Shown here: in pieces, positions 1 through 64,000 of the stretch
How the letters are laid out: every line of letters starts with the position of its first letter
Numbering within the stretch: the first letter of the stretch is position 1
Source: Denitrovibrio sp.
GTDB taxonomy: Bacteria; Chrysiogenota; Deferribacteres; Deferribacterales; Geovibrionaceae
Reading direction: 5' to 3'
Length of the DNA: 64,000 nucleotides
Assembly: GCA_002869145.1 (NCBI GenBank)
Contig: PKTM01000026.1
Span: forward strand, 62,001 to 126,000
The notes under the pieces: model-generated
The model's database searches: none
The model's input: the letters and a program-made list of their open reading frames with translations, nothing else
Told to the model about the DNA's origin: nothing
Translations under genes and position numbers: made by a program

Positions 1-1
1 G

Positions 2-595
2 AGCAAGTCACTTGATGCCATAAACAGAAGTGCAAAACTCCTTAATACTCTTTTTAATGAAATTATCACACTTTCAAGACTGGAGAGTAAGCAGTACACA
101 TATCATTTTATCCCTGTGGAGATATATAAACTGACATCTGAAATAATTGAGCTTTTTGAAAAAGAGATATCAGACAAAGAGCTGGACGTTACCATAGAAA
201 TGCCAAAGGATATTGTGATTTGTGTTGACGGTGAATCTTTCCGTCATGTGATAACAAACCTGCTTACCAACGCAATAAAATTTTCAACGCCCGGCGGTAA
301 AATAAATTTCTCATATTACATAGAAGGTGACTATAAGGTGCTTGAGGTAAAAGACACCGGAGTGGGTATTCCCGAAGACGAGATAGGAAAGATAACCGAA
401 AGGTTTTTCAGAGGGTCTAATGTAAAAAGGGAATACTCCGGAACCGGACTTGGACTGTCTATAGTTAATAGAATCATAGACGGTCATAACGGAAAATTTG
501 AGATAAAATCTTCTTTGGGTCAAGGTTCTGTTTTCAAACTTCTCATCCCTATTGATCTTGAGTGCAGTAAAAACCTTGAAAGTGACGAAGAGTAA
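2..595 (+). CDS. Sensor histidine kinase, C-terminal part (5' end outside window)
   Basis: The frame is open from the left edge, so only the C-terminal ~197 residues are present. The first residues (AKLLNTLFNEIITLSRLES) look like the second helix of a HisKA dimerisation domain. A HATPase_c domain follows, with an N box (NLLTNAIKFS), G1 box (DTGVGIP), F-box region (ERFFRG) and G2 box (GTGLGLSIV). These residues bind ATP for autophosphorylation of a conserved His that lies just upstream of the window. Sensor domains and any partner regulator are not visible. The family assignment is firm; the signal is unknown. Confidence 0.93.
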   Translation, partial: SKSLDAINRSAKLLNTLFNEIITLSRLESKQYTYHFIPVEIYKLTSEIIELFEKEISDKELDVTIEMPKDIVICVDGESFRHVITNLLTNAIKFSTPGGKINFSYYIEGDYKVLEVKDTGVGIPEDEIGKITERFFRGSNVKREYSGTGLGLSIVNRIIDGHNGKFEIKSSLGQGSVFKLLIPIDLECSKNLESDEE

Positions 596-660
596 GTAGC
601 GATTTACTAATCAACTTGAATCAAGCAACCGCTGCAGGTATCATTTATATAAGGTGATAT

Positions 661-1305
661 ATGCCAGGACTTGAAATTGGTAAATTTTACAGCCAAATAC
701 TCAATGTAGTCACGTCAAATCTAAAATTATCCTGTGACGATAAAAGTCTAACAGAATTAATGCGTTTAGTTACAGAGCTTGCCGAAGAGGAAGCAAACAG
801 GTCTATTTCAAAAGAAGAGAGAGACCATATGGATTGTAAAGAAGGATGCTGCATATGCTGCAGGGTGCATGTCCCTGTACTACGGCCTGAAGCACTCAGA
901 ATTAAACATTACCTTGCAGAAAATCTAAACGAGCAAGAACAAAATGAGCTATTAGCAAAGATGAAGAAGATGTGTATAGAGATACGCTGTCTGGATGAGA
1001 TAGAGAGGATATTTGTAAATAAAAAATGTGTCTTTTTGGGCTCAAACGGCCAGTGCACTATATACCCTGTACGGCCTCTGCTTTGCAGGTCAGTAACATC
1101 TGCTGATGCAGATGCGTGCAAAGAATCCATAAGCATGATAGCGCTTGATCAGGACAGAAGTATCCCTATGAATATAAAACAGAAAAGTATATACGACACA
1201 GCGTTCAAAGCTCTGGCTGACGGGCTTGATCAATACGGAATATCTTCTAAAAGTAGAGAGATAACAGGTGGAGTTCTTTTAGAAATAGACCCGATGAAAA
1301 TTTAA
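661..1305 (+). CDS. YkgJ-family cysteine cluster protein
   Basis: 214-residue soluble protein with no signal peptide. The centre carries a dense cysteine cluster (CKEGCCICC, about residues 59-67), followed by CVFL, a CTIYPVRPLLCR motif and a further Cys in DACKES. This is the pattern of the YkgJ/Fe-S-Zn cluster family (CxxxCxxCC, then CxIYxxRPxxCR), thought to hold a metal or Fe-S cluster; the biochemical role is undefined. The ATG follows an AGGTGAT ribosome site. It stands alone between a kinase and a cytochrome c gene. Family confidence is good, function unknown. Confidence 0.85.
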   Translation: MPGLEIGKFYSQILNVVTSNLKLSCDDKSLTELMRLVTELAEEEANRSISKEERDHMDCKEGCCICCRVHVPVLRPEALRIKHYLAENLNEQEQNELLAKMKKMCIEIRCLDEIERIFVNKKCVFLGSNGQCTIYPVRPLLCRSVTSADADACKESISMIALDQDRSIPMNIKQKSIYDTAFKALADGLDQYGISSKSREITGGVLLEIDPMKI

Positions 1306-1398
1306 ATAATAAGCTTTAGCAAATAGTGCAATGTTTAAGTTGACTGTTTGCTTTTGCAGAGCAATACTTAGTAATATAATAAATTTACGAGGTGCTAC

Positions 1399-1701
1399 AT
1401 GAAGAAGTTTCTAATCACAATCACATTTTTACTCGCAGTTGTCTCTTTTGCAGTTGCATCTGCAGACGGCGAGGCTATTTACGCTAAATGCAAAGGCTGC
1501 CACGGCGCCGATGGATCAAAAAAAGCAATGGGCACTGGCTTGCCTTTGAAAGGTCAGTCAGAAGATGAGCTGATTTCCAAACTTAAAGGTTACAAAGATG
1601 GTTCATACGGCGGCGCAAAAAAAGCTATTATGGCTTCTCAGGCAAAAAGACTATCAGACAAAGAGATTGAAGAAGTTTCAGAGTATATATCTAAATTCTG
1701 A
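1399..1701 (+). CDS. Class I monohaem cytochrome c, periplasmic
   Basis: 100-residue precursor with an N-terminal signal peptide (hydrophobic FLITITFLLAVVSFAVASA, cleavage near residue 21). One haem c site CKGCH lies at about residues 32-36; the Met in IMASQAKRLS near the C-terminus is the likely sixth ligand. Size and layout match small cytochrome c553-like carriers. It lies 8 bp upstream of the SCO gene and heads the oxidase gene group, so it probably delivers electrons to that oxidase or shares its transcript. RBS ACGAGGTG precedes the ATG. Confidence 0.9.
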   Translation: MKKFLITITFLLAVVSFAVASADGEAIYAKCKGCHGADGSKKAMGTGLPLKGQSEDELISKLKGYKDGSYGGAKKAIMASQAKRLSDKEIEEVSEYISKF

Positions 1702-1709
1702 TACAAAAC

Positions 1710-2609
1710 ATGAAGCAAGACTTATATAAAATACTGCTGGTCGTAAGCTTTGCAGTTCTCTTTTGTGTTCCCCTTTATGCAGCTGAGCATAACTCCGCCA
1801 ATATGGATATGCCAAAATCCGAAATAAACCCGGAGACGGATAAAGGGGACGCTCACGAAAATATGGACATGACAGATAATGAGCATGCCCATAAAGAGAC
1901 AACAAAAGAGGAAAAAGCTAAGATAGGCGTTACAGAAAAGCTTGGTGAATATATCGAGCTGTCGGCTGTTTTTAAAAACTCTAAAGGTGAGACAGTCACT
2001 TTGAAAGAGCTTGTGGATAAACCAACAATTTTTGCCCCGGTATATTACAGCTGTCCAAATGTCTGCAACTTCCTCCAGACCAGTCTGGCTGATGTTATAC
2101 CGCAGATAAAGCTGAAATCTGGTGATGATTATCAGGTAATATCTGTAAGTTTTGACGAAAACGACACACCGGAAACTGCCGCAAGTAAAAAGAAAAACTA
2201 CATGAAAGCTGCGGACGGCAAAATACCTGATAAAGGTTGGTTATTTCTCTCCGGCGACAGAGAAAACATTTTGAAATTTACAGATTCTGTAGGTTTTAAT
2301 TTCATGAGGCGTGGCGTTGACTTCGCTCACCCTGTGGCTGTTATGGCTGTCTCCCCAACAGGGAAAATCGTCCGTTACCTTTACGGTACAGATCCTCTCC
2401 CTTTTGAATTAACCATGGCTGCTGTGGAGGCATCCAAGGAGCAGACAGGTCTTTCTGTTAAAAAGCTTGTCGCATACTGTTTCAGTTATGATCCGGAAGG
2501 GAAAAAATACGTCTTTGATATAATGAAAATCTCAGGAATTGTGGTCCTGAGTGTTCTTTTTATTTTCGCCGCATACCTTATTTTCGGCGGGAAAAAACGC
2601 AAAAAATAG
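1710..2609 (+). CDS. SCO1/SenC/PrrC-family copper chaperone
   Basis: 299 residues. A signal peptide (to about residue 24) is followed by a His/Met-rich segment (MDMPKSE, HENMDMTDNEHAHKE), a plausible copper-binding arm, then a thioredoxin-fold SCO domain with the CxxxC site (SCPNVC) and the distal His (FAHPVAV). A C-terminal transmembrane helix (about 270-293) precedes a basic tail, so the protein may be anchored at the C-terminus. SCO proteins deliver copper to the CuA centre of oxidase subunit II, encoded downstream. It begins 8 bp after the cytochrome c gene and ends 13 bp before subunit I. Confidence 0.92.
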   Translation: MKQDLYKILLVVSFAVLFCVPLYAAEHNSANMDMPKSEINPETDKGDAHENMDMTDNEHAHKETTKEEKAKIGVTEKLGEYIELSAVFKNSKGETVTLKELVDKPTIFAPVYYSCPNVCNFLQTSLADVIPQIKLKSGDDYQVISVSFDENDTPETAASKKKNYMKAADGKIPDKGWLFLSGDRENILKFTDSVGFNFMRRGVDFAHPVAVMAVSPTGKIVRYLYGTDPLPFELTMAAVEASKEQTGLSVKKLVAYCFSYDPEGKKYVFDIMKISGIVVLSVLFIFAAYLIFGGKKRKK

Positions 2610-2622
2610 AAGAGGTTTTCCT

Positions 2623-4251
2623 ATGCAAAACCAGACAAGTGAACCAATTCCAACATTCTTCGAGGATTCAGGGTCTGACAGAAAAGGCTTAGCGGCTTGG
2701 CTTCTGTCCACAGACCATAAACGTATCGGACTGATGTATCTGTATATGGTGCTTGGAATGTTTATTATCGGGGTGTGCCTTGGGCTTGCCATAAGGCTGG
2801 AGCTTTTCTCTCCCGGCAAGACCATTATGGAGGCGCAGACTTATAACGCAGTATTTACACTGCACGGTGTTATAATGATCTTCCTTGTGGTGATACCAAG
2901 TATTCCGGCGGCATTCGGCAATATTATACTCCCCATACAGCTTGGAGCGGAAGACGTGGCATTCCCGCGGCTTAACCTGTTCTCTTTCTGGCTGTACCTC
3001 ACAGGAGCAGCACTTGCCATCATCTCACTTTTCGCAGGCGACGGACCGCCAGATACAGGCTGGACATTCTATGTGCCATTCAGCGAGTTTACCACCACAA
3101 ATGTAAACACCGCTATTTCAGCAGTATTCATACTCGGTTTTTCTTCTATCCTTACAGGGCTGAACTTTATAACCACTATCCACAGACTGCGTGCGCCGGG
3201 GCTGAAATGGAGCAAACTAACACTCTTTTCATGGTCACTTTATGCCACAGCTTGGATACAGGTTCTTGCTACACCTATCATAGGCATAACAGCGCTTCTT
3301 ATAATAGCTGAGCGTGTGCTTGGTGTTGGTCTTTTTGATCCGGCAAAAGGGGGCGACCCTATTCTCTACCAGCACCTGTTCTGGATATATTCACACCCGG
3401 CTGTTTATATTATGATACTTCCAGCAATGGGAGTGGTTTCAGAGATAATCCCTGTTTTTGCCCGTAAAGCTATATTCGGATATAAGGCGATTGCATTTTC
3501 AAGCCTTATGATAGCTTTCGCAGGCTCGCTCGTTTGGGCGCACCATATGTTTACATCAGGGATGAGCGACACCGCTGTTCTCATCTTTTCACTTCTGACC
3601 TTTATAGTGGCAATACCTTCTGCTATCAAAGTTTTCAACTGGGTAGCAACACTCTATAAAGGCTCAATATTCATAGAACCGCCGCTGCTTTATGCACTCG
3701 GCTTTATCTTTCTGTTCTCCATAGGCGGTATGACAGGGCTTATCCTAGGCTCCGCCGGAACAGACGTGCACGTGCACGATACATATTTTGTCGTTAGTCA
3801 TTTTCACTATGTTGTCTTTGGCGGGACAGGGTTCGGGCTTTTCGGAGCTATGCACTACTGGTTCCAGAAAATATACGGACGTATGTATAATAAAAATGTC
3901 GCCACAACAGCATGGGCAATCCTTATGATAGGCTTCAACATGCTTTACATGCCTTTGTTTGTCATCGGCATGCAGGGTATGCCTAGAAGATACTACGATT
4001 ATCTTCCACAGTACACAACAGGTCACCAGATATCTACATATGGCTAGTGGATACTAGCTGTGGGGCTTATCATTATGTTTTGGAATCTGTTTGCAGGTAT
4101 GCGCAGTGGTGAGAAAATAGGCAGAAACCCTTGGGGTGGTGCAACTTTCGAGTGGTATACACCTTCTCCTCCGCCTCTTTTGAATTTCGACATAGAACCA
4201 GATGTCGAAAGAAACCCATACAGTTTCAAGGGGGTAGAAAGAGATGAGTAG
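2623..4251 (+). pseudogene. ctaD: Cytochrome c oxidase subunit I, interrupted by in-frame TAG at 4045
   Basis: Haem-copper oxidase core subunit. Start chosen at 2623 (AGAAGAGG site just upstream; begins MQNQTSEPIP) rather than the open frame extending back into the SCO gene. Core motifs are present: STDHKRIG, TLHGVIMIF, the CuB/cross-link region SHPAVYIM, WAHHMF, and the haem ligand region VHDTYFVVSHFHYV. Codon 475 is TAG (4045-4047), after HQISTYG; the same frame then continues WILAVGLIIMFWNLFAGMRSG-like sequence (last transmembrane helix) to a normal stop at 4249-4251, overlapping subunit III. The expected total is about 542 residues. The truncated product would lack the last helix. Either a recent nonsense allele, readthrough, or a base error. 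Confidence 0.85.
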
Positions 4252-4843
4252 CGTACATAAAGATTATGAAGGTGCAAAACTCGGCATGTGGCTGTTCCTC
4301 TTCACAGAGGTTCTGCTTTTTGGCGGTATGTTTGTGCTTTACTCTGTGTATCTGCACAGATATCCCACTGAGTACCACGAAGCAGGAAAAGAGCTGAACG
4401 CTTTCATTGGCGGTCTGAACACTGTGGTTCTTCTTATATCAAGCTACTTTGTGGCGCTTGCTATATCATTTATCCAGCAGGGAAAACAGAAGAAGGCTAT
4501 ACAGTTTACATACCTTACAATTATCATGGCGTTTTTATTTCTGGTAAATAAGTTTTTCGAGTGGAAGGCGAAATTTGGGCACGGTATATACCCCGGCTCT
4601 GAGCACCTTCGGGAAATTCCACAAGGGGAATCTGTCTTTTACTGACTGTACTTCCTTATGACAGGACTGCACGGCCTTCACGTTATAATAGGCGGTTGTG
4701 TGCTTGGCTATGTTATATATCTAATGAAAGTAAACAAGGTAAACAAAACAGATTTTGTTATGCTGGAAAATGCCGGACTATACTGGCACCTGGTGGATCT
4801 GATCTGGATATTTCTGTTCCCTCTGTTTTATCTTGTACTATAA
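4244..4843 (+). pseudogene. ctaE: Cytochrome c oxidase subunit III, interrupted by in-frame TGA at 4643
   Basis: Starts with ATG overlapping the 3' end of subunit I. Total frame is 199 codons. Residues 1-133 show the family features (GAKLGMWLFLFTEVLLFGG, ELNAFIGGLNTVVLL, NKFFEWKAKF). Codon 134 is TGA (4643-4645) after GESVFY; the frame continues LYFLMTGLHGLHVIIGG and a final helix ending FPLFYLVL. The MTGLHxLHV motif is one of the most conserved parts of subunit III, so the two pieces are clearly one gene. The stop would remove the last two helices. It is the second nonsense codon in this operon. Sec insertion at TGA is unlikely, since homologues have Gly or Ser here. Confidence 0.85.
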
Positions 4844-4854
4844 GGAGGACTGTT

Positions 4855-5139
4855 ATGGAACATAAAGAGCATCATATAATGAGCGTTAAAGTCGCCACAG
4901 CAGTTCTTGCAGCGCTCCTTTTCCTGACCTTTGTAACAGTTGCTGTTTCAAAGGTTGATCTGGGGTATTTTAATGTTGTAGTGGCACTGCTTCTTGCAAC
5001 TACTAAATCATTGTTTGTAGTACTCTTTTTTATGCATCTCAAGTATGAGAACAACACAATGAAGGCATTTGTCTTTATATGTTTCCTTATACTTGCGATA
5101 TTTATAGGGTTTACATTTTTTGATGTGGCGTACAGGTAA
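4855..5139 (+). CDS. Cytochrome c oxidase subunit IV (prokaryotic type)
   Basis: 94 residues with three predicted helices: AVLAALLFLTFVTVAV, YFNVVVALLLATTKSLFVVLFFMHL and the C-terminal AFVFICFLILAIFIGFTFF. The TTKSxxVxxFFMHLKYE segment is characteristic of the small subunit IV of caa3/aa3 oxidases (COX4_pro). Start at 4855 is fixed by AAGGAGG upstream; the frame is open further upstream but that part overlaps subunit III. It lies between subunits III and II and helps assemble the core complex. The gene itself is intact. Confidence 0.9.
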   Translation: MEHKEHHIMSVKVATAVLAALLFLTFVTVAVSKVDLGYFNVVVALLLATTKSLFVVLFFMHLKYENNTMKAFVFICFLILAIFIGFTFFDVAYR

Positions 5140-5147
5140 GGTGAAAA

Positions 5148-6350
5148 ATGTTAGAAACAATTAGTAAAGTAGATTTTGCGTTTCAGTTTATTTTCGGCAT
5201 ATCATTTGTGATTTTAATACTGATAACACTGATCGCCATATATTTTCTTTTCAAATACCATCATAAGAAACATCCCGACGCAGCGGACATAGACGGCAAT
5301 GTTATTGCAGAGCTGACATGGACAATAATCCCTACTCTCATTGTACTTGCCATGTTCTGGTTTGGTTGGACTGGGTACAAAGGTCTGCGTGATGTGCCTG
5401 AAGATGCTATGGAAGTAAATGTTACCGCCAGAATGTGGTCGTGGAAGTTCGAATATCCTAACGGCAAAACCAGCAAGGAGCTTTATGTCCCTGCAAACAC
5501 TGCCGTAAAGCTGAATATGACCTCATTAGACGTTATCCACAGTTTTTATGTGCCTGCGTACAGAATAAAAATGGACACAGTGCCCGGCATGAACACATAC
5601 GTTTGGTTTAATTCAGGGGAACCCGAAGAATACGACATCCTATGTGCAGAGTACTGCGGAGTAAGGCACGCTTTCATGCTTTCAAAAGTAAAGATCCTCC
5701 CCCAAGAGGAGTATGCCGCATGGCTGAACGCCGACAAAAAGAAGCAGGACAGCAGCGACGCTGTAGCAATTTTAGAAAAGCATGGATGTCTCGACTGTCA
5801 CTCGCTTGATGGCACAGAGCTTGTGGGTCCTACTCTGAAAGATATTCTCGGACGTGAAACTGTAATAGTAACCCCTGAGGGAGAAAAAACAGTTACCGCC
5901 GATGAGCAATACATAACTAAAGCTATATACGATCCATCGTCTGAAATAGTGAAAAACTATGAAGATATGATGCCGCCATACGAAGGTGTGGTTACAGATG
6001 ATGAGATGGACATTATTATTGAATACTTTAAAAACGGCCAGCCCGAAGAAAAACCGGGAGAAAAAGGCGCGGTTATAGTCGAAAATGAAGGCTGTCTTGG
6101 CTGCCACTCCACAGACGGTTCAGTGCTTGTTGGACCAAGCTTTAAAAACATGCTGGACAGAGATGTTACTGTTACAAAAGATGGAGAGAAGATGACGGTG
6201 AAGGCTGACACCAGATACATCATAAGCTCCATAGTAAATCCTAACGAATATATCGTAGAGGGTTTCGATGCATCCATGCCGGCGTATGACTATCTGGACG
6301 ATAAACAAATAAAAGATCTTATAGAATATTTCAACACCCTGAAAGATTAA
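5148..6350 (+). CDS. ctaC: Cytochrome c oxidase subunit II with two C-terminal haem c domains
   Basis: 400 residues. Two N-terminal helices (about 12-37 and 57-75) form the hairpin of subunit II. A cupredoxin domain carries the CuA ligands: His131 (VIHSFY), then CAEYCGVRHAFM with Cys166, Cys170, His174 and Met177. Two cytochrome c domains follow, with CLDCH (214-218) and CLGCH (316-320), each with a Met near its end (MMPPYEG; SMPAYDY). Classical caa3 oxidases have one fused haem c; two makes a longer electron wire. The domain pair looks like an internal duplication (both have HSxDGxxLVGPxxK). The gene is intact and its stop overlaps the next start by one base (TAATG). Confidence 0.93.
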   Translation: MLETISKVDFAFQFIFGISFVILILITLIAIYFLFKYHHKKHPDAADIDGNVIAELTWTIIPTLIVLAMFWFGWTGYKGLRDVPEDAMEVNVTARMWSWKFEYPNGKTSKELYVPANTAVKLNMTSLDVIHSFYVPAYRIKMDTVPGMNTYVWFNSGEPEEYDILCAEYCGVRHAFMLSKVKILPQEEYAAWLNADKKKQDSSDAVAILEKHGCLDCHSLDGTELVGPTLKDILGRETVIVTPEGEKTVTADEQYITKAIYDPSSEIVKNYEDMMPPYEGVVTDDEMDIIIEYFKNGQPEEKPGEKGAVIVENEGCLGCHSTDGSVLVGPSFKNMLDRDVTVTKDGEKMTVKADTRYIISSIVNPNEYIVEGFDASMPAYDYLDDKQIKDLIEYFNTLKD

Positions 6351-7183
6351 TGGGTAGTTTTTTAGATCTTTTCCGAATTAGAATATCTTTAATGGTAGGC
6401 CTCTCCACTTTTGCGGGGGCCTGCCTTTCCAGTTCTAATCTTCAGTATTCTCACCTTTATATAGTGCTGGGCGCACTTTTTCTGTCTGCCGGAGTCTCTG
6501 CTTTAAACCAGTATCAGGAAAGAGTCGAAGACGGGCTTATGAAGCGTACAAACAACCGGCCGATACCAAGCGGAATGATATCCCCTAAATCAGCACTCAT
6601 TGTTTCATCAGTGCTGATAATAATCTCCATATGTTTTATAATGCTGACTGGATCTCTGGAAGCTTTGGGACTTGCATGTGCAACAATCGTAATTTACAAC
6701 TTCATATACACTCCGCTGAAAAAGAAAACCCCATTCGCCCTTCTGGCTGGGTCTGTGACAGGTGCTATCCCCCCTATGCTGGGCTTCACGGCTCTCGGAG
6801 GCAGCATGAGCTCTCCTGATATATTAACAGTATGCGCTATCATGTACATCTGGCAGACTCCTCATTTTGCCATGCTGGCAGAAAAATACTCAGAAGACTA
6901 TATAAAAGCAGGGTTTAAAACCCTCTCATTAATTTACGGCAATTCTGCGGCATTACTTTTTATCATCATATGGGTGTCGGCTTTCATAAGCTCACTGTTT
7001 TTTGTCCCTGTGGCAGGTTTATATACTTTGCAGACCTCCGCTATGATACACACCATATTGGCTGTGCTCACCACTCTTATGCTTCTTGTGTTTTACAAAA
7101 GCTCAACAAAAGTATTTCATATTCTAAACTTATCCATGGTTCTTTTCTTCCTTCTGCTTGTAGTTGACCGCATTATCATTTAA
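6350..7183 (+). CDS. ctaB: Protohaem IX farnesyltransferase (haem O synthase)
   Basis: 277-residue membrane protein with about eight or nine helices. It adds a farnesyl group to haem b, giving haem O for the oxidase. The prenyl-diphosphate-binding loop is NQYQERVEDGLMKRTNNRP; the first acidic position, usually Asp, is Glu here. A second conserved loop is YTPLKKKTPFALLAGSVTGAIPP, and WQTPHFAMLAEKY is also typical. Translation is coupled to subunit II through a TAATG overlap. No COX15/haem A synthase gene is adjacent, so the oxidase could use haem O, or haem A from elsewhere. Confidence 0.92.
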   Translation: MGSFLDLFRIRISLMVGLSTFAGACLSSSNLQYSHLYIVLGALFLSAGVSALNQYQERVEDGLMKRTNNRPIPSGMISPKSALIVSSVLIIISICFIMLTGSLEALGLACATIVIYNFIYTPLKKKTPFALLAGSVTGAIPPMLGFTALGGSMSSPDILTVCAIMYIWQTPHFAMLAEKYSEDYIKAGFKTLSLIYGNSAALLFIIIWVSAFISSLFFVPVAGLYTLQTSAMIHTILAVLTTLMLLVFYKSSTKVFHILNLSMVLFFLLLVVDRIII

Positions 7184-7216
7184 ACTCATCAAATAAAATT
7201 TACAAAAGGGGCTAAA

Positions 7217-8035
7217 ATGAGTGATAACACCAAAAAAGTAATGAAAGAACATCTGCAGATAGCAGAAAATTATATAAATGCTCTGGATACTGCTGAATCC
7301 AAAAAAGATCTTATAAACGCTATAAACACCTGTAAAAAAGAGATACTTGCTCAGTATAAAGACCTTGAAGAGATTTCAGAAGATTTCTATGAAAAAATTA
7401 CTGGTAAAAAAGACAAAGAACTCTTTGAAATAAGCGACAGAGTTGGAAATATCTTCAGCAAAGAGGTTACAGCTTATTATGTTAAAATGGGACCTTACAT
7501 GGCAGACCAAGACTTTATGGCAGCATTTGCTGAATTTGACCAGATAATCGGCAGCAACCCGCTTTTTGGTCAGAACGAATTTGGCCAAGACATAGCAGCT
7601 AAGGTTTCAACAGCCATTGCCGGTGAAATGGATAGTATGGCTACAAGAATGATGGCAGACAGCTCAGAAACAGATGAAAACATCGTCACCGAAATAGCTG
7701 AGCTAATGAACAGGTTTCTTGATATTTCTAAAAGATACATTGCTAAGCTGGATGAAGCTGTCACTGCAAGGAAAGTTGTAACTGCCACTGACGGCTATGT
7801 TAATGCTATAACAAAAATGATCCCTGAAATGAAAGCTCAGGCTGACCAGCTAAAACTTATTATGGCAAGAAATGATAAACCTGCACAGATAACTAATGCG
7901 GCAGACGAACTGAAGAGAGTTCTTGGTGATGATTTGAAAGAAGTGATGAAGAACAAGCAAGAGCTTTTTAATGAACAAAAAGTACAAAAATCTGTAAGCA
8001 AACTCGGGGATATCCTGAATAAAGTGCCTTTTTAG
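7217..8035 (+). CDS. Uncharacterised helical cytoplasmic protein
   Basis: 272 residues, no signal peptide or membrane segment. Nearly all the sequence is predicted helical and charged (for example LQIAENYINALDTAESKKDL and TEIAELMNRFLDISKRYIAKL), suggesting a bundle or coiled-coil fold. No catalytic motif is visible and I do not recognise the family. A GGGGCT ribosome site precedes the ATG, and the gene ends 9 bp before the metallo-beta-lactamase gene, so they probably form one unit. Confidence 0.75.
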   Translation: MSDNTKKVMKEHLQIAENYINALDTAESKKDLINAINTCKKEILAQYKDLEEISEDFYEKITGKKDKELFEISDRVGNIFSKEVTAYYVKMGPYMADQDFMAAFAEFDQIIGSNPLFGQNEFGQDIAAKVSTAIAGEMDSMATRMMADSSETDENIVTEIAELMNRFLDISKRYIAKLDEAVTARKVVTATDGYVNAITKMIPEMKAQADQLKLIMARNDKPAQITNAADELKRVLGDDLKEVMKNKQELFNEQKVQKSVSKLGDILNKVPF

Positions 8036-8044
8036 GGAGTAAGA

Positions 8045-8776
8045 ATGAACCTGACAGTACTTGGCAGCGGCAGCGCTGTTCAGTTTGAAAACAGAGGTTC
8101 TGCTTCATTCCTTTTAGAATCGGGCGGGAAAAAGATTTTGCTAGATGCCGGGTTTTACGTTTTGGACAGGATGGAAAAAGCTGGAGTAATGGCTGACGAG
8201 ATAGATGCAGTCTACATTTCGCACAAACACCCCGACCACTTCATGGGGTTGATACACCTCCTCTTTGCTCTCAAAAACAATTACTACACTCAAAAGGATG
8301 AGCTCCTTATATTCGGTTTCAAAGGTCTCAGCGGCTGGCTGGATTCTTTCAGAGCGATTCTTGGAAGCTGGATGGAGCCTGATATAAAAATATCAGTCTC
8401 AGAAGAGAACTTTGGGAGTTTAGAAGATATACACTGGCAAATGTTTGACACCGTGCACTCAGATGAAAGCACAGGGGTTGTTATTGAACGTAAAGGGAAA
8501 AGGCTGGCCTACACAGGTGATACAGAATATTTTGATGAACTGCCGGAAAATGTGAAAGGGGCAGAGCTTTTGATTGCTGAGTGTGCAAGTGGAAACGACT
8601 ATGGGATAAAGGGGCATATGAGTCTGAATGATATAAAAAAAGTTGTTCAAATAGCCTCAGTTAAAAAGGTGTTGCTTACGCATATATACCCTGAATCGGA
8701 TAAAACACTTATAGAGTGGGAGGAAGGCGAAACGAAATTTACACGTTCATACGACTTATTAAAAATTTCACTTTAG
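8045..8776 (+). CDS. Metallo-beta-lactamase-fold hydrolase, RNase Z-like
   Basis: 243 residues. It opens with the fold's first strand (LTVLGSGSAVQFENRGSAS), followed by the metal-binding HKHPDHFMG motif (HxHxDH type), a His in DTVHSDES, an Asp in YTGDTEYFDE and a final His in LLTHIYPES. This is the ribonuclease Z / ElaC-like arrangement, but the exosite of true tRNase Z is not evident, so substrate is open (RNA, phosphodiester or lactone). RBS AGGGAG precedes the ATG. It converges with the zinc-ribbon gene. Confidence 0.85.
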   Translation: MNLTVLGSGSAVQFENRGSASFLLESGGKKILLDAGFYVLDRMEKAGVMADEIDAVYISHKHPDHFMGLIHLLFALKNNYYTQKDELLIFGFKGLSGWLDSFRAILGSWMEPDIKISVSEENFGSLEDIHWQMFDTVHSDESTGVVIERKGKRLAYTGDTEYFDELPENVKGAELLIAECASGNDYGIKGHMSLNDIKKVVQIASVKKVLLTHIYPESDKTLIEWEEGETKFTRSYDLLKISL

Positions 8777-8806
8777 AGCATATCTCTTTCTGATCTTTCA
8801 AGCTTA

Positions 8807-8947
8807 TCAGGAGTCTTTTTTCTTTTTCTTTTTGACCTCAAAGAAGCATTTATAGATTGAACCGCATTCGTCACATCTTGCAGCGCCTTGCTCTTTAACC
8901 ACAATTTTTGTACCGCACTCTTTGCATTTAAATGACATTTTGGGCAT
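8807..8947 (-). CDS. Small zinc-ribbon protein
   Basis: 46-residue protein with two CxxC knuckles (CKECGTK and CDECGSIYKC) and a basic tail of six lysines. The start at 8947 is supported by a GAGGAG ribosome site; a longer open frame upstream has no such support and would run through the preceding terminator. Zinc-ribbon proteins of this size often bind nucleic acid or ribosomes, but no specific role can be given. Confidence 0.75.
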   Translation of the reverse strand: MPKMSFKCKECGTKIVVKEQGAARCDECGSIYKCFFEVKKKKKKDS

Positions 8948-8973
8948 AATATTCTCCTCGTATTTAAAAAACT

Positions 8974-8998
8974 GAAGGCGGTCATAACAACCGCCTTC
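8974..8998 (-). terminator. Rho-independent terminator
   Basis: Inverted repeat GAAGGCGGT / ACCGCCTTC with a short loop; read on the minus strand it is followed by a T-rich stretch. It closes the large lipoprotein gene (stop at 9072) just before the zinc-ribbon gene. Confidence 0.8.
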
Positions 8999-9071
8999 GA
9001 GCTTCATATAAACAATAGCATAATTCGTTTTATACTAATGTCAAATATTTGCAAAAGATGTACATAACAAA

Positions 9072-12000
9072 TTACGGATTCAAAGGAAGTAAATCGACCT
9101 CCGTAATGCTCTTTTCAACAAAAGTAGCTGAAGCGTCAGCCAAGCTCACACTGTAGCTATTAGTGCTCATAGTGCCGCCTGTCACAGCTACATCGGGTAA
9201 TGGATAAATACCAGTGCCGCTATCTCTTACAGCAAGGCCTGGAAGCTGGTCAACCAGAGTTGCATCTGTTATAGTGCCGTCCGCATTCATACCCCCATAC
9301 AACACACCGATAATGTCGTTAGTCAGGTCGTATGCACTTCCGAAGAAAGCAATATTATCAGCATCATCTGTGGCAATACCCTGTGTGTCAAAATAGGATA
9401 CATCTTCGTAAATAGATGTCTGCCAGTCGACTGTAAAGCCTGAAGTATCTGAGCTAAGCTTCATAAATTGAGTATAGTCGTTTGTAGTTCTGACTGTGGA
9501 GATATTTGCTTTAAGGAAGTAACTCCCAGGAGTCATTGAATTTACAAGGCTTACTGCATTTGCTTCCGACCCGTCAGTGGTGTAGTTGTCAAATATCTCG
9601 TAATTGAATGTAAAAGAATCACCATCAAACTCAGCTAAGAGGATGTCGCCACCGTAATAGTCGCCTACATAACCAGAAAACAGTAAATTACCTGTAGCAG
9701 TAAAAGCTACCCCTTCAAAGACTGACTCATATGCTGGGTCGCCAACGCTGTCAGTATACTCAGTGGCAACTATGTTGAACGCACTAAATGAAGGTTCAAT
9801 ATAAATGAACATAGGATTAAGCACACTTCCGTCAAAGAAGGCTCCAGTAACGAGTACTTTATTCGAATCTGGGTCTACAAACATCTTTTTTGTGGAAAGA
9901 TAATATGATGAACCGCTGTATGTACCATCAAGTGCCATCTCATACTGACCTATAAGACTGCCAGCAGGGTCTATCTCAATTATGTATGGGTTTTCGCCAT
10001 CTAACAATATCAGAAGGTTTTCATCATTAATGATATCTGAATCAACAAAATATGATCCGAATCCATTACTATCAGTAAAAACTTTAGACCAAACGACACT
10101 GCCGGTATCATCTACCAATATTACCGCTACATTATAGTTATCAGTCGACCCAACCAAATAAGTATAGCCATACTGAGGGTTGGTTGAATCTGTAATAATA
10201 TTTACTCCATCACAGGTATACATAATGTCAGAAATATCTGTGCTAATCATATATCCTGTTACGTTGCCGTTAGCATCCCCATTAACAATACTTGGGTACA
10301 CGGCTCCATCAGAAGTAGAATTATACGTTATTCCGCAAATTATAAAGCCTTCTTCATAAATAGCCGCATCATGGCCATAACTTATTTCGTCAGCTGCATA
10401 AACCATTGCAAGAGCTGATGGGTCTGTTTCAGGTATAGCAGTGTCATCATAATCCAGTTCATAAACGGTCATAAATGCTTTACCTTCTGAATCGAATGCA
10501 GTAATGCGAATAGTACCGCCCTCTGGAGTGAAATATGTCATCAAGTTAGAGATATCAAGGACAAAGTAGTCTTTATCATTAGTAACTGCCATATCTGTTT
10601 GGTTATAATTACCGAATGAATCATAAACATCAACTTCGACCTCTATCATATCTACGGTATAGGAAGGTCTGGAAAAATGTAATGTAACAGGCCCTGATTC
10701 ATAGTCGTACAGATTTGTACTGGCTGTTGAGTTTAGAGTTATAAAGTAACCAGCCGTAAGCATATCAGCAGGAAGCAGTGTCCCGTAAATTGTATAGTCG
10801 AATGTCTCTGATGAGCTGTCGACATAGCTAGTGTCTATGGTAAACATAGGGTCTGTTATAGCTGTATCACTTGATGTGTAGTTATCAAATGCCATGAAGT
10901 GGTATTGCAGACCATTCAGGAGAAAACTCTGGTTAGGAGTCACTATTTCAATGCTGTCACAATCAGTACAGTCTGCAATAGGCTCAAAGTAGAAGTCTGA
11001 GGTAAATCCGTTGTAAGCAGATACTGTAATATCAGTGACTAAACCTTTAGGATCATAGAAATCAGCCATGATACCTGACTTGAACTCAGTGGCGCCATTT
11101 ACATCAATCTGATACACAGCAGCAGGCGTAAGTTCTGCTTCATAAAGTCTGCCGTCACCTACAATTACCCAAGATCCCAGTTCTTCGGTCATATAAATCC
11201 GCTCATGATCAATTGTGCCGTCACTAAAATAAAAATCGAGAAGCATTTCGCTAACACCATCTGCTGATACTGAAACCTCTGTTGCATTAACAGACAGGAG
11301 TTCCACATAGCTTTCAAAGTTGAAGAAATCATCACTGACTGCATCAATAAGAAGCTCTTCGATAAACTCTTCTCTTGTCTCGCCTCTTTCTATGCCAAAA
11401 TCTACTGCAATATATTTATCAATATCATCAGCAGTTACAAAATCTGATTCCATCATTGTATAGATGAAATTAAATATAGTGTTGTTTATAGTGTCCGCTT
11501 CAGAAAAAGCACAGTCGATTGCTATCTCCTGATCTAATGAGGATGAATATTCGATTGTTGCAGAGCCCTCACAAGCAAGAGCTTCACTTTTGTCATAAAC
11601 TCTCAGGGTGAAGCCATATGTTTGCCCGTCTACGTAAACGGCACTGTCCAGCTCATATATGTCGGTAAACAGATGTGCTGTAACGTCTTCAGTAGTTGCG
11701 CTTGCGCCTGTTTCAATTAACAGCTCTGCGTTCAATATCTCAGTATTTCCAATATAAATGCTGCTGTTATATTCACGTACAACATCAAATGGAAATTTAA
11801 TGTAGGTAAAATCAATTGAGATGTCATTATCATAAGATGTTCTGTATTTTCTGAATGCACTGTCGAAATAGACTGTCTTTATGGAACAGAAATTCAACTC
11901 AGACAAATCAGTGGTCGAAATGCCTGAAAGGTCAAACACCATATCTGAACCATCAAGCGGCAGATAAGTCTCAACGTTGAAAGATGAACCTGCTAGTGTC

Positions 12001-15000
12001 TCACAGTAAAGCTCACCACCACCATAAAGAACATCAGCTGCTGGAAATGCCAGTGTTGCTGAGAATTCGCCAGTCGAAGCGAGAATATCATGACTGAACT
12101 CTGTCGAATCAGTTATCTGCACGAAATAATCTTCCGGTGATGCAGTGATATCTGCTTCATCAGGAAATGACTGAAATACGTTATGATTAATTACTTGAAG
12201 TGGCTCACCAATTGGTTCCATAGTTAATGTATCGTAACCAGTGTATGCAGCATATTCATACACTGCATAGTTGAACGCAGCAACATCAAAATTATGTTCA
12301 TATATCTCATCATCAGTTAAAAAGTATTTACTGGATTTTCCATATAGCCCATCGGCTTCGTTATAAACTACAAATTTACCATCAGTGTTTTTAATAATCT
12401 TAAGACCGCCCTCTGGAGTTCCCGGTCCATCGACAACAACCATTTCGATGCCTTGTGAGGATCTGTCAAAAACATCAAACTGAAGCCCCGCTTCGTATGA
12501 AACATTTCCTTCAGGATCAACATCTTTATCGATAACGAGAATAGTTTTTCTTGCAAACAGCCAACCATTACCAGCTATATACCATAGCCCGTCATCTCTC
12601 TTGGTTAGCCAGTAATATTTAGGATATTTTTCCCCTGAGGAATTCAGCATATTATAATGAACAACTAAGTCATTATTCGGCAGCTGTGTATATATTTCAA
12701 AGTCTTCTACAGAGACTGATGTGCTTTGTATGAAACCGTTTGATACAAACTGGTCACGGGTGAATCCTGCGAAATAGTCCATATCCGGATCAACATATTG
12801 CTCATAGCTGCCTCTTGTTCTGGCAGAGTATAAATCCACAAAAAATGCTTCAGTTTCTGCAAGGAATGAAGGATCTGTAAGTTCATTTTCTATAACAAAA
12901 AAGCTATATGAAAATGTTTCAGATGCAGTACCAAGAACAGCCGTGGCATATATGTTTACTCCTACGTCACCAAAGTTATATTTAGGTCTTGTAACTGTAC
13001 CGTCATCTGCAATAACTTCTGGGTAATCGGATTCCCAAGTGATTACAGTGCCGTTAGTGAAAGTAGTTTGAAGCACTAAATCATCAGTTACGCTTGCGGC
13101 ACTGGCATTTGCACCTAAAATATCACTAAGGTAAAGTGTTGCAAGATCCTGAGCCAGCAGGTCAGCATCTGTATCAATGGCAGGCGTTACATCTATTATA
13201 ACCGAGCCATCACTAACACTCTTAAATCCTGCGGCCATATTTGAAAAACCAGCTTGGGCTACAGTCTTTACAATTTGACCAAATGCAGCCAGTTTAGTGT
13301 CTGTCATTGAATTTACAAGTGATTTTATTGAGTTAAAAACTGTTGCGTCAACACTGTTTGCACCTGTCTGAAAAGCTGCCACTAGCTGGTTATATGCTTC
13401 AAGGGCAGGTCCAGATGCAGGTTTACGTACACCAGCCTCTTCTGCGGCCTCTCGTACTTCTGCGGATGTAAGTCCGGCATCTGCAGCATCTGAAACCGCT
13501 GTCAGAACATTTTGGACATTTACATCATCTGATGCAGCAAATACCGTTACAACATCACTCTGCTCAGTCGAATTGAACGGTTCAAGGGATGAAGATATTA
13601 CTGCGACCGTTTCAGAATCCAAGGAATCATCTACGTTTGAAGAGTCTCCTGTTTCCAAAACAAATACTGATGTAAACTCTTTTCCATCTGCATCGTAAGC
13701 AGTCATAGAAAATTCTGCTTCAAGAGGAGTAAAACCTAAATCTGAAGGGAAACTAAGTGTAAATGTGCTGTTGTTTAGAGGTATCATCCCCTCCATATCA
13801 TACCAGTTTCCTTCATAATCACGAATCTCTACCCTGTATTCGATAAGCCTTGGACTGTATGCTGTAGGTTTTATAAGCTGGAATGCTACAGTCTGACCTA
13901 AGTAATCAGCCAGAGCGGTACTTGTTGTTTCCGGAACCATTGGAAAATAATTCGCAGTAAGTCCTGTTAAGCTCACAGGCTGGCCGTATACTTTGACGTT
14001 GAGATTATCGCTGGTTCCGTCGGTGTATGTGGTTGAAATAGTGTACACACCATTAGTGGTAACAGCACTTGCATCATTGATTGTGGTGTCATAAAGGTTT
14101 ATGAAATCATCATAAAGCCCGTAATCTTGATTAGTCTGGGTAGGTGTATCTATATAAAAACCGTCACAATCAGTACAGTCGTAAGGCAGGAAAGAGTAAG
14201 CTGTGCCAAGACCAGGTCCTGTAACAGATATACTGCTTACTATTCCCTTCTCATCGTAAAAATCACTATTGAGACCTGAGTAAAATGATTGTGCATCTGC
14301 GGTCATTATGTAATATGCCGATGCTGTGAGTTCTGATTCGTACTTCCTGTCGTTACCGGTTATAACCCATTTGCCGTTCTCCTTTGCCATCCAGATGTGC
14401 TCGGTTATCACAGAGCCGTCACTGAAATACATGTTAAGGAATGCCTCTTCGTCAGTAGCTGCTCTGGCTGCTGCCCTATCAGCCGCCATTACAATATCAA
14501 CCTTGTCAAGAGTCACAGTATCACTTGTAAACTCAAAATTATCTCCGGAAGTGATATCTGATATAAACTCGGCTCTGGTTCTGCCGTCAAATGTTCCAAA
14601 ATCTGATGATATAAATTCATCTATCTCTGATTCGCTTACATCTGAGCCAGAAAAAATTATTGATGTAAAGTCATAAGCTGAGTTTTCCATAGCTAGTTAA
14701 TCTGTAAAGGTGCACTCTAAATCAACTTCGTTCTCTATTTCAGGGACTATAGCTATTGATGCTGTGCCTGAGCAAGCCTCACTGCCGTCAGTTCCGAAAG
14801 CTTTTACAGTAAAGATATATGTAGAGTCAATTGTTAGCTGTGTAAGCTGAATAGTACCGCCTTCCGCAGCTGAGGTGATATCCATTTTGCCGGAAGAATC
14901 AGCGTTGTTGGTATAAGTAAGCTCAACAGAATCTATCTCGGTATTGCTTACAAAAAAAGAAGTGTCGGTGCTTCTTGCATCTTCAAAGTCTACATTTAAG

Positions 15001-15107
15001 GAAATGCTGGCTTCTCTGGCAGAGCTGCCTGAAGATCCACCGCTGCTTCCGCAGGAAACTAAAATCATGCTCAGTGACAAAAGGATTGTAAATATAAGAA
15101 CTCTCAT
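9072..15107 (-). pseudogene. Giant surface lipoprotein with NTF2-like repeats, interrupted by in-frame TAA at 14697
   Basis: Start at 15107 (MRVLIFTILLSLS) with a GGAGA site. A lipobox (ILVSCGSS) gives a lipidated Cys. Residues 1-136 are an Ig-like segment ending LECTFTD; then comes TAA (14697-14699), and the frame continues LAMENSAYDF and about 1,870 more residues. An internal repeat shows the join is natural: the region around CTFTD-stop-LAMENSAYDF aligns with CAFSEADTINNTIFNF further on. At least three NTF2/SnoaL-like modules occur (FYFSDGTIDHERIYM and its copies, each ending GxWVIxGxGRLYE), with paired DCTDCD motifs, an atrophied Ig domain (TFTNGTVITWESDYPEV) and a beta-propeller-like C-terminal ~400 residues. 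Probably outer-membrane or exported; function unknown. Confidence 0.75.
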
Positions 15108-15266
15108 AAAATATCTCCACATCATGTTTATTTTTTACTTTTACGAGTATATTAAGCTAATATCGCATATGAAATTGTATTAAATAATTATACCCGATAA
15201 AGATAATGATGACAATAAAACATCAGCCAAATTTGATGTGATTTGGAACATGGTTATAAAACATTA

Positions 15267-16043
15267 TTAAAGAATGTCATCTCTGAAATTTACAAGACAC
15301 GGCAGAGTTTTGCGCACCTGCTTAAGATACTTTAAACTAATATCGCAAGTGAGAAGTCCTTCATCGTCCCCCAGATTGTCTGTCATCTCGCCAAAAGGTG
15401 CAAAAGTAGCAGAGTTTCCGCAGAAATCGCCACCGCAAACATTTGAAATCAAAGAGTATGAAGTGTTCTCTAAAGCCCTTGCTGAAAGGAGAGTTTGCAT
15501 GTGCTCCACTTTTCTTTCCCCGCCATACCATGCAGCAGGGATGACAAAAAGCTCTGCTCCCCTTTTTACAAGGCTACGGTAAATCTCTGGGAAACGAAGG
15601 TCATAACATATAGAAAGACCGCATGATACACCGCCGCAATTAAAAACAGGCGGCAGACTTTCTACTCTGAGCATATGGTCAGACTCTTTAACGGTAAAGG
15701 CATCAAAAAGATGAAGTTTACGATATTTTGAAATGAGCTTTCCTTCGGGAGAAAACACCACGGCAGTATTAAAAACTCTCTCGGAACCGCTGTCTTCCCA
15801 AAGACAGGCACAGACAGTTATATTATTTTCTTTTGCGGCAAGGGCAAGAGCTTTTGCAAAATGACCCTCTTCTACATTCTCTGCAAGTTGGTAAAGCTCA
15901 GTCTCATCCGTTCTCTTCCCCATCAGCATCTCAGGAAGAACAACAAGGTCAGAATCTTTCGCTTTTTCTATCATATTGATTGCTTTTTGTAGATTTTCAC
16001 CTTTAGAAGGTGAAAGTGTTATTTGCGCGGCTGCTGCTTTCAT
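15267..16043 (-). CDS. Carbon-nitrogen hydrolase (nitrilase superfamily amidase)
   Basis: 258 residues, cytoplasmic. The Glu-Lys-Cys catalytic triad is visible in context: Glu in LVVLPEMLMG, Lys in KYRKLHLFD, Cys in GLSICYDLRFPE. This pattern and length fit the Nit/omega-amidase-like branch (deaminated glutathione amidase or 2-oxoglutaramate amidase), which detoxify or recycle deaminated thiols or glutamine products; substrate cannot be told from sequence here. It is a single gene on the minus strand, followed by no clear partner. Confidence 0.88.
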   Translation of the reverse strand: MKAAAAQITLSPSKGENLQKAINMIEKAKDSDLVVLPEMLMGKRTDETELYQLAENVEEGHFAKALALAAKENNITVCACLWEDSGSERVFNTAVVFSPEGKLISKYRKLHLFDAFTVKESDHMLRVESLPPVFNCGGVSCGLSICYDLRFPEIYRSLVKRGAELFVIPAAWYGGERKVEHMQTLLSARALENTSYSLISNVCGGDFCGNSATFAPFGEMTDNLGDDEGLLTCDISLKYLKQVRKTLPCLVNFRDDIL

Positions 16044-16130
16044 AATCTCACCTAAAAACTTTACATTTCTTATGTTTGCATTATTACCTAAAACCTGTTA
16101 AAACCATAGTAAAATCTTATGAGGTGATAT

Positions 16131-16415
16131 ATGAGCTGCTGTGGCGGTGATGAGCATCAATGCGGATGCGGAACAAACGACAAAGAGTCAAACGAAACAA
16201 ATGAAGAGATGATGAATTTCGCCTTTGCTATGGACAAAGAGATGTTCGCAGAGATAAATGAAGCCGCAAAGACCAACAATATGGCCTTTGAAGAATTTAT
16301 ATACAACTGCATAGAGGTGGGACTTGCCATTACTGCGGGTGAGCTTGCACTCATAGATACTGATCAGCTGGAGATGGAAGAGGAAACAGATAGCGAAACA
16401 GACAAAGAGGACTAG
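16131..16415 (+). CDS. Small acidic protein with Cys-rich N-terminus
   Basis: 94 residues. The N-terminus (MSCCGGDEHQCGCGTN) is a potential metal-binding patch. The middle (DKEMFAEINEAAKTNNMAFEEFIYNCIEVGL) resembles a ribbon-helix-helix-like or short helical domain, and the C-terminus is a run of Glu/Asp. A GAGGTGATAT site precedes the ATG. It overlaps the convergent PEP-binding gene by four bases. I do not recognise the family. Confidence 0.65.
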   Translation: MSCCGGDEHQCGCGTNDKESNETNEEMMNFAFAMDKEMFAEINEAAKTNNMAFEEFIYNCIEVGLAITAGELALIDTDQLEMEEETDSETDKED

Positions 16416-18970
16416 AGCCTTTTTGCTCTGTATATAGCAACTTCGTTACTGCTGATATCGGTTATCAGCCTTAGAGGTCTCTTAGGGAATCGGTAATATT
16501 TTATAACCTTTTCAAAACCTTCAGTGTCCTCCATCGCTTTCCAGAGCATATTCTGCCTTTTGGTTATGGTGTTGCTCATATAAAAGTTGTCCTTCTTGTC
16601 CAGTACAGAAATATACACAATTCTTGATTCAACTACATCATGAAAAAAATGTGTACCGTAAGAAAGCTCCGGAACCATCCCTTTTTCTATACGGCCAACT
16701 TCTATTATAGCCTTCATGGAATCTATCTGGCTGAATTCTACAGGAACGCCAAGGGCTGTAACACTGGAGCCCCATCTACCGTAGCCAATAAGCATACAGT
16801 TAAGCTCACGCTCTTTCACTCTTGAGTTCAGAAGGCCTATAATATCTGCGCAATGCCTTTTTTTATCAGGAGCAAGCTTCATATACTCTTCCCAATCCAC
16901 ATAAACCACTGTGTCTATCGTCAACGAGTTGCTGCCGCCAAGGAAAGTGCCCTGCGCTCTGAAAACCTCATATTCTGCTTTACTTCCTCCTCGTAAATTT
17001 TCCAAACCTATCTTTTGAACCTGCACAGGCCTGCACTGCAATATATTAATTCTATATTTCTCTTCATCTTTGAAATTTACAGTAAACTCTATCTCAACCG
17101 GATGGTTATATGCCTCTTCCAGTGTCTTCATCATTTTACCAAGGGATTCCAGGACATTTGTTTTGCTAATGACGTAATCATGCGAGATGTACCAGGCTTT
17201 TATTGAAGAACTCGTTGTTCCTTGAAGTTTTTTCTCTATCTCTCTGTCTCTGGCAGCTATAAACTTCATAAACAATTCTGAATTATCGCTTTCATCTAAA
17301 TCTGCAGGTTTTACTTCCTTCACCTTGTTTGCATATGTATCCACAACATCCATATATCTCTGGCAGTAAGCTCTCCTGTTTTCGATGCCTGGCATAGGAT
17401 AGTCTTCCGGTCTGTTAAGAGCTATCATTCTGGCATAATCGCCTCTTGCAGAATCCACAGCCTTTGTGCCTAGCCCAGAAACCATCCTGACAAGTCCTGA
17501 TTCAGGATCAATCTTTCTGTCCCATATATAAGAATTATAAGAGTGTCCCACACCTGACAAATGAGGGAAATAATAGTCGTCATTATAAATCCCTGAGACT
17601 CTCTGGATTATAATAGACATAATATCAGAACGGCCTTTAATGTCGTAAAACCGTCTGTATTTAACAGCTTCCTGCCCGAACATACTTGCGTATATAGCTT
17701 TGAAAATATCCGAAAGCTGACGGGTCATATTTTCGTCATCACCCGTGAGAATACAGAATTTACTCTCATACTTGCCTGCAAAAGAGCTCTCAAAACTATC
17801 TTCAAGCAGGCTGCTCGATCTTGCTATAATCGGATAGTGACCAAAATAGTCTATGATGTCGTCCATGCGCTCTATAACCTCAGGCGGCATCTTCGCATTA
17901 AGTATCAGCCGATGAAGTTTTTTCGCCATCATTACATCTGCTGAGGATAAAAAACTTTTATATTCGTCCCAGAGGTCGTTATATATCATAAATGTATAGA
18001 AGATATCCGAACCCAAAAAGAAACTATCATCTGGTTCTGAATGTTTATCGTAAAGCTCCGGGTGGTGATGTTTGATTATTTTTCTGGCTATAAGCATCCC
18101 TGTGGCCTTTCCGCCTATATATCCGGACCCTATGGTTCTGCGTCTCACAAGCTTCAGCTCAGCCAGATTAAAGTATTTTGAAGCCAGATCAACAATCCGG
18201 GAATCCTGCCCCATCATTATCCGGCAAAGTTTTTTTACAGCTTCTGTGTCTTCCAGTTTTTCGTCGTCGGAACCAAGAAACAACCTGTCCAGACAGTGGT
18301 AATACTGCATGTCGCTGCGTTTGTCCGGGGGGGTTATTATCTCCATGGCTTCTACATTGTCCGTAACAGGGCGGACACTCATTTCAACATCAAGAATATA
18401 AGGTTTATACATAACATTCGAGTGTCTTCCGTCTGCTTTTCTAGGGAGCAAACAGTGTCTTCCAACATTGTCTTTGATAACACGCACAATAACTGATGCA
18501 GAATCCGAAACTTTTTTCACAGTGAACTGTCTCTGACATTTCTTTATCATGCCTACAAATGAAGTGACTTTTCTCTCTCTGGTCTTTTCCGCTATCATCT
18601 TATAAGCATAACCAGCAAGCCAGTCCGAACCCCAAAACGACATAAGACTTGTCAGGCAGTCAAAAAAGACTAAGTCTTTCTCGCCTAATTTATCGATAAT
18701 TTTAATGCACTCTTCTACAAAATGCTCAAAGCCTTTGTCCGGATCTACTTTATGTTTTTTTATTTTACCGGAATCATAAGAAAGTCGGTTGCGGCCATTA
18801 TAGAAATTTATGTGATGTATATTTAAGTCGTGGTTTTCAAGGTCGTCAAAAATTGATTCGGAGATAATCTTATAACCAAGCACTTCTTCGGTCTGAAACA
18901 CAACAAGATCACCAAACCTAAGCCCTCCGGCAAGTGTAACTATCCCATCTCCGGGTATCTTTTTCTCCAC
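16412..18970 (-). CDS. KaiC-like domain fused to PEP/pyruvate-binding domain
   Basis: 852 residues. Residues 1 to ~200 follow the KaiC/RecA outline (GGLRFGDLVVFQTEE, LVFFDCLTSLMSF as a Walker B-like strand), but the Walker A lysine loop is absent, so this part probably does not hydrolyse ATP. The remainder matches the ATP-grasp domain of pyruvate phosphate dikinase/PEP synthase: IGGKATGMLIARKI, PIIARSSSLLEDSFESSFAGKY, and LQCRPVQ at its end. No phosphohistidine or PEP-utilising C-terminal domain is present, so it is not a complete dikinase; a regulatory or phosphotransfer role is possible. It stands alone. Confidence 0.75.
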   Translation of the reverse strand: MEKKIPGDGIVTLAGGLRFGDLVVFQTEEVLGYKIISESIFDDLENHDLNIHHINFYNGRNRLSYDSGKIKKHKVDPDKGFEHFVEECIKIIDKLGEKDLVFFDCLTSLMSFWGSDWLAGYAYKMIAEKTRERKVTSFVGMIKKCQRQFTVKKVSDSASVIVRVIKDNVGRHCLLPRKADGRHSNVMYKPYILDVEMSVRPVTDNVEAMEIITPPDKRSDMQYYHCLDRLFLGSDDEKLEDTEAVKKLCRIMMGQDSRIVDLASKYFNLAELKLVRRRTIGSGYIGGKATGMLIARKIIKHHHPELYDKHSEPDDSFFLGSDIFYTFMIYNDLWDEYKSFLSSADVMMAKKLHRLILNAKMPPEVIERMDDIIDYFGHYPIIARSSSLLEDSFESSFAGKYESKFCILTGDDENMTRQLSDIFKAIYASMFGQEAVKYRRFYDIKGRSDIMSIIIQRVSGIYNDDYYFPHLSGVGHSYNSYIWDRKIDPESGLVRMVSGLGTKAVDSARGDYARMIALNRPEDYPMPGIENRRAYCQRYMDVVDTYANKVKEVKPADLDESDNSELFMKFIAARDREIEKKLQGTTSSSIKAWYISHDYVISKTNVLESLGKMMKTLEEAYNHPVEIEFTVNFKDEEKYRINILQCRPVQVQKIGLENLRGGSKAEYEVFRAQGTFLGGSNSLTIDTVVYVDWEEYMKLAPDKKRHCADIIGLLNSRVKERELNCMLIGYGRWGSSVTALGVPVEFSQIDSMKAIIEVGRIEKGMVPELSYGTHFFHDVVESRIVYISVLDKKDNFYMSNTITKRQNMLWKAMEDTEGFEKVIKYYRFPKRPLRLITDISSNEVAIYRAKRL

Positions 18971-19024
18971 AGTGCCCCCTTGTTTTTAAAGATCATTTAC
19001 AAATTGATAAAAAAAGTGAACAGG

Positions 19025-19381
19025 TCAGAAATTAGTGCAGTTGTCAGGCGAAACCGTTTTAAGAATTTTAAGATCAGAGATAACCTGTTCTTCATCGTTC
19101 ATATATTTTATAGCCTGATCAATAATGTCTTTAACAATTTCATCTTTAGTGTTCAGACTGTAAATTATCCATCTGCCGTCTTTGAGAGAGCTGACCAGCC
19201 CGGCATTTCGAAGTATTTTCAGGTGGGATGAAATGGTGGACATAGATACATTTAAAACTGCATTTATTTCACACACACACAGTTTTCTCACAGAAAGCAT
19301 GCAGAGTATCCTAAGTCTGTTAGAATCTCCTAATGCTTTGAAAATATCGACTTTTTTTTCCATATTAACTCGCGCAGACAT
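19025..19381 (-). CDS. ArsR-family winged-helix repressor
   Basis: 118 residues (a second Met at residue 7 is an alternative start; neither has a strong ribosome site). Features of the family: FKALGDSNRLRILCML, then KLCVCEINAVLNVSMSTISSHLKILRNAGLV as helix-turn-helix, and DGRWIIYSL as the wing. The CVCE motif (Cys-x-Cys in alpha3) is the classic As/Cd/Pb-type metal site, so it may sense a metalloid or soft metal. No resistance genes are adjacent; the target may be itself or distant. Confidence 0.88.
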   Translation of the reverse strand: MSARVNMEKKVDIFKALGDSNRLRILCMLSVRKLCVCEINAVLNVSMSTISSHLKILRNAGLVSSLKDGRWIIYSLNTKDEIVKDIIDQAIKYMNDEEQVISDLKILKTVSPDNCTNF

Positions 19382-19402
19382 TGTAATTTAAAAAAATAAG
19401 AC

Positions 19403-19771
19403 TTAAAGGTTCAGATCCATCACAGCCTGCAGAAGAAGCTTCCGGTTTACAGGCTTATAAACTATCTCATTCACTTCAGCAAGTGACTCCGCCTCGCTTC
19501 GGTATGCTGTTGTAACAACAATGGGAATATCTTTGTTCTCTTTCCGGATAAGCTCTATCATCTCAAAACCGCTCATCTCTGGCATTGATAGGTCTGTTAT
19601 GATGATGTCTGGCAAATTAACATGAAAAATGTCCATACCTTCTCTTCCATTTGAAGCTGGCAAAACAGTTTTAAAAAATTTTGAAAGCATTCGGCATGCC
19701 ATCTCTCTGGTAATTTCATCGTCCTCAACATAGAGAACGGTCAGCTCACTAAGAGTTTCCTGAGATATCAT
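19403..19771 (-). CDS. Single-domain response regulator (CheY-like)
   Basis: About 122 residues, receiver only. The acidic pocket is in VEDDEIT; the phosphoacceptor Asp is in DIIITDLSMPEMSGFEM; Thr in VTTAYRSEAE and Lys in IVYKPVNRK complete the active site. No output domain. Start set at the ATG with GGAG five bases upstream; a GTG two codons earlier is also possible. It lies 21 bp from the ArsR gene. The partner kinase is unknown. Confidence 0.88.
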   Translation of the reverse strand: MISQETLSELTVLYVEDDEITREMACRMLSKFFKTVLPASNGREGMDIFHVNLPDIIITDLSMPEMSGFEMIELIRKENKDIPIVVTTAYRSEAESLAEVNEIVYKPVNRKLLLQAVMDLNL

Positions 19772-19840
19772 ATCCACTCCGAAAATAATAAGTCTCTTAA
19801 TATTATCATATGAAAAAAAAATGTCTATAAGCGAAAAAAG

Positions 19841-19866
19841 AAAAGAGGTGATTGCTCACCTCTTTT
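19841..19866 (-). terminator. Rho-independent terminator
   Basis: Perfect 11-base inverted repeat AAAAGAGGTGA / TCACCTCTTTT with a four-base loop, followed on the minus strand by a T-rich tract. It lies 12 bp past the stop of the 19878 lipoprotein gene. Confidence 0.85.
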
Positions 19867-19877
19867 ATAAGTAATTA

Positions 19878-21404
19878 TCAAAAATTTGATGGCGGTGTAG
19901 GTGCAGTAAATGCACTTTCGTAGTCAGAAAGATCTCTTAGGTTATTAGTCAGCAAATCAGCTGCATTCTCATCCGCAAGGTCACTGTCCGCATCCGAGTC
20001 ATACACAAAAGATCCTTCATCATTACAGCTGACAGCAGGTGCGTATAAAAGGTTGTTTGTTACAGGTTCAAAAATAAGTGTCGCTGCATCCTGCAAAAGT
20101 GACTGATACTGAACTTTATCTGCGTATGCGTGAGAGTTGCCAGGTCCCGCCCAGTTGCATATGAAGCCACCTATTGAGTTATCTGAAGATGCCGCATCAG
20201 CGCCATAGCCAAACCAAGACTCACCGGCATAAGTACCTCCGCTATCTTGCGTCACAGCAATATTAAGCACTCTTGTATTATTGTCGCCAAGTCCTGCCTG
20301 CCAGCTGTAGGTGTAGTCACCTAAAAACGTGGACTCTTCGAACCCTGCAACGAATCTATTGAAATTGTCACCCCATCCATCGGGGTTTGTTGATGCGTTA
20401 TATTTATCAGAGGGGTCTACAAGACCGCTTACAAAACCTGTGGCTCCGTTGCCGCAAAAATTTGCATATCTTGCATCTATTGCAAAGTCAGTACCTGTTC
20501 TTGCGTATAAAACTGAACCGGCTACTGTCTGTGGTATTACACCACTAACAACAGGGCAATTCCCTGCGTCTGTATCCATGTCAAAGCTGTACTGAAACTT
20601 CCCAGTGTAGTCTCCACCGGAATCTGAACGATGGGTAACCTTCATATACATCGGATAAACTGTTGCATCAGCGGCAGTGTAGCTATAGTCAAGAGTGTAT
20701 GTAAACTCGTTTTGAGAAGAAACTGTTTGGTGAGTTATGGTTGCTGTTGTAAAAGTTGCATCAAGAGAAGCCGCAGCAGCCATATCGTTCATATCGGTAA
20801 CAATATCATTAGTGGTTTCACTAGGAATACCGTGACCGTTAACGAGATTAACACATATCATACTGGCTAACGCTGTAAAGGCAGCATAAGATTTATTGCC
20901 TATACCTTCCATTCTGGAGTTCATCTGAGATGCAGAGCATGCTTCAGAACTTCCTGCGTTTGTCTCCAGCCATATTCCAAGGTCTCCGCCAGGAAGCTCC
21001 CCATCGCCGCCCGAACCATCAGGATGGTTTTGATAAAGCATAGCAGGACCATAGCATGGCGCCCTTCCGGGTTCCTGGAGAAAAAGCTCAGGATCAAAAG
21101 CACATGAAGCTATTGTACTGCCTGAAAGCATGGAAATAATAGTTGATAGCTGACTAGAAAAGCTTGTTAGCGGTATCGCTCTCTCAGCCACGGGAGCTGA
21201 CTGCGCTTTAAGAGGTGAGGATACTGTAAGATTTTCAGGGTAGTAAACAGAAGTATCAACAGTTTCTGCAGTATCATCAGTTTCAGGAGTGTCAACAGTG
21301 TTGTCCGAAACCACATTGCTAGAAGAACTGCCTCCCCCGCATCCAAAAGTTAAAAGCCCTATCAAAAGGAGTGTTAAAAACGATAATAATCTCATACTGC
21401 TCAT
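19878..21404 (-). CDS. Secreted lipoprotein of unknown function
   Basis: 508 residues from the start at 21404 (MSSMRLLSFLTLLLIGLL; GGGAG site upstream). A lipobox TFGCGGGSSSS gives a lipidated Cys and a Gly/Ser flexible linker, then an acidic, Thr-rich spacer. The body has few charged residues and many Ser, Thr, Asn and aromatic residues, with Cys residues that may form disulphides (AGNCPVVSG, YANFCGNGA, GFICNWAGPG). No catalytic motif is visible. A longer open frame upstream lacks a ribosome site. Surface or periplasmic location is supported; role unknown. Confidence 0.75.
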   Translation of the reverse strand: MSSMRLLSFLTLLLIGLLTFGCGGGSSSSNVVSDNTVDTPETDDTAETVDTSVYYPENLTVSSPLKAQSAPVAERAIPLTSFSSQLSTIISMLSGSTIASCAFDPELFLQEPGRAPCYGPAMLYQNHPDGSGGDGELPGGDLGIWLETNAGSSEACSASQMNSRMEGIGNKSYAAFTALASMICVNLVNGHGIPSETTNDIVTDMNDMAAAASLDATFTTATITHQTVSSQNEFTYTLDYSYTAADATVYPMYMKVTHRSDSGGDYTGKFQYSFDMDTDAGNCPVVSGVIPQTVAGSVLYARTGTDFAIDARYANFCGNGATGFVSGLVDPSDKYNASTNPDGWGDNFNRFVAGFEESTFLGDYTYSWQAGLGDNNTRVLNIAVTQDSGGTYAGESWFGYGADAASSDNSIGGFICNWAGPGNSHAYADKVQYQSLLQDAATLIFEPVTNNLLYAPAVSCNDEGSFVYDSDADSDLADENAADLLTNNLRDLSDYESAFTAPTPPSNF

Positions 21405-21613
21405 AAATACCTCCCGTATTAACAGTTGTTTATTATTGTATAGTGCTGTTATGAATAGTATAACCATAAAAAAAAATAAAAAAAAGTTAATTTGCACAAT
21501 TATTTTCTTAGGAATATAAAACTAAAAAATATTAACATTTGATAAACGTTAAACAGATAGGCAAAAAATCTGATGGTATTGAATTACAAGTAACCATAAT
21601 GAATCAACAAAAA

Positions 21614-21638
21614 AAACCCCGGGTAAAAACCGGGGTTT
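21614..21638 (-). terminator. Rho-independent terminator
   Basis: GC-rich inverted repeat AAACCCCGG / CCGGGGTTT with a 7-base loop, followed on the minus strand by a run of T. It ends the dienelactone-hydrolase-like gene 9 bp after its stop. Confidence 0.9.
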
Positions 21639-21646
21639 ACATTTTA

Positions 21647-22384
21647 TTATCTTAGTGTTTCTTTTAAAAAACTTACAAAACGATCCCAAGACTTTTCATC
21701 TGCTACTTTGTGATATCTGCTGGAACCGAAAACTGAAAAAGCATGAGGCGCGCCGCTGTATGTTGTCATTTCATGTTTCACACCATCTTTTTCAAGACTT
21801 TCTGTAAGGTTAGCAAAGTCAGTCATAGTAACAGCTGTGTCTGCTGAACCGTGAAAAACAACAACCTCACCTTTGGTCGAGGAATAGTCCTGCCCTTCCG
21901 GGGTTGAAAGTCCGCCATGAAAAGTTACAAATGCTTTCAGATTTGCACCTGAACGTGCTTGCTCCAGAGCTACAGCACCACCAAAGCAATATCCTATCGA
22001 TACTGCATTGTCTAGGTTTGCTCCAAGTTCCTCAGCCGCATCAAGCCCGCCTTGCAGAAGCTTCCGCATTCTCTCTCTGTCTTTGTAAAGTGCACCTGTA
22101 AGCATTTTTTTATCTGCTGTTTCAGTAGGTCTGACACCCTTGCCGAACATATCCACAGCAAAAACTGCATAGCCGAGATCATTTAACATCTGCGCCCTTT
22201 TCACCTCATAATCAGTGAGTCCGTCCCAGTCGTGAACCATAAAAACCAGAGGAGCATTTTTTGATGGTGATATGTAGTAACCTTCAAACTCTTCTGAGCC
22301 TACTTTGTACTGAACGGGCATTCCGCCGGCAAAAACCACAGATACCGTAAAAAGCATAACTAGTAAACTATATATAATTTTCAT
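21647..22384 (-). CDS. Exported dienelactone-hydrolase-family protein
   Basis: 245 residues with a signal peptide (LLVMLFTVSVVFAGG). Alpha/beta hydrolase of the DLH family: the nucleophile elbow is GYCFGG (Cys nucleophile), the acid is in GSADTAV and the His in GAPHAFSVFG, giving the Cys-Asp-His triad of dienelactone hydrolase. Related exported proteins are common and act on unknown esters or lactones in the periplasm. A GGAGGT site precedes the ATG. Its own terminator follows. Confidence 0.88.
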   Translation of the reverse strand: MKIIYSLLVMLFTVSVVFAGGMPVQYKVGSEEFEGYYISPSKNAPLVFMVHDWDGLTDYEVKRAQMLNDLGYAVFAVDMFGKGVRPTETADKKMLTGALYKDRERMRKLLQGGLDAAEELGANLDNAVSIGYCFGGAVALEQARSGANLKAFVTFHGGLSTPEGQDYSSTKGEVVVFHGSADTAVTMTDFANLTESLEKDGVKHEMTTYSGAPHAFSVFGSSRYHKVADEKSWDRFVSFLKETLR

Positions 22385-22483
22385 ATTTGACCTCCAATTA
22401 ATACCTTTTTAATCTTGTTATGTTATACAATTTCGTCTGATTGTGAAATTTTGCAATGGCTTTGTGGTGGTTAACTTTGAAAA

Positions 22484-22556
22484 AGCGGGTGACCGGACTC
22501 GAACCGGCGACCTTCAGCTTGGGAAGCTGCAACTCTACCAACTGAGCTACACCCGC
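22484..22556 (-). tRNA. tRNA-Gly (anticodon CCC)
   Basis: A full cloverleaf reads on the minus strand: acceptor GCGGGTG / CACCCGC, D arm GCTC-AGTTGGTA-GAGT (one G-T pair), anticodon stem GCAGC / GCTGA around the loop TTCCCAA, and T arm GCCGG-TTCGAGT-CCGGT, with discriminator T. The terminal pair of the anticodon stem is mismatched (G-A). The CCA end is not encoded. Confidence 0.93.
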
Positions 22557-22872
22557 TTACAGGAAAATTATATAACCTTTTGATATAGATGTACAAGTTT
22601 ATTGTGCATGTTTAAAGATTTGATTGAAAAATCAGAATATTGAATATTTTTCAGAATCACAAAAATTTAACTAAAGTATTTAACATAAAAATGCATATAT
22701 CCGCATAAAGCTTTATGGCGGTTAATTATTATAAAGTTTTTCAATAACAGTAGCTATTTATATATCCACGAATAAAAACTTTACAAAAAATTAACAAATA
22801 TCATTGAAATTACTGATAAAAAAAGCTTTAATATATATACTAGTAAATAGCCATATATAAAGGTGCAGTTAA
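22557..22872. other. Intergenic region, 316 bp, no gene seen
   Basis: AT-rich spacer between the tRNA and the receiver gene. It should contain the promoter of the 22873-26548 operon; no confident box, stem-loop or small ORF could be supported. An AGGTG ribosome site lies just before 22873. Confidence 0.5.
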
Positions 22873-23232
22873 ATGAGTGTTAAAGAGCTTAAAATCATTG
22901 TTGTTGAGGATGACCCAATCATTAGGTTCACAATGGTGAGAATGCTTAAAAATCGCTTTTCTGAAGTTGACAGTGCAGAAAATGGAAAGGAAGGGCTCAA
23001 AAAAGTAACAGAAAATGACTATGATATTGTAGTGACTGACCTTCAGATGCCAATAATGGACGGTCACAGCATGATAAAGAATCTTAGAGAAAACCAAATT
23101 GATACACCAGTAATAATTTGCAGCGCATATGACTTTGAAGAAACAGAGAAATATAAATGCAAATGGATGTCTAAGCCAATCATTATTGACAACCTGATTG
23201 ACATGATACAAGACAGCACTGCCAACATTTAG
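22873..23232 (+). CDS. Single-domain response regulator (CheY-like)
   Basis: 119 residues, receiver only. The acidic pair is in VVEDDPII, the phosphoacceptor Asp in DIVVTDLQMPIMDGHSM, the Thr/Ser position is CSAYDF and the Lys is in WMSKPI. It heads a three-gene unit with a substrate-binding lipoprotein (21 bp downstream) and a hybrid-less histidine kinase, so it is the likely phosphate receiver of that kinase. Without an output domain it must act by protein contact. Confidence 0.9.
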   Translation: MSVKELKIIVVEDDPIIRFTMVRMLKNRFSEVDSAENGKEGLKKVTENDYDIVVTDLQMPIMDGHSMIKNLRENQIDTPVIICSAYDFEETEKYKCKWMSKPIIIDNLIDMIQDSTANI

Positions 23233-23253
23233 CAATTCAGCGGAGGGACCTTT

Positions 23254-24363
23254 ATGAAAAGGTTAATTATCGCTACCATTCTTATTACTCTTATAATCTC
23301 ATGTTCTAACCAAAGCAAAGAGATAGACATAGGACTGATGGGAATTTACTCAGGCAGATATTCAGAGGTTGGGGTCGCTACAAGAAACGGTGTTTCACTA
23401 GCCATAGAAAAGATAAACCAGCAAGGCGGGCTTCTGGGCAAAAAGATTACCTTCACACCTTTAGACAACAAAAATGAAAAAAATCAGGTCGTTGCAAATT
23501 TCGAACAACATATCTCAGAAGGCAGAAAGTTCATAATAGGCCCAAACATAAGCAAGTTGGCCAATGAAACAAGAATGTTTGCTATGAGGGAGGACATACT
23601 CATTATAAGCCCAACGATGAGCGCAGATATAATGGCTGACATCGACGACAATTTCATCCGGGTAATAAGCAGAACCAGCCAGGAAGGGCATATTATTGCC
23701 AAGAAAGCTCTGGATATGGGTCTTAAAAGAGCAGCAGTTGTTTATGACCTGTCAAATGCAGAATACACAGAGCCTATATATGAAGTTTTTAGAGAAACCT
23801 TTGAAAAAGCCAGCGGCAAGATAGTCTATGTAAATCATGTCAGCAACAACATTAAAGAAGACTTTCTAGACATGGCTGAAAACATAAATTCCACTCAAGC
23901 AGACACGCTTTTCCTTCTAACAACAGCCATAGATGCAGCTTCCATAGCTCAGCAGGTAAGGAAAACCAACACAACCATTCATTTTTTCGGCACAAGATGG
24001 GCAAAAACACTGGACATAATATCAAACGGCGGACAAGCTGTGGAAGGTATGATTCTTACATCCATGTACACCCCGGAAAAAAGATCTGACAAATACATAT
24101 CTTTTGAAAAAGACTACCAAGATAAATTCGGAGTAAAACCTTCTTTTATCGCTGCCTATGCTTACGAGGCTGTTATGCTTCTCGCAGAAGGGATAAAAAA
24201 AGCCGGTTCCACTAATGTTGATAAAGTAAAAAATGCTCTCATTAACATGCAAAAATTTGATGGACTGGAAGAAACATTTACCATAAACAAATTTGGCGAT
24301 TCCGTCAGAAAGAGTTCAACTGTACAGATAAAAAACGGAACCTTTGAGGTTATTGATGATTAG
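23254..24363 (+). CDS. Periplasmic binding lipoprotein, branched-chain amino acid receptor type
   Basis: 369 residues. Signal peptide with lipobox ending LIISC (Cys17). The mature part follows the type I periplasmic binding fold (Peripla_BP_6, LivJ-like): IDIGLMGIYSGRYSEVG, VSLAIEKINQQGGLLGKKI and KPSFIAAYAYEAVMLLAEGIKKAG. No permease or ATPase gene is nearby; instead it sits between a receiver and a histidine kinase gene, whose start overlaps its stop. That context suggests the protein presents a ligand to the kinase sensor rather than feeding an ABC importer. The ligand is unknown. Confidence 0.85.
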   Translation: MKRLIIATILITLIISCSNQSKEIDIGLMGIYSGRYSEVGVATRNGVSLAIEKINQQGGLLGKKITFTPLDNKNEKNQVVANFEQHISEGRKFIIGPNISKLANETRMFAMREDILIISPTMSADIMADIDDNFIRVISRTSQEGHIIAKKALDMGLKRAAVVYDLSNAEYTEPIYEVFRETFEKASGKIVYVNHVSNNIKEDFLDMAENINSTQADTLFLLTTAIDAASIAQQVRKTNTTIHFFGTRWAKTLDIISNGGQAVEGMILTSMYTPEKRSDKYISFEKDYQDKFGVKPSFIAAYAYEAVMLLAEGIKKAGSTNVDKVKNALINMQKFDGLEETFTINKFGDSVRKSSTVQIKNGTFEVIDD

Positions 24364-26548
24364 TCCAAAAACCATAAAAGGTCTCCTGGTTCAGTACATA
24401 CTAATCGGAATGCTTGCAATAGGTGCAGTCGCTTTTATTTCGATGAATGTTGTTTCTACTTACATGAAAAAAGAGATCTCTGACAATGGCAAAAAGCTGA
24501 TAGAAATGCTCGTCAGTAGTGTAAATCCCACTCTTAAACATCCGGTATCAGACCTTTACACTATCAAGCAGATTATAGAAGACTATGAGATACAAGCAGA
24601 CAAAGCACATATTCTGTCAAACTTTCTAGCGAACAGAGAATACTTTATAATCCTGCAGCTAGCAGATTTTACTGGTCACATACAGCACATTGCACCCTAC
24701 AGTGAAGAATATATGGGGATTGATGTATCGAGACAGGAATATTTCATAAATGCTATGAATACAAACTTGCCATACTGGTCATCCACTCATCTCTCATCGC
24801 AGCTGGACAAACCATTTGTAGGACTTTCGATTAAGACAAACTCAGGTATTCTTACTGCTTTTCTGCTTCCTGAAACTATACTGTCGGATATTCAGCAACT
24901 TATAAATATCAGCAAAAGCTATATAACCGTAGCGGACAGAAACAGTGTATATACTGTTCACCCTGACATATCCAAAGTGGAACAAAGGGTTAATGATCCC
25001 TCATTTAAAAATCTTAAAGACACATATAACGGTAATATTCTAGAAACCACCGAGATTATTGACGGCCAGGAGATGATTGTATATGTAGACTTCGTTCAGC
25101 AACTCGGATGGATGGTTAAGGTTCATCAGTCGCTTGACACTGCACTGGCTCCAGTAAAAAAAATTATAATATATCTTGGTATTCTGGCGCTAGTGGTCAC
25201 ATCCCTTTTCTCATTAATTACAGCCAAATATCTTTTCCGTGTAGACAAAGCACTTGAAAACCTTAATCACAGCACAGTTATGCTGTCAAAAGGTAATTAC
25301 GATGTCAAAATTGACGACACCGACTTCAAAGATCTGAACAGCCTGATCTACTCTTTCAACGGGATGGCATCTTCGCTTTCTGAGAGAGAAAGTCAGCTTG
25401 TAACAGTTAATAAAACTCTTCAAGTACAGATAGAACGGGTAACACACGCAGAACAGACATTCAAAACTCTCATACAGAGTACCACCGGCAGGTATGGAAA
25501 TGAGTTCTTTGATAATCTGGTTAAAGAGATAGCCGGCTGGTTTGGTGTGGAGACTGTTATTCTTAGTCTTTTTGATTACGAAACAGGAACAGCTGATGCA
25601 ATCTCTATGTACTCCAATGGAGATATTGTCAAAGGATATAAATACCCTATCAAAGATGGACCGTGTGAAAAAGTTGCACTAGAGGGTTTTAAATACTATC
25701 AGTCAGATGTAGCTAAGCTTTTCCCGGAAGATTCAGATCTTGTTCAGTCAAAAGCAGAAGCGTATCTGGGTACTCCGATGATCACAGCAAAAGGGGATGT
25801 TAAAGGTGTCCTTTGTGCAATCAGCACACGGCCAATGACTCTGCCTGAGTGGGGTAAAGACCTGCTTGAGATTGTGGCTTCAAAGGCCATTGTCGAGCTG
25901 GAGCGGATGGATGCTGATTTTCAGATTCGCAAATCTCTGGAAGAGAAAGATATAATGATCAAAGAGATTCACCACAGGGTAAAAAATAATATGCAGGTTA
26001 TAGTAGGACTGCTTACTCTGCAAATGGACAACAGCTCACCGGAAGTTGTACAACAGCTCCGTGAGTCAATAAACCGGATATATGTAATGTCTCTTCTGCA
26101 CCAGAAACTTTACCAGTCTAAAGACCTTTCAAAGCTTGAGCTAAGCGGATATATAGAGTCATTAGTGGAAAGCATAATAAGCACTTCCAATATATCTTCA
26201 GAAATAAACGTCAAAATTGAAGTGGATGAAATAAAACTTACAATTGATCAGATAATACCTATTGGCCTTATCATAAACGAGCTGGTGTCAAATGCCATCA
26301 AACATGCCTTTGAAACAACAAGTTCTCCTGAGCTTTATGTTAAGCTGAAAGAGTCCGAAGGTAATAACCTGCTCACTGTAAAAGATAACGGCGCAGGATT
26401 CCCCAAGGGATTTGATTACAGAAGCTCCGATTCTCTTGGTCTTGCTCTTGTGGAAAGCCTTGCATCAACCATGAACGGCAGCCTCATTGTTCAGCCGGAT
26501 GATTCAGGAGCCTGTGTAAAAGTGACTCTCGAAAACAACGAGCAATAG
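24356..26548 (+). CDS. Membrane histidine kinase: Cache-like sensor, HAMP, GAF, HisKA_2 and HATPase
   Basis: About 730 residues from ATG 24356, overlapping the binding-protein gene by 8 bp. A first helix (LVQYILIGMLAIGAVAFISM) and a second (IIIYLGILALVVTSLFSL) bracket a periplasmic region of about 240 residues that resembles a Cache sensor. A HAMP linker (LNHSTVMLSKGNYDVKI), GAF domain, then the phosphoacceptor in EIHHRVKNNMQVIVGLL (HisKA_2 type) follow. ATP-binding boxes are NELVSNAIKHAF and DNGAGFP; the G2 region is SLGLALVESLA. It likely senses through the upstream binding protein and signals to the receiver at 22873. Confidence 0.88.
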   Translation: MISPKTIKGLLVQYILIGMLAIGAVAFISMNVVSTYMKKEISDNGKKLIEMLVSSVNPTLKHPVSDLYTIKQIIEDYEIQADKAHILSNFLANREYFIILQLADFTGHIQHIAPYSEEYMGIDVSRQEYFINAMNTNLPYWSSTHLSSQLDKPFVGLSIKTNSGILTAFLLPETILSDIQQLINISKSYITVADRNSVYTVHPDISKVEQRVNDPSFKNLKDTYNGNILETTEIIDGQEMIVYVDFVQQLGWMVKVHQSLDTALAPVKKIIIYLGILALVVTSLFSLITAKYLFRVDKALENLNHSTVMLSKGNYDVKIDDTDFKDLNSLIYSFNGMASSLSERESQLVTVNKTLQVQIERVTHAEQTFKTLIQSTTGRYGNEFFDNLVKEIAGWFGVETVILSLFDYETGTADAISMYSNGDIVKGYKYPIKDGPCEKVALEGFKYYQSDVAKLFPEDSDLVQSKAEAYLGTPMITAKGDVKGVLCAISTRPMTLPEWGKDLLEIVASKAIVELERMDADFQIRKSLEEKDIMIKEIHHRVKNNMQVIVGLLTLQMDNSSPEVVQQLRESINRIYVMSLLHQKLYQSKDLSKLELSGYIESLVESIISTSNISSEINVKIEVDEIKLTIDQIIPIGLIINELVSNAIKHAFETTSSPELYVKLKESEGNNLLTVKDNGAGFPKGFDYRSSDSLGLALVESLASTMNGSLIVQPDDSGACVKVTLENNEQ

Positions 26549-26635
26549 AATCTATAATTTTTTTTAGGACACTTTCTTTTATATACCGCCACACGCAAAT
26601 CTATTTATTCGAAGTTCCTGAGTTTATAAACGAAA

Positions 26636-26659
26636 AAGGGGGAGCATAAGCTCCCCCTT
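26636..26659. terminator. Bidirectional rho-independent terminator
   Basis: Perfect 10-base repeat AAGGGGGAGC / GCTCCCCCTT with loop ATAA, flanked by A-rich and T-containing stretches. It lies between the convergent histidine kinase and amtB genes and can serve both. Confidence 0.9.
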
Positions 26660-26686
26660 AATATATAGATAATTGATGTTATCTTA

Positions 26687-27958
26687 TTAGGATTTCGATC
26701 CACCTATAGTAAATTCTGGGTAAGCTGCTACACCGCATTCAGCCATGTCAGCACCTTCATATTCGTCTTCTTCACTGATTCTGATACCCATAGTTTTCTT
26801 AAGAACAAACCATACGATAGATGAAGCGATGAATACCCATACGAAAATAGTGAGTGCACCTACGAACTGTCCGCCGAATGTTGCATCAGCATCTGTCAGA
26901 GGAACAATCATTACACAGAAAAATCCGCATACGCCGTGAACAGATATCGCACCAACTGGGTCGTCAAGCTTCAAACGGTCTATTCCGATGATAGCGAAAA
27001 CAACTATTATACCAGCTACAATACCGATGATGGTTGCTGTAAGAGGTGATGGATCTGCAGGCTCAGCTGTTATTGCAACTAGACCAGCCAGAGCACCGTT
27101 AAGCAGCATAGTAACATCAGCTTTTTTAAACAGTATCTGAGCAACGACCAGAGCAGCAATTGCACCACCGGCAGCAGCAGCATTAGTGTTCAAAAAGACG
27201 TTCGCAACTTCGTTCGCTACTTCCATACCGCCAAGCTTAAGTGTGGAACCACCGTTGAATCCAAACCAGCCCATCCAGAGGATGAATGTTCCGAGGGCAG
27301 CAAGTGGAACGTTTGCACCTGGAATCGCATTAATTTTACCATCTTTAGAATATTTTCCTTTTCTAGCACCAAGAAACAATACACCAGATAATGCTGCAGC
27401 AGCACCAGCCATGTGAACGATACCGGAACCAGCATAGTCACTGTAATTAAGTGAAAACATACCAAATACTTCTTTACCGCCCCATGTCCAGCTACCTTCA
27501 AGAGGATAAATAACACCAGTCATAACTACAGCAAAAAGAAGAAATGCCCAAAGCTTCATTCTTTCAGCTACAGCACCAGATACTATAGACATAGCAGCGC
27601 CTACGAAAACAACCTGAAAAAAGAAGTCAGATGCTCCGGCGTATACTGAGCCGCCGTCAAAACCGTTTTCAACTGAGGCAGCAAGTGCTGCTTCTTTGCT
27701 GAAGGTTGCTACTGTTTCTACACCTGAAAGAAAAATACCGCCGTCATACATAAACTGATATCCGCATACCAAGTACATAATACTAGCCACTGCATAAAGA
27801 GCTACGTTTTTTGTAAGTATTTCTGTTGTGTTTTTGGCTCTTACCAAACCAGATTCCAGCATGGCAAATCCAGCTGCCATCCACATTACGAGTGCACCAC
27901 AAACTAAAAAATAGAATGTATCGATTGCAAATTGTAGTTCAAAAATTTGATTTTCCAT
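26687..27958 (-). CDS. amtB: Ammonium transporter
   Basis: 423 residues with about 11 helices. Typical signatures are MWMAAGFAMLESGLVRAKN near the N-terminus, the pore region DYAGSGIVHMAGAAAALSG (with the conserved first pore His in VHM), FGFNGGS, and DPVGAISVHGVCGFFCV (second pore His in VHG). It conducts ammonium/ammonia and is blocked by PII protein. The glnK gene lies immediately upstream in the same direction (13 bp gap), the usual pairing. There is no cleavable signal evident beyond the first helix. An AGGAGG site precedes the ATG. Confidence 0.95.
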   Translation of the reverse strand: MENQIFELQFAIDTFYFLVCGALVMWMAAGFAMLESGLVRAKNTTEILTKNVALYAVASIMYLVCGYQFMYDGGIFLSGVETVATFSKEAALAASVENGFDGGSVYAGASDFFFQVVFVGAAMSIVSGAVAERMKLWAFLLFAVVMTGVIYPLEGSWTWGGKEVFGMFSLNYSDYAGSGIVHMAGAAAALSGVLFLGARKGKYSKDGKINAIPGANVPLAALGTFILWMGWFGFNGGSTLKLGGMEVANEVANVFLNTNAAAAGGAIAALVVAQILFKKADVTMLLNGALAGLVAITAEPADPSPLTATIIGIVAGIIVVFAIIGIDRLKLDDPVGAISVHGVCGFFCVMIVPLTDADATFGGQFVGALTIFVWVFIASSIVWFVLKKTMGIRISEEDEYEGADMAECGVAAYPEFTIGGSKS

Positions 27959-27971
27959 TATATCCTCCTAC

Positions 27972-28313
27972 TTAACTAAGTGCTTCTGTACCGGTTTCAC
28001 CAGTACGTATTCTAACGGCATCAGCGACATCGAGAACAAAAACTTTTCCGTCCCCAATTTTTCCTGTTTTAGCAGCTTCGGTAATAACTTTTACACAATT
28101 AGCTGCAATATCATCATTTACGACAACTTCAAGCATAACCTTTGGTACGAAATCAATCTGGTATTCTGCACCACGGTATAATTCGTGGTGACCTTTTTGC
28201 CTTCCGTAACCTTTCACTTCAAAAATTGTCATGCCTGAAATCCCAAACTCGTTGAGTGCTTCTTTCACCTCATCAATCCGAGATGGCTTGATAATTGACT
28301 TGATTAGTTTCAT
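27972..28313 (-). CDS. glnK: Nitrogen regulatory protein PII
   Basis: 112 residues from the internal Met at 28313 (MKLIKSIIKPSRIDEVKEAL), which has an AGGAG site; the open frame upstream is not needed. The T-loop GYGRQKGHHELYRGAEYQIDFVPK contains the Tyr normally uridylylated (ELYRGAEY). The B and C loops are TGKIGDGKVFVLDV and RIRTGETG. It senses ATP/ADP and 2-oxoglutarate and gates AmtB. Confidence 0.96.
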   Translation of the reverse strand: MKLIKSIIKPSRIDEVKEALNEFGISGMTIFEVKGYGRQKGHHELYRGAEYQIDFVPKVMLEVVVNDDIAANCVKVITEAAKTGKIGDGKVFVLDVADAVRIRTGETGTEALS

Positions 28314-28352
28314 ACAAAACTCCTGTATGGTTATTTGAGGTAACTGAAGCAA

Positions 28353-28658
28353 TTAGCATACCAGAATGGATAAGACCCTTATATTATTGGATATGTTGTA
28401 ACTGACTTGAGCTTAACTGATATTTATTGATTAATTATTGATCATTAAATCTGACTGCTGGTTAAAGAAGCATCAAATATCTCATTGGTTGAGAAAAAAA
28501 TGGAAACAACTTGGCGTTAATACATAAACTACTAACAATATTTAGTTATTTCTAATCGAGATAGTGTTTAGTTAAACATAAAGAAAATTTCAGCAAAAAG
28601 GGCATCACCATAAAGCAATGCCCTTTATCAATTGTTATGTAATTTTACCTTAACTAGC
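28353..28658. other. Intergenic region upstream of glnK, containing one terminator
   Basis: About 300 bp between the divergent-from-end glnK start and the subtilase 3' end. It must contain the glnK-amtB promoter on the minus strand. A clear GG-N10-GC sigma-54 site could not be assigned by eye. The only definite structure is the stem-loop at 28597. Confidence 0.5.
28597..28626 (-). terminator. Rho-independent terminator
   Basis: Inverted repeat AAAGGGCAT / ATGCCCTTT with a 12-base loop, then a T-containing tract on the minus strand. It lies 33 bp after the subtilase stop codon. Confidence 0.75.
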
Positions 28659-31600
28659 TTATCTAATCCTTGGTTTAATTTTTGGACGAATTATCTTAGG
28701 CTTCACTCTGGAGGCGATCCTAGCTTCCTTAGAGCTCTCCAGCACTGTAAAATCATCCAGCATCCAACCTCTAAACTTGTTAAAGCTCATATCAACAGTA
28801 TTAAATACAAACTGAACATATACAGTCTCTCCAGCATAGTCAGTAAGGTCAATAGTCTCTGTAGCCCACACAGGAGCTCTGTTGTATCCGCCTGAAGTAA
28901 AAGGTTTTGCATCCCTATTATCATCATTTGGGTCAATATAAGGGTTCAGCTTAGAAATGTTCACAAAATCAGTTCCATTTGTGGATACTTCCACTGCCAT
29001 AATATCATAGCCGAAACTGTTCGGGTTTACTGACTCTATCTCCCACCATGTTTTAAAGCTTAGAACTGGTGATTCTGCGCTTGAAAGATCGATAGCCGGT
29101 GAAGTTAGCCTGCCTCCGTAAAATGAATACTGGTAGTTATAATCAAACTCTGCTTCGGGGTCTGCATATGGAGCCTCAGTCTGGCTGTAATCTATGCTGG
29201 AATAATCTGTGCTGGAGTAATCTATGTTAGAATAATCGAAAAGAGTCGTTATATTCTCATATGATCCAGTAGCCTCTTCTCCAAACCAGTACGCATATGA
29301 ACCGCTGTAAGCAGCAGGCAGGAATGGAACATCAGTCTCCTCATCCGGAGCCAGAGCAACTTCTACACCTTCATCATAGAATGTGTTAGCAATAGTTTCC
29401 TCAGCAAGCTCCTGTCTGTGCCAGTAGTAAGTGGCAGTCCAACCCTTATCAGTCTCGAAATCATCACTGAAATATACAGTCTGAGTCTCTTCTTCTTCGG
29501 CAGTGTTTAAGATTATATTTACCTTTTTATCTTTACCCGACAGGAGTATTACGTCTGTAATAAGCTTGAGCTCGTACCCGTCTTTTGACGCCATTATCTC
29601 AAAATCAGTAATTTTCACATTACTTGGATCCAGCTTGCTTATATTACTTATACTGTATTTACCAAAACTGTCAGTTTGGGCAGATGCGAAAAAGCCGTTT
29701 GTCTGATCGCCTCCGGATATGCGAACAGAAACATCACTAATAGGGTTGCCTTCTTCGTCAGTTATCTTGCCGCTGACTGATGCTGTGTTGGCAAATTGCT
29801 CAGGAGTCATTTTCAGCTCAATATCTAAATCCTCTTGGGGCAATTCAGGGTTGTATTGTGGAACATTTATATTCATTGCAGCTTTTACAAACCCCTGCTT
29901 TAAACCAAAGAGCCTATAGTTGCCTGGTTCAAGAAACATTCCCACAAAGCTCTGATCATCTTCCGCTTCCGCTTCATCATCTATCTGAGGGACGCCAACT
30001 TTATTAATTTGAACCCTCACACCATTAAGGGCCTCAAGTGCTACATTGTTTTTCGGAGCCATGTTATAATATCTCACGAAGAAGTTATAATCTTTACTTA
30101 CACTTGCAGTGTTGTTTGTGTCATTGTTGCGCACTTCTGCATCCACATGAACTTTGTAAAGCGGATAATTATAATTAAGTCTTATTGTAAAGTCATTCTC
30201 ATGGTTCAAATGCCCTACATCTATCACATGCCAGTCATCATTTCCTCTCTGTCTGCCGTACGAAACGTAATCTATTGATGAAACATGGAAATTATTGTTT
30301 ATTGGGCTTACTGTTATATCAGCTGTCCCTTCAAATCTATCGGTAATCTCATGATCTATCCTTATGCGTTCATTGATCCTCTCCTGTGCCAAAGCAAGCG
30401 CAGCGCCGGCATTAAGCTTTGGGATGGCATGATTAATATCAGCGACTAAGTTGCCGTCCCATCTTTCATCACAGAATTCTGATGCAGAATCTATAAGTAT
30501 CTCTTTTACCTCAGCAGGTGTAAAATCTGGATTCAATGAATATATTAGAGACGCCACTCCTGTGACCACAGGTGAAGCAGCTGAGGTGCCGTTAAAAGCC
30601 CCCGAATAGTTGGTGCTGTATGGCCACCTGTCTGCAGTATAATATGTAGAGAACCCATCTACAATATTAGCAGGAGCCAGATATTCCGCAGGAGCACATA
30701 TATCAACACTTCTGCCATAGTTGCTATAAATGGCTAGTCTGCCATCTCCGAGATGTGCAGCTACAATAATAAGATTATCAAGAAAGCTATAATCCCCAAA
30801 ATCATTAATGTGCAAAGCACCGTTTCTTACAAGCGCATCGTCAGAATCATTACCAGCAGCCCATATATGAAGCACATTATCAAAGCTCTCCATTATAGCT
30901 CTATATACACTAGTGATTCTTAAAATAGGCCCTAAAGGAGAACTATCGATTTGAGTAAGCCCAGCTGGCAGCCATGAATTGTTCACTAAATTAACACTTT
31001 TCCCTCTGGTTGAGTATCTTAGTAAGTTTAGGTACTTGTGATAGTCAGAAATGGACTGGTATCTGTCGGAATATATACTGCTTGCAACGATATTACTTGC
31101 CCAGTTAATGCCTGCTGTACCTTTCTCGTTGTTTGCTATACCTGCTATTGTTCCAGAAACAGCAGTCCCGTGAGACAGGTCATTGTCAGAATACACTCTG
31201 TCTCCATCCATACCCAACAAAGCTATAAATTTACCTCTGAGGTCTTCGTGTTCAGGCACAAAGCCTACATCCGCTACCCCAATGAGTATGTCTTCTGATC
31301 CGGTTTCGACATCCCATGCCTTTAAAATATTTGCTGCGGCCTCTTCCAAATACCAATTAGAGCCTGCACTATCATAAAATGATTCATCGCCAAAATCGTT
31401 CACCAGAGTATCAAGAGCAATATCAACATCAGATCCGGTAAATGTTCTTTGGTAAACTGAATCTATGCCTACTTCATATTTAAGAGCTTCAATTTGTTCC
31501 AGCGCTGACGTGTCAGTTTCATCATATTGTACAAGTAAGCCTAAGACGTCATCCGACACAACAATACTCAGCAAATTGTAATCGTCTATTAAATCAGAAA

Positions 31601-32090
31601 GTTCCTGCACATTAAGTGACTTTGAATAAACCCAGCTTTGATTGGAAAATATGCCAGACATTTCACTTATATTCTGAGTACCATCATAGTTTTCAATTTT
31701 TGACTCATCAAACGGAAGAGGTTCATATGCTGTTAACTCTATTGTTTCAGAGCCGACACCAGACACGTCTACTTCTATCTTGTATTTACCTCTGACATCA
31801 GGAGTCATATTGACAGCTAAACCATCTTCCGACACATCTAGGACAGCTGATGAGCCAGATGGTAAGCCTGTAAGCTTCCATGAAACATCATAATTAATAT
31901 CACTAAAAGATAATGATATTTCTGAAGACCTGCCGACTGAAGGTGTATTGTTAACACTAACTTGCAATGGCTCAAGAGCTGTTTCTGTAGTAGTTTGAGA
32001 ATCTGACATATTATTAGTGGTGCTGCTGCCACCGCAAGAAACAGTTATAAAAATTAAAAAGACTGAGATTAGCTTTAATAAATATTTCAT
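28659..32090 (-). CDS. Subtilisin-like serine protease lipoprotein with C-terminal beta domains
   Basis: 1143 residues. Lipobox ITVSCGG (Cys19). A propeptide-like region precedes an S8 peptidase domain (about 250-570) with Asp274 (IGVADVGF), His307 (LSHGTAVSGT), the oxyanion Asn414 (AAGND) and Ser503 (GTSAASPVV). After the protease come a carboxypeptidase-regulatory-like fold (SGKITDEEGNPISDVSVRI) and a MAM/jelly-roll-like domain (FSDDFETDKGWT, LSFKTWWEIE, GWMLDDFTV) common in secreted bacterial proteases, and a short basic tail (PKIIRPKIKPRIR). A short SSTDYSSIDYS-type repeat lies near residue 960. Likely surface-anchored; substrate unknown. Confidence 0.88.
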   Translation of the reverse strand: MKYLLKLISVFLIFITVSCGGSSTTNNMSDSQTTTETALEPLQVSVNNTPSVGRSSEISLSFSDINYDVSWKLTGLPSGSSAVLDVSEDGLAVNMTPDVRGKYKIEVDVSGVGSETIELTAYEPLPFDESKIENYDGTQNISEMSGIFSNQSWVYSKSLNVQELSDLIDDYNLLSIVVSDDVLGLLVQYDETDTSALEQIEALKYEVGIDSVYQRTFTGSDVDIALDTLVNDFGDESFYDSAGSNWYLEEAAANILKAWDVETGSEDILIGVADVGFVPEHEDLRGKFIALLGMDGDRVYSDNDLSHGTAVSGTIAGIANNEKGTAGINWASNIVASSIYSDRYQSISDYHKYLNLLRYSTRGKSVNLVNNSWLPAGLTQIDSSPLGPILRITSVYRAIMESFDNVLHIWAAGNDSDDALVRNGALHINDFGDYSFLDNLIIVAAHLGDGRLAIYSNYGRSVDICAPAEYLAPANIVDGFSTYYTADRWPYSTNYSGAFNGTSAASPVVTGVASLIYSLNPDFTPAEVKEILIDSASEFCDERWDGNLVADINHAIPKLNAGAALALAQERINERIRIDHEITDRFEGTADITVSPINNNFHVSSIDYVSYGRQRGNDDWHVIDVGHLNHENDFTIRLNYNYPLYKVHVDAEVRNNDTNNTASVSKDYNFFVRYYNMAPKNNVALEALNGVRVQINKVGVPQIDDEAEAEDDQSFVGMFLEPGNYRLFGLKQGFVKAAMNINVPQYNPELPQEDLDIELKMTPEQFANTASVSGKITDEEGNPISDVSVRISGGDQTNGFFASAQTDSFGKYSISNISKLDPSNVKITDFEIMASKDGYELKLITDVILLSGKDKKVNIILNTAEEEETQTVYFSDDFETDKGWTATYYWHRQELAEETIANTFYDEGVEVALAPDEETDVPFLPAAYSGSYAYWFGEEATGSYENITTLFDYSNIDYSSTDYSSIDYSQTEAPYADPEAEFDYNYQYSFYGGRLTSPAIDLSSAESPVLSFKTWWEIESVNPNSFGYDIMAVEVSTNGTDFVNISKLNPYIDPNDDNRDAKPFTSGGYNRAPVWATETIDLTDYAGETVYVQFVFNTVDMSFNKFRGWMLDDFTVLESSKEARIASRVKPKIIRPKIKPRIR

Positions 32091-32294
32091 AATTTCACCA
32101 TTAAACTAAAAATAATATTAAAAAATAACATCTGGAATTAAGCATTTCAACCTATCTTGGGTAATTTGTCACTGGTAGAACTTAAGAAATCAATAATATC
32201 AAAAAGGATAATAGCTCATAAAGGCGGTGGATTGTGCTTTACAAATTCTTAATAATATTTATTATATTATTATTATTATTTTTCGAGCAACATA

Positions 32295-32888
32295 ATGCAT
32301 AAAAAATGTTTTAGAGATGGTTACAAAGAGATAGCAACCATTTACGCTGGCGAGTACATTAGTGCCAAATTGGAGCAAAGGATAGTTCTGCACACTTTGC
32401 TGGGCTCGTGTATTGCAGCCTGCCTTTATGATGAAAAGAACAGCATTTTTGGCATGAATCATTTTATGTTAACATGTGAAAACAGCACAGACCCGAGCTC
32501 AAAAACAGCCAAATATGGTGTCCATGCTATGGAGTTGCTTATTAACGACATGACATCCAAGGGCGCTTCCAGAAAAAATCTTAAAGCTAAGGTCTTTGGT
32601 GGAGCCTCCCCATTAAAAAGCATGAAAAGCTGTACTGTTGGGGGCGACAATATAAACTTCATAACAAACTTTCTAAAAGTAGAATCTATCCCCCTCGTGT
32701 CTTCCAGTGTAGGCGGCGAGCACGGCAGGGTTATTTATTTCACTCCGGAAGACTACACTGTCTATGTTAGAAAAGTTATTAGCACAAGCGCTGAGAAGCT
32801 AACTAAAGAACAAGCCAGCAAGTGGAATAAAGCTGTAAAATCTTATGAAAATAAGAATCTCCAGAAAAGTGAACTTTGGCATAAATAG
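32295..32888 (+). CDS. cheD: Chemoreceptor glutamine deamidase
   Basis: 197 residues. CheD signatures: LLGSCIAACLYD (catalytic Cys), GMNHFMLT (catalytic His) and the Thr-containing KVFGGASPL segment. The enzyme deamidates Gln to Glu on methyl-accepting receptors and modulates the CheC phosphatase. No other chemotaxis gene is adjacent, so this is an orphan copy. The start is at 32295; the upstream region has a long AT-repeat tract (TTATTATTATTATT) and only a weak ribosome site (CGAGCA). Confidence 0.85.
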   Translation: MHKKCFRDGYKEIATIYAGEYISAKLEQRIVLHTLLGSCIAACLYDEKNSIFGMNHFMLTCENSTDPSSKTAKYGVHAMELLINDMTSKGASRKNLKAKVFGGASPLKSMKSCTVGGDNINFITNFLKVESIPLVSSSVGGEHGRVIYFTPEDYTVYVRKVISTSAEKLTKEQASKWNKAVKSYENKNLQKSELWHK

Positions 32889-32940
32889 CTTAAACACACT
32901 CATAGAATCATACATAACGGGCTCTACTATCTCCGCAGAA

Positions 32941-34593
32941 TCAGAATTTAAATATTATAGTAAAACTGACGCCATCTTCTTCATTTTCGCACACCAGCTT
33001 ACCATTCATATTCTTTTCAATAATTATCTTGGACATATATAACCCTAAGCCAGTTCCTTTGCCTTATTCTTTTGTTGTAAAATAAGGATTAAATATATTT
33101 GGCATAACTTCGGCAGAGATTTGTTTCCCACAATTAAAAACACGAATTTTATACTCATTCATACCTACAGATATAAAAACACCAATTTTTTTCTTTACGC
33201 TATTATCATTTGAAGAGGCTTCGAGAATTGCATCTTTGGCGTTACTTATCAGATTAAAATATACTTGTATAAGCTCGTTGGGGTAACCAAATATACTATA
33301 TTTTTCTTTATCACAGTATTTTGACGAAAAATATTCAGTACATTCAAAATTATTATTAGAGCAATCACATCTGAAAAATATCTCTATTCCATTATTATCA
33401 AGCTGAGCTTTTATTAAATCTGTTGCTGAAAGTATCTCTTTAACAATCGAATACCAGACTTTTTGTTTATTTGGTGAGAAAAAGTTCCTGAAATCATCTA
33501 TTGTCTCAGACATATGCTTAACCATCTCGGTAAGCTGTCCAGCCAAATAGTCGTACTCAACATCAAAATCATGTCCATGGTATATTTCTTTCATCATCTG
33601 CGAGGTTAGTGTTATATTGTTGAGAGGTTGTCTCCATTGATGTGCTATTGCGTTAATCATCTGCCCCATATCAATAAACTTTTTTTGTTCAAATATGGTT
33701 TTCTCATGCATTTGTCGTTTCTCGATTTCCTCATTTACTCTTTCTTCCAGATGCTTATTAATATTATCAAGTTCTTGCTCTGCTTTTTTAAGGAAAGATA
33801 CATCAGTCCCAGTACTCATGAAATATTCCCCAAACGGGACACTGGTCATGTGAAGATTTTCATCCGTTGGTTGAAAATACGCTTCCCATGTGTATGGTTT
33901 GCCTTCTGAAAAAATTTTTTCTACAATAGGCATGAACTGCTCTGTTGCATTGTGTGAGAAGATATCATCAGTGGTTTTACCAATAACTTCAGAAAGGGTT
34001 TTGCCCCATGCTTTGAGAGCGGCAGGATTTGCATTTACCAATCTCCAGGTCTTAATATAACCTTGCTCGTCTCGAACAAGTTTCCATAAATGCACCTCGT
34101 GCATCGTATTCTCAAATAAACTCCGATATTTATCAAGATCTACTTTAAGTGCGCTAACATCCATAAATGTTGTAACTATTTGGTTAATCAGACCTTTCTC
34201 GTCAAGTTTGGGAACAGATGTGACAGAGGCCCAAATCGGATCGTCTTTGTCGCTTCGCTCAATAGCAAAAACTAAATTGTAGACTGGTTTTTTTGTAGCA
34301 ATAACCTGCGAAACAGGATATTCCTCAACAGGCAGTGCACTGCCATCCTCCCGTGAAAACTTCCAAACGGGGTCAACCAACTCTTTCCCAATCATCTGCT
34401 TACATGTCAGACCAAGCATTGTTTGCGCTGCCGTGTTGCTGTTGATTACCGTTCCATCCGCTCCATGAACCACTATCCCTGCTTGAATGTTTTCCATCAA
34501 CCCTTCAGTACTGGTCTTTTCTTGAAGTGTTTTATATGCTTCCAGCTCGCGAACCCGCTGTTCCAGTTCTTCATAAGATAATTTTTTAGACAT
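32941..34593 (-). pseudogene. PAS-domain histidine kinase, interrupted by in-frame TAA at 33064
   Basis: Full frame about 550 codons. An N-terminal coiled segment (KKLSYEELEQRVRELEAYK) leads into PAS domains (from about residue 28 and 155), a coiled coil (HLEERVNEEIEKRQMHE) and a phosphoacceptor region INAIAHQWRQPLNNITL. The ATP domain has the N box NLISNAKDAI, then NPYFTTKE; the next codon is TAA (33064-33066) and the same frame continues GKGTGLGLYMSKIII to a stop at 32941. Homologues read TTKEEGKGTGLGL, so one Glu codon (GAA to TAA) explains it. The truncated product lacks the G2 box and should not bind ATP normally. No dedicated regulator is adjacent. Confidence 0.85.
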
Positions 34594-34722
34594 AAAAACT
34601 CCTTAGAGAGTATGGAATTAACAAGAAAACTACTCACACTTTAAGAAAGATGCCCCAAAGTCACTCACAAGTAAAGCTATACTTTTCACTTTCAGTTTGA
34701 CTAATGTCGAATACAGGTCCAG

Positions 34723-34941
34723 TTATAAAGACTGACAAGCACTGCTTATAGATGATTTTTTCTTTGCCTGTATGCTGGTCGATATCACAACACTTGTGTT
34801 ATCTAAACGAGGAGCGAAAATCATATAACTTTTTCTCCTCGCTTCACCTTTCTGCCAAGTTTGTTCCACTTCTTCATACCTGCTACATGTGAAGCATGTT
34901 ATACATGTTATTGTAAGCAAATATATCTTCATTTTTTTCAT
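34723..34941 (-). CDS. Possible small lipoprotein
   Basis: 72 residues: a charged start (MKKMKIYLL), a hydrophobic stretch and Cys residues at ITCITCFTCS that could act as a lipobox, then a polar tail with no recognised motif. The start has only a weak ribosome site and codon support is slight. It may be a real short exported protein or chance; no family recognised. Confidence 0.35.
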   Translation of the reverse strand: MKKMKIYLLTITCITCFTCSRYEEVEQTWQKGEARRKSYMIFAPRLDNTSVVISTSIQAKKKSSISSACQSL

Positions 34942-35376
34942 AAAATATACCTCACAGCACCATTATGCGGTTCTCTTGTGCACATTCACCAAGACAATTA
35001 TGTTTGTTTATAGGTTTAATATGGTGCTTGTGAGTAACTATGAAGAATCAATCTCTGATTGGCGTCCTGTTGAATAAGCTAATGGTATTCAAAGAATGAT
35101 GTTTAGATTTAGACAGTATTCAAAATATAAATTTGTTACATAAGGCTTTATCGGTCTAGTGCTACCATACTAAGGTTATCATTTGGTAAATTTCTTTTGA
35201 TAGAAAATAGTTGTTGTTAAGTAACAACACATTATAAACTAGTTATAAAAAAACACTTGTAGGACATCATACAATATGGTAATAGTACATATAGTTGATT
35301 ATTTAGGATATTAGCATTTAACTGGAGCGCAAATTTCCGTTTATCAGCGAAATTATTTTCTAAGTGGAGGTTGTCA
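34942..35376. other. Intergenic region upstream of the TRAP/amidohydrolase cassette
   Basis: 435 bp, AT-rich, with no supported gene. It should hold the promoter of the 35377-39155 operon and contains the operator candidate at 35263. A GTGGAGG ribosome site lies just before 35377. Confidence 0.5.
35256..35275. promoter_or_regulatory. Candidate operator for the FadR-type regulator (cassette side)
   Basis: CTTGTAGGACATCATACAAT contains TTGTA / TACAA as an inverted repeat and the 13-mer GACATCATACAAT, which recurs exactly upstream of the regulator gene (40949). It lies about 100 bp before the amidohydrolase start. Binding is inferred, not shown. Confidence 0.5.
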
Positions 35377-36258
35377 ATGTTGAAGAGTAATTACCAATTA
35401 GCCCCAGCGTGCGCCGGTCCTGATCCGCACACAAAAGTTCCAGTTCTAAAAGCGCCGAAAGGCTCTTGTGACTGCCATTCGCATATTCTGGGACCGCTTG
35501 ATAAATATCCTTATGTTGAAAACAGATCCTACACACCACCGGTTGCTTCGTATGAAGACTACACAAAAATGCTCGGAATTCTTGGTATAGACAGAGCAGT
35601 CGTTGTTCATCCATCAGTTTATGGTATAGATAACAGAGTTACTTTAGAAGCTGTCAAAAGGGGTGGGGATAACTTTAGAGGTGTTGTCGTTGTTGATGAA
35701 AACATTACACCTGACGAAATCGAGTCTATGAATGAGATCGGCATTAGGGGTGTTAGAGTAAATTTATTGTTTGACGGCGGTGTTGAAGTCTCTGTTCTGG
35801 ATAAAATAGTAAAACTCATTGAGCCATTCGGGTGGCATGTGCAGTTGCTTATAGATGTGTCTGTTTTCGAGCCTTTTGAATGTTTGATGAATCTGCCGGT
35901 TGATGTTGTTTTTGATCATATGGGGCATATGCATGTTTCTAAAGGTTTGAATAATCCCGGTTTCCGGAAGATGGTTAAGATGATTGCTGAAGGCAGGGCA
36001 TGGGCAAAGCTTTCAGGCGCATATAGAATCTCTGAATTGGACAGACATCCTTTTGAGGATACTGATATATTTGCAAAAACAATTATCGAAGCAAATGAAG
36101 ACAGAGTTGTGTGGGCAACAGACTGGCCGCATCCGAGTGTTGAAATAGATATGCAGAATGACGGTGATCTTCTTGATATATTATTAAGATGGGCTCCTGA
36201 TGAAAATCTCAGGAAAAAGATACTTGTTGATAACCCGGCTAAACTTTACGGATTTTAA
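35377..36258 (+). CDS. LigI-like amidohydrolase (2-pyrone-4,6-dicarboxylate hydrolase family)
   Basis: 293 residues from ATG 35377 (GTGGAGG upstream). Amidohydrolase TIM barrel: the HxH site is in CDCHSHILGP, then VVHPSVYG, FDHMGHM and the C-terminal Asp in WATDWPHP. These match the PDC hydrolase/LigI branch, where lactones are opened, often without a tightly bound metal. It lies 54 bp before a TRAP transporter and shares a nearly parallel sequence with the C-terminal half of the fusion at 39258. The likely role is lactone or dicarboxylate breakdown of the imported substrate; the exact substrate is not known. Confidence 0.85.
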   Translation: MLKSNYQLAPACAGPDPHTKVPVLKAPKGSCDCHSHILGPLDKYPYVENRSYTPPVASYEDYTKMLGILGIDRAVVVHPSVYGIDNRVTLEAVKRGGDNFRGVVVVDENITPDEIESMNEIGIRGVRVNLLFDGGVEVSVLDKIVKLIEPFGWHVQLLIDVSVFEPFECLMNLPVDVVFDHMGHMHVSKGLNNPGFRKMVKMIAEGRAWAKLSGAYRISELDRHPFEDTDIFAKTIIEANEDRVVWATDWPHPSVEIDMQNDGDLLDILLRWAPDENLRKKILVDNPAKLYGF

Positions 36259-36312
36259 ATACAAATAACAATTGTTTTAATAAGTTTCACAATAAACTAG
36301 GAGGAAACTAAA

Positions 36313-37326
36313 ATGAAAAGAAATTTAAAATTATTTGCATCACTGGCAGTTGTATGTTTATTACTTATGGCGGCTACTGTGACTCCAGCAATGGCTGAAG
36401 CAAAAAAACTTAAGCTGGGCTTCGTTACAGCAGCAAACGAAAAAGACCCGTACTACATCGTTTCAAAAAAATATGCCGACTTAATTAACGAATACACTGA
36501 CGGACGTTACACAGTCGATTTATTCGGCAGTGCACAGCTTGGCGGTGACTCTTCAATGATAAAGAACCTGACAATGGGAACAATGGATATCGGTGTTATT
36601 ACTAATGCACCTGTAGGTTCTTTCATAAACTCTTTTATGGTACTCGATCTGCCATTCATGTTCCCGTCAGCTGATGTTGCCCATAAAGTGCTTGATGGAG
36701 AAGCCGGCCAGATGCTTCTGGAAAAACTTGATAAAATCTCTATAAAAGGTCTCGCTTTCGCAGAAGGTGGTTTCAGGCATATGATAAACAATGTCAGACC
36801 GGTCAATACTCCTGAAGATTTAAAAGGTGTAAAATACCGTGTTATGAAGACCCCTGTTTATATCGGAATGTTCAAAAGCCTCGGCGCCAATGCGGTACCA
36901 ATGCCATGGGGTGAGGTTTTCTCAGCTGTTCAGCAGAATGTTGTTGATGGACTTGAGATACCTGTTCCGGTTATATATGCTAACAAATACTTTGAGGTTA
37001 CAAAACATCTCTCACTTACAGGACACACATACTCACCGCTTGTAATGATGATGTCTTCAAGAACATGGAACAAGCTTTCAAAAGCTGATCAGGAAATATT
37101 CCAGAAAGCAGCTATTGAAGCTGCAAGATATGAGCGTAAAGAAATCGCTAAGATTATCGATGCTATTCTTGTTGATCTTAAAACTGAAGGGATGGCAATT
37201 AACGAAATCGAAAACAAGCAGCCTTTCATGGACGGCGTTAGTCCTATGTACAAGGAATTTGAAGGAAAAATAGGATATGATGTACTTAACTCTTTCCTTG
37301 AGGCAAGAGATAAATATACCAAATAA
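36313..37326 (+). CDS. dctP: TRAP transporter substrate-binding protein
   Basis: 337 residues with a signal peptide (LKLFASLAVVCLLLMAATVTPAMA). DctP/TAXI-like fold with DctP motifs: KLGFVTAANEKDPYY, GGDSSMIKNLTMGTMDIGV, the conserved Arg in VKYRVMKTPVY and NVVDGLEIPVPV. It captures a carboxylate in the periplasm and hands it to DctQM. Strong AGGAGG site. A stem-loop follows the gene, so it is probably made in excess of the membrane subunits. Confidence 0.93.
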   Translation: MKRNLKLFASLAVVCLLLMAATVTPAMAEAKKLKLGFVTAANEKDPYYIVSKKYADLINEYTDGRYTVDLFGSAQLGGDSSMIKNLTMGTMDIGVITNAPVGSFINSFMVLDLPFMFPSADVAHKVLDGEAGQMLLEKLDKISIKGLAFAEGGFRHMINNVRPVNTPEDLKGVKYRVMKTPVYIGMFKSLGANAVPMPWGEVFSAVQQNVVDGLEIPVPVIYANKYFEVTKHLSLTGHTYSPLVMMMSSRTWNKLSKADQEIFQKAAIEAARYERKEIAKIIDAILVDLKTEGMAINEIENKQPFMDGVSPMYKEFEGKIGYDVLNSFLEARDKYTK

Positions 37327-37335
37327 TATCTTCGA

Positions 37336-37357
37336 ATAGGGGCTGCAAAGCCCCTAT
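37336..37357 (+). terminator. Intra-operon attenuating stem-loop
   Basis: ATAGGGGCT / AGCCCCTAT with loop GCAA, followed by TCTGTTTTA. It lies between dctP and dctQ and would lower expression of the membrane subunits relative to the binding protein. Confidence 0.75.
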
Positions 37358-37383
37358 CTGTTTTAAAGCTTTGAGGGTATGAT

Positions 37384-37866
37384 ATGAAAATTTTTAAAAC
37401 TTGGTTAGACAAGATTCTCATGGCGATCCTGGTAGCACTGGCTTTTGCTTTGATTATTATAATAGGTCTTGCAGTATTTTACAGATACGTATTAGGGGCT
37501 GCACTTTCGTGGCCTGAAGAAGTGGCAGGTATTATATTCGTATGGTACACACTTTTAGGGATTGTCGTTCTTGCAGGTACAAAATCTCATATAGCTTTTG
37601 ATTTTGTTGAAAAAAGTACGCCTCCGATAGTTGGCTATATAGTCCGTTTTATTTCCCAAGCCTCTATTCTTGTGTACGGCGGCGTTATGGTAGTTTACGG
37701 TTGGGAATATTTTCAGCTGTTTCCCGGTGAAACAACCGCAGCTTCCGGCATAAATATGGGATGGCTTAAAATTTCTATACCGGTTGCCGGTGCCTTATTG
37801 GTTATTAACATGTTTTTAAACTTAATGATTAAACCGGACAGCGATGAAAACGAGGTGCTTGTATGA
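37384..37866 (+). CDS. dctQ: TRAP transporter small permease
   Basis: 160 residues with four helices, e.g. MAILVALAFALIIIIGLAVF and FRYVLG-like YRYVLGAALSWPEEVAG, the typical DctQ motif, then IVVLAGTKSHIAFDFVE. It forms the membrane complex with DctM, whose start overlaps its end by 4 bp (ATGA type). It couples substrate uptake to a sodium or proton gradient. Confidence 0.92.
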   Translation: MKIFKTWLDKILMAILVALAFALIIIIGLAVFYRYVLGAALSWPEEVAGIIFVWYTLLGIVVLAGTKSHIAFDFVEKSTPPIVGYIVRFISQASILVYGGVMVVYGWEYFQLFPGETTAASGINMGWLKISIPVAGALLVINMFLNLMIKPDSDENEVLV

Positions 37867-39155
37867 CTTCAGGTGTAGTAGCTTTAATCCTTTTCGGCTC
37901 TTTTATTTTTCTTGTTGTTCTTGGAGTACCTATAGGGTTCGCATTGGGACTGGCCGGTGTACTCGGTCTTGTTCTTATGGATGTTACATTTATGATGTTT
38001 TCACAAACATTAATATCAGGTATAGATAATTTCGCATTACTTGCGATACCATTTTTCGTCTTGCTCGGCTCAATTTTGTCCAAAAGTCAAATGTCCAAGT
38101 CCCTGGTAGAGCTTGCCGATGAGCTGATAGGGTTTCTTCCCGGAGGCCTTGCTGTCGGAACGATCTTATCATCAATGCTTTTTGCAACTGCATCCGGTTC
38201 AGGGCCAGCCACTGTAGCATCAATCGGGTCCATAACAATACCTGAAATGGAAAAAAGAGGCTACCCCCGTTCATTTTCAATGGGTGTTGCAGCTTCCGCC
38301 GGTGCTTTGGGGCCGATAATTCCACCCAGTATCCCGCTTATCATCTACGGAGTTGTTGCAAGTGAATCTATTCTGAAACTGTTCCTTGCAGGTCTTGGAT
38401 GCGGGCTTCTGTTTGCACTTTTGATGATGATATATGCTGTAATAAGGGCTTATAGAGAAAAAATCCCAAGAAGTGGAAATCTCCCTTCTTTTAAAAGGCT
38501 TGCAAATCTTGTGTGGAATGCAAAATATGCGCTCGGTGCTCCCACTCTTGTACTTGGAGGGATTTATTCAGGCGTGTTCACTCCGACTGAGGCGGGAGCT
38601 TTAGGTTGCCTGTATGTACTTATTATCGGATTTTTTGTTCAAAGAACATTAACTTTCAAATCAGTTTATGAGTGTATTGCAGAAGGTACAAAGAACTCTG
38701 CCATGATCATGTTTGTTATAGCAAGTGCGTATCTCATGGTTTGGTTAATGGCCTCTGCACAGATACCGGCAATTGCGGCAGAAGCTATCTCAGGTATTTC
38801 TGCTAATAAAATTGTTTTCTTACTTCTGGTCAACCTACTATTTCTGTTTATAGGCTCTATCCTTGATACACCTGCAGCAATAGTTATAATTGTTCCAATA
38901 CTGGAGCCGATTGCAGTTAATTTTGGTATAGACCCTATCCATTTCGGTGCTGTTATCGTGGTCAACTTTGTTATCGGATACATTACTGCGCCTTTCGGCT
39001 ATAACCTTTTTGTTGTAAAGACTATAACTGGAAGGGGGATGGGCGAGGTCAGTTTGTCTGTATTGCCGTTCCTTGTGATATGTCTGTTCGGTCTGCTGTT
39101 AGTAACATTTATTCCGCAGATATCGCTCTTTTTTCCAGAACTGTTGATGAAGTAA
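37863..39155 (+). CDS. dctM: TRAP transporter large permease
   Basis: 430 residues, 11-12 helices, DctM family: FLVVLGVPIGFALGLAG, the segment FFVLLGSILSKSQMSK, GSGPATVASIGSITIPEMEKRGY and SAGALGPIIPPSIPLIIYG, then FTPTEAGALGCLYVL. These are family-wide transport motifs. It is the last gene of the TRAP operon and faces the fused regulator gene. Confidence 0.94.
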   Translation: MTSGVVALILFGSFIFLVVLGVPIGFALGLAGVLGLVLMDVTFMMFSQTLISGIDNFALLAIPFFVLLGSILSKSQMSKSLVELADELIGFLPGGLAVGTILSSMLFATASGSGPATVASIGSITIPEMEKRGYPRSFSMGVAASAGALGPIIPPSIPLIIYGVVASESILKLFLAGLGCGLLFALLMMIYAVIRAYREKIPRSGNLPSFKRLANLVWNAKYALGAPTLVLGGIYSGVFTPTEAGALGCLYVLIIGFFVQRTLTFKSVYECIAEGTKNSAMIMFVIASAYLMVWLMASAQIPAIAAEAISGISANKIVFLLLVNLLFLFIGSILDTPAAIVIIVPILEPIAVNFGIDPIHFGAVIVVNFVIGYITAPFGYNLFVVKTITGRGMGEVSLSVLPFLVICLFGLLLVTFIPQISLFFPELLMK

Positions 39156-39163
39156 ATAATTTA

Positions 39164-39192
39164 CTGCTCTCGGGTTTTATAGCCCGAGAGCA
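39164..39192 (+). terminator. Terminator-like stem-loop after dctM
   Basis: Perfect 10-base repeat TGCTCTCGGG / CCCGAGAGCA. No long T run follows, so termination strength is uncertain. It lies between convergent dctM and the fused regulator gene. Confidence 0.6.
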
Positions 39193-39257
39193 GGATATGA
39201 TTCTATTGTCAGTTATTTTTGAAGATAGTATTTCATTTACACGGTTCATGAGTCTTT

Positions 39258-40898
39258 TTAAACAGGATCAAACTCATAAAGTTTTTGAGGGTTATCCACT
39301 AGTATTTTGTTTCTGATCTTTTCATCCGGCTCCCAGATTGAAAGGAGATCTAAAATGTCTGCGTCACTCGGCATAGGTACATTTATATAAGGGTGAGGCC
39401 AGTCTGAGGCCCATAGTATTCTGTCCGGATTAGAATTAATAATCGCTTTTGCATACGGGATAGTATCTTCATAAGGATATTTGTTTGATGTTGTTATACG
39501 ATATGCACCTGAGACTTTTGCCCACGCCTTTCCTTCGGCAAGCATTCTGAGCAGTTTATTAAAACCGACGTGTTTTGTGCCTATAGATGTAGGCATATGC
39601 CCCATGTGATCGAACACAACCTCTACCGGTAGTTTTGCCAGTGTATCGAGGTCAGAAAACTCGGACACATCAACAAGCATCTGCAGATGCCAGCCGAACG
39701 GAGCGATCTTGTGAGCCATTTTGCGCACATCAGAAACCTCAATCCCGCTTTTATATAACAGATTTATTCTAACACCTCGAACACCGCACTCGTGCATCCG
39801 CTCCATCTCTTTTTCATCAATGTTTTCATCAACAACAACAACTCCCCTAAAGTTATCACCACCATCCCTTATAGCATCTAGGGTGGCTCTGTTGTCTGTG
39901 CCGTAGACAGAAGGCTGTACTATTACAGCTCTTTCTATGCCCAGATAGCTGAGCATCTCTTTATACTGGGTTAAAGGGGCATCAGGTGGAGTATAGGAGC
40001 GGTGAGGACTGTACGGATACTTGCTTTTAGGTCCGAATATATGTGCATGTGTATCACAGGCGCCTACCGGGACTTTAAGTTTTGGATGTTTGAAGTTCAA
40101 GTCAGCCTGAGCACATGTCGGTATATATAGATCGCCAATGAGTGTCATTCTGCTTTCTTCCCATCCCTGCAGACCCCGCAATCCAAGGTTTTCAGCTGTT
40201 CTCAGAATGGCGTACCATGCCGCCCTGCGTGATTTGTCTGGATCACCTATTCTGATAGCCTCATAGATTTTCTCATAATCTCGTATGCTTTTTCTTAATG
40301 AATTTTTATCTTGAGGCGCTGCCACATTTTTAATTTCAAGACAAGGTCTTATTCTTTGGGCAAGGAACTGCATAAATTCGCTAAAATGTGAGTTGTGTGT
40401 GGCTTCTGCAATGATCTGATGGAATTTTTCTTCTAATGAGGTAAATTCTGTTAAATTATCTTTAATGTTCCTCATCTGCTCCATGATTTTGCCAAGTTTT
40501 TCTATCTGCTCAGTAGTCCGGCGTCTTGCAGCCATGGCAGCACCACCCACTTCCATTTCAATTCGCAGTTCCATAACGCTTCTGAGACCTTCAACAGTGT
40601 CCAGTTCATTTGAATCTATCTTGAATGTCTTAAATTCAAAATCTTCGGCAACGTATGCTCCGACACCCTGTCGTGTTATCACCCATCCTTCTTGTCTGAG
40701 GCTTGCGACCGCCTCCCTTACAACATTACGGCTTACTCCGAAATCTTTGGCAAGCTGCGTTTCAGAAGGGAGTTTTGAGCCCGGAGGAAAAATCCCTTCT
40801 TTAATTTTATGTGAAATTTGTGATGTGATCTCAGCTGGCAGGCGCTTAGGACGATTTAATGGCGTAAAACCTCTTTTAGCATCATTTTTATTAACCAT
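39258..40898 (-). CDS. FadR-type GntR regulator fused to a LigI-like amidohydrolase
   Basis: 546 residues. Residues 21-85 are a GntR winged helix (GSKLPSETQLAKDFGVSRNVV); ~105-235 form an FCD ligand domain (AEATHNSHFSEFM). A linker with Met251 leads into an amidohydrolase: HxH in CDTHAHIFGP (282-286), FDHMGHM and WASDWPHP. The catalytic half is a close parallel of the enzyme at 35377. All active-site landmarks remain, so it may be both enzyme and regulator, or use the barrel as a sensor. An internal ATG (40148, Met251) could also give the enzyme alone, which hints at an origin by fusion of two adjacent genes. It converges on the TRAP operon it probably controls. Confidence 0.88.
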   Translation of the reverse strand: MVNKNDAKRGFTPLNRPKRLPAEITSQISHKIKEGIFPPGSKLPSETQLAKDFGVSRNVVREAVASLRQEGWVITRQGVGAYVAEDFEFKTFKIDSNELDTVEGLRSVMELRIEMEVGGAAMAARRRTTEQIEKLGKIMEQMRNIKDNLTEFTSLEEKFHQIIAEATHNSHFSEFMQFLAQRIRPCLEIKNVAAPQDKNSLRKSIRDYEKIYEAIRIGDPDKSRRAAWYAILRTAENLGLRGLQGWEESRMTLIGDLYIPTCAQADLNFKHPKLKVPVGACDTHAHIFGPKSKYPYSPHRSYTPPDAPLTQYKEMLSYLGIERAVIVQPSVYGTDNRATLDAIRDGGDNFRGVVVVDENIDEKEMERMHECGVRGVRINLLYKSGIEVSDVRKMAHKIAPFGWHLQMLVDVSEFSDLDTLAKLPVEVVFDHMGHMPTSIGTKHVGFNKLLRMLAEGKAWAKVSGAYRITTSNKYPYEDTIPYAKAIINSNPDRILWASDWPHPYINVPMPSDADILDLLSIWEPDEKIRNKILVDNPQKLYEFDPV

Positions 40899-40933
40899 TT
40901 TCTCTGTAATTCCTTTATAGCCATTATTTATAA

Positions 40934-40964
40934 GTTATCATACAACTAGACATCATACAATGTC
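40934..40964. promoter_or_regulatory. Candidate operator for the FadR-type regulator (autoregulatory side)
   Basis: Two direct copies of ATCATACAA 15 bp apart; the second sits in GACATCATACAATGTC, whose GACAT / ATGTC ends are a perfect inverted repeat. It is 36-66 bp before the regulator start. The same 13-mer is upstream of the TRAP cassette (35263). Confidence 0.5.
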
Positions 40965-41034
40965 AACAATAGCAAACCCTTTTCAGTAAGATGAATACGA
41001 AATACATACAGATATTGTCAGATTACCAGTCAGG

Positions 41035-41214
41035 TGATATTGATATTGCCAGAAATGAAGGCACATACAAAAAGACGATTACAAGGTACTCAAATCCGAT
41101 GTTGTTAATCATAGACGAATTTCCGCTTCTCAAGCCCAATGAAAATGACGCAAAGACATCTTCGAGCTTCTTCATCGTTGGCGAAAAAAATCGTCAGCTA
41201 TTTTATGCTCATAA
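41035..41214 (+). pseudogene. istB: istB remnant (IS21 family)
   Basis: About 180 bp strongly similar to the middle of the intact istB at 56245-56410: DIARNEGTYKKT and SNPMLLIIDE (Walker B) are retained. A frame shift breaks it after KPNEND, and it stops abruptly where an integrase 3' end begins. It marks an earlier IS21 insertion that later recombined. Confidence 0.75.
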
Positions 41215-41387
41215 CAAGATACGCTAAATATGTGAAAGCAGTAGAGTTTCGGCAGTCCAAAATCGTGGCATTTCTTTCCTCAGAAAAACCTATCGACAGC
41301 GAAGCTCGGAGCAGAAATGCATCCGATCATGATGCATTTTGTCAGAATGCTGTCAGAAACGAAAAAACCCTGTCATCAAATAATTGA
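41215..41387 (+). pseudogene. Tyrosine recombinase 3' fragment
   Basis: Codes RYAKYVKAVEF, including the catalytic Tyr region, through SEARSRNASDHD; the rest of the gene is missing. The reading frame diverges near the end from the copy at 46867 because of a small indel. It is joined directly to the istB remnant, a recombination scar. Confidence 0.75.
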
Positions 41388-41396
41388 TAACAGGGT
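41367..41396 (+). terminator. Rho-independent terminator of the integrase remnant
   Basis: ACCCTGT / ACAGGGT outer repeat with inner ATCAA / TTGAT pairing, followed by CCTTTTT. The same structure is in copy 2 at 47274-47303, with one mismatch. Confidence 0.75.
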
Positions 41397-41407
41397 CCTT
41401 TTTAGAA

Positions 41408-41432
41408 TGCCGAGAGAGCGACTTGAACTCTA
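41408..41432 (-). other. Attachment-site remnant from a tRNA-Leu-like 3' end, copy 1
   Basis: On the minus strand it reads GAGTTCAAGTCGCTCTCTCGGCA: a T-loop (TTCAAGT), T-stem and acceptor strand TCTCGGC with A73, as in tRNA-Leu. No 5' tRNA half is adjacent, so it is a remnant. Phages and islands often integrate at such 3' ends beside their integrase. Confidence 0.55.
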
Positions 41433-41767
41433 ATTCATATGGGAATCAGCGGGAAGTACAGGGAGCTAAAGTGAACAACAAGAATCACTTAACTCGACAT
41501 GCTATTTCCCGCATATTCCCGCTATTTCACTCAATCTGTCAGAATCCTGTCAGAATGGATTTATACGCGAAATAAGAAAAGAACGGTGCTAATTAACTGG
41601 AAGCTCGTTCTTAGCTACCTCAAAAGCAATTTAGCAAAGTATATAGACGTTATAAAAAAGCCACTGTATAAAATATTCAAAAAGTCTTATGTGATAAAAC
41701 CCATTATTATTATAGCTTTACTCGACTAATCAAAAAAGACTAAATTATGATTGACAGCATAATAGAC

Positions 41768-41781
41768 ATAAGATATCTTAT
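41768..41781. promoter_or_regulatory. 14-bp palindrome, candidate operator of the TTT cassette
   Basis: ATAAGATATCTTAT is a perfect palindrome about 80 bp before the amidohydrolase gene. UTRA-type GntR regulators bind short AT-rich palindromes, and one is encoded at the other end of the cassette (45911). The link is inferred. Confidence 0.4.
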
Positions 41782-41859
41782 ATACATAAGTTACACATGT
41801 TCTCCTGTGGAATTTTTATTAAATTTTTAGATCGCAAAAGGTCTTTAGAGAGGAAAGAT

Positions 41860-42732
41860 ATGCCGATAGTTAACATTGATGGAGCTTTCGATCTTCATAT
41901 TCATACAAAACCATCCCTATTCAACAGAACTCTTAACGATATAGATATGGCAAAACATGCAGCAGAATCAGGACTGCGCGGAATCCTTGTGAAAAACCAC
42001 TTCGAATCGACAGTGGGCAGGGCAGAGCTTGCTGATTATGTTGTCGATGGGACACGTGTTTTTGGTGGACTAGTTCTGAATAGATTTGCAGGGGGAATAA
42101 ACCCTGTTGCTGTAGAAAATGCTCTGGGGCTTGGTGCAAAAGAGATATGGATGCCGACTGTTGATGCAAAACAGCACTGTGATGTTTTCGGCGGATGCGG
42201 CGGCTACTCCTATCAGAAGACAGACGCTAATGTTGTCCATGAGCCTGTCAGCGTTCTCGGAGAAGACGGCGCTCTCACTCAGGATGCGAAAGATGTTCTC
42301 ACTCTCGTGAAAGAGGCAGATGTTATCCTCGGTACAGCCCATATATCAAAAGAGGAAGTTTTTCTTCTGGCTCAGTTTGCAAAAGATATCGATTTCAAAA
42401 AGCTTCTCATAACTCACCCATATTTTGACCCGCCAAAGCTGAATATAGACGAACAGAGGGCGCTTGTTGACCTCGGTGCAACACTTGAGCTCTGCGCAGG
42501 GAACATTTATCCGATCCCTGGCACTGCAAGGCTGGATGATTATCTGGCTACTATTGAAGCTCTTGGGGTAAAAAATCTGATTATTGCAAGTGATGCAGGC
42601 CAGCCGAGAAAATCTATGCCTGCAGAAGTTATCCGTGTTTTTACCCAATGCCTTATGGAGAAGGGTGTAACTCAGGAGATGATCGACATGATGATAAAAA
42701 TTAATCCAGCCGTATTGCTTGGTTTGGAATAA
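41860..42732 (+). CDS. DUF6282-like amidohydrolase-fold protein
   Basis: 290 residues from ATG 41860 (GAGAGG upstream); the longer frame has no ribosome site. The start FDLHIHTKPS holds an HxH pair; ILVKNHFEST, VVLGTAHISKEEV, LLITHPYFDPP and IIASDAGQP supply further conserved His/Asp positions of a metal-dependent hydrolase barrel. It resembles the DUF6282 group, whose substrate is unknown. It heads an operon with a TTT transporter, so it likely acts on the imported acid. Confidence 0.75.
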   Translation: MPIVNIDGAFDLHIHTKPSLFNRTLNDIDMAKHAAESGLRGILVKNHFESTVGRAELADYVVDGTRVFGGLVLNRFAGGINPVAVENALGLGAKEIWMPTVDAKQHCDVFGGCGGYSYQKTDANVVHEPVSVLGEDGALTQDAKDVLTLVKEADVILGTAHISKEEVFLLAQFAKDIDFKKLLITHPYFDPPKLNIDEQRALVDLGATLELCAGNIYPIPGTARLDDYLATIEALGVKNLIIASDAGQPRKSMPAEVIRVFTQCLMEKGVTQEMIDMMIKINPAVLLGLE

Positions 42733-42757
42733 TTATATATCCTTAGGAGGAATTGAG

Positions 42758-43720
42758 ATGAAAAAGATTACTGCTGTTTTTATTATGGCTATTGTACTTA
42801 TAAGCTTTTCAGCTTTTGCTGCTGAGTTTCCGTCAAAGCCTGTAACACACATTATCCCTGCGAAAGCGGGCGGCGGCTTCGACCGTTCATCAAGAGTGCT
42901 GAGCCTTGGCTGGCAGGAAATACTCAGACAGCCTGTAAAATTTGACTATTCTCCGGGCGCATCCGGTGCTATCGGTTTCGGTAAGATGATGTCTAAGCCT
43001 GCTGACGGCTACACAACTATCATGACAACCATCGCAATGCACGCTATGGGTGTTAATACTGGTGCACAAAAATTTGGATGGGACGAGATAGGCTTCGTAG
43101 GAAACCTTATCACAGACCCGAACGTACTCCTTGTACATAACGATTCTCCTTATAAAACCATACAGGACTTTATTGAGGCGGGTAAAAAAGCTGAGAAACC
43201 ACTTACAATCTCAACATCTCACCCGAAAGCGGTTTCATCACTCGCTGCGAAGATTTTCATCGAGCTGACAGGAATCAATGCGAAAGTTGTTGCTTTCAGC
43301 GGTGGTTCTGCTGCGAGAAATGCACTTGCCGGGAAACAGGTTGATGCCTGCGTCGGTCCATATTTCTCATCATCCTCGCAAAAGGATTTCATTCATGCAG
43401 TAGCTTCCTTTACTAAAAAGAAGGTTTGGGACGGGCTTTGGGATGTTCCTACTCTTACAGAAGCTACAGGCAAAGAGTTTCCAGTACTTGTTGAGCCTTT
43501 TGCTTTTATGATCAGAAGAGACACTATTAAGAAGAACCCTGAAAACTATGAGAAGATGGTTGCCACTTTCAAAGAAGCGATTACTTCAGAAAAGGTAAAA
43601 GTAGCTGCTGAGAAGCAGGGGATGGCTCCTTTTATTGACTATTGGTCACCGCAGGAGTGTGATCAGTACGTTCAGGACTTTCAGGCTGTTTGGGCGAAAT
43701 ACAAGCACTTGATGGATTAA
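42758..43720 (+). CDS. tctC: TTT transporter substrate-binding protein
   Basis: 320 residues with a signal peptide (AVFIMAIVLISFSAFAA). TctC/Bug fold: FPSKPVTHIIPAKAGGGFDRSSRVL and PVKFDYSPGASGAIGFGKMM are the conserved ligand-binding loops, and GGSAARNALAGKQVDACVG the domain-2 loop. It binds a carboxylate or similar anion. AGGAGG precedes the ATG. A stem-loop follows. Confidence 0.92.
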   Translation: MKKITAVFIMAIVLISFSAFAAEFPSKPVTHIIPAKAGGGFDRSSRVLSLGWQEILRQPVKFDYSPGASGAIGFGKMMSKPADGYTTIMTTIAMHAMGVNTGAQKFGWDEIGFVGNLITDPNVLLVHNDSPYKTIQDFIEAGKKAEKPLTISTSHPKAVSSLAAKIFIELTGINAKVVAFSGGSAARNALAGKQVDACVGPYFSSSSQKDFIHAVASFTKKKVWDGLWDVPTLTEATGKEFPVLVEPFAFMIRRDTIKKNPENYEKMVATFKEAITSEKVKVAAEKQGMAPFIDYWSPQECDQYVQDFQAVWAKYKHLMD

Positions 43721-43747
43721 TACTACATAAATAAGATAGTTACAATA

Positions 43748-43774
43748 AAGCGGGGTGATCTCGTGCCCCGCCTT
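43748..43774 (+). terminator. Intra-operon stem-loop
   Basis: GCGGGG / CCCCGC with flanking AAA / TTT and trailing TTT lies between the binding-protein gene and tctB. As with the TRAP operon, it may limit membrane-subunit expression. Confidence 0.65.
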
Positions 43775-43794
43775 TCATTAACTGCGAGGCAGTC

Positions 43795-44259
43795 ATGGAC
43801 AAACAGAAAAAATCAGTCAATTATGGAGAGCTGGTTATTCCGGCACTCACAGTTTTATTTGCCGTTGCGTTCTTTATTCAGACACGCGAGGCTCCTATGG
43901 TCGCTATGAAGTGGCCTCTAATGGTCTTTATAATGCTGGCGGTCATGCTGGCACTTGTTATCTATAATTTTATCTTTGTAAGCCCAGAGACGGGAGGCAG
44001 ATCTCTTAATCTGCAAACCCTGAAAAAACCTCTGTTGATACTCATATTTCCAATCGTGTACATCTTGTCCATGAACTACTTAGGTTTTGCTCTCAGCAGT
44101 CTTATATTCTTAAACGTGATGTTCAGGCTGCTGGGTGCGAAATCTTACGTCAGAAACTTGATAGTATCTATTATTCTGGTCGGGCTCCTTCATTTTGCCC
44201 TTAATATTTTAATGCAGATGTCTTTCCCGCAGCTCGGGATTGGCATACTGAATCTTTAG
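43795..44259 (+). CDS. tctB: TTT transporter small membrane subunit
   Basis: 154 residues with four or five helices (LVIPALTVLFAVAFFI, VFIMLAVMLALVIYNFIFV, LILIFPIVYILSMNYLGF, LIVSIILVGLLHFALNIL). Sequence is weakly conserved in this family; position between tctC and tctA is the main support. It couples to TctA as a permease partner. Confidence 0.85.
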   Translation: MDKQKKSVNYGELVIPALTVLFAVAFFIQTREAPMVAMKWPLMVFIMLAVMLALVIYNFIFVSPETGGRSLNLQTLKKPLLILIFPIVYILSMNYLGFALSSLIFLNVMFRLLGAKSYVRNLIVSIILVGLLHFALNILMQMSFPQLGIGILNL

Positions 44260-44268
44260 GAGGCTGAC

Positions 44269-45777
44269 ATGGATGTTATGAGTATAGATGTCTTTTATCA
44301 GGGATTAGCGCTTCTGATGCGCCCTGAAAACCTTATGTGGATTCCTATCGGCATGTTTCTCGGTCTTATGATCGGAGCTGTGCCCGGATTTAACGATACA
44401 AACTTCCTAGCTATAGTGCTTCCATTTACAGCCTATATGAGCCCGATGAATGCAGTGGTGTTTATGATGTCCTGCTTCTGTGCTTCTCAGGCTGCGGGTT
44501 CCATACCGGCCATCCTCCTTAATATACCCGGAACCCCTTCGAATGCGCCGACCTGCCTGGAAGGATTTAAAATGACCCGTAAAGGCAAAGCGGGCTACGC
44601 CCTTGGTCTATCTCTCGGAGCTTCCACTGTGGGCGGAGTCATAACAGCTATTATAACACTTATCATCACTCCAGTTGTAGGCGTGTATGCACTCAACTTC
44701 GGGCCCGCTGAGCTTTTCATGATGGCGCTTTTCGGAATGACAGCTGTAGGTTCACTTACGGGTAAATCCCTTACGAAAGGTCTTATGTCATCTGCGCTTG
44801 GTCTTTTTGTTGCCTGCGTGGGGACAGAATTCCAGCAGGGGTATACAAGAGCCAGTTTTGGTTTTTTTGAGCTTTATGAGGGTTTTCCGCTTATTCCGGT
44901 TCTTCTCGGTGTGTTCGGCTTCAGCGAGCTTTTCAGTCTTGTAGAGCAGAAAGCGATCGTGGCAGAATCCGAAGACGGTGAGAAATCAAAGAACGGTTTT
45001 GATTCTATACTTGAGGGTGTTTATGCATCATTTAAATATAAGATGAATATCCTTCGCTCCTCACTTATTGGGCTTCTGGTGGGACTTATACCCGGCACAG
45101 GTGCTGCGATAGCCACTTGGGTCAGCTATGGTCAGGCTAAACAATGGAGTAAAACACCGGAAAAATTCGGAACAGGACACGACGAAGGTCTCGTTGCTAC
45201 TGATGCGTGCAATAATGGTGTGCCGGGCGGAGCGCTTATCCCTACAGTAACACTTGGCATCCCCGGTTCCGGTACAACACTTGTGATAATGGCTGCTCTG
45301 ATGATAAACGGCATAACACCTGGTCCAAGCTTCTTCAGTGAACATGCTGTTGAGGCGTATGCAATTCTATATTCTCTGGTGGCTGCGAACTTGTTTCTGC
45401 TGCCTGCTGGGCTTATCGTTGCCAGACTGGCAAGCAATGTGACTGTTGTTCCAAATAAATATCTTGTTCCTGTTATAGCTATATTCTGTATGATTGGCGG
45501 TTTTGCATGGCGCCAGATGCCTTTTGATATGTATCTTGTGGTTATTTTTGGTGTCTTTGGTGCACTCTTGTCTAAATATGGATATTCTGTTCCGGCTTTT
45601 TTGCTGGCTATGCTTCTTGGTCCTCTTGCAGAGCGTAACTTCTATTGGGCAATGGAAATCAACGGAGTTGAGTCTTTCATGCGTCCAATCGCTCTGGTTA
45701 TCTTTATAGCCACAATATGTGTTCTTATTCTTCCCGGTATTCTTCAGAAAATGGCGAATAAAGGAAAAAACGGATAG
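44269..45777 (+). CDS. tctA: TTT transporter large membrane subunit
   Basis: 502 residues, about 12 helices. TctA motifs: MIGAVPGFNDTNFLAIVLPF, GSIPAILLNIPGTPSNAPT, GLLVGLIPGTGAAIATWVSYG and NNGVPGGALIPTVTLGIPGSG. The duplicated PGxxG(T) loops are typical of the TctA fold. It forms the channel with TctB. An AGGAGG-like site precedes the ATG, 9 bp after tctB. Confidence 0.94.
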   Translation: MDVMSIDVFYQGLALLMRPENLMWIPIGMFLGLMIGAVPGFNDTNFLAIVLPFTAYMSPMNAVVFMMSCFCASQAAGSIPAILLNIPGTPSNAPTCLEGFKMTRKGKAGYALGLSLGASTVGGVITAIITLIITPVVGVYALNFGPAELFMMALFGMTAVGSLTGKSLTKGLMSSALGLFVACVGTEFQQGYTRASFGFFELYEGFPLIPVLLGVFGFSELFSLVEQKAIVAESEDGEKSKNGFDSILEGVYASFKYKMNILRSSLIGLLVGLIPGTGAAIATWVSYGQAKQWSKTPEKFGTGHDEGLVATDACNNGVPGGALIPTVTLGIPGSGTTLVIMAALMINGITPGPSFFSEHAVEAYAILYSLVAANLFLLPAGLIVARLASNVTVVPNKYLVPVIAIFCMIGGFAWRQMPFDMYLVVIFGVFGALLSKYGYSVPAFLLAMLLGPLAERNFYWAMEINGVESFMRPIALVIFIATICVLILPGILQKMANKGKNG

Positions 45778-45910
45778 ATCTTAATGCTGCCTGCGCTGGC
45801 TAGTACAGATGCGTGCAGCTCTCTTCAAAATATATTGTCTTGATAAGAAGTGCTTTTTTTGGCAGAATATTCAAAAAAGATATTTCAGACCTTAAGAGTG
45901 TAAAACAATC

Positions 45911-46642
45911 ATGGCTATAAAAGACCTCAACGTACAAAATGAAAAACCTCTGTATATACAGCTTGTTGAGCTTATTAAAGAGCGCATAGCGGATAATATC
46001 TGGAGCATCGGGATGATGATTCCTTCTGAAAATGAGCTCGCAAGAGAGCTTGATGTATCCGCTGGCACAGTAAAAAAGGCTCTGAATGTGTGTGTGCAGG
46101 ACGGAGTACTCTTTCGCAGACAGGGTAAGGGGACTTTTGTAGCCAGCCCTGATTTTTCCAAGAGCTTTAACAGATTCTTTAGGTTCGCCTCAAAAGATGG
46201 TGAGCAGAATATCCCTGCAACTGAAACGCTTGTTTTGGAAGTTATCGAAGCACCATCTGAGATTGCTGAAAAGCTTAAAATTACAACAGGCGAGAAGGTA
46301 ATCAAGTATCGCAGAACAAGAACCCTTAATGGAATAACTTTCGTAGTAGAAGACATATATCTTATTTATGAAACTTTTAAAGGGTTTGAAAACTATAACC
46401 TTAGCGGTAAATTTCTTTATCCTATTTTTCATTCTGACTTCGGTACACCTATCCTCTGGGCAAAAGAAGACATTCACCCTGATGTGGCAGATAAAAACAC
46501 TGCTGAGCTTTTAGGGATCGAGCTTAAAGCACCTGTAATGTGTATCGAGCGTATCGCATATACACATAAAGATCAGCCGGTGGAGGTTCGTTTCAGTATC
46601 GGCCGCGGTGATACTTTCAGGTACAGTATTATTGTCCGTTAA
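45911..46642 (+). CDS. GntR-family regulator, HutC/UTRA type
   Basis: 243 residues. The N-terminal winged helix (IPSENELARELDVSAGTVKKALN) and FRRQGKGTFVA wing match GntR regulators; the C-terminal half is a UTRA ligand domain ending VRFSIGRGDTFRYSI. It is the last gene of the TTT cassette and probably represses it, with the cassette's substrate as inducer. The start has only a weak ribosome site. Confidence 0.9.
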   Translation: MAIKDLNVQNEKPLYIQLVELIKERIADNIWSIGMMIPSENELARELDVSAGTVKKALNVCVQDGVLFRRQGKGTFVASPDFSKSFNRFFRFASKDGEQNIPATETLVLEVIEAPSEIAEKLKITTGEKVIKYRRTRTLNGITFVVEDIYLIYETFKGFENYNLSGKFLYPIFHSDFGTPILWAKEDIHPDVADKNTAELLGIELKAPVMCIERIAYTHKDQPVEVRFSIGRGDTFRYSIIVR

Positions 46643-46866
46643 TCATTTACTCCTGACTAATTAGTTGTACACTTTGAGATTTTTATAAGATTTCCGTAAA
46701 TTTACTTATTAGATTTTAAGCTCAAATCACAATATTGACTTAAATGAACAACAATTATATTTAAATTGAAAAAATTACAACACTCAGTGAGTTTGAGGTA
46801 TTCAATTGGACATAGAGCTTTTAGCAACAACAGCTGTCAAGCAAAGTATCTCTACTACAGATGTAA

Positions 46867-47340
46867 GCTCTTAAAAACCAGAAGCAGCATACTTATCTGA
46901 AGTCGGAATTCATCTTCGTGAACCAATATGGAGAGCCGTGGAAATCATCAGAACATATCATGCGTCAGGTTTGGAAACCTACACTAAAGAAGCTTGGCAT
47001 AGCTTTTAGGATTATTTATCAGTGCAGACATACTCACGCAAGCCTGTCTATTCTGGCAGGTGACAACCTTGCTCACATAGCTGAGCGTATGGGCCACAAA
47101 AACGTTGGTACAGTCATTACAAGATACGCAAAGTATGTGAAAGCAGTAGAGTTTCAGCAGCCCAAAATCGGGGCATTTCTTTCCTCAGAAAAACCTATCG
47201 ACAGCGAAGCTCGGAGCAGAAATGCATCCGATCATGATGCATTTTGTCAGAATGCTGTCAGAAACGAAAAAAGACCCCGTCATCAAACAATTGATAACAG
47301 GGTCCTTTTTAAAATGCCGAGAGAGAGACTTGAACTCTAA
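46867..47340 (+). pseudogene. Tyrosine recombinase, C-terminal fragment
   Basis: In frame from ALKNQKQHTYLKSEFIFVNQYG on, with the catalytic core at CRHTHASLSILAGDN (Arg-His) and MGHKNVGTVITRYAKYV (His, then Tyr). An in-frame stop at 46864 and no similar sequence upstream show the N-terminal half is lost. The final residues (MPRERLEL) are coded by the att-like site, the usual overlap of integrase gene and tRNA target. It is probably inactive. Confidence 0.8.
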
Positions 47341-47467
47341 TTCATATGGGAATCAGCGGGAAGTACAGGGAGCTAAAGTGAACAACAATAATCACTTAAC
47401 TCCATATGCTATTTCCCGCATATTCCCGCTATTTCACTCAATCTGTCAGAATCCTGTCAGAATGGAT
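47119..47467 (+). repeat. Direct repeat, copy 2 (integrase 3' end, terminator, att-like site)
   Basis: Second copy of the 41214-41560 repeat, with about 350 bp, a few substitutions and a 2-bp indel. It closes the 5.9 kb segment holding the TTT cassette and opens the AT-rich island. Confidence 0.9.
47315..47339 (-). other. Attachment-site remnant from a tRNA-Leu-like 3' end, copy 2
   Basis: On the minus strand: GAGTTCAAGTCTCTCTCTCGGCA. Same features as copy 1 (41408), with one base changed. No intact tRNA adjoins it in this window. Confidence 0.55.
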
Positions 47468-47519
47468 AAACAAAAATGTTTAGCATTATGTCAATATATT
47501 TTAGTTTTGTATAGTGACA

Positions 47520-49577
47520 TTATTGTTTATGAATATATTGTTTAATCGTGTTCCTTATTAAGATTATTAAATAGCCACCCATTATTGAATACAACCATTG
47601 CCAATTTTTTCTAACAAAACGATCAATATCTGCTAAATAGCTACTTTCAAAATTGCAACTGTAGCCCTTCTTAGTTTCTTCTACTGAATCTATATTATAG
47701 TTTTTTAAATAATACAGAGGCATAATAAGCCTTGTCTTGATTTTTTTGATTGTTTTATGGTTCTCAATTAAGCTTTTATATTGACTTAGTGATACTTTTC
47801 CTGAATTCAGTCCCCCTGTAATTGAAATATTGTTGTCACCCTGCTTATCATTAGCATCCATGCTCTTATCTGTAGCATTAATGTATTCTAAATAGGTTTC
47901 ATTACTATTAAGTATATCTCTTAGGGCATAGTCGAATTTATCACCAAGTTGAACTTGATCAACCTCTAATACTCCAGCAAAGAAAAAACTTTGCTTTGTT
48001 TTATATTGAACACTATTTTCTAACGCTTCAGAGACTCTACTATAAATAATATTGCCTATATCAAAATATCCACTCCCCTCAAGACATTCTGATATCTGCA
48101 GTTTTTGAAACTTTACTTTAGTAACCAGATCATTTTTTGAGTATATTTTAGGTTCTTTTATGCAGAAAACGCTATTATTGTTGATATGTAACTCATACTT
48201 AGAGCCGTAAGCTTTAGATATTAATCTTGGCATAGCCACCCCAACCTCAATAACTTTCTTGTCGTTTATCTCAAACTTATTATATAGTAATATCTTGGCA
48301 GGCTCAAAAACTGTGTTATTTACAAATATCAGGCTAAAGCTTAAATAGAGGAAGACTAATAATAATATTTGCATTGTTTTTATAGTAAAAAATTCTTTAA
48401 TCGAGTTTTGTTTATATTTAAAACCCAGCAACACAAGATAGAGTACTAGACTTAAAGCTACGACAATCTGAGTTATGAAAAATTTAGTTTCATAACGCAT
48501 AATATACCTTGTAAACCATTGTGCAATAGCTGCAACCACAAATATAGAAAAAACCACTCCAAATCGATTTGTGAAGTCTTTGTCTAATGTAAAGTATTTA
48601 CCTATATCAGATACTTGTTCTTTATCAAATAAATCATCGTAGTTAGACTTTTGTTTTTGTGCAATTGATTGTGTGCAATTAAGTTTGAAACCATGACATA
48701 ATGCAAACTTATATGATTCAGATAGTTGCCCAGCTTCGTCACAAATAAATAAGCTTTTGAATAGTTCTATCTTTTCCAGTTTTGATGTTTCATTTGCGTT
48801 AGATAATGCCAAGCAATCTTGTTCTTTAATATTTTTGACACAGTTTGCAAAATAGCCATTTAAGCTTGATTTAAATGTGTTGGACTTTATTAGATAGTCA
48901 TAATTTAATTTTTTGCAATTTTGAAATTTAAACTCACTGATTACATTTAAAATAATCTGAGGATTCCCTATGCATAACTTATGTACTTCTTCTATGTCAC
49001 TTGGTATTTTTAGACCATGATTGGTATATAACATCTTAAATTCATTAACTGTAAATGGTTCAATTTCGATAACTTCCACATTATTAAGAAACTCTTTTTC
49101 CCCAAATATATCTGTTATTTTTAGCTCACTTGTAATAATTAATTTGCCATTATTAGTCATTGATGAAGAAATATCTTCGAGACGTTCTATAGTAATAAAC
49201 TCCGAATTTCTATAGGTCAGACCTTCCAGTATCACTACCTTATTATGTAAATGTGCTAAGGAGGACTGAAAATCTAACGAAGAACTTAATCCCAAAGCCT
49301 TTAAGATGTTGGTATTTAAGTCATCAATACCTTTTATATCCCTTATTGAAACAAATATTGCTTTATCACTGTTTTGTATGGATTGTTGTAAATTTATTTT
49401 TTTTCCAGCACCCTTTTGACCATAAACATTTATTAAGTTTTTGGAGCCTAAGCTATTCTTTAACGTTTGTTGGCTTGATCTAATTAAAAATGTATTTTTC
49501 TTGTCAAATCCACTATCCCTGTCTTTTTTATCATTTTTTAAAAGACCAAAAATATTATGAATAAAATTGTTCATCAC
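47520..49577 (-). CDS. Membrane P-loop protein (STAND/AAA-like), third gene of novel operon
   Basis: 685 residues. A Walker A-like loop VYGQKGAGKK (52-61) ends GKK instead of GKS/GKT, and KVVILEGL (113-120) has Glu where Walker B has Asp, so hydrolysis may be impaired. A winged-helix-like stretch follows (190-300). Three helices (about 338-420) and one near the C-terminus (658-680) flank a ~230-residue, probably external region (EVGVAMPRLISKAYG). Its ATG overlaps the end of the pseudokinase gene (ATGA type), indicating translational coupling. I recognise no described family; a membrane partner of the ATPase is the simplest reading. Confidence 0.75.
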   Translation of the reverse strand: MMNNFIHNIFGLLKNDKKDRDSGFDKKNTFLIRSSQQTLKNSLGSKNLINVYGQKGAGKKINLQQSIQNSDKAIFVSIRDIKGIDDLNTNILKALGLSSSLDFQSSLAHLHNKVVILEGLTYRNSEFITIERLEDISSSMTNNGKLIITSELKITDIFGEKEFLNNVEVIEIEPFTVNEFKMLYTNHGLKIPSDIEEVHKLCIGNPQIILNVISEFKFQNCKKLNYDYLIKSNTFKSSLNGYFANCVKNIKEQDCLALSNANETSKLEKIELFKSLFICDEAGQLSESYKFALCHGFKLNCTQSIAQKQKSNYDDLFDKEQVSDIGKYFTLDKDFTNRFGVVFSIFVVAAIAQWFTRYIMRYETKFFITQIVVALSLVLYLVLLGFKYKQNSIKEFFTIKTMQILLLVFLYLSFSLIFVNNTVFEPAKILLYNKFEINDKKVIEVGVAMPRLISKAYGSKYELHINNNSVFCIKEPKIYSKNDLVTKVKFQKLQISECLEGSGYFDIGNIIYSRVSEALENSVQYKTKQSFFFAGVLEVDQVQLGDKFDYALRDILNSNETYLEYINATDKSMDANDKQGDNNISITGGLNSGKVSLSQYKSLIENHKTIKKIKTRLIMPLYYLKNYNIDSVEETKKGYSCNFESSYLADIDRFVRKNWQWLYSIMGGYLIILIRNTIKQYIHKQ

Positions 49578-51811
49578 TTAATCCTTGATTTAATGTAGTA
49601 TCTATAGAAAGGTATTGATAGTACAGCTGTGGTATTATTTTCCTTAAAAATATTTGCTTCAATTAAGTTTGTAATTTTTCGATAAGTAGTGTCAATATCG
49701 GCACTGCTTCCTTCAGCTATCGCTTTCCAGAAGTCTAGATCCTCATTGAAATCGATATCACTGAATATACCTTCAATACCGTCAATTTGTCTAAAATTTA
49801 ACCTAGACATCACGTATTCTATTAGGTTGCAATCAATAGTTATTTTTTGGTTTTTATTAATTAAAACAACAAGTTCGTATATTACATGTAACGCATAAAG
49901 AGGGATTCCATTAGTTTCATTTAATATTTTGTCATATATGTCAGAAGATAAGACTAATTCTGAGAGTAGCCTGTTTTCAATTAATGTTCTAAGATGCTCT
50001 GTTTTAAAAGCATTAAGTTCAATTATATCAAACCCGTCAGCTTTAATGTTTGCAATTGATTTTTTTGTGTCGGTCATTACAACAAAGATTGTGCAGGCTA
50101 CTTTATTTTCTTTTAAAATATTTATTAAGGACTTTAGAGGAGAGCTTAAATTCTTTAGGTTGTTGAACTTTAAGGTGTGATCAGTGCTGTCTATAAAAAT
50201 ATTTATCGGAACTTTAATATTTTTTTTATTCTCGGTAATAAAAGCTGCAAGCTTTGTTAGTTCCATGTTACCATTTGATGCATAATCAGTATGCCTTTTA
50301 ATAATACTATTAAAAAAGATATGGTGGGCCTGTAGTTGAGAGTATATGCGTTCAGAGAGAATATAAAATATAGTTGTTAACGTATCGCTTTCTTCTATGG
50401 TGATGCTGTCAAAATCAATATATATCTGTATAGAATTATTATTCGCTCTAAGCGTATGTTTTACATACTGAACGAGAGTCGTCTTGCCTGCTCTTTTGGG
50501 TGCTATTATCATTGTGTGGTTATTTGTGTTTACATTATGAATCATCATTGATATTTCATCTTCTCTTCCATAAAGTTCATTTGTCCATACGCTACTTTTG
50601 GGATGTATATTTAATATATTTAAAAACGGCTCAATTTCTTCTATTTCTGCTCTTAATAATGACAACTCTGGTCGGTCTGTAATTCTAGTTTTTTTACATT
50701 TTTCGAAAATAAGCCTGCTTGGTTTGTCAACATTTATCATAATTGTTCTGAAAGATTCTGGCTCAAATGGTGGGTCAATGCTAAATTCAAGATAAGAAAC
50801 TAATATTCCCAGTAAATAAACGCACGTCTTTTCATAGTCAACATGATTAAAATAGTCATTTAATATCAAACTCCTTTCTTTTGTGTTTTTATTTCTGAAT
50901 TCTGGTGTTTGAAAGTATTGCTTTTGCAGTTTTATTTTATCAGCAATTATTAAATGATCCATTTTGAGCTTATTGATTTCAGTGGCACATAATCTAAAAT
51001 CCAGTTCATCTTTAAGTAGCTTCTCTTTGTTAATAAATATGTTATCCATATAAAAATTAAGCAGATAGCTTTTTTTATCTTTGGCTTTATTACAGAAATC
51101 AATTAAACTTAGAAGTAATAGTTTAGTCTTTTTCTCAGACCACTGACCTTTTTTTACAAGTTGCATTAATGGGATATAATTATCTAAATATTCTTCATAA
51201 AGAAAAACAATTTTCTTTCTTTTCTTTTTGATTTGGTAAGAAGGCTTCTCTAATGGAGTAGCTAGTGGAAAATCTTCAACTTTTACAGGAAAATCATCAA
51301 ATACAATTTCACTATATTTTGCAATTCGTAATATTGCCTTCGTATTATTCTGTTTATTTATAACCAAGAAGGTATCAAAAGCGTTATTTTCGCTTAATAC
51401 TTCTATAATTGAGTATTTATTATCAATTTTATCAGAAATTTTATAATGTTTATATACTGTTTGCAGAATGATAGTTTCAATTTCGTTTTTATATGTGTCT
51501 TTACTAGTATTATTGCAAAGAAATCGAAGCAAAGATATTTTCTCGGTAATTGTCTTGATGTTTTTGTTACATAGAAATTTTTTGATGTTTTTAGAGAGCT
51601 TGTCTGGTTCACAATCAAGCATCTTTAACAAGTCTGAGCATTTTGACTCATAAATGTAGCTGTGTTCATTTTCCTTAAAACTTAAAGTGTAATAACACAT
51701 TACTATCAGCTTAAATATATATTTATTATTTTTTTTATTTATTGCATAGATTTTAAGAATTGAGTACATCATTTCAAAGAGAAGTAGCTTTTTCTCATTT
51801 ACTTGTTGCAT
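49574..51811 (-). CDS. Pseudokinase fused to Orc1/STAND-like ATPase, second gene of novel operon
   Basis: 745 residues. Residues ~131-380 follow a protein-kinase fold: a beta-strand start (NKYSIIEVLS), a lost VAIK-type Lys (TKAILRIAK), a catalytic-loop equivalent LNFYMDNIFI (251-260) with HRD lost, DFRLC (271) for DFG, QTPEF (301) for APE, and VYLLGILVSYLEF as helix F. It thus lacks key catalytic residues. Residues 412-~690 form an ATPase: ELYGREDEI (GRE box), Walker A IIAPKRAGKTTL (435-446), Walker B-like INIFIDSTDH (536-545), and a C-terminal winged-helix region. Kinase-ATPase fusions such as PknK exist; with a dead kinase and these neighbours I know none. Strongly AT-rich. Confidence 0.78.
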   Translation of the reverse strand: MQQVNEKKLLLFEMMYSILKIYAINKKNNKYIFKLIVMCYYTLSFKENEHSYIYESKCSDLLKMLDCEPDKLSKNIKKFLCNKNIKTITEKISLLRFLCNNTSKDTYKNEIETIILQTVYKHYKISDKIDNKYSIIEVLSENNAFDTFLVINKQNNTKAILRIAKYSEIVFDDFPVKVEDFPLATPLEKPSYQIKKKRKKIVFLYEEYLDNYIPLMQLVKKGQWSEKKTKLLLLSLIDFCNKAKDKKSYLLNFYMDNIFINKEKLLKDELDFRLCATEINKLKMDHLIIADKIKLQKQYFQTPEFRNKNTKERSLILNDYFNHVDYEKTCVYLLGILVSYLEFSIDPPFEPESFRTIMINVDKPSRLIFEKCKKTRITDRPELSLLRAEIEEIEPFLNILNIHPKSSVWTNELYGREDEISMMIHNVNTNNHTMIIAPKRAGKTTLVQYVKHTLRANNNSIQIYIDFDSITIEESDTLTTIFYILSERIYSQLQAHHIFFNSIIKRHTDYASNGNMELTKLAAFITENKKNIKVPINIFIDSTDHTLKFNNLKNLSSPLKSLINILKENKVACTIFVVMTDTKKSIANIKADGFDIIELNAFKTEHLRTLIENRLLSELVLSSDIYDKILNETNGIPLYALHVIYELVVLINKNQKITIDCNLIEYVMSRLNFRQIDGIEGIFSDIDFNEDLDFWKAIAEGSSADIDTTYRKITNLIEANIFKENNTTAVLSIPFYRYYIKSRIK

Positions 51812-51913
51812 AGTTAAACGCTTTATGGTTCTAAGTTTGAATAGATTTTTTATTCTGATTTTAAAAGTGGACTTTAATAAGATCCCAACAACAAAATTAG
51901 ATATTTCTTTTAA

Positions 51914-53998
51914 TTATTTTTTTTCTGAACTTGTATAGTCATATTCAAGGCCTTTGCTCAAGATGCTGAATGTTTTCTCGTTTATCTCGCTTATGACAGC
52001 ATTAATATTACTTATATATTGTTCTACGATAAAAGCGAAATATGCTTTATGTACCAATTGGTTATATTTTTTTGTATCAGTGAAATTGCAGTATTCATTT
52101 TTGAAAGTATCTATCCCTATTTTTTTAATACTCTTTTTACATTCTTCTATATTTTTGTTTTTCTTTTTATTTTTTAGTATCAAATAAATAATTGGAGAAA
52201 GTAGTATTAAGAATATTATTAAAACTAACACGATCATTTGTGCAAAATAGATAATAATCGTTTTTTGGGGTAGAATTTCGTAGTCAACGAGTTTTTGCCT
52301 TTGCTCTCGGCTTGTTCCGGTTGTTATATAGTAAAGTTTATCTTTCCTTGCAAATAGCTTTTTATATAACGCAAGTTCCCTTTTAAAAGAGTCATACATA
52401 TCAATAATACTTCTATCTGTTGGATATTTAGATAAGTAAGATCTGATATAAGCTTGCTTGGAGTTATCTTCGAAGTTTTCTTTATTATACTTAAGCATTT
52501 GTATGATTCTTTTTCTGGTTGATAAAGAATAGCGTAAACCATAATGGTTGACGTCGATATATTTTAACTTTGGATAGGCTTTACCTAGCTCAATAATATT
52601 GTTGTTGATGTCTAGTAAATAGATATTCTTATCTGAACTTCCAAAGTCAATAATATTCTTATATTTTTCCAAATATTTATATTGACCAGTTTCTAAATCA
52701 AAAACAATTAGCTTATTACTGTCTAAAGTAGTAGCAGGTATAAGTATTTGATTATGGCTTATATATTCAGGTTCAGTATGATTTCCAAGTTCTAATACTT
52801 TTTCTTTTGATGCTGAAGATAGTAATTCCTCTAAGTCATAGATATACAAGAAGCTGTTATTTGTTTGCGAGTCAGATGTAAATAATAATGATTTTGATGT
52901 ATTATTATTAAAAGAGAGTATTTTGCTAATGTATTTTTCATCGAAAGAATTTGTGTCTTCTGTAAGTTTAACTTCATTCAGTTTTATTTCTTTATTACTA
53001 CGAAATATGTCTTTATTTTCTATTGCTATATGTAATATAAAGCCAGATGAGTATGTTGGTGCAAGTAGTAAAACCTTATTATCTATTTTATTTCTGAGAA
53101 CTTTAAGTTCTTCACTGATACTATAGTTATCTATATCAATACTGTTTACCGTTATTTCATTACTATTTATTTCACCAAATACAATGCGTGATGTGATATC
53201 TTTATTACTTATTTTATTATTGTTTTTGCTACTTTCGTTAGTCTCTCTACGTTCATTTGTTGAGAGTTCTGCTGTGCCATGATACATATTGGTATTGCTT
53301 GCAGTATTTTCAGTTTCATCACTGTCGGCCTGTTTCCCTTTTTCATGATCGTCTTTCTCTATCTTTATGTCTTTTGATAAGTAATATGCCCAAAAATATA
53401 CTATTTTGTTTTCTATTATTTCTAAAACAGGGTTTTTTCGTGCTATCCCATTAAAATCAGCTGATATTGTTTTGCCTTTTTGAAGATAAATTTTTAATTC
53501 TGATTTTGCTTTAATGTTATTGTAATATCCAACCACTATGTCAAGTTTACTGTCTTGGTCTATATCAAGCATTATTGGCTTACCTGTGATGTTGCTTTTA
53601 GTAGTAAATTTTCCTATTTCGTTTAATCGGCATAAATCATAGATGTAAAGGTCGCTTTGAATAGGTACTGTCTTATTGTTAGCAGAGTAATTCTTACCAA
53701 ATATCACATCCGGGTTTCCATCAGAATTATAATCATATATCAGAGGTTTGAATGCACTAGATCTCATTGAATTGTCTGCAGAATCATGTCTGCCTATTGA
53801 TGTACAGTTATTATTAATTGTTTTATTCTCACAAAGATGAATATCTCCATTTGTGTTTTGTATAATAAAAGCATCTTTATCACTCATACTAATAGGGACA
53901 ATATACATTGCAGATAATTTTTCAGTGCTAGCGTGTGTATTTTGAATAGGTACAGAAAGTATGCAAAATAGTGTTGTTAAAAGGATATAAAACCTCAT
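51914..53998 (-). CDS. Exported FG-GAP-like membrane protein, first gene of novel operon
   Basis: 694 residues. Signal peptide (MRFYILLTTLFCILSVPIQNTHAS). Two calcium-binding FG-GAP/VCBS motifs, DYNSDGNPD (89-97) and DIDQDSKLD (145-153), suggest an integrin-alpha-like beta-propeller. A linker with low-complexity Asn/Lys/Glu follows, further beta-rich sequence, then a transmembrane helix (about 580-608) and a basic, coiled cytoplasmic tail (609-694). The large domain is therefore outside and the tail inside, as for a receptor. It is 102 bp upstream of the pseudokinase-ATPase gene and probably shares a promoter upstream of 53998. Confidence 0.78.
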   Translation of the reverse strand: MRFYILLTTLFCILSVPIQNTHASTEKLSAMYIVPISMSDKDAFIIQNTNGDIHLCENKTINNNCTSIGRHDSADNSMRSSAFKPLIYDYNSDGNPDVIFGKNYSANNKTVPIQSDLYIYDLCRLNEIGKFTTKSNITGKPIMLDIDQDSKLDIVVGYYNNIKAKSELKIYLQKGKTISADFNGIARKNPVLEIIENKIVYFWAYYLSKDIKIEKDDHEKGKQADSDETENTASNTNMYHGTAELSTNERRETNESSKNNNKISNKDITSRIVFGEINSNEITVNSIDIDNYSISEELKVLRNKIDNKVLLLAPTYSSGFILHIAIENKDIFRSNKEIKLNEVKLTEDTNSFDEKYISKILSFNNNTSKSLLFTSDSQTNNSFLYIYDLEELLSSASKEKVLELGNHTEPEYISHNQILIPATTLDSNKLIVFDLETGQYKYLEKYKNIIDFGSSDKNIYLLDINNNIIELGKAYPKLKYIDVNHYGLRYSLSTRKRIIQMLKYNKENFEDNSKQAYIRSYLSKYPTDRSIIDMYDSFKRELALYKKLFARKDKLYYITTGTSREQRQKLVDYEILPQKTIIIYFAQMIVLVLIIFLILLSPIIYLILKNKKKNKNIEECKKSIKKIGIDTFKNEYCNFTDTKKYNQLVHKAYFAFIVEQYISNINAVISEINEKTFSILSKGLEYDYTSSEKK

Positions 53999-54261
53999 CT
54001 TCCACCTCTATATAAGAATCATAATTATATACATATAAAAATGACTAGAGCAACACCTAAGGTGTGTTTATTTAACTTTGTGTTATTTTCACATGTAGAA
54101 AGCTTGTGAGTAATCCGGATCAAATTACCCCATAAGTCCGGAGCTTGGAAACCGCCATTCCGTCTAAATGGAAACCGCTGTACCGATGCTTGGAAACCGA
54201 TAATAACTCATTAGAATGTATGTATGCGCAAAGTCGCAAATACATTTTAGGAGTTGTCACG

Positions 54262-55829
54262 ATGACAAAGTATCGAGAAATCTTACGGCTGAGTGAGCAA
54301 GGCTTCAGCCAGCAGAACATTGCCTACAGCTGTGGAGTATCAAAGAAAACGGTAAACAAAGTTCTTAAAAGAGCTGCAGAGATCAATCTGAGCTGGCCAC
54401 AGTATGCGGAACACAAAACCGACGGCGAACTATGTGAGCTGCTTTTTCCCAAAAATCAAGAATCCCATACCAAAAGCGCCTACCGGATTACGAGTATATC
54501 CGGAAAGAACTCTTGAAAAACGGAGTCACTAAAAAGCTTTTATGGACAGAGTATATGGAAGAGTGTCGGCTAAACAGCGACGAACCTCTGATGTATTCCC
54601 AATTCTGCCACTATGCCCAGCAGGACGAACAAAAACGTCGGGCAACTATGCACATCAACCGAAAGCCAGGAGAGCAGATAGAGGTCGACTGGGCAGGAGA
54701 TCCGGCTCAGATTGTAGATCCAGATACCGGCGAGGTAGTATTAGCACATGTTTTTGTAGGAGTGCTGACATACAGTCAGTATGCCTACGTTGAAGCCTTT
54801 TTAAATGAAAAGACATCCTCTTGGATAAGTGCACATGTGCATATGTTTGACTTTTTTGGCGGCGCAGCAAAAATGCTAGTGCCGGATAATTGCACTACGG
54901 CGGTAAACCGTGGCGGTGATTGGTATACTCCTCAGCTTAACACTACTTATCATGAAATGGCCGAGCATTATAATACGGCCATAATTCCCGCAAGAGTTCG
55001 TAAGCCGAAAGACAAACCCTCTGTTGAGGGAACAGTTGGCAACATATCAACATGGATAACCGCCGCCTTACGCAATGAGCAGTTTTTTTCTTTGGCTGAA
55101 TTGAATGCAGCAATATCTAAAAAGCTTTCAGCCTTTAATTCGAAGCTATTCCAGAAGAAAGACAGCAGCCGTATCAATCTTTACCGTAATGAAGAACTGC
55201 CTTCGCTTATGCCTCTTCCCCAGACGCCATATGAGCTTGCCAGGTGGAAACAGGCAACGGTACAGTTCAATTACCACATATCAGTAGAAACTATGATGTA
55301 CTCAGTTCCCTATGAGTATTTGAAGCGGAAAGTAGATGTCAGAATAACCGATAAGATTGTTGAAATCTTCTACAAACACACCCGAATAGCATCTCATCTG
55401 CGGCTATACGGCAGAAAAGGTCAGTACAGCACAACAGTTACACATATGCCCGCAGATCATCAAAAGTATCTTGAGTGGAACGCCGACAGATTCAGAAAAT
55501 GGTCAAATCAAATAGGAGACAACACCGCCAAAGTTGTCGATGCGATTTTATCATCAAGCAAAGTAGAGCAGCAAGCTTATAGAAGTTGCATGGGACTACT
55601 TAAGCTATCAGATAAATATACTGCCGCAAGACTTGAAAAAGCATGCATCAAGGCCCTGTCATACACTGCTTCCCCCAGTTACAAGAGCATTAAGAACATC
55701 CTTGCCACTACTAAGGATAAGTCCTTGAATGATTCCGGTAACAGTGATGAGCAGAAGGATATACGGGGCATCACCCGTGGCTCCGATTATTACGGGAGGT
55801 CGAAGGTATGGCAAATCAAAGTACTATAG
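54262..55829 (+). pseudogene. istA: IS21-family transposase IstA, one-base frameshift
   Basis: Start at 54262 (MTKYREILRL; AGGAG site). An N-terminal helix-turn-helix (YSCGVSKKTVNKVLK) is followed by an open frame to 54516; the rest is in the -1 frame from about 54470 (RIPYQKRLPDYEYIRK and VTKKLLWTEYMEECR). Adding one A to the AAAAA tract at 54452-54456 restores a continuous ~520-residue product with the DDE core (EVDWAGDPA, PDNCTTAV, KDKPSVEG). So a homopolymer deletion, or programmed or transcriptional slippage, separates the parts. Confidence 0.85.
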
Positions 55830-56584
55830 ACAAACTTATTTCTATGCGTCTGACAGCTATGGCAGATGCCTTCCGAGCCGGACTGACAGATATTAAAATG
55901 AAAGAGATCCCCTTTGAAGACAGGTTTAGCATGCTTGTGGATATAGAGTGGAACAGTCGTAAAAATAATCGGCTGAGGCGGTTAATCCATAACGCCTCTC
56001 TGGAACAATCAGACGCAAGCATCGCCGACATAGATTATGTCTCTGGCAGGAAGCTTAATAAAGAGCTGATTATGAGGCTGGCTTCCTGTGAATACATAGC
56101 TGAATACCGCAATCTCTTTATTACTGGAGCTACGGGAAGCGGAAAAACATACATGGCCTGTGCCTTTGGAATGGAGGCATGTAAACAGTATTACAATACG
56201 AGATATGTTCGTCTGCCTGATCTGCTTATCGATCTTGATATTGCCAGAAACGAAGGCACATACAAAAAGACGATGGCAAAATACTCAAATCCGATGCTGT
56301 TAATTATAGACGAATGGCTACTTCTCAAGCCCAATGAAAATGAGCGCAAAGACATCTTCGAGCTTCTGCACCATCGGCTAAAGAAATCGTCTACAATTTT
56401 ATGCTCACAATACTTACCTGAGGACTGGTACGAACAGCTTGGCGGTGGTGAAGGACCTCTTGCTGACGCCATCCTCGACAGGGTAATTCATGACGCATAT
56501 AAAATTAACATCGTCAGCGTGGATCAATCAAGAGACATTTCAATGAGAGAGGTATATGGATTGGATAAATCTATTTCTGAATAA
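55808..56584 (+). CDS. istB: IS21-family helper ATPase IstB
   Basis: 258 residues, AAA+ helper of the transposase. Walker A is TGATGSGKTYMA, Walker B is MLLIIDEWLLL and the sensor region is DAILDRVIHDAYKI. The ATG has a GGGAGG site and overlaps istA by 22 bp. The gene is intact. Confidence 0.95.
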   Translation: MANQSTIDKLISMRLTAMADAFRAGLTDIKMKEIPFEDRFSMLVDIEWNSRKNNRLRRLIHNASLEQSDASIADIDYVSGRKLNKELIMRLASCEYIAEYRNLFITGATGSGKTYMACAFGMEACKQYYNTRYVRLPDLLIDLDIARNEGTYKKTMAKYSNPMLLIIDEWLLLKPNENERKDIFELLHHRLKKSSTILCSQYLPEDWYEQLGGGEGPLADAILDRVIHDAYKINIVSVDQSRDISMREVYGLDKSISE

Positions 56585-56955
56585 TTAAAGGGTACTCATG
56601 TCCGGACAGGCGGTTCCCTCCTGACCGGACACCCGGTTTCTTCGAGTCGGAATATTCAGCTTGCATTTTTTAGTAAATGAGTTGAAATAACTGAATAGCC
56701 ATTGTATTAGTAGGAACAATTTTAATCAGGCAGGATACTTCCAGAAAACAATTTGAACATCATTCGAAATAATTGAACTCTATTGGTTTAATGATTTTCA
56801 AGCTCAAATATATATGGAGAAATAATAATTCAACACATTTCATTTAGTATGATAGTATTATTTATGAATAGTCACTAATTCAGTAGACACATTCTTTGCA
56901 CACATCATAGTTCTTTTCAAATGCAACTGGAGATATATTTTCACTCGCTTATAAA
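56585..56955. other. Intergenic region containing the right end of the IS
   Basis: 371 bp: the IS21 right end to about 56650, then AT-rich sequence with no supported gene or structure. Confidence 0.5.
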
Positions 56956-57861
56956 TTATTTCTTACTTCGACCTTTACGCTCTGCAATCTCAGGGACACT
57001 GTCAGCTGCCGCTATGATAGTTTTTGTAGTACCTAAGTCTCCGATATATTTATCCGCTAAGCTTGCAATAGTCTTCCCCGTCCGTTTGCTTTCATCAATC
57101 ATATCCTGAATAACATCACCAGAGATACCCTCAGGACTGTTTGCTTGAATAAAGGTAGAAAAGTGATATGTCCCCTCGCTACCATCTGAAGCAATAGAAC
57201 TATCGATAATTTCATCAGGATCCAACGACAACGCATCCTGCATACCTGAACCACCGGCACCACCTAAGCTATAGGAAGCCGGAATACTATCATCCTGCGT
57301 AATACTAATATTAAACAAATCTTCATCGCTAAAACGTATATGGTGGCTATTAAATTTTATGAAAATCTGTCCGTCTATTTTCATCTGAAAATGATAGTGC
57401 GGAAAGCTTGCCTGAGTTCCTTCATGACCAGCATAATCACTATGAGTACAACTAAAAGTCCACTCGATGTTTTTCCACTTGATAGTGCTCTCAATAAGCA
57501 TATTATCACGCTTTTCCTCTTGCAAATCGTTTATGTTTCTCTGAAAACACTCTGTGTTTGCTATCCATCTCAAGAAAGATACTATCTGATGATAATTATA
57601 TTTTTTATATATTTTATGAAAATCTTTTGCCCTAAACTTACATTGTCTCAACAACCAATGAAGGCAAGGGTTATTAGTGCTTATAGTCTTAAATGGTTTA
57701 CCGCAAAGATAACAAATCCCATTATCATAGGCATCAATAAACCTTTTATACTCATCTTGGTATTTTTCATGTTCTTTGTCATTAATTTGTTTAATATCTT
57801 CCTCAGAGAACTGGCTCATAAATGATATGATATCTTCTATATTTGGCTTACTCATTAACAC
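56956..57861 (-). CDS. Uncharacterised protein with N-terminal zinc-finger-like motif
   Basis: 301 residues, cytoplasmic. After an acidic start, CYLCGKPF and CLHWLLRQC supply CxxC and CxnC pairs that could bind zinc. The middle (FPHYHFQMKIDGQIFIKFNSHHIRFSDED) is His/aromatic-rich. The C-terminal third has Gly/Ser and Asp-rich stretches and a helix (VIQDMIDESKRTG) before a basic tail. I do not recognise the family. It is the last of three minus-strand genes that include the nuclease-STAND ATPase, with a 102-bp gap, so its membership in that system is only likely. Confidence 0.65.
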   Translation of the reverse strand: MLMSKPNIEDIISFMSQFSEEDIKQINDKEHEKYQDEYKRFIDAYDNGICYLCGKPFKTISTNNPCLHWLLRQCKFRAKDFHKIYKKYNYHQIVSFLRWIANTECFQRNINDLQEEKRDNMLIESTIKWKNIEWTFSCTHSDYAGHEGTQASFPHYHFQMKIDGQIFIKFNSHHIRFSDEDLFNISITQDDSIPASYSLGGAGGSGMQDALSLDPDEIIDSSIASDGSEGTYHFSTFIQANSPEGISGDVIQDMIDESKRTGKTIASLADKYIGDLGTTKTIIAAADSVPEIAERKGRSKK

Positions 57862-57963
57862 TACCCTTATATGTTTTCATGTTGCTGCCGCGTATGTTTT
57901 TACTACGAGAATAAAAACAACGTAAGTTTTCTTTCTGGAACTACTAAGTTATCATAAAAAAGG

Positions 57964-58911
57964 CTAGCCACTGCTAATAATCAATTCAATGTTTGTTATT
58001 CCTACATCCCTGAAATGCACTGGTTTAATTACCTCATTACTGATTGTAGTTCTAGGGTTATCCTCTATCCAAGGAAGAACGAAAATACAAAATGAGTTAG
58101 ACTTATCAAAATTTATAGACTCGATAGGGATATTAAATTCTGATACTTGCTTATCTCTCATAGAATATGTCTTCGATGGTATTAACGAAACATAGTCATT
58201 TATCTGAAAATAGTAATTCTCTGATTGTCCAGGTCTTAATCCGCCATGAAAAGTATCAATAAGAATCTTAACTTTTAGTTTGTCATCTGGAGAAATGCCA
58301 TTTTTAGCTAATATCGACCCTAAACTAAATGTTTTAAACAAAGCTATGGCTGCGTATTGACGGTAAAAGTTCCCCTTTAGTTCACTGGAGCTAATTAGAA
58401 AATTACCAGGGCTCAGTTCAATACTATTTTCTGAATATTTAGAGTACTTCTCATTAAAGTCTTTATCATTAGCTGAAATTGTTTGCACATACTTATATGC
58501 GCTAAAGTCCAACCCTTCTATTATCTTAGAGTATTCTGAAATCCACTTATAAACTACTTGCGTATTAACTGATTTATCTCCTTTAAAACTATTGTTTTCT
58601 TTATCAAAATAAATGATCCCCTTTTCTTCTTGGGGAAAGATATCAAGATTGTCGGGATTATAATTTGTCCCTGCTATACCAGGAAAGATGTTATCTCCTA
58701 AATGAACCTCAGTGCTTTCCAGCAAGCTTAGACTAACGGCTTTATCTTCTTGAACATAGTTATATACGATATTCCCTTCAGCATAAGTATTGTTATCACC
58801 ATTTATAGTAACGATTTCCTTATTGTAATTACTCAGGCTAAATATTCCTGTAACAACTGCGGCAATTATTACTGCTGCTGCACCAATTAAGGCAATTTTA
58901 TAATCTTTCAT
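57964..58911 (-). CDS. Membrane-anchored protein, partner of nuclease-STAND ATPase
   Basis: 315 residues. One N-terminal helix (IALIGAAAVIIAAVVTGIFSL) then a soluble region opening with INGDNNTYAEGN, beta-rich (QNYYFQINDYVSLIPS-like) and without known catalytic motifs. Its start overlaps the ATPase stop by four bases (ATGA), so they are probably co-translated. The role is unknown; a membrane-tethered accessory or effector is possible. Confidence 0.7.
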   Translation of the reverse strand: MKDYKIALIGAAAVIIAAVVTGIFSLSNYNKEIVTINGDNNTYAEGNIVYNYVQEDKAVSLSLLESTEVHLGDNIFPGIAGTNYNPDNLDIFPQEEKGIIYFDKENNSFKGDKSVNTQVVYKWISEYSKIIEGLDFSAYKYVQTISANDKDFNEKYSKYSENSIELSPGNFLISSSELKGNFYRQYAAIALFKTFSLGSILAKNGISPDDKLKVKILIDTFHGGLRPGQSENYYFQINDYVSLIPSKTYSMRDKQVSEFNIPIESINFDKSNSFCIFVLPWIEDNPRTTISNEVIKPVHFRDVGITNIELIISSG

Positions 58912-61900
58912 TCCTCATCCTTATAAAAGTTATCATCTGTCCAATACTCACCCTGAATTCCTGTTTCATCGCACCAGTAAAAACCACCAATCTTCTTTAG
59001 GCCTTTGTGTCGTAAGGTAAAATTATTAAACAACATCTTTTCTCCTAATATAAACCAAACAAGCATTAAATCATTATCATTGAGCCACCTTTCAAAATAT
59101 ACTTTATCAATCAGCGCAAAGTCAGACGAATCAGGCTCGTTCTCAAAGTTAATAAATACATCTTCACCATTTGAGTCTACCCATGTTCCGGGTTTATCTA
59201 GATCTTTTTGTAACCTAAGCTCTTCAATCAAATATGGTGATGGGCAATAAAAAGAGAGACGTGACTCAATTGATTTATCTTTGTTGTATGAATCCCATTC
59301 ATAATTTCTCAGTATTGGTAAGAGAGGAACTTTAATATTCGGATATTCACTATCATAATATTTATCCTGCTCTGGTTCAGTCCATAAAGGGCTAGAGTCC
59401 TCAAAAGTTTCTCTCCAGGGATATTCGCCATAATACAAGCCACTCGAGACATTATAATGTGTGTTAGGATTATCATTGTAGAAGTACTTCCCTTTGGTCT
59501 CTTTAATTAGCTGTCCTAAGTCTTTTTTGTATATTACTATAGACTTGACAATGAACCAAAAATCACGTTTAGGCTCTTCCTTATCACAACCAAAATTATA
59601 ATAACCGTACAATATGCTCCAAAACCGTGAATTAGCATCTTTTGCCAATAGGAGTTTCTTTATATCTGGAATATCACTCTCAGACTGTATCCAATCCTCT
59701 TTTTCTTTAGTATTCTGAGCACCATAAGGGCGATGGTTGAAAATACTCATTTTCTGATTATTACGAGGATAGCAAAGGATGGAAGGATCGATATTGTGCA
59801 TATATATATCAGAGATATTTTCAAAAATGCCAAAAACAGCTTCTGAAGAATACTTATCAACTTCATAATAGAATTTATCAGCTAAATGGGCTAAAAATTC
59901 ATAAAGCCCAATGTACATATATTTTTTATTGAATCGCTCGGTATTATACCTCTCACGCCCAAAGTTACCTGCAAGATATCTTTCTGCAGCCTCGAACAAC
60001 ACCTTATCATAGCCAATATCATTTACTTTTTGACAAATCCATCTAGCAGCCCATTGCCTGCTAAATCTTGCATATCCACCATGTCTACCAGCACCACTTA
60101 ACCATCTATAATATTCAGCATCCTTGCTGGAAATAGTATCTGTGAAAGCTGTCGTAGCAACTCTCTTTCGCTCCCAGCTATCATCTGAGCTTGATACAAA
60201 TTCTATCTGTATATTGTCCAATTTTGAGGCTTTTTTTAATAACCTTTCCCTTTTTGCTTCCTCTTCTATTTCAGATTCAACATGCACCATATTATTATAT
60301 GCCTGCATTTGAGCTTCATTTAAAGACTCTATAAACGGTTCCATTAATTCTGAAACAGTTTTTGGCCGGACCTCTTTTAGAGGTGTTGCGAACCAATCAT
60401 GAACTTGATTAAGCTCATGTTTGCAAAAATCGCTAAAAGTGCTTTTCAGAGTATGCCAAGTGTCACCAAGCTTTTCATCTAGCTCTTCTATTTCAGATAT
60501 CTCAGGATCATGTAGTTCGAAATCGTTATCATATGGGGGAGTAATATTTTTTATTACATCTTCATCTTGTATTAATCCCAAATATATAGCGTATTCAATT
60601 ATTCCTTTAGCATAATGCCTGAGCATTATATTGGGGCATGGGGAGTGGTTCGAGAATACGAAATCATATGTTATATCTGCTATCGATTTAATTGAGTTTT
60701 TATCGTCAATATTTAATACAAGACCATATGCTATTGCATAAAGCCTTTCAGTTACATAAGGATCATTAACATCATTGAATTGTTTAATTAGCTGCATCAT
60801 TGAGATAGGAAATTTCAGCAAAATTGATATTGCTGCTTTAGTACATTTGTCGCGTATTAATCTATTGTTAGTTGACGTAGCCCAAATTAGCACTATTGAA
60901 CATAGCTCAACTGTCACTTGATCTGTATTGCAATGGTTTGCTTTCCATGCCCAGTTTATAATTGTCTTAAGCGCACTATGCTCATCTTCTTCCATCGTAA
61001 ACCTTGCTATATCTTTTGACCAAAGCAAATCTCTATCAATTATAGACATAGTTATAAGGCGATCGTGAAGATATTGGGCATTTAGGGGATGATCCTGTAT
61101 TGGAGATAACATAAGTAGAACATCAAGTTTCTCGAACTCGTCAACTTCTAAATTCTTGAATACATTAATCGTACTTTTATTAACTGAACTAGGTTTACGC
61201 CATAATAAACTTTCAATAAAGGCCTCTTTAAAAATATAATAATCATACCCTGCTTCTGGATCTACTAGTTCAACTAACTCAATATTATACTTTTCTGGGA
61301 CTAATACGCTAAGTTCTTCGATAATACCAGCATACCTAGAGGGTTCTTCAAGAACTACCGTCTGCAACTTTGCATCATCCTTGATTGCTACTTTAAGTGC
61401 ATCTAGATTATTTATGTCTTTAAGAAGCTCTTTTGTAATAATATGATCACTAAATCTCTCAAATGAAAAACGTATAAATTTAACACCATCAAAGTCATCA
61501 TCATCTGTGTAAACAACATCTTCAGCTAATGCGCCCTCATCAATTAGAAAATATAGCAATGATTGATTATAGTTATTTGCAGGTAGTACATTGTTTAAGA
61601 GTTCATATGTCTCATTTTTCGTTAAACGAAAATAATTATGATGCAACATTTCTTTGGCTAATTTATTCAATCCAACTGAAACAATTCGGCTATCAGGGTC
61701 TGATTTATATTTTAACACTGCCTTCTCATCTAAAGTTTCTAAATAAAATTCAAATATTGTATTTTTACTTCCAAGACCTTTAGGAAAGGATGTTAGGCCT
61801 CGATTTAAAAGCCCTTCAGTACATATCTTTAACATCAAGGGATTCGAGAATTCGGGAGCTAATATAGGCATCGCTGGTCGCTGAAGTCCTTGTTTGTCTA

Positions 61901-63419
61901 AATATATTTCTGCAGCTTTTTCTTCATAACCTTCAAAACCATATTGAATAATTTGAGGTAAAATATCTTCATTAAAAAGAGTCTTACCTAAAATGTTCTT
62001 TAAAAAAGTGTCTCTGCAGCTAAAAACAATTGCAAGGTTATCAAAACGATCAATTTGTTGTAATATGGAAGGTATATACTCCTTCCATGTAGAACTATGC
62101 TCACCTTCATTTATTGCATCTATCAAAATTAAAGTTCTTATGCCTTTAGCTTTTCCTGCTGCGTCCAGCGCACCAAGGATAGTATCAACAGGGTATTGCC
62201 TCAAATCAAGATTTTCAATAATGTTACTCCAAGGATTTACGCCCCTGTAGTGCCATCCTGGAAATAATACAACAGGCAGCTTAGATTCAATAAATTTAGT
62301 CGCGATATCACACATAAGATGTGACTTTCCAGAACCTGCTCGCCCAGTTAAAATAGCCTTTTTTTCTATAAACAATCTCATACTTAGAGTACCAATGTAA
62401 TACTTTAAATCAGAAAAGGTCGATTTTATTGCATAAAGAATTCTTACTAAATTATCTGCTACCTCGTCTTTATTAGGTTCTTCCATTGCGATAGTTGATA
62501 ATAGCTCAATATATAATTGATTCTCTTCGATATTTCGTTGATAAAACGTCCCGACAGTATTATCACAAATACTAAGAACCTTTGCAGAATTTTTTAAAAT
62601 GTATTCTTTTGATAAGTATTTATTAATTTCAGAAATTGGACTGCTCAAGAACTCTAAAATTTTGGATTTTATAACAACCGGAACTTTGAAATCTCTCCAA
62701 ATTGAGCTTGATTCTAATTCACATAACTCATTTAGCTGTATTTCTAATTTTGTCCAAAATTCTGGATGGGATGAAACAGCATATAGTTCCTCAATAATAG
62801 GCAACTCGACATTAAGTTCAGGAGTATATCTTTCTCCAAATGCTGCGCGAGACTCTTCATATCTATTATAGAAATATTCATCAGTAAAATATGTGAGTCC
62901 AAACCAGTATAACAACTTGCCCGTATATCCTGGCTCGCTATTGCTCAGCTTACTTATCAGCTCAGATGCCCCCCAATAGACAAACTCGACATTCTCACTT
63001 GTCATTCCTTTCCATTCCTCTACATGCTTGTCCCATTCTTTAAGCATGGAGTTATATTTTTCACCACTTTTTGTTATTTTTCTTGAGTCTGTTCTGTCTA
63101 AAGGTATACAAATATAATATTTTGTAGTACTAGGATGTTTTTATGAAAATGCTTTTACAGATTTAGTTACTTGTGCCCATTTATTGGAGTCCATACCATC
63201 AGGAAAATATTTCGCCTGTAGAGAATACTCTTTCCCATCAGGTAGCTTCCAATAACATTAAACTCCACCATCTCCCACTGCTCCTTCTTTCCGAATATAA
63301 GTGGCATCAGGATGTGGGGGTTCCATACTGAAAAGTTGACAACAAAGCTCTTCAAAACCTATGTTCTGACTTCCAGCGTGTGGTCTGATTTTTTTAAAAT
63401 CAACATTAGGTAACTGCAT
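58908..63419 (-). pseudogene. Mrr-like nuclease fused to STAND ATPase (Avs-like), two in-frame TAA stops
   Basis: Reading from ATG 63419 gives 1503 codons. The N-terminal domain is a PD-(D/E)xK restriction nuclease: GFEELCCQLF, GAVGDGGV, then EYSLQAKYF (E-x-Q-K type), CIPLDRTD and the terminal VEFVYWGASEL. Codon 54 (63258-63260, after GDGGV) and codon 93 (63141-63143, after KAFS) are TAA; homologous sequence continues in frame. In related proteins I expect Glu at both. From Met 63047 on (1379 residues) the frame is open: Walker A LTGRAGSGKS, Walker B LILIDAINEGE, then helical repeats and a C-terminal domain of unknown fold. Likely an anti-phage Avs-like gene, with the nuclease possibly disabled. 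Confidence 0.78.
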
Positions 63420-63675
63420 GTGTAATTATAAGAATTTACAATCATGAATTGCAAGTCTAAAACACCTATATTGCGACAAATAATTTACTTTCACACAGAG
63501 TTATTCTCAAAGTTGGGAGATTTTTGCTTTATGGCATTACAGACAAATATTCTATAAATCATTAATACTCATTATCCCCCTCATACATGGAAAGATGTAT
63601 CCGTATATGATATTATAATAAATTGCCTATTGAATAAGTAGGTAAAATCAAATCCACTAAAAAGGTTAATAAGTT

Positions 63676-64000
63676 ATGTCAAAAGAATATTTAGCTAATG
63701 AAAATCAAATAACAAAAAGATTTATATGTTTCCCCGATAAACTTGATTGTGAATTTGATTATGGTGAGGGCAAAAGAGGGGTAAGATTAAAAGGATTTCA
63801 AGTTGATTCACCACTTGACCTTTTTAAAGAGGCAACCATATACACATTCGACATAGATTCCACTGATTTTTATTCCATCAAATCTACTGGAGGCAAGTTA
63901 TACACGTACAGATTTATTGATAGCTTTATCTCTGGAGAAAGATACGCTTTAATCACCATTATTGAAAGTGAAGGTAATAGTTATTATTATCCATCATTTA
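63676..64000 (+). CDS. Uncharacterised gene, 3' end beyond window
   Basis: At least 108 residues, open to the right edge, starting MSKEYLANENQITKRF after an AAAGG site. The sequence is mixed alpha/beta, with VRLKGFQVDSPLDLF and YTYRFIDSFISGERY. No motif is recognised. It is divergent from the nuclease-STAND gene, 256 bp away. Confidence 0.55.
   Translation, partial: MSKEYLANENQITKRFICFPDKLDCEFDYGEGKRGVRLKGFQVDSPLDLFKEATIYTFDIDSTDFYSIKSTGGKLYTYRFIDSFISGERYALITIIESEGNSYYYPSF

Follow-up and report, generated by a model that had tools for sequence, protein, structure and literature searches.

In the trigger enzymes PutA and BirA, a single chain acts both as a gene repressor and as the catalyst of a step in the same pathway, and in the MocR/PdxR regulators a GntR winged helix is followed by an aminotransferase-fold domain that is mainly a sensor, such that binding of a ligand to this enzyme fold changes DNA binding. 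In the usual architecture of the FadR subfamily, the chain stops after the effector domain, without an enzyme; regulators of this type commonly possess an aspartate and three histidines that bind metal, and FadR itself, which lacks this metal set, still binds its ligand. The operator boxes of the subfamily are given as TKGT and ACMA, usually with 3 nt between GT and AC (PMC4494728). DhdR of Achromobacter denitrificans, which we take to be the DhdR of the PDB, is described as the repressor of its own operon, which includes a D-2-hydroxyglutarate dehydrogenase; it protects the sequence GTTATCAGATAAC and, among the compounds tested, only D-2-hydroxyglutarate is reported to release it (PMC8651671).

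The gene discussed here lies in a 64,000-nucleotide stretch of a Denitrovibrio genome (hereinafter, the window) and encodes a FadR-type GntR regulator and a LigI-type amidohydrolase in one chain. Among solved structures, DhdR is the closest to the regulator half, both by sequence (1.6e-31) and by fold, at about 32% identity; the chain of that structure is labelled 'pyruvate dehydrogenase complex repressor', the name DhdR coming from the PDB titles, one of which (9vkn) gives L-2-hydroxyglutarate as the inducer. The two proteins are also alike in an ARRR segment, in the similar layout of a 13-bp operator (a candidate one for the fusion) and in an operon with a hydroxy-acid dehydrogenase that is autoregulated, probably so for the fusion, but DhdR has no fused enzyme and keeps the metal-type D-H-H-H set. 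For the enzyme half, the closest solved structure is that of LigI, the 2-pyrone-4,6-dicarboxylate lactonase (TM 0.84 on the target, 32% identity), with which, as with 4mup, 2ffi and 4i6k, this half shares the HxH motif and the aspartate at LigI D248; unlike LigI, the fusion carries a regulator, and its relatives are linked to TRAP or MFS transporter and hydroxy-acid dehydrogenase genes. What the fusion shares with MocR/PdxR is confined to an enzyme fold that follows a GntR winged helix: its second domain belongs to Amidohydro_2 and not to the fold-type I aminotransferases, an FCD domain lies in between, and matches of the window protein to MocR profiles stop at about residue 91, being essentially restricted to its N-terminal part. 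The folds and families of PutA and BirA are unrelated to those of the fusion. The first-pass annotation of the window knew of no well-described example of such a protein, and we found no description of a GntR-amidohydrolase fusion among the open-access papers surveyed, a scope outside which most subscription papers fall. Both halves are members of known families; what is new is their combination, together with the conserved operator and the alteration of the FCD.

The fusion gene and its neighbourhood

The gene runs from ATG to stop in a single frame of 546 codons, with no stop codon or frameshift between the halves, and its GntR, FCD and Amidohydro_2 matches are all far beyond the Pfam cut-offs (Table 1), which bears out the initial description of a FadR-type domain and a LigI-like hydrolase in one chain. 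The succession of winged helix (PF00392) and FCD (PF07729) is that of the FadR subfamily, the difference being that a LigI-type domain, that is, an Amidohydro_2 fold with the HxH and Asp of LigI, continues the chain beyond its usual end. The AlphaFold model (mean pLDDT 79.5, pTM 0.59) is poor at the linker (residues 241-259), so that the placement of the domains in it is of low confidence.

Table 1. Features of the fusion locus (positions in the window)
Feature	Positions	Strand	Remarks
Fusion gene	39258..40898	-	546 aa; FadR-type GntR regulator + LigI-type amidohydrolase; single open frame, Pfam domains, 24 co-linear relatives
GntR winged helix-turn-helix	40650..40832	-	residues 23-83; PF00392, 7e-20
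FCD domain	40215..40577	-	residues 108-228; PF07729, 7e-24; metal-type D-H-H-H set absent (E156 H160 Y208 A230)
Junction peptide	40131..40187	-	residues 238-256, LGLRGLQGWEESRMTLIGD; probable relic of hydrolase ribosome-binding site and start; pLDDT <50 at 241-259
Met251 codon	40146..40148	-	invariant 25/25; probable ancestral hydrolase start
Amidohydro_2 domain	39270..40058	-	residues 281-543, 5e-48; H284 H286 H431 D499; Pfam, alignment to 4d8l
Promoter-like TTGACA-18-TATGAT of fusion gene	40937..40966	-	11/12
Candidate fusion-gene operator	40934..40946	.	GTTATCATACAAC; 11/13 to DhdR operator; 40935-40945 one mismatch from TTGTNNNACAA; overlaps -10
Second repeat	40949..40961	.	GACATCATACAAT; identical to 13-mer in hydrolase promoter (35263-35275)
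Candidate operator of hydrolase-TRAP operon	35257..35275	.	TTGTAGGACATCATACAAT
Separate LigI-type amidohydrolase	35377..36258	+	ATG behind GGAGG; listed ORF 35371-36258 from upstream TTG; 57% identical to fused domain
TRAP solute receptor DctP	36313..37326	+	PF03480; first fold match sugar-acid receptor 7bbr
TRAP small membrane subunit, DctQ-like	37384..37866	+	position and length only
TRAP large membrane subunit DctM	37863..39155	+	79-80% to L072/L074 DctM; matches L035/L036 DctM, which are PF06808
Terminator-like hairpin	39164..39193	.	between convergent fusion and hydrolase-TRAP units

Three TRAP transporter genes sit between the fusion and a separate LigI-type hydrolase some 3 kb away, the fusion gene being convergent to the hydrolase-TRAP unit. 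The first fold matches of DctP are sugar-acid and other TRAP receptors and imply no single ligand. No Amidohydro_2 gene other than those for the fusion and the separate enzyme was found in the genome, and the parallel that had been drawn between the two is supported in that the identity spans fusion residues 257-543 and the HxH and terminal Asp (H284, H286 and D499 in the fusion) are intact in both. Across the wider-flank loci, a separate hydrolase is linked to the fusion at 13 of 24 (the window, L036-L045, L076 and L077); at the other 11 no second hydrolase was found in the available flanks, those of L030 being cut by its contig. A TRAP or MFS transporter is present at 22 of 24 loci, and 12 of 24 carry a gene like those of FAD-linked hydroxy-acid dehydrogenases (YdiJ-like at seven, GlcD-like at five); the probes detected no linked dehydrogenase at 12 of 24, and no hydroxy-acid dehydrogenase was found at the window locus. 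Of the seven YdiJ-like proteins, four (L040, L075, L076, L077) pass the NCBIfam cut-off for the D-2-hydroxyglutarate dehydrogenase YdiJ and three miss it, ydiJ being described as a D-2-hydroxyglutarate dehydrogenase gene (PMC9504171); in Pseudomonas, YdiJ may be near the fusion by chance.

Several other features of this genome deserve mention. Its best GlcD-like gene lies away from the locus. At G000:C4:3757-7007, likewise elsewhere in the genome, a FadR-type regulator is near a GlcD-like gene with 44% identity to the GlcD of the Desulfobacterales class, and the region is a candidate hydroxy-acid oxidation locus. Beside the fusion locus, a direct repeat of about 350 bases (41209-41560 and 47114-47467, 96% identical), which includes the 3'-terminal part of an ORF (46918-47340) that is integrase-like by eye, flanks a DUF6282-TctC-TctB/TctA-like-GntR/UTRA block. 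This second uptake operon (41797-46642) is led by a DUF6282 protein (41797-42732), has a TctC by profile and TctB/TctA-like genes by eye and possesses its own GntR/UTRA regulator (45911-46642); the repeat-flanked block looks like an integrated cassette.

Spread of the fusion and origin of its junction

The same domain order was sought in other genomes and found at 24 further loci, all with the identical join, in Alphaproteobacteria, Gammaproteobacteria and the class that holds the Desulfobacterales; with the window, this makes 25 co-linear fusions. The first-pass annotation had named the absence of the fusion from all relatives as a ground for refutation, and such absence does not hold: the fusion was not found in 49 of the 50 genomes of the phylum that were searched, Denitrovibrio alone having it, but it is present elsewhere. 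A scan of the contigs of 84,980 species with the junction peptides LRGLQGWE and ESRMTLIG yielded 18 loci, namely 16 one-frame fusions, one locus cut by Ns at the junction (L046) and one spurious match (L047), the last two being left out of all counts; the 16 first-round loci were thus partly selected for the junction, and its conservation among them is biased accordingly. The eight later loci come from full-length searches and were not chosen by the junction peptide: two new fusions in the family of P. protegens (5 of 298 genomes matched), two in the class of Tistrella (8 of 385, five others having the hydrolase only), three in the class of the Desulfobacterales MAG (4 of 291) and one in the order of Alloalcanivorax (2 of 145), with none among the three matching genomes of 295 in the family of Sulfitobacter. 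These counts are lower bounds, the large searches having scored three, four or at most ten candidates per genome. A tblastn search of plasmids gave seven records with at least 80% coverage. The one followed (H1) is a co-linear copy on Tistrella mobilis pTM3, with 60.8% identity over 98%; the matches of H2-H6 are split in two across some 2.6 kb, and that of H28 is a single piece at 24% identity. In viral contigs, none of 79 pattern matches was confirmed as a fusion.

Many of the relatives are near-copies (three from Tistrella, three from the Alcanivorax group, six from Pseudomonas, four from the Desulfobacterales class), and we estimate that about seven lineages are independent. Stops were flagged inside the match for the genomes of L034, L043 and L045; as read there, the frames are open and each match extends to the chain end. 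The window protein is closest to the fusions of the Desulfobacterales class (69-70% overall, 60-61% in the regulator half and 76-77% in the enzyme half), the regulator halves of all the fusions ranging from 36 to 61% identity to that of the window. Its DctP is 67-72% identical to those of L072-L074, and its DctM is similarly close to those of L072 and L074 (Table 1), none having been matched in L073. Since the fusion, DctP and DctM are all closest to their counterparts in this class, the module was probably acquired together, and we infer that the fusion reached the Denitrovibrio genome by transfer.

How the join itself came about is suggested by two split relatives, L059 and L060, in which a FadR-type gene and a hydrolase lie unfused on one strand, the hydrolase ATG overlapping the regulator stop by 4 nt in L059 and following it by 2 nt in L060; their regulators are 33% identical to that of the fusion, and in L060 a frame that is DctP-like, as judged by eye rather than by profile, comes after the hydrolase. 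The fusion would have arisen by the in-frame joining of a regulator gene to a hydrolase gene that overlapped or abutted it. By eye, the peptide GWEESR-M of the fusions coincides with the ribosome-binding site and start of the split hydrolases, so Met251 is probably the ancestral hydrolase start. A tree of the hydrolase domain, built without four of the 13 linked separate hydrolases (L037, L038, L039, L077), is compatible with a single origin of the fusion, albeit weakly (48/45, 40% of bootstrap trees).

Conservation of the junction peptide is strong and extends to the eight later loci, where it shows Q/N/H variation. The internal ATG that had been pointed out at Met251 is thus real and invariant in all 25 fusions; the further suggestion that the enzyme is also made alone finds no codon or Shine-Dalgarno-like signal above background. 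The DNA around Met251 is strikingly alike in the window and Tistrella, but among 11 divergent rows the 9-codon windows that cover it have z between -0.6 and 2.5, and those just upstream between -1.3 and 1, compared with a gene-wide mean of 1.4 (sd 2.0), so that the invariance is at the protein level, the codons being conserved no more than at the gene's own level. Shine-Dalgarno-like pairing at Met251, set against synonymous recodings, was below p = 0.05 in none of the 25 fusions (lowest p 0.165). A short product is nevertheless possible, because the pairing in the window (-8.3 kcal/mol) falls within the range of five true or presumed starts in the same analysis (-5.6 to -10.5).

Candidate operators

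The promoters of the fusion gene and the hydrolase in the window contain the repeated pattern TTGTATGAT/ATCATACAA, and in the relatives the site resolves to TTGTNNNACAA; an 18-base palindrome considered first matched only some relatives and was replaced by TTGTNNNACAA after these had been seen. TTGTNNNACAA precedes the fusion gene or the linked hydrolase/transporter operon, is exact in 15 of the 16 first-round relatives and has one mismatch in L031. The 304,678 bases of the 16 relatives and the window contain 16 exact copies, 15 of them in 24 upstream regions where 0.025 are expected; exact copies are found in 15 of the 22 upstream regions outside the window (shuffles average 0.09, largest 2) and in one of 749 other 300-base tiles. 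At six Pseudomonas loci, the exact site stands before a hydrolase-MFS-fusion run and not directly before the fusion gene. The eight later loci, several of which are kin to the first set, served as a held-out test: each has exactly one exact TTGTNNNACAA within its 4.5-4.7 kb, upstream of the fusion, and in seven wider later loci there are nine sites, seven of them at the fusion promoter. In L075, the site is inside the longest frame, yet ahead of the likely ATG.

The layout of TTGTNNNACAA in the relatives fits the palindrome consensus given for the FadR subfamily (PMC4494728), the window having near-matches only. In its two upstream regions the exact site is absent, and near-matches are found before both units: copies with one mismatch are at 40935 and 35257, and also at 35133. 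With about 1.8 such copies expected in 24 regions, one isolated copy of the kind seen in the window carries little weight by itself; TTGTATGAT with one mismatch is uninformative (33 in the window vs 30.8 expected). The 13-mer GACATCATACAAT occurs twice in the window, once per promoter, against an expected 0.01, both it and the pattern TTGTANGAYRWC having been chosen after the sites were seen. Over the whole upstream region of the fusion, promoter-like matches are no more numerous than in shuffled sequence. The candidate operator overlaps the -10 element, as expected for autorepression.

Likeness to the DhdR operator was scanned at 12 loci (159,411 bases), the window being looked at separately. 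There are six matches of at least 11/13, all before the regulator gene, namely GTTGTCAGACAAC (11/13) at four alphaproteobacterial fusions and GTTATCAGACAAC (12/13) ahead of the split regulators of L059 and L060; L031 scores 10/13, and L030 and four gammaproteobacterial regions 7-9/13. The hydrolase promoter of the window reaches 10/13 at best, at a spot other than its candidate operator. The fusion very probably binds DNA and represses transcription.

Enzyme, sensor domain and possible modes of control

The residues H284, H286, Y302, R377, N379, H404, H431, H434, R467 and D499 are invariant in the 25 fusions, which accordingly all keep the H-x-H, the DH-x-GH histidines and the terminal Asp; D499 aligns with LigI D248, the residue mutated in 4di8, 4di9 and 4dia. 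It is highly probable from this pattern that the fused lactonase is catalytically active. LigI R130 and Y156, which we take to be substrate-contact positions, are K383 and L408 in the fusion (hand-counted on the alignment), and enzymes of the LigI type act on several lactones; that the substrate is a hydroxy-acid lactone is a proposition about evenly balanced. An assignment to the 4-sulfomuconolactone hydrolases (NF042924) was rejected, the cut-off being 500 bits and the scores 223.3 for the fusion and 239.5 for the separate enzyme. The genomes of L030 and L033 gave no match at E<=1e-30 other than the fusion, so that a decoy role of the fused enzyme is unlikely there; if the pathway needs a hydrolase, the fused form does the work in these two, L030 being a MAG that may lack genes.

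The hypothesis that we favour, with modest confidence, is that of a bifunctional, autoregulated repressor with a working lactonase, in a pathway for uptake and oxidation of a hydroxy acid or its lactone, the product being the more likely inducer. The FadR/DhdR-type half would bind operators resembling TTGTNNNACAA upstream of its own gene and of the hydrolase/transporter operon; a hydroxy-acid lactone or its acid would be imported by the TRAP or MFS transporter, with 2-hydroxyglutarate lactone as the leading candidate; the LigI-type half would open the lactone in the same pathway; and the released hydroxy acid, which the FAD-linked 2-hydroxy-acid dehydrogenase, where encoded, would oxidise, would lift repression, the protein making its own inducer. 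The fused enzyme may make the inducer because DhdR, which the regulator half and the operator resemble, is induced by a 2-hydroxy acid; by this analogy, the identity of product and inducer is a tentative proposal, held at somewhat less than even confidence. Several observations count against this scenario: DhdR is only about 32% identical, the sites in the window are inexact and no dehydrogenase is found at its locus, the hydrolase operator there is not DhdR-like, the gammaproteobacterial and L030 sites are poorly DhdR-like, half of the loci show no linked dehydrogenase by the probes used, three of the seven YdiJ-like proteins miss the cut-off, and the D-H-H-H set is gone in all 25 fusions.

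This last observation bears on the sensor. At the aligned FCD positions, the set is present in DhdR, in both split regulators and in 19 of 20 control regulators, the controls being regulator-half matches from the window's genome and its relatives (20 of 21 candidate loci, L004 having given none), many of them alike and thus non-independent. An ARRR segment (124-127) is found in all 25 fusions and in DhdR, but in none of the 20 controls and neither split regulator. Because the D-H-H-H set has been lost and the ARRR pattern differs from that of the controls, the sensor pocket has probably changed in the fused lineage, and its ligand may be bound otherwise than in DhdR, given that all 25 fusions are without the set. 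There are two possibilities: the FCD of the fusions has a different mode of ligand binding, or the enzyme has taken over sensing. The latter possibility, in which the lactonase domain is the sensor, its active-site substrate or product alters DNA binding as in MocR and the FCD is only a dimerisation module, would accommodate both the loss of the set and the conservation of the junction peptide in loci not selected by it. However, R106, E110, R112 and the ARRR segment of the FCD are invariant, that is, the domain has not been free to drift, and some regulators without the metal set, such as FadR, still bind ligands; we consider this reading unlikely, if a serious contender.

The converse arrangement, in which induction is by the lactone and the fused lactonase breaks this inducer down, setting a threshold and shutting the response off, had been raised at the outset. 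It agrees with the retention of the active-site residues throughout and with the linkage of a second hydrolase at 13 of 24 loci, where the bulk flux need not use the fused one. Nevertheless, it is a hydroxy acid that releases DhdR, the closest solved regulator, the word 'lactone' does not occur in the main text of PMC8651671, and at the 11 loci where no second hydrolase was found the fused enzyme would have to be both pathway and shut-off; the suggestion is accordingly not favoured over its rival, the DhdR-like regulator and operator pointing to the hydroxy-acid product, and appears rather improbable. Comparably doubtful is the view that the fusion merely couples the amounts of two proteins whose halves act independently. 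Genes that overlap by 4 nt or lie 2 nt apart in the split relatives make fusion a small step, and the linker is predicted with low confidence, but the fusion and its junction peptide have been kept across deep divergence of the regulator half, and the FCD change is found in every fusion and in neither split relative. Finally, the idea that the gene is decaying or is an artefact of assembly or annotation, for which the presence of the fusion in one of 50 genomes of the phylum could be cited, is so improbable as to be dismissed, the join recurring at 24 other loci with catalytic residues and operators kept and the stops flagged in three relatives leaving the frames as read unbroken.

Returning to the favoured bifunctional repressor, a bolder version would make these proteins a class of enzyme-coupled repressors, in which the chain makes its own inducer, the FCD metal site has been lost and the lactonase active site or the interface senses turnover; we regard this as speculative and on balance unlikely.

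Some lone hydrolases are annotated as 'GntR family transcriptional regulator' (H24, H37 and H40; checked for H24), including ones on Sphingobium plasmids (L029 4034-4927, H37, H40), a label possibly carried over from a fused relative, which makes the fusion a possible source of mislabelled lone hydrolases. In biological terms, the locus suggests a route for using hydroxy-acid lactones. If the two halves communicate, the fusion would be a natural one-protein switch that physically joins a metabolic reaction to a gene response, and with a conserved operator, an intact active site and split relatives at hand, single-residue mutants can put this question to the test.

What the first reader, a model, noticed from the sequence alone, without database searches (positions are those of the whole stretch)
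47520..53998. Undescribed three-gene system: exported FG-GAP receptor, pseudokinase-STAND ATPase, membrane P-loop protein
Seen: three co-directional genes, two overlapping by ATGA. The first has a signal peptide, two FG-GAP calcium motifs, a transmembrane helix and a cytosolic tail. The second joins a kinase-fold region lacking the HRD and VAIK residues to a GRE-box/Walker A ATPase. The third is a membrane protein with a degenerate P-loop (GKK) and a large outside region. Known: STAND ATPases act as signal-triggered switches in defence and signalling, and FG-GAP propellers act as extracellular ligand domains. Inferred: a trans-envelope sensor that relays to an ATPase switch. The island setting (integrase remnant, IS21, a nuclease-STAND neighbour) fits defence or inter-cell recognition.
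Basis: partly seen in the sequence, partly recalled or inferred. Interest (0 to 1): 0.88.

Follow-up and report, generated by a model that had tools for sequence, protein, structure and literature searches.

The report
Orphan receptor-pseudokinase-ATPase genes in defence island
Three neighbouring genes in a bacterial anti-virus gene island appear to encode an outward-facing receptor, a dead-kinase/ATPase switch and a membrane partner; none has a detectable relative in the genomes searched (about 1,180 for the switch), so this is a plausible but unproven new defence or signalling module.

Summary
The three genes are real and intact: A (51914-53998), B (49574-51811), C (47520-49577), all minus strand, 28.7% GC in a ~41% GC genome. 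A has a signal peptide, two Ca-type FG-GAP loops (none of 5,000 shuffles gives two), one TM helix and a basic tail. B has a kinase-like region (126-395) lacking the canonical Lys, HRD and alpha-F Asp, then a STAND/NPHP3_N ATPase with intact Walker A, DxxD and GxP. The kinase call is supported, not proven: whole-profile alignment z~6 against shuffles, best of 301 segments; a no-alignment AlphaFold model (pLDDT 37) retrieves mostly kinase N-lobes. C is a four-TM protein with a ~230-aa outer domain; its P-loop is only weakly supported. The defence-island setting is firmer than first read: Avs2 next door (1,114 bits; its nuclease part broken by two stops), PD-T7-5 further on, IS21, integrases. But no homologue was found (B in about 1,180 genomes; A and C in 51; all three in plasmids and phages), so 'a conserved three-gene system' is unshown. 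Best reading: a membrane-linked STAND switch, defence role likely but inferred. Unexpected: A and B share a frame, separated only by a stop and 34 open codons, and B lacks a Shine-Dalgarno.

The parts
51914..53998 (-). Gene A, 694 aa: signal peptide, FG-GAP ectodomain, helical juxtamembrane part, one TM, 83-aa cytosolic tail
   Evidence: ORF; SD AGGTGG, dG -7.6; Pfam FG-GAP_3 E 4.9e-5
53927..53998 (-). A residues 1-24, signal peptide (MRFYILLTTLFCILSVPIQNTHA|S)
   Evidence: read directly from the sequence; no signal-peptide predictor available
53531..53734 (-). A residues 89-156: two FG-GAP Ca loops DYNSDGNPD (89) and DIDQDSKLD (145)
   Evidence: PF13517 and PF01839; 0 of 5,000 shuffles has two loops
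52175..52267 (-). A residues 578-608, transmembrane helix
   Evidence: hydropathy 3.25
51812..51913 (-). 102-nt A-B spacer, open for 34 codons in the frame shared by A and B
   Evidence: open in frame by chance 0.034 for its composition; longest upstream open run of 29 genes; not coding-like
49574..51811 (-). Gene B, 745 aa: helical N-terminus, pseudokinase-like region, STAND ATPase, C-terminal winged-helix-like end
   Evidence: ORF; no Shine-Dalgarno, dG -0.1
50627..51436 (-). B residues 126-395, pseudokinase-like region (Lys to R162, HRD to LLN252, alpha-F Asp to C330; N257, D271, P303-E304, R380 kept)
   Evidence: whole-profile alignment z about 6, rank 1 of 301; longest hhalign stretch, 144 columns; Foldseek list mostly kinases, E 0.06
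49772..50581 (-). B residues 411-680, STAND / NPHP3_N ATPase: GRE 415-417, Walker A 437-444, D541xxD544, G635xP637
   Evidence: PF24883 27.3 bits against cut-off 24.8
49577..49771 (-). B residues 681-745, winged-helix-like end
   Evidence: by eye
47520..49577 (-). Gene C, 685 aa: N-terminal degenerate P-loop region, three TMs, ~230-aa outer domain, probable fourth TM; overlaps B by GTGA
   Evidence: ORF; SD AAGGA, dG -5.2; TMs
48933..49445 (-). C residues 45-215, possible degenerate P-loop NTPase (GQKGAGKK 53-60, E118 at Walker B, CIGNP 202-206)
   Evidence: AAA_22 E 0.066, below cut-off; small STAND profile z 0.8: weak
48306..48566 (-). C residues 338-424, three TM helices
47610..48305 (-). 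C residues 425-656, predicted outer domain, fold unknown
   Evidence: topology inferred from TMs and charges
54145..56584 (+). IS21-family element (HTH protein, transposase, IstB) just upstream of A
   Evidence: PF22483 E 4.5e-20, IstB E 1.7e-51
58908..63047 (-). Avs2 (AVAST type 2) in the same island; N-terminal nuclease part upstream is broken
   Evidence: PADLOC Avs2 1113.7 bits; NF041813 814 bits, below its 1000-bit cut-off
46918..47340 (+). tyrosine-integrase remnant (C-terminal part only)
   Evidence: PF00589 E 0.0031, profile 112-167 of 172

Best explanation
The trio is horizontally acquired cargo of a defence island and most likely encodes a membrane-anchored STAND switch. A is a single-pass receptor whose exported FG-GAP propeller faces the periplasm or outside. 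C is a membrane partner with its own outer domain and a probably non-hydrolysing P-loop region. B is the cytosolic switch: its STAND ATPase (intact Walker A, DxxD, GxP) would change state or oligomerise when A and/or C report a signal, and its dead kinase-like region would serve as a docking or adaptor surface in place of the usual enzymatic effector. As no nuclease, TIR, protease or other toxic enzyme is visible, the output would be C's membrane segment (permeabilisation) or recruitment of a host protein. Shown: gene integrity, topology motifs, FG-GAP loops, STAND motifs, loss of kinase catalytic residues, island context. Inferred: that the proteins act together, the trigger, the output and the antiviral role.
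For: Intact codirectional ORFs with B/C overlap. FG-GAP, STAND, pseudokinase. Two known defence systems in the same island, Avs2 and PD-T7-5, with IS21, Mutator transposase and integrases. GC 28.7% against about 41% and absence from 51 genomes of the phylum. General knowledge: STAND ATPases such as Avs act as oligomerising antiviral switches.
Against: No homologous trio anywhere, so co-function is not shown by conservation. No recognisable effector. B lacks the C-terminal repeat sensor usual in STAND proteins. C's P-loop is weakly supported. Structure models are low confidence (pLDDT 37 and 33). B has no Shine-Dalgarno, so its expression is uncertain. The neighbouring Avs2 is broken, so the island may be decaying.
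Confidence: 0.4

Rival explanations
1. An envelope- or surface-sensing signalling module, not antiviral: A and C read an extracellular ligand, Ca2+ or a cell contact and B relays it to transcription or to envelope repair.
For: Exported FG-GAP receptor with a TM and a second outer domain; no toxic effector found. The animal FG-GAP membrane protein LINKIN binds the AAA+ ATPases RUVBL1/2 at the inner membrane face (PMC4275582), a precedent for such a pairing.
Against: Sits between known defence genes and mobile elements; absent from all relatives, unlike housekeeping signalling.
Confidence: 0.25
2. A and B derive from one polypeptide (receptor, TM, pseudokinase, STAND), now split by a stop codon through mutation, or joined by readthrough; the functional unit is then two proteins, A-B plus C.
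For: A and B are in the same frame with only A's stop and 34 open codons between; chance about 0.034 for openness, times 1/3 for frame, about 0.011; longest upstream open run of 29 genes; B has no Shine-Dalgarno whereas A and C do.
Against: The spacer is not coding-like (LLR -4.1, equal to the null), though 34 codons have little power. A ends in an ordinary hydrophilic tail. Some host genes in the window also lack a Shine-Dalgarno.
Confidence: 0.15
3. Decaying or passenger DNA: three fast-evolving orphan genes left in a degrading mobile island, with no current common function.
For: No homologues; the neighbouring Avs2 nuclease part has two in-frame stops and the adjacent integrase is a remnant.
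Against: Three ORFs of about 700 codons stay open at 29% GC; Walker A, DxxD, GxP, Ca loops and two Shine-Dalgarno sites are intact.
Confidence: 0.15

Closest known systems
Avs / AVAST STAND antiviral proteins (Avs2 lies in the same island)
   Same: Large STAND P-loop ATPase in a defence island.
   Different: Avs proteins carry their own effector (nuclease, protease or other) and a large C-terminal sensor in one chain (general knowledge); B has neither, and has a pseudokinase-like N-terminal region plus two membrane partners. PADLOC finds no Avs match in B.
PknK-type Ser/Thr kinase-ATPase fusions
   Same: Kinase region directly followed by a GRE-box P-loop ATPase (architecture from general knowledge).
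   Different: B's kinase-like region has lost Lys, HRD and alpha-F Asp; no C-terminal repeats; sits with membrane receptor genes. A PknK sequence was not compared here.
LINKIN/ITFG1 and integrin-alpha FG-GAP membrane proteins
   Same: Exported FG-GAP Ca-loop propeller, one TM, short tail; LINKIN's tail binds AAA+ ATPases RUVBL1/2 (PMC4275582).
   Different: Only two canonical Ca loops recognised in A, not seven; no sequence relationship beyond the repeat. The bacterial integrin-type propellers analysed in PMC3192720 lack a TM helix.
MADS system protein mad8
   Same: Best PADLOC match of B, over the GRE/Walker A stretch 417-507 (E 1.2e-4).
   Different: Only 91 residues; no other mad match in the trio; generic ATPase similarity.

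Membership tests
STAND NTPase (NPHP3_N / NACHT-like) - B | GRE box, Walker A, NACHT-like DxxD, GxP motif | tested here: met
   GRE415, APKRAGKT437-444, D541xxD544, G635xP637; PF24883 27.3 bits against 24.8 in the genome scan, 24.5 bits in the whole-protein scan
STAND NTPase - B | C-terminal repeat or sensor domain (usual, not universal) | tested here: not met
   B ends about 65 aa after the ATPase; no Pfam repeat
Hanks-type protein kinase fold - B 126-395 | profile-level similarity over the whole domain | tested here: inconclusive
   no Pfam kinase hit at E 5; whole-profile z about 6, rank 1 of 301, one decoy close at 5.7; hhalign score rank 34 of 410 but longest aligned stretch; Foldseek top hits kinases, E 0.06, pLDDT 37
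Active protein kinase - B | VAIK Lys, HRD Asp, DFG Asp | tested here: not met
   Lys replaced by R162, HRD by LLN252; D271 kept
FG-GAP / integrin-alpha propeller - A | FG-GAP repeats with DxDxDG-type Ca loops | tested here: met
   PF13517 E 4.9e-5, just below cut-off; two Ca loops
FG-GAP / integrin-alpha propeller - A | seven blades | tested here: inconclusive
   only part of the ectodomain matches; model pLDDT 33, many of the top Foldseek hits are propellers but E above 1
P-loop NTPase - C | Walker A and B, profile match | tested here: inconclusive
   GQKGAGKK and E118 read by eye; AAA_22 E 0.066; small STAND profile z 0.8
AVAST (Avs) system - trio | match to Avs models | tested here: not met
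   no Avs hit for A, B or C
Any defence system in PADLOC 2.0.0 | trio matches a system | tested here: not met
   only mad8 over 91 residues of B, and DruA at E 0.078 for C
Conserved three-gene system | same three genes adjacent in other genomes | tested here: inconclusive
   none found: B in about 1,180 genomes, A and C in 51, all three in plasmids and phages; single-sequence searches miss remote orthologues
Antiviral function | protects against phage | not testable with these tools
   context only: Avs2 and PD-T7-5 in the same island

The most novel reading that the evidence does not exclude
A bacterial receptor-pseudokinase-STAND immune module: an exported integrin-like FG-GAP receptor and a second membrane protein trigger a STAND ATPase through a pseudokinase adaptor, so that infection or contact is sensed outside the inner membrane rather than by an intracellular viral protein.
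Probability: 0.2. Interest if true: 0.85.

Novelty: new variant of a known kind. Interest (0 to 1): 0.48.

Why it matters
The bacterial STAND immune proteins I know of (Avs, bNACHT; general knowledge) sense phage proteins inside the cell. A STAND switch tied to an exported propeller receptor through a dead kinase would extend the scheme to sensing at the envelope and would be a bacterial counterpart of receptor-pseudokinase-NLR pairings in plant immunity. It would also give a concrete candidate for a new defence system in a poorly sampled phylum.

Tried and rejected
Homologue hunting: viral contigs with A, B, C and a synthetic-variant alignment of B, genome contigs with B and a second synthetic-variant alignment (the tool kept two patterns and not Walker A), plasmids and phages for all three, E. 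coli DNA, 51 phylum genomes for each protein, 385 domain-wide plus 397 and 396 genomes of two phyla for B (a third phylum had only 7 genomes): only generic ATPases or chance. Solved-structure sequence search: nothing. Single-sequence AlphaFold: low confidence. hhalign in global mode did not separate B from decoys. STAND profile on C: no support. A 16S-pattern search meant to find a Campylobacterota centre matched nothing. An empty-site comparison in the family failed because the adjacent host genes are not conserved there either. Literature searches for FG-GAP with STAND or defence islands gave no such system.
Full report
Observation. They form a 6.5-kb block of 28.7% GC against about 41% in the flanking chromosome. 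A and C have good Shine-Dalgarno sites (-7.6, -5.2) and B has none (-0.1). The B/C overlap is GTGA or TGATG depending on C's start, not ATGA.

Gene A. Signal peptide, then FG-GAP_3 (E 4.9e-5) and FG-GAP (E 1.9e-4), both slightly under the curated cut-offs. Two DxDxDG-type Ca loops at 89 and 145 occur together in 0 of 5,000 shuffles. One TM near 578-608 and an 83-residue basic tail. A no-alignment AlphaFold model is poor (pLDDT 33) and its Foldseek matches, many of them propellers, are not significant. Propeller is therefore likely, blade number unknown.

Gene B, ATPase. GRE 415-417, APKRAGKT 437-444, D541xxD544, G635xP637; NPHP3_N above its cut-off in the genome scan. This is a STAND-type P-loop ATPase. 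Unlike typical STAND proteins it has no C-terminal repeat sensor.

Gene B, kinase-like region. Pfam gives nothing. I built a kinase profile from 28 bacterial Ser/Thr kinases taken from other genomes. A local HMMER score is at noise level. hhalign gives a collinear alignment of 144 columns from the glycine loop to DFG, the longest and highest in summed probability of 407 segments that are not kinase controls, although its score ranks only 34th of 410. Aligning the entire profile end to end gives z about 6 over shuffles and rank 1 of 301 real segments; reversing the profile or the sequence removes the signal (z -0.6); one decoy, which I read as a valyl-tRNA synthetase piece, reaches 5.7. The single-sequence AlphaFold fragment has pLDDT 37, yet most of its 50 best Foldseek matches are protein kinases (best E 0.06, probability 0.99, over the N-lobe). 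Together these support a highly degenerate kinase fold, not proven. By position Lys is R162, HRD is LLN252 and the alpha-F Asp is C330, while N257, D271, P303-E304, YLLG332-335 and R380-P381 are kept: a pseudokinase if the fold is right.

Gene C. Three TMs at 338-424 and a probable fourth near 658-680 put about 230 residues outside. The N-terminal P-loop (GQKGAGKK, Walker B with E118) matches AAA_22 only at E 0.066, and a small STAND profile did not support it. Its NTPase nature is tentative.

Setting. Upstream lie an IS21 element and Avs2 (1,114 bits). Beyond the window come a Mutator transposase, PD-T7-5 (E 2.6e-114) and three phage-type integrases; downstream is an integrase remnant. This is a defence island by content. 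In the same frame upstream of the Avs2 ORF its N-terminal nuclease part can be read but holds two in-frame stops, so Avs2 looks inactivated there and the island may be partly decayed.

A-B junction. A and B share a frame, separated by A's stop and 34 open codons. The chance is about 1% including frame, and B lacks a Shine-Dalgarno, but the spacer's codon usage is not coding-like. A split receptor-pseudokinase-STAND fusion is possible and not established.

Distribution. No homologue of A, B or C in 51 genomes of the phylum, in plasmids or phages; B gives only generic ATPase hits in 385 genomes across Bacteria and in 397 and 396 genomes of two phyla that I take, from their proteins, to be Campylobacterota and Bacteroidota. 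The pattern scans of viral and genome contigs are insensitive. Two of these scans used alignments whose extra rows were synthetic variants of B that I generated to widen the search patterns; those alignments (A1, A2) are not evidence of conservation. Absence is therefore evidence of rarity or fast divergence, not proof of uniqueness. I infer that the host is a Deferribacterota species from genome traits; no name was given.

Verdict. I place it as a new variant of a known kind (STAND-based switch), interest 0.48.

Noticed in passing
window 63048-63420 (-) and 58908-63047 (-): Avs2 (1,114 bits) with its Mrr-like nuclease N-terminus readable in the same frame but interrupted by two in-frame TAA stops; looks inactivated or split.
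   Followed up: partly
L063:4287-5345 (+), just beyond the window (genome C23 about 130287-131345): PD-T7-5 homologue, PADLOC E 2.6e-114, in the same island.
   Followed up: partly
window 57964-58911 (-) and 56956-57861 (-): Two unknown ORFs downstream of Avs2; the first, with an N-terminal hydrophobic anchor, overlaps the Avs2 end by 4 bases. Possible Avs2 accessory or separate cassette.
   Followed up: no
window 51812-51913: A and B in one frame with an open 34-codon spacer; B without a Shine-Dalgarno.
   Followed up: partly
L063:5575-6735 (+): Peptidase_C92 (YiiX-like) protein in the island, E 5.8e-8.
   Followed up: no
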